A stretch of 33,367 nt of DNA, taken from the NCBI GenBank assembly GCA_947036995.1, contig CAMQTD010000009.1, positions 1-33,367 of the forward strand, read 5' to 3'. The number at the start of each line of letters is the position of its first letter. Position 1 is the stretch's first letter. Both the position numbers and the translations under genes were made by a program. The DNA comes from an uncultured Parabacteroides sp. Its GTDB lineage: Bacteria > Bacteroidota > Bacteroidia > Bacteroidales > Tannerellaceae. The notes under the pieces were generated by a model. The model was given only the letters and a program-made list of their open reading frames with translations, was not told the DNA's origin and ran no database searches. This document shows positions 1-33,367 of this stretch, in pieces.

Positions 1-38
1 AAGAGTTCATTCATTAATTTGAGTGGACTCTTTTTTTT
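1..38 (+). terminator. Intrinsic terminator of an upstream plus-strand gene
   Basis: A 9-bp stem (AAGAGTTCA at 1-9 with TGGACTCTT at 23-31, one G-U pair) runs straight into an uninterrupted T tract. This is the usual shape of a factor-independent terminator reading left to right, so a plus-strand gene probably ends just outside the window. The left arm starts at the window edge, so the hairpin may extend further. Confidence 0.7.
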
Positions 39-77
39 GTTTATATACCGCTCAATAGCACTCATCATTCAATTGAT

Positions 78-446
78 TTATCTTTTGAACAGCCAAGCCC
101 CAAAGAAGACAGCTGCCGTGCCGCTAACGACACTTCCTATAATATAAGCTGTGTACAGACCAAAGTCTCCTGATTTAATCAGAGAGAACCCTTCATAGGA
201 GAATGATGAGAATGTAGTAAAGCCTCCACAGAAGCCAACTGTTAGCAATAATCGGATTTCCATCGAGTAATTATATCTTTCAGATAAGGTGTAAAATATA
301 CCAATAAGTACACATCCCAATATATTTACCACCAATGTTGCGAATGGAAATTTAGCAACACTACCTTGTGTAATCCATAAATCAATTCCATATCTGATTA
401 TACTACCGAGTCCACCAGCAAGAAATATATAAATGAAAGTCTTCAT
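78..446 (-). CDS. crcB: Fluoride ion channel FluC/CrcB
   Basis: Small integral membrane protein of 122 aa that, as a dual-topology dimer, exports fluoride from the cytoplasm. The family marks are visible: GGLGSIIRYG near the N-terminus, TLVVNILGC in the second membrane segment, and GFCGGFTTFSSFSYE in the third, which carries the polar and phenylalanine residues lining the pore. Four membrane segments fit the family, and the length is typical. The reading frame stays open upstream to 515, but the Met at 446 gives the canonical N-terminus (MKTFIYIFLAGG), so that start is chosen. It is divergent from the AraC/GyrI regulator gene across a 140-bp gap. I looked for a fluoride riboswitch in that gap and could not recognise one. 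Only one copy is present, so it would have to be a homodimer. Confidence 0.93.
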   Translation of the reverse strand: MKTFIYIFLAGGLGSIIRYGIDLWITQGSVAKFPFATLVVNILGCVLIGIFYTLSERYNYSMEIRLLLTVGFCGGFTTFSSFSYEGFSLIKSGDFGLYTAYIIGSVVSGTAAVFFGAWLFKR

Positions 447-469
447 AATTATCAATTGAATTAATACGC

Positions 470-483
470 TCACTGTATAGTGA
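470..483. promoter_or_regulatory. Near-palindrome in the crcB/araC divergent gap
   Basis: TCACT-GTAT-AGTGA is a 5-bp inverted repeat with a 4-bp centre, lying between the divergent crcB and AraC-type genes. It sits 24 bp upstream of the crcB start and upstream of the regulator's likely -7 element at 538-545. It could be an operator for the neighbouring regulator, but an arm of 5 bp is short enough to be chance. Confidence 0.25.
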
Positions 484-537
484 ACCATTTTAATTGAAAT
501 TAGTTTATATCTCATGGTATATCACACGCCTAAATAT

Positions 538-545
538 TACCTTTG
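538..545 (+). promoter_or_regulatory. Bacteroidota -7 promoter element for the AraC/GyrI gene
   Basis: TACCTTTG matches the Bacteroidota -7 consensus TAnnTTTG exactly. No good TTTG is seen at -33. Transcription would begin near 552, which leaves about 35 nt of leader before the ATG at 587 and rules out the longer reading frame that begins at 494. Confidence 0.45.
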
Positions 546-586
546 CTTGTATTTATTTTAATTGTACCCATATAACGACAGTAATA

Positions 587-1504
587 ATGACCCAGCATCA
601 ATATAGCAAACAAGTAAACATTGTTATTGATTATATCCTCTTCAATTTAGAAAAGCCACTATTAGTAGATGAACTATCTAAATTGACAACCCTATCTACA
701 TTTCATTTCCATAGAATCTTTACACATGAAGTCGGAGAGTCTATTGCTAAGTTTATTTTACGCAAACGACTCGAACTTGCAGCTATAATTTTAGTGGATA
801 ATTTATCTATAACGGTAACAAATATCTCTTATGAAGTTGGATTTAGTTCTGTAAATGTTTTTTGCAGGAATTTTAAAAAGCATTTTGGTGTTACGGCAGA
901 GGCATATCGAAAGATAAATACGCAACAAGATAGCAAGAATAGTCAATTGATGCGCAAGAAAAATACACTGGATCGCTCTTACTTCCACTATTTTTGTAGT
1001 GAGAAATCATTTATAAATATAAAAGGAGATAAGAAAATGGAATGCAAATTTGAAATTAAAGAATTACCTGAGTTACATGTTGTCTATTATCGTCATTATG
1101 GTGCTTACGACTTAATGCAGGAAGCTTACGGTAAACTAATGCAGTGGGTGTTGCCACGTGGATTGATGATGCCAGAGTCTAAATTATTGTCGGTCTTTCA
1201 TGATAATCCTGAAGTTACGAAAGTAGAGAGTCTAATATCTGACGCATGTCTAATAGTAGATACATTAGTTAAAACAGATGGTGCTATTAACGCGCGTACA
1301 ATTGCAGGAGGTACATTTGCTGTTGGTAGGTTCGAAATAGCAATCGAAGAGTTTCCACAGGCTTGGCAATGTGTTTTTCAGCTCTTAGCAGAGCATGGTT
1401 GCCAAATAGCAGGTGTAGGATATGAGATCTATCACAATAATAGAGATGAGCACCCAGAGCGCAAATGGATCGTTGACATATGTATCCCTGTAATGCCTAA
1501 ATAA
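587..1504 (+). CDS. AraC-family transcriptional regulator with GyrI-like effector-binding domain
   Basis: Two-domain regulator of 305 aa. Residues about 9-107 form an AraC/XylS double helix-turn-helix at the N-terminus; the second HTH (about 77-105) has the usual SYEVGFSSVNVFCRNFKKHFG pattern in segments. Residues 151-305 match the GyrI-like/SOUL-type small-molecule-binding fold (begins MECKFEIKELPELHVVYYRH, ends near WIVDICIPV). The arrangement is that of Rob/SbmC-like drug-sensing regulators, which bind cationic or amphipathic compounds. The linker (about 110-150) is basic and rather long. The ATG at 587 is chosen because it begins the HTH domain and lies just after a -7 element; the frame is open back to 494. 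A strong internal ribosome-binding sequence precedes Met151 (see separate entry). It is divergent from crcB, with no obvious target operon on the same strand. Confidence 0.88.
   Translation: MTQHQYSKQVNIVIDYILFNLEKPLLVDELSKLTTLSTFHFHRIFTHEVGESIAKFILRKRLELAAIILVDNLSITVTNISYEVGFSSVNVFCRNFKKHFGVTAEAYRKINTQQDSKNSQLMRKKNTLDRSYFHYFCSEKSFINIKGDKKMECKFEIKELPELHVVYYRHYGAYDLMQEAYGKLMQWVLPRGLMMPESKLLSVFHDNPEVTKVESLISDACLIVDTLVKTDGAINARTIAGGTFAVGRFEIAIEEFPQAWQCVFQLLAEHGCQIAGVGYEIYHNNRDEHPERKWIVDICIPVMPK
1021..1039 (+). promoter_or_regulatory. Internal Shine-Dalgarno and in-frame ATG inside the AraC/GyrI gene
   Basis: AAAAGGAG lies 8 nt before an in-frame ATG at 1037, exactly at the border between linker and GyrI-like domain. 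Most genes in this window have no recognisable Shine-Dalgarno, so a strong one at a domain border is notable. Starting here would give a 155-aa free GyrI-like ligand-binding domain. Confidence 0.35.
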
Positions 1505-1533
1505 TCAGGACAAGATATTTAAGTTTTCAAGTC

Positions 1534-1579
1534 TATAACTCTACTATTTCAAAATTAATTTCGAAATAGTAGAGTTATA
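1534..1579. terminator. Perfect 17-bp inverted repeat after the AraC/GyrI gene
   Basis: The 17-nt arm at 1534-1550 is exactly complementary to 1563-1579, with a 12-nt AT-rich loop. The arms lack a GC-rich base and the right arm is not followed by a long T run, so it is not a textbook terminator, but position (about 30 bp past the stop codon and just before the ssrA promoter) suggests transcription termination or mRNA 3'-end protection. Confidence 0.55.
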
Positions 1580-1593
1580 ATCAAAATTTACTG

Positions 1594-1601
1594 TATATTT
1601 G
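1594..1601 (+). promoter_or_regulatory. -7 promoter element of ssrA
   Basis: TATATTTG matches TAnnTTTG. It ends 12 bp before the mature 5' end of tmRNA, so transcription would begin a few bases upstream of the GGGGCTG acceptor strand and leave a very short leader for RNase P to remove. The expected -33 TTTG is not clear. Confidence 0.6.
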
Positions 1602-1613
1602 TATCTAAATCAT

Positions 1614-2009
1614 GGGGCTGACCGGTATTGACAGCGGGCAGAAGTGATTTGTAAGCATGTAGTGCGTCGTTGGCTAGCACTTAAATCTCGGACAACAAAA
1701 ACCCAACTGGCGAAAATAATTACGCTCTTGCTGCTTAATCGAATTATAGTAGATTAAGCTTAATTCCCACAATAGTTGTGGGAACGAGATATCACCCAGA
1801 TGCTGTGGCTTCGAAGCTATCTGAATCGGTGGTACAGCTATATCGGAGATAGCATAAAAAACGCCTCGTGTTTTATGCGAAACAATAGAGGATACGGATT
1901 GAGTTGGTGGCTTTGGTCTTGCTCTTTCTCGACAATTTAAGCGAAGATAAACATGTAGAAAGCTAATTAATTCCTCGTTTGGACGAGAGTTCGAATCTCT
2001 CCAGCTCCA
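1614..2009 (+). ncRNA. ssrA: tmRNA (transfer-messenger RNA), ssrA
   Basis: tmRNA of about 396 nt, which rescues stalled ribosomes by acting as tRNA-Ala and then as a short mRNA. The 5' acceptor strand GGGGCTG (1614-1620) pairs with CAGCTCC (2002-2008), and the T arm GAGAG-TTCGAAT-CTCTC (1985-2001) precedes it; CCA is not encoded. The tag frame runs 1709-1738 and reads GENNYALAA followed by TAA, a degradation tag of the kind seen in Bacteroidales. The middle contains several self-complementary stretches expected of the pseudoknots, such as the CCCACAA/TTGTGGG pair near 1766-1783. SmpB, its protein partner, is encoded at 16215. An open frame antisense to this RNA is not a gene. Confidence 0.96.
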
Positions 2010-2011
2010 CA

Positions 2012-2060
2012 AAAACAGCAATGACTCACTGAATATTCAGTGAGTCATTGCTGTTTTAAT
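2012..2060 (+). terminator. Terminator of ssrA: perfect 46-bp palindrome
   Basis: Positions 2012-2034 and 2035-2057 are exact reverse complements, giving a stem of about 21 bp with a minimal loop at AATATT, ending in TTTT. It begins 3 nt after the tmRNA discriminator base. Because the palindrome is symmetric (AAAA...TTTT) it can terminate from either side. Confidence 0.85.
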
Positions 2061-2108
2061 ATGTGACTATCTTATATATGGTGTTGGGTTACTCTTATTA
2101 TAAGACAC

Positions 2109-2150
2109 AAAAAAAGCGTATAAAATTCATTGCTGAACTTTATACGCTTT
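2109..2150 (-). terminator. Intrinsic terminator of tRNA-His
   Basis: Read on the minus strand, the 12-bp stem AAAGCGTATAAA (2150-2139) with TTTATACGCTTT (2124-2113) is followed by a run of U (2115-2109). It begins 6 nt past the tRNA 3' end. Confidence 0.8.
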
Positions 2151-2156
2151 AAAATG

Positions 2157-2229
2157 GGTGGAAGACGGGGTTCGAACCCGCGACAACCTGAACCACAATC
2201 AGGTGCTCTACCACTGAACTACAACCACC
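2157..2229 (-). tRNA. tRNA-His (anticodon GTG)
   Basis: Read on the minus strand: a -1 G opposite a C73 discriminator (the histidine identity pair), D arm GTTC/GAGC, anticodon stem CCTGA/TCAGG around the loop TTGTGGT with anticodon GTG, and T arm GCGGG-TTCGAAC-CCCGT. CCA is not encoded. The acceptor strands GTGGTTG and CTTCCAC leave two adjacent U-U oppositions at 5:68 and 6:67, which is odd but need not inactivate the tRNA. A strong promoter lies just upstream (2266-2296) and a terminator follows. Confidence 0.95.
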
Positions 2230-2265
2230 ATTTCAATTGTCTCATGCTTTATTTCTAAGACACTG

Positions 2266-2296
2266 CAAAGATAGCGCTAATATTTATACCTGCAAA
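2266..2296 (-). promoter_or_regulatory. Promoter of tRNA-His
   Basis: On the minus strand, TTTG (2296-2293), 19 bp, then TATCTTTG (2273-2266): an exact match to the Bacteroidota housekeeping promoter in both elements and spacing. It lies in the 84-bp gap between the coaE stop codon and the tRNA. Confidence 0.8.
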
Positions 2297-2313
2297 TTAT
2301 ATGGGCTCTTTTT

Positions 2314-2910
2314 TTAATCGAAACACTCTTTTTTTTGCGTAATAGTAGTAATAAACGCCTCAAGCTGTTTAATGAGCGATATTTTACTGTTATTTTGTAT
2401 TACATAATTAGCAAGAAGCTCTTTTTCTTCATCTGTTGTCTGGTTCTTGATGCGTTGTTTAATTCCATTTGCATCGCATCTGTCACGCTTGCATGCACGT
2501 TCGATGCGTAGTGCTGTCGGAGCATTGATGGTGAGCGTAACATCTACCAGATGATCGAATCCTGATTCAAAAAGAATTGCCGATTCTATTACTGTTATAT
2601 CACTATTTTGTGCTTCTGCCCATTGTAAAAAAGCATTACTTACAACAGGATGAATTATTTTATTTACCTGATTCAGTAGTATGGTATCTTGAAAAATATA
2701 TGAGGCCAATTGTTTTCTATTTAATCCCTCTGAAGTATAGATATTTGGTCCAAATAGTGATGTGAGTTGTTCCCGAATCACTTCCGAAGAATCTACAATT
2801 CGCTTGCTTTCAGTATCTGCTATGAAGCAGGGTATACCATAGAGCGAAAGTAAATCTGTTACGGTAGATTTTCCACTTCCAATACCGCCTGTAACTCCTA
2901 TTTTAATCAT
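2314..2910 (-). CDS. coaE: Dephospho-CoA kinase
   Basis: Catalyses the last step of coenzyme A synthesis: ATP-dependent phosphorylation of the 3'-hydroxyl of dephospho-CoA, in the cytoplasm. The 198-aa product opens with the P-loop GGIGSGKST (residues 8-16), followed by the family patterns CFIADTESKRIVDS, HPVV and ESAILFESGFDHLVD with the conserved acidic residues. Length is normal for CoaE. It is the last gene of the nusB-yajC-ybbR-coaE unit; its ATG overlaps the end of the ybbR-like gene by 8 bp, implying translational coupling. No hairpin terminator is seen before the tRNA-His promoter, so some read-through into tRNA-His is possible. Confidence 0.95.
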   Translation of the reverse strand: MIKIGVTGGIGSGKSTVTDLLSLYGIPCFIADTESKRIVDSSEVIREQLTSLFGPNIYTSEGLNRKQLASYIFQDTILLNQVNKIIHPVVSNAFLQWAEAQNSDITVIESAILFESGFDHLVDVTLTINAPTALRIERACKRDRCDANGIKQRIKNQTTDEEKELLANYVIQNNSKISLIKQLEAFITTITQKKECFD

Positions 2911-3916
2911 CTGAATTGTTTTTCTCGATCACGAACTCAATTTTCTCGGGTGTAAATCTTAGTACATTTACCCACGTTGGTTTGTCTGTGATAGATACAG
3001 GGATTAAACCATTGATATTCTCTTCTAACATGTTATAGTCAAGTAAGACTTCTAGCTCTTTCTCTGTAAGTTCTTTGAAGCGCGAAAGCGGTACACTACA
3101 TATTATCTTAATTGTAGAAGGAAAGGTCTTAAGTGTAATCTCTGTGGGTAAATTTTTGCATGTGATTGGAACCAAAAGCATTTTCTCTGTGTATTGCTCT
3201 GCAGATACTGAAAGATCAATAGTTGTGGGTTCAATAGAGAGTCCAGGTAGAGGAATGATTGGAATTTGCTCCGAAAATGAGTTTTTAAGTTCGGTGATTT
3301 TCCTATATTCGTTTTTTACATAGAGCAGTGTGTCGAGTAATTCCTGACTGCCATATACTTTTACATGACTAGGTTTAATCTGTATTGAATCTTTTAGCTG
3401 ATATCCAGCCACAGTTTGTATGCTTCCATTAAAAAGGACAGGAACGATTTTACTCTCTTGTGCCGTGTATGTTGTGGCAATACTGCTCGGCGTGATTGAA
3501 ACGATTGAGGTAGAGTTTAGTAATTGTTTTTTGATATGATCTTCCAATTCATTATTATTCATACTCAATATTCCAACATTTTGATCCGTTGTAGTAAAGG
3601 GTATTGTAATAGGCACAAATGTGCGCCCCAGTACATAATTGAGTAAAATGCTTCCTTTGTCTCTAACCTTAACAATAATAGATGTAGGAGGTGCCGTTGG
3701 GAAATGAATAGATGTGGGAATGTTTTCGTATTTGACCGGGATATTCAACTTGATTTCGTAATCTTGTTTTAGGCTTTGCAGTACCCAAAATCCTGCAGAT
3801 AGCAGAACGAAACAAAAAAAGATTAAAAATTCATGCCACTTTTGGTGGCGTAATGAATTTTTAATCTTTTCAATACGTAAATTGAGTTTATCCTGGATAG
3901 AATGTATTCTAGCCAT
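2903..3916 (-). CDS. YbbR-like domain protein
   Basis: 337-aa protein with a basic N-terminal cytoplasmic stretch, a single membrane anchor at about residues 29-47 (EFLIFFCFVLLSAGFWVLQS) and an extracytoplasmic part with YbbR-like beta-rich domains (KLNIPVKYENIP; PTSIIVKVRDKG; QIKPSHVKVYGSQELLD; TVDL-type strands near TTIDLSV). In Firmicutes, YbbR/CdaR regulates the diadenylate cyclase CdaA. No cyclase is encoded in this window, so that link is not shown here. Its position between yajC and coaE is the usual one in Bacteroidota. It overlaps coaE by 8 bp and starts 12 bp after yajC. Confidence 0.85.
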   Translation of the reverse strand: MARIHSIQDKLNLRIEKIKNSLRHQKWHEFLIFFCFVLLSAGFWVLQSLKQDYEIKLNIPVKYENIPTSIHFPTAPPTSIIVKVRDKGSILLNYVLGRTFVPITIPFTTTDQNVGILSMNNNELEDHIKKQLLNSTSIVSITPSSIATTYTAQESKIVPVLFNGSIQTVAGYQLKDSIQIKPSHVKVYGSQELLDTLLYVKNEYRKITELKNSFSEQIPIIPLPGLSIEPTTIDLSVSAEQYTEKMLLVPITCKNLPTEITLKTFPSTIKIICSVPLSRFKELTEKELEVLLDYNMLEENINGLIPVSITDKPTWVNVLRFTPEKIEFVIEKNNSDD

Positions 3917-3928
3917 TTTATTGTCTTT

Positions 3929-4243
3929 TTATTTTTGTAGTGCGTCTTCAGAAGAAGCAAAAATAGATGTTTTATCTACACGAACATTCACGCCATTAGC
4001 GATCTCAATTAACATTGTAGTATCTTCAATCTCTTTAATCTTTCCGTAGATTCCACCAGCTGTAATCACTTTATCTCCTTTATCAAGAGCTTCGCGTGAT
4101 TGTTGGATCTGCTTTTGTCTTTTTTGTTGTGGACGAATCATGAAAAAATAGAAAATAGCCACAACAACGACCATCATCAAAATACCAGACCATTGTGACT
4201 GTCCGGCTCCGCCTAGTTGTAATAAAATACTTAGTAAATTCAT
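3929..4243 (-). CDS. yajC: Preprotein translocase subunit YajC
   Basis: 104-aa single-pass membrane protein, an accessory subunit of the SecDF-YajC complex that assists Sec translocation. The membrane segment (about 20-37, ILMMVVVVAIFYFFMI) is followed directly by the family hallmark RPQQKRQK and a small cytoplasmic domain with GDKVITAGGIYGKI. Length fits the family. It lies 62 bp downstream of nusB and 12 bp upstream of the ybbR-like gene on the same strand. SecD/SecF are not in the window. Confidence 0.94.
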   Translation of the reverse strand: MNLLSILLQLGGAGQSQWSGILMMVVVVAIFYFFMIRPQQKRQKQIQQSREALDKGDKVITAGGIYGKIKEIEDTTMLIEIANGVNVRVDKTSIFASSEDALQK

Positions 4244-4305
4244 AACCTAAAGTTTATAATTAATAGCTGTTTTTGAAATTTCTTTTACAAATGTAATGAT
4301 AAATA

Positions 4306-5232
4306 TCAATTCTTGAGCAAAAGATTCTCGCTTTTTAATTCTTTTATTATAGAATCAAGCACTCCGTTGACAAAGTTACCGCTTTTTGGCGTGCTATAGC
4401 ATTTTGCATTGTCGATATACTCGTTCAATGTAACGTTTACAGGAATAGAAGGGAATGTCATGATCTCAGCCAAAGCGACTTGTAGGATTACTAAGTCCAT
4501 ATTTGCAATACGCTCTGTTTCCCAGTTTTTGAGGTGCTTATTGATTCGCTCACGCAGTTCTGTAGACTTCAGTAATGTTTGTCTGAAGAGTTTAGTTGCG
4601 AATTGAAGATCTTCTTTGTCTTTGTACATTGGAAGAAGTTCTTGCGTTGCTCCAGCTTCTTCTTGAAAACGTTTGATGGTTTTCAGTGCAAAAGTTTCTA
4701 CTATTTCAATATCATCATTCCAATAGATACTTTTATCTTCAAAGTATTCGTTGATATCGTCATTGTTACAGATCAATTTCTTGAATACATTTTTCCAGAA
4801 CTCTTTATCTACATCATAGTTATCAACAGGGTTGTTGATATAGTCTGCGTAAAGTGGCGAATTAAGTACGGTTTCAAGTGTTGATTTAATAAAATCAGTG
4901 TCGACACTCCACGAGATACCCTGTTCTGTGATGTATTTTTGAAGGAATTGATTGCTTTGAACTTGTGCAGCAAAACGGTTGTTGATAAATCTTTCGTTTG
5001 GATTCATCTCTTCGTAAGAAGGGCGGAATTTGGCTTTACGTGTAGCTATATTCTGCTTTTGTTGCGTAGTTAACTCTACAATTAACAGAAGTAGGTAGTG
5101 ATATAAATCGTATGATTTACGTAGGCTAAATTGCAATTCAGTTTCTGCTGCTTTAAGATCTTTGTTGTCATTTTGGTAGTGAGAATACACTATCTGTAAG
5201 ACTTTAATGCGAATTAAAATTCTGTTAATCAT
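4306..5232 (-). CDS. nusB: Transcription antitermination factor NusB (long Bacteroidota form)
   Basis: 308 aa, about twice the length of E. coli NusB, as usual in Bacteroidota, where an N-terminal and middle extension precedes the NusB fold. The start MINRILIRIKVLQIVYSHYQ matches the family N-terminus, and the C-terminal part (about 200-300: LLKSTELRERINKHLKNWE, RIANMDLVILQVALAEIMTF, PVNVTLNEYIDNAK, FVNGVLDSI) is the RNA-binding antiterminator domain, which with NusE/S10 binds boxA in rRNA leaders. First gene of the operon, with a -7 element at 5270-5277. Confidence 0.93.
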   Translation of the reverse strand: MINRILIRIKVLQIVYSHYQNDNKDLKAAETELQFSLRKSYDLYHYLLLLIVELTTQQKQNIATRKAKFRPSYEEMNPNERFINNRFAAQVQSNQFLQKYITEQGISWSVDTDFIKSTLETVLNSPLYADYINNPVDNYDVDKEFWKNVFKKLICNNDDINEYFEDKSIYWNDDIEIVETFALKTIKRFQEEAGATQELLPMYKDKEDLQFATKLFRQTLLKSTELRERINKHLKNWETERIANMDLVILQVALAEIMTFPSIPVNVTLNEYIDNAKCYSTPKSGNFVNGVLDSIIKELKSENLLLKN

Positions 5233-5269
5233 CGTTTGAAGGAACTACTTGTTAATATAAATTATTCTG

Positions 5270-5277
5270 CAAAGTTA
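5270..5277 (-). promoter_or_regulatory. -7 promoter element for the nusB operon
   Basis: On the minus strand TAACTTTG matches TAnnTTTG. The -33 position 19 bp upstream has only TTCA. It gives a leader of about 30 nt before the nusB ATG. Confidence 0.5.
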
Positions 5278-5428
5278 CGGCTTTTTCATTGGGAAATGAA
5301 TAGTTATCTCATTCTTTTTTGCTGCAATAGATTTATTTTGCTTTTTTTTTGAATTGTTAGATGTTAGAGTCACGGTTTTAGGTGTTGTTTCATTCATTTG
5401 TTATGTAGATATTTGGCGATTAAAATTA

Positions 5429-5761
5429 ATGGTTATGAATGAACTACGAAAGGATGAATTTCTGTATGGGCGTGAGAAAGATATAGTTTATAGCAAAGCC
5501 GTTAAAGCAGGCAAACGGATCTATTATTTTGATGTTAAACAAAATCTAAAAAAGGAGTTGTTTATAACAATCACTGAAAGTAAAAAGGTTGTTTCGGCTG
5601 ATGGAGGCTCCTTTTCTCTTCAAAAACATAAAGTGTTTCTCTATCACGAAGATTTTGATAAATTTTCAGATGCGCTGCAAGAGATTATAGCTTATGTAAA
5701 GGTGCATGAGTCTGCACAAGATATAGATATCAAAGCAGATGATATCATTCGTTTAGAGTAG
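5429..5761 (+). CDS. PUR-alpha-like DNA/RNA-binding protein (DUF3276)
   Basis: Small protein (110 aa from Met at 5429; 108 aa from Met at 5435) of the DUF3276/bacterial PUR family, whose PUR repeat binds single-stranded nucleic acid. Recognised from YGREKDIVYSKAVKAGKRIYYFDVKQN, ELFITITESKKV and HKVFLYHEDFDKFSDALQEII in the family order, written here in pieces. The frame is open upstream to 5354, but that extension (LGVVSFICYVDIW) is unlike the family and is left out. In vivo targets of the bacterial members are not settled. It is a single-gene unit followed by a strong terminator. No good promoter match was found. Confidence 0.85.
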   Translation: MVMNELRKDEFLYGREKDIVYSKAVKAGKRIYYFDVKQNLKKELFITITESKKVVSADGGSFSLQKHKVFLYHEDFDKFSDALQEIIAYVKVHESAQDIDIKADDIIRLE

Positions 5762-5767
5762 TACAAT

Positions 5768-5813
5768 AAAGGACCGCTAATACCTGTTTGAAGCAGCATT
5801 AGCGGTCCTTTTT
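5768..5813. terminator. Terminator after the PUR-like gene
   Basis: A perfect 14-bp stem (AAAGGACCGCTAAT at 5768-5781 with its complement at 5798-5811) followed by T residues, 6 bp after the stop codon. A second, bulged hairpin (about 5814-5843) followed by eight T residues lies just beyond and may back it up. Confidence 0.85.
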
Positions 5814-5854
5814 ACACCTGATGGATTAATTGATAATCATCAGTGTTTTTTTAA

Positions 5855-6022
5855 TTAAGCTTGGCTGATTGCCTCAGTAGGACAAGCCTCTGCACAAGAA
5901 CCACAATCAGTACACAATTCAGGATTGATATTATAGATATCACCTTCAGAAATTGCTTCTACTGGACACTCATCAATACAAGTTCCACAAGCAATACAAT
6001 CTTCGTTAATTACGTAAGCCAT
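5855..6022 (-). CDS. 2[4Fe-4S] bacterial-type ferredoxin
   Basis: 55-aa electron carrier. The two cluster motifs are complete: C9-x2-C12-x2-C15-x3-C19-P and C37-x2-C40-x2-C43-x3-C47-P, in the sequences CIACGTCIDECP and CTDCGSCAEACP, giving eight ligands for two [4Fe-4S] clusters. Length and internal pseudo-twofold symmetry are typical of clostridial-type ferredoxins, which carry low-potential electrons for pyruvate:ferredoxin oxidoreductase, hydrogenase or Rnf. This points to an anaerobic lifestyle, as expected for Bacteroidales. It has its own -7 element and stands between convergent PUR-like and same-strand cdsA genes. Confidence 0.95.
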   Translation of the reverse strand: MAYVINEDCIACGTCIDECPVEAISEGDIYNINPELCTDCGSCAEACPTEAISQA

Positions 6023-6067
6023 TTTTTTTGAATATTTAAATTATAACTAATAACTAATTATCTATTG

Positions 6068-6075
6068 CAAAAATA
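6068..6075 (-). promoter_or_regulatory. -7 promoter element of the ferredoxin gene
   Basis: On the minus strand TATTTTTG matches TAnnTTTG, about 45 bp upstream of the ATG. No clear -33 TTTG at the expected distance, and the region is AT-rich, so a chance match is possible. Confidence 0.4.
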
Positions 6076-6145
6076 TAATTTTCTTTGATTATAAAAAAGA
6101 AAATGTCAATTTTTTGTTGAAAGTCATGGGTAAATAGCAGCTTTC

Positions 6146-6976
6146 TTATCGGATAAACAGTTCAATGTAGATCCAAGCTGCTGGTGTTGCCATGATTACA
6201 CTATCAAATCGATCTAAGATGCCTCCATGTCCGGGTAAAATATTACCAGAGTCTTTAACACCAACAGTTCGTTTAAGTAGTGATTCTATTAAATCTCCCC
6301 AAGTTCCAAATACTACGATTACCATCGCAAATCCCATCCATTGATACCAGTGGATACTTGGCATAAAATAGTGAAATGTATAGGATGCTAAGCAAGCAAA
6401 TATAACCCCACCATAAAATCCTTCCCACGATTTCTTAGGCGATACACGCTCAAAAAGTCTGTGTTTTCCAAACTGTGAACCGATAAAATATGCGCCCGTA
6501 TCATTAACCCAAATCACCATAAAGAGTGATAAGAGGAGGACTGGGGTATATTGAGGTTCGCCTGTTATTGTATCGCGGAATATGATAAAGTTCATCAGTG
6601 CAAATGGTAGGGCAGCATAAATTTGGCCAAATATTGATATTGCCCAATTCTTTATTGGGTTTTCTGCCTGTGCATACAGCTCACGAATAAATACAAACAG
6701 ACTAAATGCTACATAAGGAAGCATTATGAGTGTGCTACAATATCCGCCTGCATACAAGAAAGTAGACACAAAAAGATATACACCACCTAAACACTGGATT
6801 GCTTTCCAGTATTTAGAGGTATTGTCTGTTTTAACTAACGAGTGAAACTCATTTACAGATAAAGCAGTAAAGAGGGCAAATAAAATAACAAAAGCAATAG
6901 GGTTAAAGCTGATAGCTCCAACTACAGATGCTCCAAAGATGATACCGGTTAAGGTGCGGGTAACTAAATTCTTCAA
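6146..6976 (-). CDS. cdsA: Phosphatidate cytidylyltransferase (CDP-diglyceride synthase)
   Basis: Integral membrane enzyme of 276 aa making CDP-diacylglycerol from CTP and phosphatidate, the branch point for all phospholipids. The CDS signature is complete at residues 232-256 (SLLKRTVGVKDSG then ILPGHGGILDR), and NDTGAYFIG (158-166) and SPKKSWEG (179-186) also match. About eight hydrophobic segments. It follows ftsH by 25 bp and ends the rsfS-ftsH-cdsA unit, an arrangement common in Bacteroidota. FtsH degrades LpxC in E. coli; whether the pairing with cdsA reflects lipid control here is only a guess. Confidence 0.95.
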   Translation of the reverse strand: MKNLVTRTLTGIIFGASVVGAISFNPIAFVILFALFTALSVNEFHSLVKTDNTSKYWKAIQCLGGVYLFVSTFLYAGGYCSTLIMLPYVAFSLFVFIRELYAQAENPIKNWAISIFGQIYAALPFALMNFIIFRDTITGEPQYTPVLLLSLFMVIWVNDTGAYFIGSQFGKHRLFERVSPKKSWEGFYGGVIFACLASYTFHYFMPSIHWYQWMGFAMVIVVFGTWGDLIESLLKRTVGVKDSGNILPGHGGILDRFDSVIMATPAAWIYIELFIR

Positions 6977-7001
6977 TGGTTTTTATTCTTGTTATTTATT
7001 C

Positions 7002-9044
7002 TTATTCTTTTACCTGTTCCAGCTCTGTCACGGCTTCGTTTTCTACAACTTCTGTAGTACTATCTGCTAATGCTTTGGCAGCTTCTGCACGTTCTTGTTG
7101 TTCGATGATTTCTTGTGAGCGAGATACCCAAGCTCTTTTTCCAAAAATCAATTCAACATCTTCAACGTAGATAACCTCACGTTCAAGTAGTACTTTCGCT
7201 AATTGGTTGTGACCCTCTTTGTTTTCTGTCAGAATTTGCTTTGCACGATCGTACTGTTCATTGATGATTCTCTGTACTTCAGAATCAATCAATTTGGCAG
7301 TCTCTTCGCTGTAAGGCTTCGTCATGCTCCATTCTTGACCGTTTGAGTCGTAGTAATTTAGGTTTGGAAGGCGTTCGCTCATTCCAAAATAGGCAACCAT
7401 AGCATGTGCTTGTTTGGTAGTACGTTCCAAATCGTTCGATGCACCAGTTGATATTCTACCTAAAAATAGCTCCTCAGCAACGCGTCCACCTAAGGTAGCA
7501 CACATTTCGTCAAGTAATTGCTCTTTGGTTGTGATTTGGCGCTCTTCAGGAAGATACCAAGCAGCACCCAATGCTTTTCCACGTGGTACGATTGTGACCT
7601 TAATGAGTGGATTGGCATGTTCTAGCAACCAGCTCAATGTGGCGTGACCAGCTTCGTGCGTAGCAATGCTGCGACGCTCTTCGGCTGTTGTTATTTTGGT
7701 TCGTTTTTCAAGTCCGCCTACTATACGATCAATCGCATTTGTAAAGTCATTTTTGTCAACGAACTTTTTATTTCCTCGAGCGGCGATTAACGCTGCTTCG
7801 TTACATACGTTTGCAATATCTGCACCAGAGAATCCCGGTGTTTGTCTTGCCATAAATTCAGAGTCTATCGTATCATCTATTTTAATTGGGCGAAGGTGTA
7901 CTTGGAAGATAGCCTTACGCTCGTTGATGTCTGGTAGATCTACATGGATCTGTCTGTCAAAACGTCCTGCTCTTAGCAATGCTTTGTCTAAGATGTCGGC
8001 ACGGTTCGTTGCAGCGAGAATGATTACACCACTGTTCGAGCCAAATCCGTCCATCTCTGTAAGTAATTGGTTTAGCGTGTTTTCGCGTTCGTCGTTGCTA
8101 TTCATATTCGCATTTTTGCCACGAGCACGACCCACAGCATCAATTTCGTCAATAAATACAATACATGGAGCCTTCTCTTTAGCTTGACGGAAGAGATCTC
8201 TTACACGAGAAGCACCAACGCCGACAAACATTTCTACGAAATCTGAACCAGAAAGCGAGAAGAATGGAACTTCAGCTTCACCAGCAACAGCTTTGGCAAG
8301 TAATGTTTTACCTGTTCCTGGAGGGCCTACCAAGAGTGCACCTTTGGGTATTTTACCACCTAGTTCAGTATAGCGCTCTGCATTTTTAAGAAACGAAACA
8401 ATTTCTTCTACCTCTTCTTTTGCCTCAGATAATCCTGCAACATCTTTAAAGGTTACTTTGTCGTCACTATCTTTATCAAATAGTTGAGCTTTTGCTTTTC
8501 CTACACTAAACACACCGCCTGGACCGCTACCACCACTGGCACCACCAGACATTTTTCGCATGATAAATATCCAAACGAAGATTAGGAGTAAAAAAGGACC
8601 AAAAGAGATTAATAGATCCCAAAAAGCATTCTGGCCCTCTTCGTAAGTTACTTCTGTGTCAATGTGATTATCTAATACAGATTTATCATAAAAATCTGAG
8701 AATTTATCTGCTGACGGTATTTTTACTGTTACTTTCGTAATCTCACTTGTTTTTGTCGAGTCGTTTTTTAGAACGAGCGAACGTTTATCCTCCTTAATAG
8801 TAGCTTCAACAACCTTCGTTTTATCGAATACTGTGATTTTACTAAACGCATTTTCTCTTGCTAAGGATTGAAACTCAGTCCAATTCATTTCCTGTGAATT
8901 GCTTGCGCCATTGGATACATACAAGCCTACAAGCATGATAAAGATAAGACCATACATCCAATATAGATTAAACTTAAACATGTTACGTTTATTTCCATTT
9001 GGCGCTTTTTTAGGCTCTTTATCTGATAGATTTTTATTTTCCAT
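7002..9044 (-). CDS. ftsH: ATP-dependent zinc metalloprotease FtsH
   Basis: Membrane-anchored AAA+ protease of 680 aa that extracts and degrades misfolded or regulatory membrane proteins as a hexamer. Order: basic N-terminus, TM1 (about 28-44), an extracytoplasmic FtsH-ext domain, TM2 (about 141-162), a Gly-rich linker, AAA module with Walker A GPPGTGKT (240-247), pore motif FVGVGA (273-278), Walker B IVFIDEID (295-302), and the second region of homology with ATNR and RAGRFDR (345-364). The protease domain has HEAGH (463-467) and Asp538 in STGASNDLE as third zinc ligand. All key residues are intact. The C-terminal tail is acidic and Glu/Ala-rich. The stretch [20 protein letters not shown] suggests a short coiled coil. 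Confidence 0.97.
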
Positions 9045-9078
9045 AAGAGATAATCAATAATATTTGTTACCGTACGGG

Positions 9079-9438
9079 TTAGTCTAAGTCTGGAATTAGG
9101 TTGATTTTAGCACCTGCCCAAAGATTTTCTATATCGTAATAAGTTCTTAATTCTGGTGTAAATAGGTGTACAATGATTGTACCATAATCTAAACCAATCC
9201 ACTCTGAAGCTCTTTCTCCATCGATGGCGATAGGTTTTTCGTTAAGGTCTTTACGAACCATTTCCCATACCGAATCAGATAATGCTGATACTTGGGTTGG
9301 TGTATTTCCTGTACATATAACAATGTATTGACAGATCGCTCCATCTACGTGTGATATGTTTACTGTTGCGATATCTTTTCCTTTTTTCTCTTGAAGACCT
9401 TCAACAATCTTGTTGAGTAGTAATTCTGTTTGATTCAT
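9079..9438 (-). CDS. rsfS: Ribosome silencing factor RsfS
   Basis: 119-aa member of the RsfS/YbeB/Iojap family, which binds uL14 on the large subunit and blocks subunit joining when nutrients are scarce. Family marks: DIATVNISHVDGAICQYIVICTGNT, the central ERASEWIGLDYGTIIVHLF (given in pieces), and YYDIENLW near the end. Length is typical. First gene of the rsfS-ftsH-cdsA unit, 34 bp before ftsH, under a well-matched promoter. Confidence 0.95.
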   Translation of the reverse strand: MNQTELLLNKIVEGLQEKKGKDIATVNISHVDGAICQYIVICTGNTPTQVSALSDSVWEMVRKDLNEKPIAIDGERASEWIGLDYGTIIVHLFTPELRTYYDIENLWAGAKINLIPDLD

Positions 9439-9483
9439 TTATTTATATTCAATAATGTAATTGTTCCTAATTATAATAATACG

Positions 9484-9514
9484 CAAAGATAGTTTTATTA
9501 TTCGTTGTTCCAAA
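9484..9514 (-). promoter_or_regulatory. Promoter of rsfS-ftsH-cdsA
   Basis: On the minus strand TTTG (9514-9511), 19 bp, TATCTTTG (9491-9484). Both elements and spacing fit the Bacteroidota consensus. Transcription would start near 9477, about 40 nt before the rsfS ATG. Confidence 0.75.
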
Positions 9515-9585
9515 TGTGTAAATCTTTTTATCCAGACACATTCGTTTTATCGTAAAACAAAACTGTATAGTGAATAGTTGTTTCT

Positions 9586-10350
9586 CTACTCTTCGATCTC
9601 GTTTGTTTTATTGCGTGAAGCAATAAAACGTGCTCGATTTACGGGGTTGTTTTTACTCGACTTACGCAGCGCTGCCGATTTTGGCGCCGATGCTAATCGT
9701 TGGGCTACAGCTCCTTTACTCAAAGATTTTCCAAACTGAGGTTTTTGAGCTTCTTTAAGGAGTTGAGCTTCGTCAAAACTAGCTTTCGCTTTTTGAATAG
9801 GGGTTTTGTTTTCGCTCGATGGGAATGCTTTACCCGATTTACGAGCTGCCGCATATTTGTTATATTTTCCAAATTTTTCGCGAGGTTGAACTGCATCTGT
9901 TGCAGAAACAGCTTCAAGATTTTCACGAAATGTTGTTTTAGACTTGGTTGGTTTAGGTTTTGCAAACTGCACCAATGTCTCCTCTGACCTTTCTTTTACA
10001 GGCTTAGCCTTTTTAGTCGATTTAGGCAAAGGTGGATTTTTTCGGTACGAAGGAATGGCTGGAGAGGGTGTAGTTTCAAATACAGTCTCTTCAGTTCTTT
10101 TTGGAGTTTTGCCAAAAACTAAATTGTTGGCTTTGCCTGGAGCAGCGCGTAAAAACTCACGTTCGTTGTTTCGCTTTCCGATATTTACACGGTTGCCATC
10201 AACGAGTACGACATCTTTTTCGGTTACTTTTTTACCTATCACAGGCGCTTTCCCATTCACCGTTACACGCCCCATTTCGATAAACTTATCCGCTTCTCTT
10301 CTTGAACATAGTCCAGAGTCGCTAATTAGTTTGTTTAATCTTAGTTCCAT
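9586..10350 (-). CDS. Stand-alone S4 RNA-binding domain protein with long basic disordered tail
   Basis: 254 aa. Residues 1-60 form an S4 domain very like the N-terminus of RluB/RluF-type pseudouridine synthases (MELRLNKLISDSGLCSRREA, FIEMGRVTVNGK, then KVTEKDVVLVDG). The catalytic pseudouridine synthase domain that normally follows is absent. Instead about 190 residues rich in Lys, Arg, Ser, Pro and Ala follow, with short recurring pieces such as FGK, KPQFGKS and KPKPTKSK, which look disordered and nucleic-acid-binding. No synthase-like sequence was seen in the other frames of this stretch, so this is not a simple frameshift. Likely binds rRNA or a ribosome assembly intermediate, by inference only. 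Gene stands alone; no solid promoter match. Confidence 0.8.
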   Translation of the reverse strand: MELRLNKLISDSGLCSRREADKFIEMGRVTVNGKAPVIGKKVTEKDVVLVDGNRVNIGKRNNEREFLRAAPGKANNLVFGKTPKRTEETVFETTPSPAIPSYRKNPPLPKSTKKAKPVKERSEETLVQFAKPKPTKSKTTFRENLEAVSATDAVQPREKFGKYNKYAAARKSGKAFPSSENKTPIQKAKASFDEAQLLKEAQKPQFGKSLSKGAVAQRLASAPKSAALRKSSKNNPVNRARFIASRNKTNEIEE

Positions 10351-10524
10351 TCTATTTATATATACTTTTTTTATTAGACGATTTCAATGTAATCGCTTTG
10401 AATCGGTAAAAGTACATATATTTTGCCACTCTTTACGTTAGTATGTTCTTTTTTTGCTTTAACATGCTGTGTATTTAGCTAAATGCATGCGTTGAGTACT
10501 CATTTAAGGCTTGATTATTATTAA

Positions 10525-10556
10525 TTTGCTCAATCCTCAAAAATGTTGTAACTTTG
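10525..10556 (+). promoter_or_regulatory. Promoter of the hpt-adk-obg unit
   Basis: TTTG (10525-10528), 20 bp, TAACTTTG (10549-10556). Fits the Bacteroidota consensus in sequence and spacing. Transcription should begin near 10563, which puts the in-frame TTG at 10554 outside the mRNA and supports the ATG at 10581 as the hpt start. Confidence 0.8.
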
Positions 10557-10580
10557 CGTACTCTAAAATTTAAAAATGAG

Positions 10581-11123
10581 ATGCGTAGAATCCAATTAAA
10601 AGATAAAGCATTTAAGTTGCTGATTTCTGAAAGTGAAATAGAGGCAGCTGTGGCAGTTATGGCTAGTCAAATTAAAGAAGATGTGGGTGACAAAAATCCA
10701 CTTTTTGTAGCCATACTGAATGGAGGATTTATGTTCGCATCAGATCTGATGCGTGCATTGGATGGGGCTTATGAAATTACATTTGCTCGATACTCTTCGT
10801 ATAGAGGAACAGACTCTACAGGTGTAATTAATGAGATTATGCCTGTTCAAGAAGATTTAACTGGTCGTACGGTTGTCTTAATTGAAGATGTTATTGATAC
10901 AGGATTCACGATGGATTTGGTGATGAAGAAGTTTAAAGCCGAAGGTGCAGTAGATGTACGCTTAGCAACAATGCTTTTCAAACCAGATGCTTTGAAGTGT
11001 AAAATAACACCTGATTATGTAGGTCTTTCAATTCCAATAGAATTCATTGTAGGGCATGGTCTCGATTACGATGGATTGGGTCGTGGATATAGAGATATTT
11101 ACAAAATCGAAGAAGAGGCATAA
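10581..11123 (+). CDS. hpt: Hypoxanthine phosphoribosyltransferase
   Basis: Purine salvage enzyme (180 aa) joining hypoxanthine or guanine to PRPP to give IMP or GMP in the cytoplasm. The PRPP-binding loop VVLIEDVIDTGFT is at about 98-110, the flexible-loop region RYSSYRGTDST at 70-80, and the purine-specificity stretch KPDALKCKITPDYVG follows. Length is typical. The start is set by the promoter: the frame is open to 10554 but that TTG overlaps the -7 element. First gene of hpt-adk-obg; adk starts 58 bp downstream. Confidence 0.94.
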   Translation: MRRIQLKDKAFKLLISESEIEAAVAVMASQIKEDVGDKNPLFVAILNGGFMFASDLMRALDGAYEITFARYSSYRGTDSTGVINEIMPVQEDLTGRTVVLIEDVIDTGFTMDLVMKKFKAEGAVDVRLATMLFKPDALKCKITPDYVGLSIPIEFIVGHGLDYDGLGRGYRDIYKIEEEA

Positions 11124-11181
11124 TAATTCATGAATATAGCGTGTATATAATTATCATATAATCATAAAAAATTAGAAAAAG

Positions 11182-11754
11182 ATGTTGAATGTAGTCATTT
11201 TTGGTGCTCCAGGATCAGGTAAAGGAACACAAAGCGAATTAATTATCAAAGCATACGGTTTAGATCATATCTCAACAGGAGATGTGCTTCGTGCAGAGAT
11301 TAAAGGACAAACAGAACTAGGTAACATAGCTGAAGGTTATATCTCAAAAGGACAATTAGTTCCAGATGAATTGATTATTGATATGCTTGCAAAAGTTTTA
11401 GATAGCAAAAAAACATCTGAAGGAGTTATCTTTGATGGTTTCCCTCGCACAATTCCACAAGCAAAAGCATTGAAAGTAATGTTGAATGAGCGTGGAACAG
11501 ATGTTTCTGTAATGTTAAACCTAGAAGTAGCAGAAGAAGAATTGATTCAACGTTTATTGAAGCGTGGCGAGATCTCAGGTCGTTCAGATGACAACTTAGA
11601 GACAATTAAATCACGTTTAGCTGTATATCACAGCCAAACAGCACCACTTGCAACTTACTACATGGAAGAAGGTAAGCACAGTGCAATCAAAGGAATGGGT
11701 ACGGTAGAGGATATCTTTACACGTGTTCAAGAGGCGATTAACGCTATTAAATAA
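11182..11754 (+). CDS. adk: Adenylate kinase
   Basis: Converts ATP + AMP to 2 ADP and so sets adenylate energy charge. 190 aa with P-loop GAPGSGKGTQ (8-17), the NMP-binding STGDVLRAEI, the hinge DGFPRTIPQA and the short LID (KRGEISGRSDDN) without zinc-binding cysteines, the short bacterial form. No missing catalytic residue. Second gene of the hpt-adk-obg group; 38 bp separate it from obg, so co-transcription is likely. Confidence 0.97.
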   Translation: MLNVVIFGAPGSGKGTQSELIIKAYGLDHISTGDVLRAEIKGQTELGNIAEGYISKGQLVPDELIIDMLAKVLDSKKTSEGVIFDGFPRTIPQAKALKVMLNERGTDVSVMLNLEVAEEELIQRLLKRGEISGRSDDNLETIKSRLAVYHSQTAPLATYYMEEGKHSAIKGMGTVEDIFTRVQEAINAIK

Positions 11755-11792
11755 GTATTTCAAGTAAAAAGATATTTTAATAAAAACAAACT

Positions 11793-12956
11793 ATGGCTGA
11801 ATCGAACTTTGTAGATTATGTAAAAATCTATTGTCGTTCTGGAAAAGGCGGAAGGGGATCTACTCACTTTCGTCGCGAAAAATATATACCGAAAGGTGGG
11901 CCCGACGGTGGAAACGGGGGGAGAGGAGGCAATATCTATCTTCGAGGAAACAGTAATTATTGGACACTGCTTCACCTTAAATTTGAAAGACATATCCTAG
12001 CTACCAGTGGTGGCGGTGGAAGTGGCGGACGAAGTACTGGTAAAGACGGTATGGATAAATACATTGATGTGCCTTGTGGTACTGTTGTATTTGATGCTGA
12101 AACAGGTGCTTTTATTTGCGACGTAACCAAAGATGGTCAAGTTGTGACGATGCTTAAAGGTGGTCGTGGTGGTTTAGGGAATTCAAACTTTAAAACATCG
12201 ACAAACCAAGCACCTCGCTTTGCCCAACCAGGAGAGCCATTTCAGGAGCGTAAGGTAATTATGCAATTGAAATTACTTGCTGATGTAGGATTGGTAGGAT
12301 TTCCTAATGCAGGTAAATCTACACTGCTTTCAGTTGTTTCTGCAGCAAAACCAAAGATTGCGAACTATCCATTTACAACATTGGAGCCTAACTTAGGTAT
12401 TGTGGCGTATCGCGACAACCGCTCGTTTGTAATGGCTGATATTCCAGGTATTATTGAAGGTGCAAGTGATGGTAAAGGATTAGGATTACGTTTCCTTCGT
12501 CATATCGAACGAAATTCGTTGTTGCTATTTATGGTTCAAGGCGACGTGGATGATATTAAGAAAGAGTACGAAATCTTACTTAATGAATTGGTGAAATATA
12601 ATCCAGAGTTGTTGACTAAAACACGGGTTTTAGCAATCACGAAGAGTGATATGCTAGACGAAGAGTTAATCGAAGCTCTATCAGAAGATTTACCAGATGT
12701 TCCTTATGTATTTATCTCTTCAATCACAAATTTCGGTATCCTAGAGCTGAAAGATTTATTGTGGAAAGAGCTTACACGTGAGACATTCCACGAAGTAGAG
12801 AAGATTGTTCATAAAGATCTTGATTTAGATGAACTACCTACCGACTTAGAGGACTTTGAAATTCCTGTAGTCGAAGAAGAAGATTATGAATTTGAAGAGT
12901 ATGACGAAAGTGCTGAATATGATTGGACAGCAGACGAAAATGCTCCAAAGGATTGA
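11793..12956 (+). CDS. obg: GTPase Obg (CgtA), ribosome assembly
   Basis: 387-aa GTPase acting in large-subunit maturation and the stringent response. Gly-rich N-terminal Obg fold (1-160) with [14 protein letters not shown] domain with G1 GFPNAGKST (169-177), the switch region [13 protein letters not shown]3 DIPG (216-219) and a TKSD G4. The C-terminus is a strongly acidic tail ([12 protein letters not shown]), as is usual for Bacteroidota, instead of the OCT domain of Firmicutes. Last gene of hpt-adk-obg, followed by a terminator hairpin. Confidence 0.96.
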
Positions 12957-12964
12957 TTTAATTC

Positions 12965-12982
12965 TATGCTTTAGGTAGCATA
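12965..12982. other. Small inverted repeat after obg
   Basis: TATGCT-TTAGGT-AGCATA, a perfect 6-bp stem with 6-nt loop, 8 bp past the obg stop codon. Without a T run it is not a terminator by itself; it may protect the mRNA 3' end or be incidental. Confidence 0.3.
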
Positions 12983-13003
12983 CATTAGATATATTGTACA
13001 ATG

Positions 13004-13041
13004 AGAGTGTATTTCTTTAATGAGGTACACTCTTTTGTTTT
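13004..13041 (+). terminator. Terminator after obg
   Basis: 8-bp stem AGAGTGTA (13004-13011) with TACACTCT (13026-13033), then TTTGTTTTT. It closes the hpt-adk-obg unit and separates it from the promoter at 13148. Confidence 0.7.
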
Positions 13042-13147
13042 TAGAATTAGTATGTGTGTTATGACGTTTATGTTTATGGGCGTCTGTTTTTTTCTGTTTT
13101 GAATTCAATTTATGCAATGGTTTTTATTTTAAAAAAAAGAACAGTTT

Positions 13148-13179
13148 GTTGTGTAATTCGAATCTATTATTTACTTTTG
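13148..13179 (+). promoter_or_regulatory. Promoter of the coiled-coil gene-zapA-rny unit
   Basis: GTTG (13148-13151), 20 bp, TACTTTTG (13172-13179), the latter an exact TAnnTTTG match. Transcription would begin about 10 nt before the ATG at 13198. The 20-bp gap from obg's terminator and the position fix the downstream start codon. Confidence 0.65.
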
Positions 13180-13197
13180 TGTAGAATTTGCGGTAAG

Positions 13198-13503
13198 ATG
13201 ACAGACGATCAAGAGAAATTGATAACTATTTTTGAAGCAAGGGTGAGGCAATTAATCTTTTTGTGTGATACACAGAAAGAGAAAATTAACTTGCTTACTG
13301 ATTCTTTGAATCAAAAAGAAGCCGAATTGCAGCAAGTGAAAATTACAGCGGAAGATACTGTAAGAGAATTAAATTCAAAATGTGAAAAGCTAATGATGGC
13401 ACGTGTAATTTCTGTCAATGAGGGCGAAGTTAAGGATGCTAAACAGAAGCTAATGAGATTAGTGAAAGAAGTTGACAAGTGTATTGCGCTTTTAAATGAA
13501 TAG
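13198..13503 (+). CDS. Small coiled-coil protein upstream of zapA, possibly ZapB-like
   Basis: 101-aa, almost entirely helical and charged protein beginning MTDDQEKLITIFEARVRQLI. A heptad-like pattern runs through the middle (LLTDSLNQKEAELQQVK then TVRELNSKCEKLM), and a second helix ends it. There are no catalytic motifs. The open frame extends upstream to 13054, but that part overlaps the promoter and would encode Cys- and aromatic-rich sequence unlike the rest, so Met at 13198 is taken. It lies 6 bp before zapA, which argues for a cell-division role. Similarity to ZapB is in architecture only, not in recognised sequence. Confidence 0.7.
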   Translation: MTDDQEKLITIFEARVRQLIFLCDTQKEKINLLTDSLNQKEAELQQVKITAEDTVRELNSKCEKLMMARVISVNEGEVKDAKQKLMRLVKEVDKCIALLNE

Positions 13504-13509
13504 AATCAG

Positions 13510-13803
13510 ATGAAAGAGCCTTTTGTTATAAATTTAGATATAGATGGACGGAAGTATCCGTTAACGATAGAGCGAGACGAAGAGGAGCTAGTTCGTGCAG
13601 CAGCTAAACAGATTCAAGTGAAGCTTAACCAATATCGGCAGCACTATTTTATCGATGATATTGCAAGCAAATCATTGGATATGGTAGCTATTCAACTATC
13701 TATATCAGAATTAAAATTGACTAAGATGAAGGATACAGACCTCTTTGTTGATAAGATTCAACAACTAAATGAGGAGTTAGAAGCATATTTAACTTCTGAA
13801 TAA
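13510..13803 (+). CDS. zapA: Cell division protein ZapA
   Basis: 97 aa matching the ZapA family, which cross-links FtsZ filaments at midcell. The N-terminal beta-alpha part (FVINLDIDGRKYPLTIERDEEEL, given for recognition) is followed by a long helix with the tail QQLNEELEAYL that forms the coiled-coil tetramer. The dipeptide-level pattern 'VRAAAKQIQVKLNQY' matches the family. Lies between the coiled-coil gene and rny on one strand; the order zapA-rny is common in Bacteroidota. Confidence 0.88.
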   Translation: MKEPFVINLDIDGRKYPLTIERDEEELVRAAAKQIQVKLNQYRQHYFIDDIASKSLDMVAIQLSISELKLTKMKDTDLFVDKIQQLNEELEAYLTSE

Positions 13804-13835
13804 ACATTTTGACATTAAGATAATTACAGATTCCG

Positions 13836-13879
13836 CACTATTGGGTAGGGCTTATTGCGCTACACGGTAGTGTTTTTTT
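13836..13879 (+). terminator. Terminator or attenuator between zapA and rny
   Basis: CACTATT (13836-13842) pairs with GGTAGTG (13866-13872), with an inner GTAG/CTAC stem, then seven T residues (13873-13879). It stands 46 bp before rny. With no clear promoter between it and rny, it may act as a partial terminator, lowering rny expression relative to zapA. Confidence 0.65.
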
Positions 13880-13925
13880 GTGTCTATTTAAGAATATAAA
13901 CGAAATATAAAATTAAAAGTATCTA

Positions 13926-15461
13926 ATGGTAGAAATTATAATTGTACCTATAGCAACATTCATCGTTGGAGGTGCCTTGACATGGGTTGGAATGAACACC
14001 ATCCTAAAATCAAGACGCGATGCGATGCTTGTTGATGCCGAAAAAGAGGCAGAGGTAATTAAAAAGAATAAATTACTTGAAGTAAAAGAGAAGTTTATCA
14101 ATCTCAAAGCAGATTTAGAGAAACAAGTAGCAGCTCGTAATTCAAAAATTCAATCGGCAGAAGGGCGTTTGAAGCAAAAAGAGACAACTATTACTCAGAA
14201 ATTAGAAGATTTACAACGTAAAAATTCTGAAGCAGAGCTTATAAAAGAGAACTTAGAATCTCAGTTGGGTTTAGTTGCAGTTAAGAAAGACGAACTAGCA
14301 GCGTTACATAAACAAGAAATTGAGCATTTACAAGCAATTTCAGGCCTTTCAGCTGACGAAGCTAAAGAGCGTTTAGTAGAATCATTGAAAGATGTTGCAA
14401 AATCTGAAGCTGAATCTTACATCAGTGAGATTATCGAAGAGTCGAAGATGACTGCGAATAAAGAAGCGAAGAAAATAATCATACAATCTATTCAACGTGT
14501 AGCAACAGAAACAGCGATTGAGAATTCAATTACTGTGTTTCACATTGAATCGGACGAGATTAAAGGACGTATCATTGGACGTGAAGGCCGTAATATCCGT
14601 GCGCTTGAAGCTGCTACAGGTATTGAGATTGTTGTTGATGATACCCCAGAAGCAATTGTTCTTTCAGGATTTGATCCTGTGCGTAGAGAAATTGCACGTT
14701 TGGCACTGCACCAATTGGTGCAAGACGGACGTATTCACCCTGCTCGCATTGAGGAGGTGGTAAATAAAGTACGCAAACAGGTCGAAGAAGAGGTAATCGA
14801 AACAGGTAAACGTACCGTGATAGACTTAGGCGTGCATGGATTGCACCCTGAATTGATTCGTTTGATTGGAAAGATGAAATATCGTTCGTCTTACGGACAA
14901 AACTTACTACAACACGCTCGTGAAACAGCTAACCTTTGTGCTGTAATGGCTTCAGAGCTTGGTTTGAATCCAAAGAAAGCGCGTCGTGCAGGTCTTTTAC
15001 ACGATATAGGTAAAGTGCCAGATGATGAGCCAGAATTGCCACACGCAATTTTAGGTATGAAACTTTGTGAGCGCTTTAAAGAGAAACCAGATATTTGCAA
15101 TGCAGTAGGAGCTCACCACGACGAAGTTGAGATGGCTACCCTATTGGCTCCAATCGTTCAAGTATGTGATGCTATTTCAGGTGCTCGCCCAGGTGCTCGC
15201 CGTGAGATTGTTGAAGCGTATATTAAAAGATTGAACGATCTTGAACAGTTGGCAATGTCTTATCCAGGAGTTGTAAAAACATATGCTATCCAAGCAGGTA
15301 GAGAGCTACGTGTAATTGTTGGAGCAGATAAGATTGATGATGTTGCAACAGAAAACCTTTCGACAGAGATTGCGAAAAAGATTCAAGATGAGATGACTTA
15401 TCCAGGACAAGTAAAGATTACTGTGATCCGTGAAACACGCTCAGTAAGCTATGCTAAATAG
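13926..15461 (+). CDS. rny: Ribonuclease Y
   Basis: Membrane-anchored endoribonuclease that starts mRNA decay. 511 aa in the family order: N-terminal membrane anchor (about 3-22), long charged coiled coil (about 30-190), KH domain with [12 protein letters not shown] (214-225), and an HD domain with the HD pair at His359-Asp360 (GLLHDIGK) and further metal ligands in the AHHDE motif (396-400). The RNase Y C-terminal domain ends [14 protein letters not shown]. All expected catalytic residues are present. A strong terminator follows. Transcription may continue from the zapA unit through the hairpin at 13836. Confidence 0.96.
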
Positions 15462-15488
15462 AAAAAAATAGGCATCAAAACCTAAAAT

Positions 15489-15525
15489 AAAAAGGATACT
15501 TCAATCACTGAAGTATCCTTTTTTT
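15489..15525 (+). terminator. Terminator after rny
   Basis: A 13-bp stem (AAAGGATACTTCA at 15491-15503 with TGAAGTATCCTTT at 15509-15521), 5-nt loop, and flanking A and T runs, so it could act in both directions. It lies 30 bp after the rny stop codon. Confidence 0.88.
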
Positions 15526-15601
15526 GTTTAAAACCCTTTTTATATTGTTTCTGTATTGAAAATAAATGAATGTGAGCAACGTGTTTACTCATTATTTTTT
15601 A

Positions 15602-15609
15602 TACTTTTG
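15602..15609 (+). promoter_or_regulatory. -7 promoter element for the YIP1-smpB-metH unit
   Basis: TACTTTTG matches TAnnTTTG, 24 bp before the ATG at 15634, so the mRNA leader would be short. The expected -33 TTTG is not clear. Confidence 0.5.
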
Positions 15610-15633
15610 TCTTTTATAAAGTAGATTAATAAT

Positions 15634-16200
15634 ATGTATAAGTCAATATTAAAATGGATTCTAGCCCTTGTAATCCAACCCTCTAAGGCGTGGAAGGTTT
15701 TAAATAAAAAAAAGAACCAAACGGATGATGTTTTGGGTGGATTTGTTTATCCAATAATTGGATGTCTAACGCTGATCGCTTTTGTAGGTGTGTTGATAAC
15801 CCATAAAGCTTCGGATGTCCAGATGGCACTTAAATCGGCTATCACTATATTAGCATCCTCATTCGGAGGCTTTTATTTAGCTGTTTATCTGCTGAATGAA
15901 TTGGGTGTGAAGTTCTTAAATCGCGAGAAAGATCTTAATTTGTGGAAGCATTTTGTAGCTTATGGCTCTTCATTAATGTTTGCACTGAACGCCATTCTTA
16001 TATTGATACCTGAGTTTTTCTTTTTGCGCATATTTGTGCTTTACACATTCTATATCATCTGGGAGGGAGCACCAATTTATATGCAGGTAGAAGAGAAAGA
16101 CCAACAAAAGTTTGTAGGTATCGTAACAGCAGTGATCCTGTTTGTGCCTTATATTGTTGAATCTATACTCTATTTATTAATGCCAGGGTTGAGAATCTAA
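15634..16200 (+). CDS. YIP1-family integral membrane protein
   Basis: 188 aa with five predicted membrane segments (about 36-56, 66-88, 108-126, 128-146, 160-183) and the N-terminal motif [15 protein letters not shown], followed by a short charged cytoplasmic stretch (KKKNQTDD) and the YIP1 fold ([13 protein letters not shown]). The bacterial members have no established function; in eukaryotes the family acts in vesicle trafficking, which does not transfer here. It precedes smpB by 14 bp on the same strand and shares its -7 element. Confidence 0.75.
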
Positions 16201-16214
16201 AAAAAATAAACAAA

Positions 16215-16676
16215 ATGAAAGATAAAGTACATAATAATATCGTTATAAAGAACAAACGAGCTAAATTTGATTTTGAACTGTTAGATATCTATACAGCAGG
16301 TATTGTGCTTACTGGTACAGAGATTAAATCGATTCGTTTGGGAAAGGCAAGTTTGGTTGATACCTTCTGTGTTTTCTCTAAAGGAGAATTGTGGGTTAAA
16401 AACATGTACATTGCAGAATATTTTTATGGATCGTACAACAATCACATTGCACGTCGAGAGCGTAAATTATTACTCAATAAAAAAGAGTTACGCAAGATTG
16501 AAGGCGCAGCAACAAACAGTGGATTTACAACTATTCCGACTAAAATGTTTCTAAATGAAAAAGGTTTAGTAAAAGTCGTGATTGCAATAGCAAAAGGAAA
16601 AAAAGAGTACGATAAACGTCAATCCATTCGTGAACAAGATGATAGACGTGAGATGGATCGTGCATTTAAGAAATAA
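16215..16676 (+). CDS. smpB: SsrA-binding protein SmpB
   Basis: 153-aa partner of tmRNA in ribosome rescue: binds the tRNA-like domain of ssrA and mimics the anticodon stem in the A site. Family marks: [55 protein letters not shown] (in pieces), [16 protein letters not shown] and the basic C-terminal tail [15 protein letters not shown]...REMDRAFKK that enters the mRNA channel. It is 4 bp upstream of metH, so the two are likely co-transcribed. The tmRNA gene is in this same window at 1614. Confidence 0.97.
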
Positions 16677-16680
16677 TATA

Positions 16681-19600
16681 ATGAACAAACAGCAACTTCT
16701 AGACCTTCTCAAAGAGCGTATTTTAGTTTTAGATGGTGGAATGGGTACGATGATTCAGCAGTACAAATTAACTGAATCGGATTATAGAGGCACGCATTTT
16801 ATTTCATCTCCAGGTATTCTTAAAGGTAACAATGATTTATTAAATATAACGAAGCCAACAGTGATAGAGGCTATCCATCGCCAATACTTAGATGCTGGGG
16901 TGGATGTTTTAGCAACCAATACATTTAATGCTAATGCCATATCGATGGAAGATTACGGTATGGAAGCGCATGTGCGTGAAATGAATATCGCTGCTGCCCG
17001 CTTAGCGCGTAATCTAGTAGATCAATACAATACAGCCCATCCAGAACGTACTCGTTTTGTGGCAGGCTCTATTGGACCAACAAATAAAACAGCCTCAATT
17101 AGTCCAGAAGTAAACGATCCAGCTTTTAGAGCTGTTACTTATGATTTGCTATATACCGCTTATACGGAGCAGATTGAAGCACTGATCGAAGGAGGTATAG
17201 ACATTATACTGTTCGAAACTACATTTGACACCTTGAATGTAAAGGCAGGCTTAGAGGCAGCAGAAGCTATCTTGAAAGAGAAACAGCTCGATCTTCCGAT
17301 TATGTTGTCATTAACGTTATCTTCTCAAGGAGGACGTACACTTACAGGACAGACATTGACGGCTTTCTTAGCCTCAATACAACATACAAACATTGTAAGC
17401 ATTGGTCTTAACTGCTCTTTTGGGGCAGTAGGTATGAAGCCTTACATTGCCGAACTAGCTCGCCTAGCTCCTTATTATATCAGTGCATATCCAAATGCAG
17501 GACTGCCCAATAGTTTTGGCGAGTATGACGAAACGCCCGAACGTATGGCATCGCACATCAAGAGCTATGTAGACGAAGGATTGGTTAATATTATCGGTGG
17601 ATGTTGTGGTACAACGCCAGCTCATATTGCTCAATATCAAGCGTTGATAGCAGATGTTACACCTCGTATTCCAGCACAACGCCCAGCTAGTTTATGGCTT
17701 TCGGGATTGGAGTTGTTAGAAATCAAACCAGAAAATAATTTTGTAAACGTAGGCGAACGCTGTAATGTAGCAGGTTCTCGTAAGTTTCTTCGCTTGATTA
17801 AGGAGAAGAACTACGACGAAGCCCTCTCCATCGCACGTAAACAAGTAGAAGATGGTGCGCAAGTAATTGACGTCAACATGGACGAAGCCATGCTTGAAGC
17901 CGAGCAAGAGATGGTAACCTTCTTGAATTTGATTGCCTCAGAGCCAGATATAGCCCGTGTTCCACTGATGATCGACTCCTCCAAATGGAACGTGATCGAA
18001 GCGGGGCTTAAATGCGTACAAGGTAAGAGTATTGTTAATTCTATCAGTCTAAAAGCAGGAGAAGCAGACTTTCTAGCACATGCCCAACGTGTTAAACAAC
18101 TTGGTGCAGCCGTGGTAGTGATGGCTTTCGACGAGCAAGGACAAGCTGATAGCTACGCACGTAAAATAGAAGTATGCGCCCGTGCCTACCATTTATTGGT
18201 TGATAAAGCAGCGTTTAACCCACAAGATATCATATTCGACCCCAATATATTGGCTATTGCTACAGGTATCGAAGAGCACGCTTCTTACGGACTTGCTTTT
18301 ATCGAATCTGTACGATGGATCAAAGCAAACTTACCTGGTGCTAAAGTTAGTGGAGGTGTAAGTAACCTCTCTTTCTCATTTAGAGGAAATAACTTTGTGC
18401 GCGAAGCCATGCATTCAGTCTTTTTGTATCATGCCATTCAAGCAGGTATGGATATGGGAATTGTAAACCCATCTACCGCTGTGCTTTATGATGATATAGA
18501 GATTTCATTCCGTGCACTGATCGAAGATGTAGTACTGAATCGCCGCCCCGAAGCTACCGAAGCCCTTATTGCTTATGCCGAAGCGCATAAAAATGAGAAG
18601 AGCGGAACAGTAACGGTAGCGACCGATGCTTGGCGCGAACAAGCTTTAGACGAACGTCTATCTTACGCCTTAATCAGAGGCATAGGCGATTTTCTAGCCG
18701 AAGATTTAGCCGAAGCATTACAACACTACCCACGTGCAGTATCCATAATAGATGGACCATTGATGGGAGGAATGAATGAAGTAGGACGCCTATTTGGTGA
18801 AGGAAAAATGTTTTTACCACAAGTTGTAAAAACAGCCCGCACCATGAAACGCGCAGTAGCGATACTGCAACCAGCTATTGAAGCGCAACAAGTTGCAGGA
18901 GCTTCTACCAAAGCTGGTAAAATTCTATTTGCTACCGTAAAGGGCGATGTACATGATATAGGAAAGAATATCTGTTCAATTATTCTAGCATGTAATAATT
19001 TCGAGGTCATTGATCTAGGCGTTATGGTTCCGGCTGATGTAATTGTTCAAAAAGCGATTGAAACAGCACCCGATTTTATCTGCCTAAGCGGACTAATCAC
19101 CCCATCGTTAGATGAGATGGCACATGTAGCAGCCGAAATGGAAAAAGCAAACCTCTCTATCCCATTGATGGTAGGAGGGGCTACAACCTCAAAGCTACAT
19201 ACAGCCGTGAAGATTGCACCACACTATTCGCACCAAGTGATTCATGTGGCAGATGCAGCTCAAACACCATTAGTTATAACAAACTACCTGCATGCTGATA
19301 CGCGTGCAGCATTAATAGAACGTATTTCGCAAGAATACGCAGCACTACGTGCGTCTCAACCGCAGAAGCAGTTACCATTGGTATCTCTTTCTGAAGCAAG
19401 AGCAAAGCGTTTACAACTTGATTGGGAAGCGTATCAACCTACAAAGCCTGCACAGTTGGGCAGACAGGTAATTCCTTTTATCCCTATCGAAGTGGTACGC
19501 CCATACATCCATTGGAGCTTTTTCTTTATGGCTTGGGATTTGAATCCACGCTTCGAAGCACTAACAAAGATTCATGGTTGTGATGCTTGTAGGGCATCGT

Positions 19601-20373
19601 GGTTATCTGGCATTGAGCCAGCATTACGCCCCAAAGCAGCCGAAGCGATGCAGCTATTCAAAGATGCACAGCGTATGTTAGACCATTTAGAGTCAATTAA
19701 GGCAGAATATATCAAGGCTGTTTACGGAATATATGAGGCAAATACAATAGACGATACCTTAATTGTTGGAAATGTTTCGTTTCCACTGTTGCGTCAACAA
19801 GCAACTCGTACCGATGGTGTTTATAAATCATTGGCAGATTACGTTATGCCTTTATCTACCGGACGTACAGACTATGCCGGTGCATTTGTTGTAACAGCAG
19901 GCGTTGGAGCAGACTATCTATATAAAAAATATGAAGAAGCAGGAGACTCATACAGTCTAATGCTTTTACAGACCCTTACAGATCGTTTGGCAGAAGCAGC
20001 AACCGAATATCTACATCAGCAGGTACGTACAACCCATTGGGGATATGCACCTACGGAGTCGTGTAGCGTAGAAGACCTGTTCAAGGTTAACTACCAAGGG
20101 ATACGCCCAGCAATAGGTTACCCTTCGTTACCAGACCAACTGCAAACATACCGTTTAGATCAACTCTTGCATGCAGAAGAGATCGGCGTAAAGCTAACCG
20201 AAAATGGCGCTTTAACACCAAGTGCAACGGTTTGTGGACTAATGTTCGCACATCCTGCAACCACCTACTTCCAAATAGGTAAGATCGATACTGCCCAATT
20301 AAAAGATTATGCAGCACGGAGTGGTACAACACCCGAGACTGTTCGTAAATGGTTGATTCGGAATATTGATTAA
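16681..20373 (+). CDS. metH: Cobalamin-dependent methionine synthase
   Basis: 1230 aa, close to the E. coli length (1227). It transfers the methyl group of 5-methyl-tetrahydrofolate to homocysteine via cob(I)alamin. Homocysteine domain about 1-325 with zinc ligands Cys245 (GLNCSFGA) and Cys308/Cys309 (GGCCGTTP); pterin-binding domain about 345-640 (NVGERCNVAGSRKF); cap domain about 650-735; B12 domain with DVHDIG (Asp756, His758, Gly761), where His758 is the lower axial ligand; reactivation (AdoMet) domain from about 890, ending in the RPAIGYPSLPD stretch. All domains are intact. The frame extends upstream inside smpB; the ATG at 16681 gives the canonical N-terminus MNKQQLLDLLKERILVLDGG. No cobalamin riboswitch was seen, and there is almost no room for one. 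Confidence 0.98.
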   Translation: MNKQQLLDLLKERILVLDGGMGTMIQQYKLTESDYRGTHFISSPGILKGNNDLLNITKPTVIEAIHRQYLDAGVDVLATNTFNANAISMEDYGMEAHVREMNIAAARLARNLVDQYNTAHPERTRFVAGSIGPTNKTASISPEVNDPAFRAVTYDLLYTAYTEQIEALIEGGIDIILFETTFDTLNVKAGLEAAEAILKEKQLDLPIMLSLTLSSQGGRTLTGQTLTAFLASIQHTNIVSIGLNCSFGAVGMKPYIAELARLAPYYISAYPNAGLPNSFGEYDETPERMASHIKSYVDEGLVNIIGGCCGTTPAHIAQYQALIADVTPRIPAQRPASLWLSGLELLEIKPENNFVNVGERCNVAGSRKFLRLIKEKNYDEALSIARKQVEDGAQVIDVNMDEAMLEAEQEMVTFLNLIASEPDIARVPLMIDSSKWNVIEAGLKCVQGKSIVNSISLKAGEADFLAHAQRVKQLGAAVVVMAFDEQGQADSYARKIEVCARAYHLLVDKAAFNPQDIIFDPNILAIATGIEEHASYGLAFIESVRWIKANLPGAKVSGGVSNLSFSFRGNNFVREAMHSVFLYHAIQAGMDMGIVNPSTAVLYDDIEISFRALIEDVVLNRRPEATEALIAYAEAHKNEKSGTVTVATDAWREQALDERLSYALIRGIGDFLAEDLAEALQHYPRAVSIIDGPLMGGMNEVGRLFGEGKMFLPQVVKTARTMKRAVAILQPAIEAQQVAGASTKAGKILFATVKGDVHDIGKNICSIILACNNFEVIDLGVMVPADVIVQKAIETAPDFICLSGLITPSLDEMAHVAAEMEKANLSIPLMVGGATTSKLHTAVKIAPHYSHQVIHVADAAQTPLVITNYLHADTRAALIERISQEYAALRASQPQKQLPLVSLSEARAKRLQLDWEAYQPTKPAQLGRQVIPFIPIEVVRPYIHWSFFFMAWDLNPRFEALTKIHGCDACRASWLSGIEPALRPKAAEAMQLFKDAQRMLDHLESIKAEYIKAVYGIYEANTIDDTLIVGNVSFPLLRQQATRTDGVYKSLADYVMPLSTGRTDYAGAFVVTAGVGADYLYKKYEEAGDSYSLMLLQTLTDRLAEAATEYLHQQVRTTHWGYAPTESCSVEDLFKVNYQGIRPAIGYPSLPDQLQTYRLDQLLHAEEIGVKLTENGALTPSATVCGLMFAHPATTYFQIGKIDTAQLKDYAARSGTTPETVRKWLIRNID

Positions 20374-20384
20374 ATAAACAGCTT

Positions 20385-21422
20385 GTGAAAAAGAATGTGA
20401 TACATATTGTTTTGGGTTTACTCCTGTTATTACTCCTTGGCTATGTGTGGTTGCTGCAAAGTAACCCCGTGATAGGCGAACAGTATGCACAACAGGTGTA
20501 TCCCGTTGTATCCAATGTGCTGTCTTCTTTTTCATCTATTTTTCCTTTTTCACTGAGTGATCTCACGATTCTACTCAGTGTATTAGGATTACTTGTTTAT
20601 CCCTTTTATGCACGTTATCGCAAACGGAGCTATCGCAGTATTCTTTTGCATATGCTTGCCTATCTAGGATTTATCTATGGTTGGTTTTACTTAGCATGGG
20701 GAGGAAACTATTTCCGCATGCCTTTTTACGAACGCACAGCAATTGAGCGTGTAGCTTACGATTCGCTGCAATTTCACTCCTTTCTGACCGATTACAGTAC
20801 GGAGCTTAACGCCTCATATACTGAAAAGATGACGCTTGATACCCTTTTGATTCAACAAACAGGGATGGAGGGATATGCCAATCTGAGCAGTACATACGGC
20901 ATGGTTAAACCAACAGAGTTGATACCTGCAAAGCCGATGCTATCTGATTTTGCGATGTCGCAAGTAGGTGTTTTAGGGTATATGGCACCTTTCTTTTCCG
21001 AATTTTGTGTCAATGGAGAGCTTTTAAGTGTACAATATCCATTCTCTTATATGCACGAATTAGCACACCGACTGGGTATTGCCTCAGAGGCAGAGGCTAA
21101 TCTGTACGCCTATTTAATTTGCAGTGCATCAAAAGATTCTACAATTCGTTTTTCAGGTTACATGTCACTCTTTCCGTATGTTATGGGTAATGCAGTGCAA
21201 GCATTGAGCGAATCGCAATACCGTGCCTTTGCCTCGACCATCCGTCCCGAGATTTGGGCGTTGTATAAAAAGAACCGTATCTATTGGGACGAAAAGTATA
21301 ACCCTATGATTGGTAAGATACAGCATAAGGTTTACAATCTATTTTTGAAAGGAAATAATATTTCGAACGGAACAGCTAACTACTCTCAAGTGATTGGTTT
21401 ACTACTCTCACTCCCTAAGTAA
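20385..21422 (+). CDS. DUF3810 membrane protein, putative zinc metallopeptidase
   Basis: 345-aa protein with at least three N-terminal membrane segments (about 7-24, 58-74, 86-104) and an extended C-terminal part. Motif HELAHRLGIASEAEAN at 224-239 resembles the HExxH zinc site, with Glu235/Glu237 as possible further ligands. It matches the DUF3810 family, common in Bacteroidota and without a proven activity; calling it a peptidase is inference from the motif. It begins at GTG (20385), only 11 bp after metH, so it may be translated from the same mRNA. The next promoter is at 21509. Confidence 0.75.
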   Translation: MKKNVIHIVLGLLLLLLLGYVWLLQSNPVIGEQYAQQVYPVVSNVLSSFSSIFPFSLSDLTILLSVLGLLVYPFYARYRKRSYRSILLHMLAYLGFIYGWFYLAWGGNYFRMPFYERTAIERVAYDSLQFHSFLTDYSTELNASYTEKMTLDTLLIQQTGMEGYANLSSTYGMVKPTELIPAKPMLSDFAMSQVGVLGYMAPFFSEFCVNGELLSVQYPFSYMHELAHRLGIASEAEANLYAYLICSASKDSTIRFSGYMSLFPYVMGNAVQALSESQYRAFASTIRPEIWALYKKNRIYWDEKYNPMIGKIQHKVYNLFLKGNNISNGTANYSQVIGLLLSLPK

Positions 21423-21508
21423 CTCTTTTTTTTACTTAAAAAGCATTGTTTCACAGAATAAACTTATCTTTTAGGCAGACGAACTTACAAACAATCTAAT
21501 TTTCTTAT

Positions 21509-21516
21509 TACATTTG
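21509..21516 (+). promoter_or_regulatory. -7 promoter element of sppA-lpxK-thiL
   Basis: TACATTTG matches TAnnTTTG. It lies 34 bp before the sppA ATG, with no clear -33 TTTG at the expected place. It is the only promoter candidate before lpxK and thiL. Confidence 0.5.
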
Positions 21517-21550
21517 TTGTTTAGAATGAATAAATTATATACTAAATAAG

Positions 21551-23317
21551 ATGAAACAATTTTTTAAAATGATGTTTGCCTCCGCATTAGGGGTATGCGT
21601 GGCAGTGATGATTTTGGTTTTTGTAACTATATCAGCTGTTATCTCTATGGCAGCTACTATGGGCGAAACAACCTATATACCCAAAGAAAACACGGTATAT
21701 AAAATCACGTTAGATGGTGTGCTTTCTGACCAAGTGTTAGAAAATCCGTTAGACGAATTAATGGGCGAAAAGTCGAATCTCCTATCCCTTAAATCACTTC
21801 TCTACTCTATTGAACAAGCAAAACTAAATGATAAAGTAACAGGTATCTACTTAGATGCCAAAATGCTTTCGGCAGGTTCTGCCAGCTTAGAGGCTTTGCG
21901 CCGTGCACTGATTGATTTCAAAACCAGTGGTAAGTTTGTTATTGCCTATGCCGATAACTTTACACAAGGGTGCTACTATCTTTGTAGTGTGGCAGATAAA
22001 GTATATCTCAATCCTCAAGGATTATTAGATATTCATGGTTTAGCATCGCAAACGATGTTTTATACCGGATTGTTAGATAAATTGGGTGTAGAGATGCAGA
22101 TTTTTAAAGTTGGAACTTATAAAGGAGCTGTAGAGCCTTTTATATTAGATAAATTAAGCGATGCAAACCGTGCACAAATCGATTCTTATATCGGAAGTGT
22201 ATGGGGTAATATCGTAAATGGAATCAGTACATCACGTAGTTTAAAGGCGGAAGTTGTAAATCAATATGCCAATGAGGGGTATCTGTTTTCAGAACCTACT
22301 AAAGCGGTCGAACTTGGATTTATCGATGCCCTTAAATACCGTTCGGATGTCGAAGAGTTGATTAAAAATATGGCATGTCAGTCAGGAACGCTACTTAAAA
22401 CAGCACCTTACGATAAAATGATTGCAGTAACTGCACAAGAAAAGCCACAGGATGGTAAAATTGCCGTGCTTTATGCTGAGGGACCGATCGAACAAAACGA
22501 ACCAGCATCGTTCCCTTTTTCTGCCAGTAACGTAATCACCGAAAAGGTGGCGAACGAATTGATTAAACTTAAAAATGACGCTAGTGTTAAAGCCGTTGTA
22601 TTGCGTGTAAACTCTCCAGGTGGTAGCGCTTATACATCTGAGCAGATATGGAAACAGGTGGTCGAACTCAAAAAAGTTAAACCGATTGTCATCTCTATGG
22701 GCGATGTTGCCGCTTCGGGCGGTTATTATATTGCTTGTGCAGCCAATAAAATTATTGCAGAACCAAATACATTGACAGGCTCTATTGGAATTTTTGGTAT
22801 GTTCCCCAATGTTGCAGGTACTTTAAATAAGGTGGATTTAACCATGGATGTGGTGAAAACAAATACATATGCCGATTTTGGCGATATTTCTCGTCCGATG
22901 AGCGATGGTGAGCGTGCTTTATTGCAAGGTCATGTTGAGCGCGGCTATCAAACATTTATAAAGCGTTGTGCAGATGGAAGAGGTAAAACAACCGCAGAAA
23001 TTGACGCAATAGGGCAAGGACGTGTATGGACAGGTAGCCAAGCCGTAGAGATCGGACTTGTAGACGAATTAGGCGGTATTGAACTAGCCATAACAAGTGC
23101 TGCCGAACTTGCCGAAGTTGAGGCATATAGCGTAACACACGTTTCTACCCAAAAAGATTTTTTGACAACACTAATGGAAAAGGAATTGGAAAATATTAAA
23201 CTTCAGTTCGTTCAGAGCTTTTTAGGCTCGTCGTTCCAAGAGTTTGCTATGTTGAATCAAATAAAGCACAGCACTGGTATCCAAGCACGTATCCCATTTG
23301 ATATAAAGCCTCTTTAA
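21551..23317 (+). CDS. sppA: Signal peptide peptidase SppA (long form)
   Basis: 588-aa membrane-bound serine protease (S49, 67-kDa type) that clears cleaved signal peptides. It has an N-terminal anchor (about 8-35), then tandem SppA domains. The Ser/Lys dyad is present: Lys191 in KVGTYKGAVEPF and Ser389 in GDVAASGGYYIA, split between the two halves as in E. coli SppA. Also seen: RVNSPGGSA and LTGSIGIFGMF. The neighbour lpxK starts 3 bp after the stop, so the unit is tight. Confidence 0.95.
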   Translation: MKQFFKMMFASALGVCVAVMILVFVTISAVISMAATMGETTYIPKENTVYKITLDGVLSDQVLENPLDELMGEKSNLLSLKSLLYSIEQAKLNDKVTGIYLDAKMLSAGSASLEALRRALIDFKTSGKFVIAYADNFTQGCYYLCSVADKVYLNPQGLLDIHGLASQTMFYTGLLDKLGVEMQIFKVGTYKGAVEPFILDKLSDANRAQIDSYIGSVWGNIVNGISTSRSLKAEVVNQYANEGYLFSEPTKAVELGFIDALKYRSDVEELIKNMACQSGTLLKTAPYDKMIAVTAQEKPQDGKIAVLYAEGPIEQNEPASFPFSASNVITEKVANELIKLKNDASVKAVVLRVNSPGGSAYTSEQIWKQVVELKKVKPIVISMGDVAASGGYYIACAANKIIAEPNTLTGSIGIFGMFPNVAGTLNKVDLTMDVVKTNTYADFGDISRPMSDGERALLQGHVERGYQTFIKRCADGRGKTTAEIDAIGQGRVWTGSQAVEIGLVDELGGIELAITSAAELAEVEAYSVTHVSTQKDFLTTLMEKELENIKLQFVQSFLGSSFQEFAMLNQIKHSTGIQARIPFDIKPL

Positions 23318-23320
23318 ACT

Positions 23321-24418
23321 ATGGATTTAGCACGAAACTTTACACTGTATCCCTCTTTATATCCAGCCTCATTCTTGTATGGGCTGGGCGTTAGATTTCG
23401 TAATCAACTATTTGATTGGGGTTGGCTTAAATCCACCTCCTTTCAAGTACCTGTGATTTGTGTTGGAAATTTATCAGCAGGAGGTACAGGTAAAACACCG
23501 CACATAGAGTATTTGATACGTACACTTATGGATCAATATCGTGTGGCGGTGGTTAGTCGTGGCTATAAACGTAAAACGAAAGGTTTTGTACTCGCTACGG
23601 CACAAAGTAGTAGCAGTGATATTGGAGATGAACCTTATCAAATAAAATTTAAGTATCCGCAGGTGATTGTTGCAGTAGATGCCAATCGTTGCCGAGCCAT
23701 TGATCGCTTGCTGGCGTTGCCCGAAATGGAGCGCCCCGAAGTAATTTTGCTAGATGATGGGTTGCAGCATCGCTACGTATCCCCATCGCTAACACTTCTG
23801 CTCACCGACTCGAGTCGGATGTACTGTTTTGATAAGCTGCTACCCGTTGGTCGTTTGCGCGAACCTATCGCTGGGGCAGACCGTGCATCAGTAGTGATAG
23901 TAACGAAATGCGATGCAGATATCAATCCAATGGATTGCCGTGTGGCGGAGGTTAATTTAGCCCTTTATCCTTATCAATCGCTATTTTTCACCTCTATACG
24001 TTATGCAAAGGTAACACCGTTGTTTAATCAACAAGCCAGTTATGCACTTTCAGACGCGAAACATCGCTGTTCTTATCTATTGGTTTCGGGGATCGCCAAT
24101 CCAGCCCCATTGATAGCCGAAGTGAAACGTTACGCTACAGCAGTTGAGGTGCTAAACTTCTCCGATCATTATATGTTCAAGCAAAAGGACTTTAATCAGA
24201 TTGCAGCATCTTTTAAAGCGATTGAGTCGGCAGATAAGCGCATACTCGTAACCGAGAAAGATGCCGCACGTTTGGTTTCGAACCCTCATCTGCCAGAGGA
24301 GCTGAAACCATTTATCTATTACATACCGATCGAAATTAATTTTTTATCAAACAAACAAGCAGATTTCGAGCGAATGATCGTAAATCATGTCGCTCAATTT
24401 AATAAAAACAGATCTTAA
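23321..24418 (+). CDS. lpxK: Tetraacyldisaccharide 4'-kinase
   Basis: 365-aa inner-membrane enzyme that phosphorylates the 4' position of the lipid A precursor, giving lipid IVA. P-loop GNLSAGGTGKTPH (49-61); DDGLQHR follows (about 146-152), a conserved LpxK motif. The N-terminus (YPASFLYGLGVRFRNQLFDWG) holds the membrane-associated helix. Its presence shows a lipopolysaccharide-bearing Gram-negative cell. Placed between sppA and thiL, within the same unit. Confidence 0.95.
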   Translation: MDLARNFTLYPSLYPASFLYGLGVRFRNQLFDWGWLKSTSFQVPVICVGNLSAGGTGKTPHIEYLIRTLMDQYRVAVVSRGYKRKTKGFVLATAQSSSSDIGDEPYQIKFKYPQVIVAVDANRCRAIDRLLALPEMERPEVILLDDGLQHRYVSPSLTLLLTDSSRMYCFDKLLPVGRLREPIAGADRASVVIVTKCDADINPMDCRVAEVNLALYPYQSLFFTSIRYAKVTPLFNQQASYALSDAKHRCSYLLVSGIANPAPLIAEVKRYATAVEVLNFSDHYMFKQKDFNQIAASFKAIESADKRILVTEKDAARLVSNPHLPEELKPFIYYIPIEINFLSNKQADFERMIVNHVAQFNKNRS

Positions 24419-24432
24419 CGATATAAAGAAAT

Positions 24433-25464
24433 ATGAAACAGAGAACAGAAATAGCAACATTGGGTGAGTTTGGATTAATCAGTCACCTAACAGATGCATT
24501 GGAAATAAAAAATAAAAGTACGTTAGTAGGCATAGGAGACGATGCTGCAGTATTGGATTATGCCGAAAAACAGATCCTTGTATCAACTGATCTACTATTA
24601 GAAGGTGTTCATTTCGATTTAACCTATGTGCCATTAGCACATTTGGGATATAAATCTGCCGTTGTAAACTTTTCGGATATTTATGCAATGAACGGAACAC
24701 CTAAGCAGATAACTGTTTCTATCGGTTTATCAAAGCGCTTTTGTGTAGAAGATTTAGAAGAATTTTATGCCGGACTTAAACAAGCCTGTACGGCTTATGG
24801 CGTTGATATTATAGGAGGAGACACCTCTTCGTCTTTAACAGGACTTACAATCAGCATCACTTGTATTGGCGAAGCAGATAAAGATAAAATCGTATACCGC
24901 AGCGGTGCGAATGATACAGATCTAGTTTGTGTATCGGGAGACCTTGGCGCGGCTTATATGGGCTTGCAATTGTTGGAGCGCGAGAAGCAAGTGTTTCGTG
25001 GCGAAAAAGATTTTACGCCAGACTTCTCAGGAAAGGAGTATCTGCTCGAGCGTCAGCTAAAACCAGAAGCGCGTAAAGATATTATCGAAGCACTGGCTGC
25101 CGAAGGAATTCTACCAACCTCGATGATGGATATTTCTGATGGCTTATCTTCAGAAATGCTTCATCTATGTAAAAAAGGTAATGTAGGCTGTCGTATATAC
25201 GAAGAGCGAATTCCTATCGACTACCAAACAGCCTTGATGGCAGAGCAATTTAATATGAGTTTAACCACGGCAGCCATGAATGGAGGCGAAGATTATGAAT
25301 TGCTATTTACCGTACCCTTAGTACAGCACGATAAAGTGTCTGCTATTAAAGGAATTAAGGTGATTGGTCATATTGCTAAACCTGAACTTGGTGCTTATCT
25401 AATTGCCCGCGATGGTACAGAAGTGCCAATGGTAGCACAGGGTTGGAACCAGCTTTCTGAATAA
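24433..25464 (+). CDS. thiL: Thiamine-monophosphate kinase
   Basis: 343-aa enzyme that makes thiamine diphosphate from thiamine monophosphate and ATP. Motif GIGDDAAVLDY (33-43), STDLLLEGVHFD (51-62) and MMDISDGLSSEML mark the PurM/ThiL fold and its Mg2+/ATP sites. NGGEDYELLFTVPL near the end is also diagnostic. It follows lpxK by 14 bp. No TPP riboswitch was seen, which fits its place inside an operon. A strong hairpin follows. Confidence 0.95.
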   Translation: MKQRTEIATLGEFGLISHLTDALEIKNKSTLVGIGDDAAVLDYAEKQILVSTDLLLEGVHFDLTYVPLAHLGYKSAVVNFSDIYAMNGTPKQITVSIGLSKRFCVEDLEEFYAGLKQACTAYGVDIIGGDTSSSLTGLTISITCIGEADKDKIVYRSGANDTDLVCVSGDLGAAYMGLQLLEREKQVFRGEKDFTPDFSGKEYLLERQLKPEARKDIIEALAAEGILPTSMMDISDGLSSEMLHLCKKGNVGCRIYEERIPIDYQTALMAEQFNMSLTTAAMNGGEDYELLFTVPLVQHDKVSAIKGIKVIGHIAKPELGAYLIARDGTEVPMVAQGWNQLSE

Positions 25465-25473
25465 AAATGAAAA

Positions 25474-25510
25474 ATACCTGCAAGTTTTTTGCGAAAAAGC
25501 TTGCAGGTAT
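25474..25510. terminator. Strong hairpin after thiL overlapping the tRNA-Phe promoter
   Basis: 11 bp of perfect stem (ATACCTGCAAG at 25474-25484 with CTTGCAGGTAT at 25500-25510), extended inward by a G-U pair and five T-A pairs around the loop GCG (17 bp in all). The right arm is followed by AAAAAATAACC, not T, so on the plus strand it lacks the classic U tract. The right arm also contains the -33 element of the tRNA-Phe promoter. Confidence 0.65.
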
Positions 25511-25530
25511 AAAAAATAACCGTATCTTTG
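25500..25530 (+). promoter_or_regulatory. Promoter of tRNA-Phe
   Basis: CTTG (25500-25503), 19 bp, TATCTTTG (25523-25530). The spacing and -7 fit the Bacteroidota consensus. Transcription would begin near 25537 with a leader of about 33 nt before the tRNA. Confidence 0.7.
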
Positions 25531-25569
25531 CACACGTAATCAAAACAACAACACTGTTGAATATTACAC

Positions 25570-25642
25570 GGTGCCATAGCTCAGTTGGTAGAGCAAAGGA
25601 CTGAAAATCCTTGTGTCCCTAGTTCGATTCTTGGTGGCACCA
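25570..25642 (+). tRNA. tRNA-Phe (anticodon GAA)
   Basis: 73-nt cloverleaf: acceptor GGTGCCA/TGGCACC, D arm GCTC/GAGC, anticodon stem AAGGA/TCCTT with loop CTGAAAA (anticodon GAA), T arm CCTAG-TTCGATT-CTTGG, discriminator A73. CCA is not encoded. All stems pair well. A strong terminator follows within 5 nt. Confidence 0.97.
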
Positions 25643-25646
25643 CAAG

Positions 25647-25683
25647 AAAAAGAGAGTTACTTCTAAAGTAACTCTCTTTTTTT
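25647..25683 (+). terminator. Terminator of tRNA-Phe
   Basis: 15-bp perfect stem (25647-25661 with 25667-25681) around the loop TCTAA, ending in a T tract. Its A- and T-rich flanks let it act in both directions. Confidence 0.88.
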
Positions 25684-25723
25684 ATGCCTATATGGCTGGT
25701 GTTTTATAAGATTCGATCTCGGT

Positions 25724-25747
25724 TGTGTAAACTAGTGTGTAAACCAG
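25724..25747 (+). repeat. 12-bp tandem duplication
   Basis: TGTGTAAACTAG (25724-25735) is immediately followed by TGTGTAAACCAG (25736-25747), one mismatch. A related GGTGTAAACC occurs at 25978-25987 in the palindrome array. The function is unknown. Confidence 0.7.
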
Positions 25748-25828
25748 AAGTACAACTTTTGCTGGTGATTCATGTTTATACCAAATGTAAAATCCCCAAT
25801 ATCATAATTTCCGAATAACAAATAATAA

Positions 25829-25851
25829 CTATGGTTAAACTATAACCATAG
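25829..25851. repeat. Inverted repeat, 9-bp arms
   Basis: CTATGGTTA (25829-25837) and TAACCATAG (25843-25851) are exact complements with a 5-nt spacer. There is no T run, so it is more like an operator or stem-loop than a terminator. Confidence 0.6.
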
Positions 25852-25922
25852 CGTAATAAAGTACTAGCCTAAAATGTCGAGGCACGCTGTAAAAATAGCA
25901 TTACATAATAACTTATGTTGTG

Positions 25923-26006
25923 GCACATCTGGGTCTCAGCATACCTGACACCCGGGTCTCAAGGCGCTGACACCCGGGTGTAAACCCCTCTTCCACCCGG
26001 GTGTCA
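25923..26006. repeat. Array of four CCCGGG-centred near-palindromes spaced 22-23 bp
   Basis: Four 16-bp units fit the palindrome TGACACCC/GGGTGTCA. Unit 2 (25946-25961) and unit 3 (25968-25983) match 15 of 16 positions; unit 4 (25991-26006) matches 13 or more with a perfect right half; unit 1 (25923-25938) is degenerate on the left but matches 7 of 8 on the right. Centres are at 25930.5, 25953.5, 25975.5 and 25998.5. Spacers are 6-7 bp and differ. Units 3 and 4 also form a perfect 15-bp inverted repeat (25966-25980 with 25994-26008). The regular phase suggests a protein-binding array on one DNA face; an alternative is an extragenic palindromic repeat. The GC-rich composition stands out from the AT-rich surroundings. 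Confidence 0.75.
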
Positions 26007-26013
26007 GCAATAA

Positions 26014-26049
26014 TAGGACGGTACTTTTTTTATAAAAAGCACCGTCCTA
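26014..26049 (+). other. Strong stem-loop after the palindrome array
   Basis: TAGGACGGT (26014-26022) pairs with ACCGTCCTA (26041-26049); after one A-C mismatch the stem continues with C-G and five T-A pairs, closing on a loop near TTAT (26030-26033). Right of it is AATTGTTTTAT, only a weak T run. It may be a terminator or part of a small RNA; no promoter match was found beside it. Confidence 0.6.
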
Positions 26050-26155
26050 AATTGTTTTATATAAGTGTGTTATCACTAATTGAAAGCGTCGAAAAGTTGA
26101 AGATATAACGCTCGTTTTTTGCTATCTCTATCACCTTCAATATAAGAATAATAAA

Positions 26156-26199
26156 AGTGATAGAGGAGTGATAGAGAAGTGATAGTAAAGTGATAGAAA
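26156..26199 (+). repeat. 11-bp direct repeat array, AGTGATAG x4
   Basis: AGTGATAG occurs at 26156, 26167, 26178 and 26189, exactly 11 bp apart, with variable 3-bp tails (AGG, AGA, TAA, AAA). Read as 7-bp GTGATAG units with 4-bp A/G-rich spacers, this has the geometry of PhoB/OmpR-type boxes, where response regulator subunits bind head to tail, one per 11 bp. Two further copies (26253 and 26261, 8 bp apart) and an inverted copy, CTCTATCAC (26126-26134), flank it; the inverted copy can pair with 26157-26165. It lies about 370-410 bp upstream of the exporter ATPase. Simple replication slippage is an alternative. Confidence 0.75.
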
Positions 26200-26252
26200 A
26201 AATGTTAACGGAAATTTACATCTGTCTAGTAGTGAGTGGATTAAGGAAAAGT

Positions 26253-26268
26253 AGTGATAGAGTGATAG
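26253..26268 (+). repeat. Two further AGTGATAG copies
   Basis: AGTGATAG at 26253-26260 and 26261-26268, directly abutting (8-bp period), 57 bp after the last copy of the 11-bp array, followed by AGGAATTG. Confidence 0.7.
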
Positions 26269-26438
26269 AGGAATTGAAAAACACACACTAGGAGGGTTAC
26301 CACGCTGGACAAAAAAAGGGGGTATATTACGCTGTTTGCGATAGCATGAGATTAAAAATTAGAATCATTTTGTAGGGATTAATAAGTGTAGCACTGTTAT
26401 TATTAAAGATAAGTCTGTTAATTTAATGTAATTACAAG

Positions 26439-26457
26439 TACTATGTTATGCATAGTA
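26439..26457. repeat. Inverted repeat near the exporter operon
   Basis: TACTATG (26439-26445) and CATAGTA (26451-26457) with a 5-nt spacer, 110 bp before the ABC ATPase start. It could be an operator; no function is shown. Confidence 0.4.
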
Positions 26458-26566
26458 TCGTATTTTTTTATTCCTTTGTTTCGTAGAGCTACAGAGTGAG
26501 TTAAACAATTCTCCTAGCATACGAAATAAAAAAAGAAATAATCAAGTAAGAAAATTACGTAATACC

Positions 26567-27256
26567 ATGATTGAACTTAAAGGAATAAACAAAACATACT
26601 TCAACGGATCGCCATTGCATGTATTGAAGGGGATTGATTTGAATATTGAAAAAGGAGAAATGGTTTCCATCATGGGATCATCAGGATCGGGAAAATCTAC
26701 GCTACTGAATATATTGGGTATATTAGATACGTACGATACTGGTACATATACGCTAAACGGTCAGCTCATTAAAAACCTAAGCGAAAGCAAAGCTGCCGAA
26801 CTTCGTAATCAAATGATTGGATTTATCTTTCAATCGTTTAATCTTATAACATTTAAGAATGCTGTAGAAAATGTGGCGCTTCCGCTCTACTATCAAGGCG
26901 TAAGCCGCAAAAAGAGAAATGCAATGGCGCTCGAATACCTCGATATGGTAGGGCTTAAGGCTTGGGCAGAGCATATGCCAAACGAAATGAGTGGTGGACA
27001 GAAACAACGCGTAGCCATTGCCCGTGCACTGATTGCTAAACCACAAGTAATTCTTGCCGACGAACCTACTGGAGCATTAGACAGTTCGACAACCCTCGAA
27101 GTGATGGAGCTGCTTCGTAATGTGAACAAGGAGGGAATGACGATGGTTATTGTAACGCACGAAGAATCTGTAGCCAACGCAACAGATAAAATTATACGTG
27201 TTAAAGATGGATTAATAGAGTCAATAGAAAAAGGAGCTGGTTATGTTAGACTTTGA
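26567..27256 (+). CDS. ABC transporter ATP-binding protein (MacB/LolD class)
   Basis: 229-aa cytoplasmic ATPase of the MacB/LolD subfamily, which drives mechanotransmission rather than substrate passage through a channel. Walker A GSSGSGKST (37-45), Q-loop FQSFNLI (88-94), signature MSGGQ (141-145), Walker B VILADEPTGALD (161-172), H-loop His198. All catalytic residues are present. It overlaps the first permease by 14 bp, so the genes are translationally linked. The C-terminal sequence lacks the membrane domain of fused MacB; permeases are separate genes here. Confidence 0.95.
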   Translation: MIELKGINKTYFNGSPLHVLKGIDLNIEKGEMVSIMGSSGSGKSTLLNILGILDTYDTGTYTLNGQLIKNLSESKAAELRNQMIGFIFQSFNLITFKNAVENVALPLYYQGVSRKKRNAMALEYLDMVGLKAWAEHMPNEMSGGQKQRVAIARALIAKPQVILADEPTGALDSSTTLEVMELLRNVNKEGMTMVIVTHEESVANATDKIIRVKDGLIESIEKGAGYVRL

Positions 27257-28517
27257 TAACCTGCGTGAGATTTGGAGCACGATAAAAAAGAATAAGCTAC
27301 GTACATTCCTCACAGGATTTTCCGTATCATGGGGTATCTTTATGCTGATCTCGCTCCTTGGGGCTGGTAATGGATTGAGCAATGGAGTGATGTATAACTT
27401 CCGCGATTTGGCGGCTAACCGCATTCAGGTCTGGACACGATACACCTCAAAACCTTGGCAGGGAATGAAAGATCACCGGTATATCCAATTTACAAACGAT
27501 GATTATACGGCACTTACAAATGAACATCAAGAGGTCGACATGCGTTCTGCAACGATCTACCGCACAGATACACTGATCGCGAACAATAAGTTATTAACAA
27601 GTAGTCTTCGGGGTGTTTATCCAGATTTCTCTTCGATCAATTTTATTACGCAGAATAGTGGGATGGGAAGGTTTATCAACGACCTTGATATAAATGAAAA
27701 TAGAAAAGTGATTGTGCTTAGCCCTCGGATGAAAGAGGTGCTTTTTCAAGATCAGTCCGCTATTGGAAAGTATGTTCGTTGTGGAAAAACAATGTTTCAA
27801 GTTGTAGGTGTCTACCACGAGAAAACTCCCGGAAATAGTTCTCCTGCATATATCCCCCTCACTACAGCACAAAAACTGTTCAATCAAGGAGATCGTATAA
27901 GTTCGCTTACCTTTACTGTAAAAGGAGTTACTACCGAAGCGCAAAACGATGCCTTCGAAGATCGCTTTCGTGAACGTACTGCTCGCCGACATCAGTTTGA
28001 TCCTACAGATAAAAGTGCCATCGGTATATGGAATACAGGTAAAGAGATGCGTATGTTCGAAACAATGATTAATGGTATAACGCTTTTTATTTGGATTGTA
28101 GGTATCGGCACGCTGATGGCAGGTATTGTGGGTGTAAGTAATATTATGCTAATCACGGTAAAAGAGCGTACACGAGAATTTGGTATCCGTAAAGCTATTG
28201 GCGCTAAACCCAATGCTATACTGAAACTTGTAATCTTCGAATCAATCCTAATCACTGCTGTATTTGGGTATTTGGGAATGATATCGGCTGTAGGTCTGAC
28301 TGAGGGAATAAACTACGTGATGGAGATGAATATGGCTGGATCTCAAGCTGCAAATGATCCGATGAATAATCCAACGATATTTAAAAATCCAACAGTAGAT
28401 CTTAGTATTTCACTGATGGCAACGGCGCTAATCGTTGTTGCAGGTGTGCTTGCAGGTTATTTTCCGGCACGTAAAGCGGTAAAAGTATCTGCTATCGAAG
28501 CAATGAGAGCTGAATAA
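27243..28517 (+). CDS. ABC transporter permease, MacB-like (first of two)
   Basis: 424 aa: one N-terminal membrane segment (about 20-40), a large periplasmic MacB-type domain (about 50-265), then three membrane segments in an FtsX domain with LITVKERTREFGIRKAIGAKP and the C-terminal coupling sequence PARKAVKVSAIEAMRAE. This four-helix fold with a periplasmic domain is that of MacB and related type VII exporters. It shares only general similarity with the next permease, so the two probably form a heterodimer. Substrate is not predictable from sequence. Confidence 0.92.
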   Translation: MLDFDNLREIWSTIKKNKLRTFLTGFSVSWGIFMLISLLGAGNGLSNGVMYNFRDLAANRIQVWTRYTSKPWQGMKDHRYIQFTNDDYTALTNEHQEVDMRSATIYRTDTLIANNKLLTSSLRGVYPDFSSINFITQNSGMGRFINDLDINENRKVIVLSPRMKEVLFQDQSAIGKYVRCGKTMFQVVGVYHEKTPGNSSPAYIPLTTAQKLFNQGDRISSLTFTVKGVTTEAQNDAFEDRFRERTARRHQFDPTDKSAIGIWNTGKEMRMFETMINGITLFIWIVGIGTLMAGIVGVSNIMLITVKERTREFGIRKAIGAKPNAILKLVIFESILITAVFGYLGMISAVGLTEGINYVMEMNMAGSQAANDPMNNPTIFKNPTVDLSISLMATALIVVAGVLAGYFPARKAVKVSAIEAMRAE

Positions 28518-28540
28518 TAATACAAAGAAACAATTATAAT

Positions 28541-29806
28541 ATGTTTGATTCAGATAAATGGTTAGAGATATGGGTTACCATCACCCGCAATAAAACACGT
28601 AGCTTGCTTACTTGCTTTGGCGTATTCTGGGGCATCTTTATGCTGGTAATACTACTCGGTGCAGGTAATGGAATGAAGAATGCAATGTACCAAAGTATAA
28701 ATGGCTTTGCAACAAATACCGTGTTTTTCCAAGCAGACCGAACCAGTATGCCGTATCAAGGTTTCAATACAGGTAGGTCGTGGAATATGCGTAACCGTGA
28801 TATAGAGAGTATTCTAAAGAATGTAGGCGGTATCAAAGCCCTCTCTCCAATGATATGGGGAAGTGAGGGTGAGAAGAATATTGTTTACGAACAAGAATCG
28901 GGTTCTTTTAGTGTAAAAGGCGTTTTCCCACAATATTTTGATATCGAAGCACAAAAGCTGCATTATGGGAGATTGCTGAATGATATTGATCTGCACGAGA
29001 ATCGTAAAGTCTGTCTTATAGGAAGTCAAATAAACGAAGTTTTATTTAAAAACGAAGACCCTTCTGGTAAGTATATTCGTGTAAATGGACTATATTATCA
29101 AGTAATTGGTGTAGCTGAGCCTGTTGCTTCTGATATGAATATTGGTGGACGTAGTGAAGAAACAGTATACCTGCCCTTCAGTACAATGCAGCAAACCCTT
29201 AATCAAGGGGATATTCTTCATTTCTTAGCGATCAATGCGAAGCCAGCAACTAATCTTGATGAGATGATTGCAGCGGTGGAAGGAATATTAAAACGACAAA
29301 ATAAGATTGATCCAACAGATCCGCAAGCTGTCTCTGTTATGAATATAGCACAACAGTTTGGTATGTTCGAAATGCTTTTCTTAGGGATTGATACTCTTGT
29401 GTGGCTTGTAGGTTTGGGTACATTACTTGCTGGAATTATTGGCATTAGTAATATTATGATGGTTACCGTAAAAGAACGTACCAGAGAAATAGGCGTAAGA
29501 CGTGCTTTAGGTGCGAAGCCTTGGGATATTATCTCTCAAATTATAAGCGAAAGTTTAACCATTACAGCATTAGCAGGGTTGATTGGACTCTGTTTCGGCG
29601 TGCTCATGTTAGATGTTGCAGATCAAATACTGATTGCACAAGCAGCTCAATCAACAGAACGTGCTTCGATTCTGAATCCAAGTGTAGATATAAATACAGC
29701 AGTTATCGCAACAGTTGTACTCCTTGTTAGTGGCGTATTAGCCGGACTTATTCCTGCATGGCGAGCGATGCAGATTAAAGCCATTGATGCTATAAGGGAT
29801 GAATAG
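28541..29806 (+). CDS. ABC transporter permease, MacB-like (second of two)
   Basis: 421 aa with the same architecture as its upstream neighbour: N-terminal membrane segment (about 20-40, THLITCFGVFWGIFML-like region), periplasmic domain, and C-terminal FtsX domain with MVTVKERTREIGVRRALGAKP and the end PAWRAMQIKAIDAIRDE. Start lies 23 bp after the first permease. Both probably arose by duplication and now differ in the periplasmic part. Works with the ATPase, the adaptor and the TolC-like protein downstream. Confidence 0.92.
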   Translation: MFDSDKWLEIWVTITRNKTRSLLTCFGVFWGIFMLVILLGAGNGMKNAMYQSINGFATNTVFFQADRTSMPYQGFNTGRSWNMRNRDIESILKNVGGIKALSPMIWGSEGEKNIVYEQESGSFSVKGVFPQYFDIEAQKLHYGRLLNDIDLHENRKVCLIGSQINEVLFKNEDPSGKYIRVNGLYYQVIGVAEPVASDMNIGGRSEETVYLPFSTMQQTLNQGDILHFLAINAKPATNLDEMIAAVEGILKRQNKIDPTDPQAVSVMNIAQQFGMFEMLFLGIDTLVWLVGLGTLLAGIIGISNIMMVTVKERTREIGVRRALGAKPWDIISQIISESLTITALAGLIGLCFGVLMLDVADQILIAQAAQSTERASILNPSVDINTAVIATVVLLVSGVLAGLIPAWRAMQIKAIDAIRDE

Positions 29807-29866
29807 TATATAATTGATATCCAAGAAGAAGAAAAAATAGTAATAAAATAATAAATTCATATCGTT

Positions 29867-30988
29867 ATGAAGAATCGTTTAATAAGCAAGATATTGCGCA
29901 TTTGTTTAATCGTATCCATTTTAGGAGCAGTGGCAGGAACTTTCTACTTTTTGTGGAAAAAAGCACAACCAGTAGTCGTAGTTTACGAAACCGTTTCTCC
30001 TACAATTGGCAATGTAGAAACCAAAACAGTAGCCACAGGTAATGTAGAACCTCGCTACGAGGTGTTAATCAAACCTCAAATATCGGGTATCATCTCCGAA
30101 TTAACAAAAGAGGCAGGTGAGATGGTGAAAGCTGGCGAGATTATTGCTAAGGTTAAAGTAATCCCAGAGATGGTACAACTTAACAGTGCTGAGTCTCGTG
30201 TAACGATGGCGAAAATCTCTTTAGAACAGGTGAAAGAGGTATTCTCTCGCGATGAAAAACTTTTTAACAAGGGTGTTATTGCAGCAGAAGAGTTTCAACT
30301 ATCAAGAGCGAGTTACAAAAAAGCAAAAGAGGAGTTAAGCAATGCACAAAGTGCACTTGAAATTATACGTGATGGTATCTCTAAAAGCTCTAAAGCTGCT
30401 AGTACAACGCAGATACGAAGCACTATTACAGGTATGATACTTGATGTACCGATTAAAGTTGGTAACTCTGTGATTCAAAGTAACAACTTCAACGATGGAA
30501 CTACCATCGCATCGGTTGCTGATATGAATGATATGATTTTTAGAGGTAATGTGGACGAAACAGATATTGGTCGTATCAACGAGGGTATGCCTATCAAACT
30601 GACTATCGGAGCTATGGAAGGTCGCACATTTGATGCGCTATTGGAATATGTTTCTCCTAAAGGTGTAGAGAAGAGTGGAGCGATACAGTTTGAGATCAAA
30701 GCTGCTGTTACTATTCCTGAAAATGCTTTTATCCGTGCAGGGTATAGTGCAAATGCCGAAATTGTATTGAAGCAAGCAAAAGATGTACTAACTATTCCGG
30801 AGAGTTGCGTAACTTTCAAGGGCGATTCGGTATTTGTTGAGGTGCTGACACAAGAATCTCCAGAACAACTATTTGAGAAAAAGCCAGTAGAGATTGGTCT
30901 ATCCGATGGTATTCAAATAGAAATCAAAGGAGGAGTTACAGCCGAAGATAAGATCAAAGGTGCAGTAATTGATTCGTCTAAAAAATAA
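29867..30988 (+). CDS. Periplasmic adaptor subunit (MacA/HlyD type)
   Basis: 373 aa. A single membrane anchor (about 9-32), barrel-sandwich/lipoyl segment (GNVEPRYEVLIKPQISGIIS), an alpha-helical hairpin (about 95-170) for docking to the outer-membrane factor, a beta-barrel domain (GNVDETDIGRINEGMPIKLTIGA region) and a membrane-proximal domain ending with KIKGAVIDSSKK. It links the permeases to the TolC-like protein. It starts 60 bp after permease 2. Confidence 0.93.
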   Translation: MKNRLISKILRICLIVSILGAVAGTFYFLWKKAQPVVVVYETVSPTIGNVETKTVATGNVEPRYEVLIKPQISGIISELTKEAGEMVKAGEIIAKVKVIPEMVQLNSAESRVTMAKISLEQVKEVFSRDEKLFNKGVIAAEEFQLSRASYKKAKEELSNAQSALEIIRDGISKSSKAASTTQIRSTITGMILDVPIKVGNSVIQSNNFNDGTTIASVADMNDMIFRGNVDETDIGRINEGMPIKLTIGAMEGRTFDALLEYVSPKGVEKSGAIQFEIKAAVTIPENAFIRAGYSANAEIVLKQAKDVLTIPESCVTFKGDSVFVEVLTQESPEQLFEKKPVEIGLSDGIQIEIKGGVTAEDKIKGAVIDSSKK

Positions 30989-30994
30989 TCCATT

Positions 30995-32344
30995 ATGATA
31001 AAACTATATATACCATTATTTGCTCTTTGTTGTGGTTTGCAGCTACAAGCACAGACTGTTAAAGCACCTTGGACACTCGAACAGTGTATCAATCACGCAT
31101 TAGAACATAACATTGAGCTGAAACAAAAAGTGCAAGAAGAGGAGCGCAGAAAGGTAGACTTACATACCAACAAGCATAGTTGGTTGCCCGATATGAATGC
31201 TAGCGTAGGTCAAAACTTTGATTTTGGAAGATCACCCTCTAAATCAGGTGTGATTGTAGACCAAAACTCTGCCAACAGCTCCGCAGGTGTACAAATATCT
31301 ATGCCTATATTTGACGGACTTAAAACACCTAATAGTATTGCCGCAAGTAAACTAGATTTAAAGGCTGCAACCGCTTCACTCGAAAAAGTAAAAGAGGATC
31401 TTGCAATCAATATCACTTCGTACTATATTCAGGTACTTTACAACAAAGAGTTGCTTAAAATAGCAGACCTACAATACAGCTTATCAAATAAACAGATAAA
31501 GCAAACTGAAGCGCTTGTTGATGCTGGCAAAGTACCTTTGGCTCAACTGTACGATATTAAAGCGCAGTTGGCAAAGCATGAAGTTTCGGTTGCTGAAGCA
31601 CAAAATAGCCTCAGTCTGTCGCTTCTTGATTTGGCTCAGAGCTTAGAGTTAGAAAATGAAAGCGAAACAATTGATGTTGTTGTACCTGCTACGCATGATA
31701 ATATAGAGAAGTATATAAGCAGTATTATTCCAGCAGATCAAATATTTGCGAATGCCATCACCTTTAAACCTCAGGTTAAAGAGCAAGAGTTTTTACTCGA
31801 AAGCCAAAAGAAAAGACTTAAAATAGCGCAAGCTGGATTTTATCCAAAGTTAGATCTAGGGGCTAGTTATAGTAATGGTTACTACCACTATTCGGGAAAT
31901 GAGGATGCGAGTACTAATATTGCTTTTAGTGATCAGTTGAAAAACAACGCACGTAAAACAATTGGATTCACGCTTTCTATTCCGATATTTAACCGCTTCC
32001 AAGTAAGAAACAGTGTGAAGCATGCACGTATCAATATTCAGTCTCAACAACTGATGGTAGACAACAGTAAGAAGATTCTTTATAAGGAGATTCAGCAAGC
32101 GTATTACAATGCAACAGCATCACTTAAAAAATACGATGCATCTGATAAATCTGTTTTAGCAAGTAAAGAGGCATTTAGCTATGCCGAAGAGCGCTATGCT
32201 GCTGGAAAAAGCTCTGCTTTTGATTTTTCACAAGCACAAACACAGTATATGCAAAGTCTTTCTGAGCAGACACAAGCAAAGTTTGATTATATCTTCAGAA
32301 CAAAGATATTAGATTTTTATAATGGTACGCCTATTACGTTGTAA
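30995..32344 (+). CDS. TolC-like outer-membrane efflux protein
   Basis: 449 aa with a signal peptide (about 1-19, cut after LQLQA) and two OEP repeats (about 25-220 and 240-445), each a beta-strand pair plus long helices; WTLEQCINHALEHN and NPxx-type ends such as FYPKLDLGASYSNGY are typical of the family. It forms the trimeric exit duct of the tripartite exporter. It starts 6 bp after the adaptor and closes the operon, which is followed by a terminator. The last residues resemble the family and show no C-terminal sorting domain. Confidence 0.93.
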   Translation: MIKLYIPLFALCCGLQLQAQTVKAPWTLEQCINHALEHNIELKQKVQEEERRKVDLHTNKHSWLPDMNASVGQNFDFGRSPSKSGVIVDQNSANSSAGVQISMPIFDGLKTPNSIAASKLDLKAATASLEKVKEDLAINITSYYIQVLYNKELLKIADLQYSLSNKQIKQTEALVDAGKVPLAQLYDIKAQLAKHEVSVAEAQNSLSLSLLDLAQSLELENESETIDVVVPATHDNIEKYISSIIPADQIFANAITFKPQVKEQEFLLESQKKRLKIAQAGFYPKLDLGASYSNGYYHYSGNEDASTNIAFSDQLKNNARKTIGFTLSIPIFNRFQVRNSVKHARINIQSQQLMVDNSKKILYKEIQQAYYNATASLKKYDASDKSVLASKEAFSYAEERYAAGKSSAFDFSQAQTQYMQSLSEQTQAKFDYIFRTKILDFYNGTPITL

Positions 32345-32370
32345 TACGTGTTTATTGAATTGAGTGAAAT

Positions 32371-32414
32371 AGCAAGCGTTTGTATCTTTAAGGTATAAAC
32401 GCTTGCTGCTTTTT
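32371..32414. terminator. Bidirectional terminator between exporter operon and DMT transporter
   Basis: AGCAAGCGTTT (32371-32381) pairs with AAACGCTTGCT (32397-32407), extended inward to a 16-bp stem with loop TTTAA. The right side ends in GCTTTTTA. It sits 26 bp after the outer-membrane factor's stop and 5 bp past the stop codon of the convergent DMT gene, so it can serve both. Confidence 0.8.
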
Positions 32415-33342
32415 AATTACGACCTTTTCTTTTAGGGGTGTATTGCAGTACTATAATTGCTGCAGAGATAATAAGTATACCTACAATTTCTTGCCATCGC
32501 GGTTCTTCATCTTTAAGCATAATCCAACTTAATATTGATCCAACGATTGGGATGATAAACTTCCAAATGTTTAATTCTGAAACTTTAACGCCATCTTGCT
32601 CTAACAGATAGTACCATATTGAAAAGCCTGCAGCTGGAATAATAGCCAGCCATATGAGTGCAAAATAGAACTCAACGGGAGGGGCATCTAATGTTATGGG
32701 TTCAAAAATAAATGCTGTAATAAGTAACATAATACCACCAGAGAAATTTGCAAACGAGGTGAGTGCTATGGGTGATACTTTAAGGTGCTGCTGCTTTTTG
32801 ACGATGATATTTGTACTAGCACCAATAATATTGCTAATAATAAGTAGTGCAATACCATAGTAGAAGTCGTTCGATATTGCAGAGATTCCCTCTTTGTTGA
32901 GTGCAATAAATATAATACCTGAAAATCCAAGTATGCTAGAGATGATCTTTTTTGTTGTAAACTTATCATCTTGCATGCTGAAATGTGCCAGTATTGCTAT
33001 AAAGATAGGTCCAGCTCCAACTATAATAGCAGCAACTGCTCCAGGAACTTTATTAAGTCCGACAAAAAATATTCCATATTGTAGAAATGTTTGGATAAAA
33101 CCAAACAGCAGCATATATTTCCAGTGTTTAAATAGTGATCTAAAGGAGGGTTTACCCATCAATAAAACAGGGAGTAGTAGTAGTCCAGCTAATGTGAACC
33201 GAAGTCCTGAAAGCATGATTGGCGAGCAGTATTGAAATCCTATTTTTGCACCAGCAAATGCCGAACCCCAAAGTGTGCAGCAGATGATGATAAGGAAAAA
33301 GTAAAGAGGGGTGTTTACGATGCTTTTATTTGTATGTATCAT
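32413..33342 (-). CDS. EamA/DMT-family transporter
   Basis: 309-aa integral membrane protein with about ten membrane segments in two EamA repeats (about 15-145 and 160-300). Family marks: the N-terminal LYFFLIIICCTLWGSAFAGAK, GLRFTLAGLLLLPVLL, the FALIWLAIIPAAGFSIWYYLL stretch of the second half, and the ending IVGILIISAAIIVLQ. Such proteins export metabolites or take up small molecules; the substrate cannot be read from sequence. Basic C-terminus KRKGRN. It is convergent with the exporter operon. Its promoter would lie past the right window edge. Confidence 0.88.
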   Translation of the reverse strand: MIHTNKSIVNTPLYFFLIIICCTLWGSAFAGAKIGFQYCSPIMLSGLRFTLAGLLLLPVLLMGKPSFRSLFKHWKYMLLFGFIQTFLQYGIFFVGLNKVPGAVAAIIVGAGPIFIAILAHFSMQDDKFTTKKIISSILGFSGIIFIALNKEGISAISNDFYYGIALLIISNIIGASTNIIVKKQQHLKVSPIALTSFANFSGGIMLLITAFIFEPITLDAPPVEFYFALIWLAIIPAAGFSIWYYLLEQDGVKVSELNIWKFIIPIVGSILSWIMLKDEEPRWQEIVGILIISAAIIVLQYTPKRKGRN

Positions 33343-33367
33343 GTTTTTGTTAGTCCAATTAGGTGGA

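Follow-up and report, generated by a model that had tools for sequence, protein, structure and literature searches.

Why does a gap between genes of an uncultured Parabacteroides carry four similar, GC-rich, near-palindromic units at almost constant pitch, and which protein may they serve? The window analysed here covers positions 1 to 33,367 of contig CAMQTD010000009.1. The array is a candidate binding platform for a protein of the HU-HIG family, and plausibly one site of a dispersed network including the promoter of the protein itself. Judging from sequence comparisons, we set the probability of this reading at about 0.72.

The array in the window

The array begins 280 bp past the end of a tRNA-Phe gene (25570-25643), and the start codon of an ABC transporter ATPase gene lies 560 bp beyond it. 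Coordinates are collected in Table 1. The positions of the 16-bp units confirm the phasing reported in the initial annotation, and the description of a GC-rich block in an AT-rich gap is likewise accurate, the G+C content being 62% in the array and 31-32% in the flanks. The units had been called near-palindromic, which holds for units 2 to 4, but unit 1 is weak. Summed over the four units, 23 of 32 pairs are complementary, against a mean of 20.8 and a maximum of 23 in a Markov null over 33 kb. Palindromy by itself is within chance for 33 kb; what exceeds chance is that one sequence recurs at a fixed pitch. The spacers had been described as unrelated stretches of 6-7 bp. The length is correct, but letters such as ACCCCTC or AGGCGC are common to several arrays, and the lack of relationship stands only in part. 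No Rfam family comes near its gathering score at the array. A little past the tRNA-Phe gene, at 25724-25747, TGTGTAAACYAG occurs twice, 12 bp apart.

Table 1. Array, companion module and neighbouring features in the window
Feature	Positions	Strand	Sequence and remarks	Basis
Whole array	25923..26006	.	four units, 23/22/23 bp pitch (start to start); candidate HU-HIG platform	
Unit 1	25923..25938	.	GCACATCTGGGTCTCA, degenerate, 3/8 pairs	
Unit 2	25946..25961	.	TGACACCCGGGTCTCA, 7/8 pairs	
Unit 3	25968..25983	.	TGACACCCGGGTGTAA, 7/8 pairs	
Unit 4	25991..26006	.	TTCCACCCGGGTGTCA, 6/8 pairs	
Terminator-like hairpin	26014..26049	.	16 pairs, adjoins array; minus-strand score, pointing toward array	
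Companion module, part one	26156..26196	+	four AGTGATAG repeats, exact 11-bp pitch	
Companion module, part two	26253..26283	+	AGTGATAGAGTGATAGAGGAATTGAAAA, conserved between loci	
Possible left end of composite	25850..25858	.	AGCGTAATA, tentative	closing helix in predicted fold
Possible right end of composite	26325..26333	.	TATTACGCT, complement of left end, tentative	predicted fold

Dispersed copies in the same genome

The assembly to which the window belongs (G000; 2.59 Mb, 226 contigs, 80% complete) was scanned for further copies. The pair pattern ACCCGGGT-N12-17-ACCCGGGT has 25 matches per strand, and the reversed control none; the pattern is its own reverse complement, hence the equal count on both strands. 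About ten arrays of the window type are found, on contigs C9 (the window), C16, C23, C37, C38, C76, C94, C121, C129 and C210, at a pitch of 22-23 bp, and the control pattern gives no array. Four units are present in seven of the ten, three in two, and two in the remaining one. The count is a lower bound, since some arrays lie near contig ends. All are intergenic, and their neighbours are unrelated housekeeping genes in every orientation. The C121 array was flagged as lying inside a gene by the script because of an overlapping mechanical reading frame; the two real genes closest to it are 252 and 387 bp off. Some arrays lie 80-250 bp ahead of start codons.

This distribution does not fit the local chance duplication considered at first, equivalent arrays being found also in relatives, nor a single local repressor operator or iteron. 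The iteron of a replicon is rejected because it would occupy one locus adjoining a replication initiator gene, in contrast to about ten loci beside housekeeping genes. The initial annotation had opposed to its own reading a palindrome scattered over many unrelated gaps with irregular spacing: the gaps are indeed unrelated, but the pitch is regular.

Arrays in relatives and across Bacteroidales

In five Tannerellaceae relatives (G023, G024, G121, G122 and G123) related palindromes recur at exactly 22 bp, mostly in four units, so that the search of related genomes advised at the outset did find equivalent arrays. By a count made by eye, exactly four units are present in roughly four fifths of the arrays. 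The self-identity at lag 22 reaches into both flanks, being 0.33-0.37 in the relatives versus about 0.23-0.30 at other lags; in G000 it is 0.31, and lag 23 is raised there too. In one relative, CTAAC motifs face inward at -8, -30, -52 and -74. The TAACTGA heptamer repeats (PMC4679880) resemble this flank motif but are contiguous, and were taken as unrelated.

A Bacteroides finegoldii replicon (NZ_OY725909.1), labelled plasmid yet carrying pta, acetate kinase and radC genes, hosts four copies of the palindrome of the window at 23-bp pitch, some 110 bp ahead of radC. In Parabacteroides distasonis, the gene of WP_008779936.1, located between mutL and rpsL, is preceded by four TTTCAC..GTGAAA-like palindromes at 22 bp pitch (z 5.5), ending about 55 bp before the start. 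Genomes from other families of the order, G154, G147 and G153, also have HU-HIG genes preceded by 22-bp arrays, although most other HU-HIG genes tested in these genomes have no such array. An order-wide scan of 393 sampled genomes with strict window-type patterns gave matches in the genome of the window only. The scan bears on the palindrome sequence, not on the architecture, and at least one carrier escaped the sample, since B. finegoldii has the palindrome of the window. Phage sequences gave no match to the array. A generic three-unit pattern had 19 matches in IMG/VR, set aside because, judged from sequence alone, they resemble unrelated tandem repeats.

HU-HIG genes beside arrays

An all-against-all comparison of the proteins encoded next to arrays revealed HU-like proteins beside arrays in four genomes. 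By Pfam they are HU-HIG proteins (PF18291) of the HU/IHF superfamily, a family in which an HU domain is fused to a wHTH, Ig or glycine-rich motif. Six genomes contain 8 to 20 HU-HIG matches each. Four of six array-bearing genomes have an HU-HIG gene with an array 42-82 bp away on its start-codon side; where arrays precede HU-HIG genes, about 40-110 bp separate the end of the array from the start codon. The initial annotation had noticed no obvious partner in the window, and the candidate was indeed found outside it: on contig C210 of G000 a window-type array (68-151) is followed after 42 bp by an HU-HIG gene (194-583), encoding a 129-aa protein with a weak match to IHF beta in PDB (8flj, E 0.003). 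Since an array of the same type precedes its gene, this putative HU-HIG protein is proposed as the most likely partner. Another partner may be missing, because the assembly is 80% complete.

The association is also seen from the gene side. The DNA upstream of 75 HU-HIG genes from six genomes was scored at lag 22 among lags 15-32, and z >= 5 was obtained for 18, including a broken gene (G024:C103) whose start is undefined and whose value is unsafe. Among proteins of at least 190 aa, 12 of 14 reach z >= 5 and all 14 reach z >= 3, whereas only 4 of 47 proteins of 110-189 aa reach z >= 5, most having no array. Control upstream regions reach z 5 in 3 of 228 cases. The three exceptions are one HU-HIG gene and array-flanking genes of G044, array sites which the first scan had missed, and setting them aside leaves 0 of 225; this reclassification was made after seeing the cases, so the raw count is kept alongside, and the contrast stands either way. 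The four starting HU-HIG cases were reached via arrays, and so do not count as independent; the search from the gene side yielded most of the others.

The C210 gene scores only 2.0 at lag 22, because the pitch of its array mixes 22 and 23. Most array-bearing HU-HIG proteins carry a C-terminal winged helix, but both the C210 protein and its G023 counterpart (139 aa) are devoid of it, and sequence reading by a winged helix therefore cannot be general. Structure prediction of one HU-HIG protein, run with no alignment, was uninformative (mean pLDDT 39).

Palindromes vary with the proteins

Paralogous HU-HIG genes are preceded by different palindromes, among them TACAACCNNGGTTGTA at G000:C6, the TTTTTGACT type at G023:C96 and the GATCAC..GTGATC type at G121:C26. 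The more alike two proteins are, the more alike their palindromes tend to be (Mantel r = 0.25, p = 0.0004, n=25), also among pairs of less than 60% identity (p = 0.003). In a tree of 73 HU domains the presence of an array is clustered, requiring 10 changes versus 21.0 after shuffling, with none of 500 shuffles as low; many forks of the tree are weak, and C210 was labelled as lacking an array though it has one, as the mixed 22/23 pitch escapes the lag-22 test. One pair counts against the proposed matching: G154:C16 (L240) and G154:C151 (L239) have HU domains 91% identical and dissimilar upstream palindromes, which would place specificity in the C-terminal domain.

If HU-HIG genes mark families of arrays, the palindrome of another paralog should also be dispersed. 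This prediction was borne out: the palindrome that precedes paralogs C6 and C171 is present in about 15 dispersed G000 arrays. A generic pattern detects 34 triples in G000 (control 0), most belonging to this second family, which carries GATC in the spacers, has nearly always four units, and includes the two arrays beside the C6 and C171 genes. A few of the triples belong to a third palindrome type, TCACC..GGTGA, which forms four-unit 22-bp arrays at C24:13010 and C30:12525 of G000 and has no assigned HU-HIG gene. G023 too hosts a second dispersed family, TCACCCGGGTGGAACG, on contigs C13, C31, C57, C88, C89 and others; no partner was found for it in that assembly, which is 54% complete.

Mobile DNA, RNA hairpins or operators

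Dispersed, intergenic copies are also what a mobile non-coding repeat of the MITE or REP type would leave, and according to this alternative the proximity to HU-HIG genes is incidental. Larger composite units exist. A GTGATAG module, made of four copies at 11-bp pitch, two at 8 bp and a conserved tail, occurs in the window (26156-26283) and on contigs C16, C23, C94, C121, C129, C3, C62 and C194. It stands behind six window-type arrays, with AGTGATAG starting about 145-150 bp past the array end, and three more copies are cut off by contig ends. The composite copies of G000 have short, tentatively assigned complementary ends, and a comparable repeat-bearing MITE, BrickBuilt, is present in Porphyromonas gingivalis (PMC4596501). 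Yet no Y1 transposase domain was found in G000 (80% complete) or G023 (54% complete), the fixation of unit number at four in diverged sequences is untypical of recent transposition, and both the HU-HIG association and the co-variation of palindrome and protein would need a separate cause. Transposition as the whole explanation is thus unlikely. As six array copies of G000 share the larger GTGATAG composite, a mobile origin could nonetheless coexist with protein binding.

A role at the RNA level, with a long hairpin acting in either direction as a transcription terminator or to protect mRNA ends, appears more improbable still. Several arrays do fold as long nested hairpins, and C37 is a near-perfect 40-bp hairpin with runs of A and T outside. 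The composite of the window folds better than its shuffles (z -5.8 on the plus, -9.4 on the minus strand), and the arms of one copy are somewhat more complementary to each other than to those of other copies (p 0.03 and 0.01). However, palindromic units fold regardless of function, the sequence of the units is conserved and not their pairing alone, and arrays occur in all gene orientations, those before HU-HIG genes stopping about 40-110 bp short of the start codon. Copy-specific complementarity is weak overall, and absent in G023 (p 0.54), and for this reason the long-hairpin reading, attractive for C37, C76 and C210, was set aside.

Least probable of all is a conventional operator array, through which a transcription factor unrelated to HU-HIG would control adjacent genes, in the window those of the ABC transporter operon: the palindromes are phased and some arrays lie 80-250 bp before start codons, but the neighbours have no evident theme, orientation shows no preference, and in the window 560 bp separate the array from the next start codon.

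How HU-HIG proteins may use the arrays

The initial annotation had proposed a dimeric protein bound repeatedly. This is the reading which best agrees with the data, with a candidate partner now located, but not in the form of one local operator. We infer that HU-HIG dimers would occupy the palindromes one after another, at intervals of about two helical turns, and might build on each array one compact complex; its size would be fixed, because four units are the rule. The array ahead of the gene of the protein itself suggests that the latter may be autoregulated. The copies dispersed in intergenic regions could serve mainly to organise or insulate the chromosome, and less as the operators of a classical regulon. 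The arrays may act in chromosome architecture or in regulation, and the lack of a shared theme among the genes next to them favours an architectural role.

The other HU-HIG paralogs, associated with different palindromes in the same architecture, may represent several parallel protein-array sets within one genome. Bacteroidales might then possess several mutually distinct sets of HU-superfamily proteins that recognise specific sequences, every set with dispersed four-palindrome arrays of its own and with one array before the gene of the protein. Such sets would amount to private addresses by which the chromosome is folded or partitioned. This broader proposal is tentative, and we would give it somewhat less than even odds.

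Comparison with known systems

HU proteins are textbook non-specific DNA packers. The arrays and the HU-HIG genes, each protein with a palindrome of its own, suggest so far undescribed protein-and-site pairs: the genes found beside arrays match a known family, and the four-palindrome arrays are newly proposed as its putative sites. Neither a binding site or target for HU-HIG nor arrays of this kind were found in the literature searched, in which coverage of subscription journals is partial. HU-HIG paralogs are abundant in these genomes. With a defined and predictable site next to the gene, direct tests of what they recognise, where they act and what they do become feasible, also in the human gut species P. 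distasonis and B. finegoldii.

Palindromic sites for one protein are scattered over the chromosome also in the matS/MatP, Noc and parS/ParB systems. These are single sites, while the present loci are four-fold phased arrays, with several parallel sets per genome. REPs and BIMEs, associated with RAYT transposases, are intergenic palindromes in many copies. They differ from the arrays, which show a regular 22-bp phase and four units, and an assignment to this class was rejected on the absence of a Y1 transposase from the two assemblies searched.

The nearest published likeness found is the BrickBuilt MITE of P. gingivalis, intergenic, with 19 dispersed copies made of 23-nt repeats and able to form stem-loops (PMC4596501). 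One copy, BrickBuilt_14, adjoins a gene whose annotated product is a DNA-binding protein of the HU family, PF00216 (PMC4596501, Table 1), possibly by coincidence. The arrays share with BrickBuilt the occurrence in Bacteroidales, the intergenic and dispersed location, and the stem-loops. The IS5-like ends of BrickBuilt were not seen at the arrays, and the two are set apart by description, not by brick sequence. BrickBuilt consists of 1 to 23 tandem repeats with no spacers, whereas the arrays contain mostly exactly four palindromes separated by variable spacers of 6-7 nt, and in this respect do not match the BrickBuilt type.
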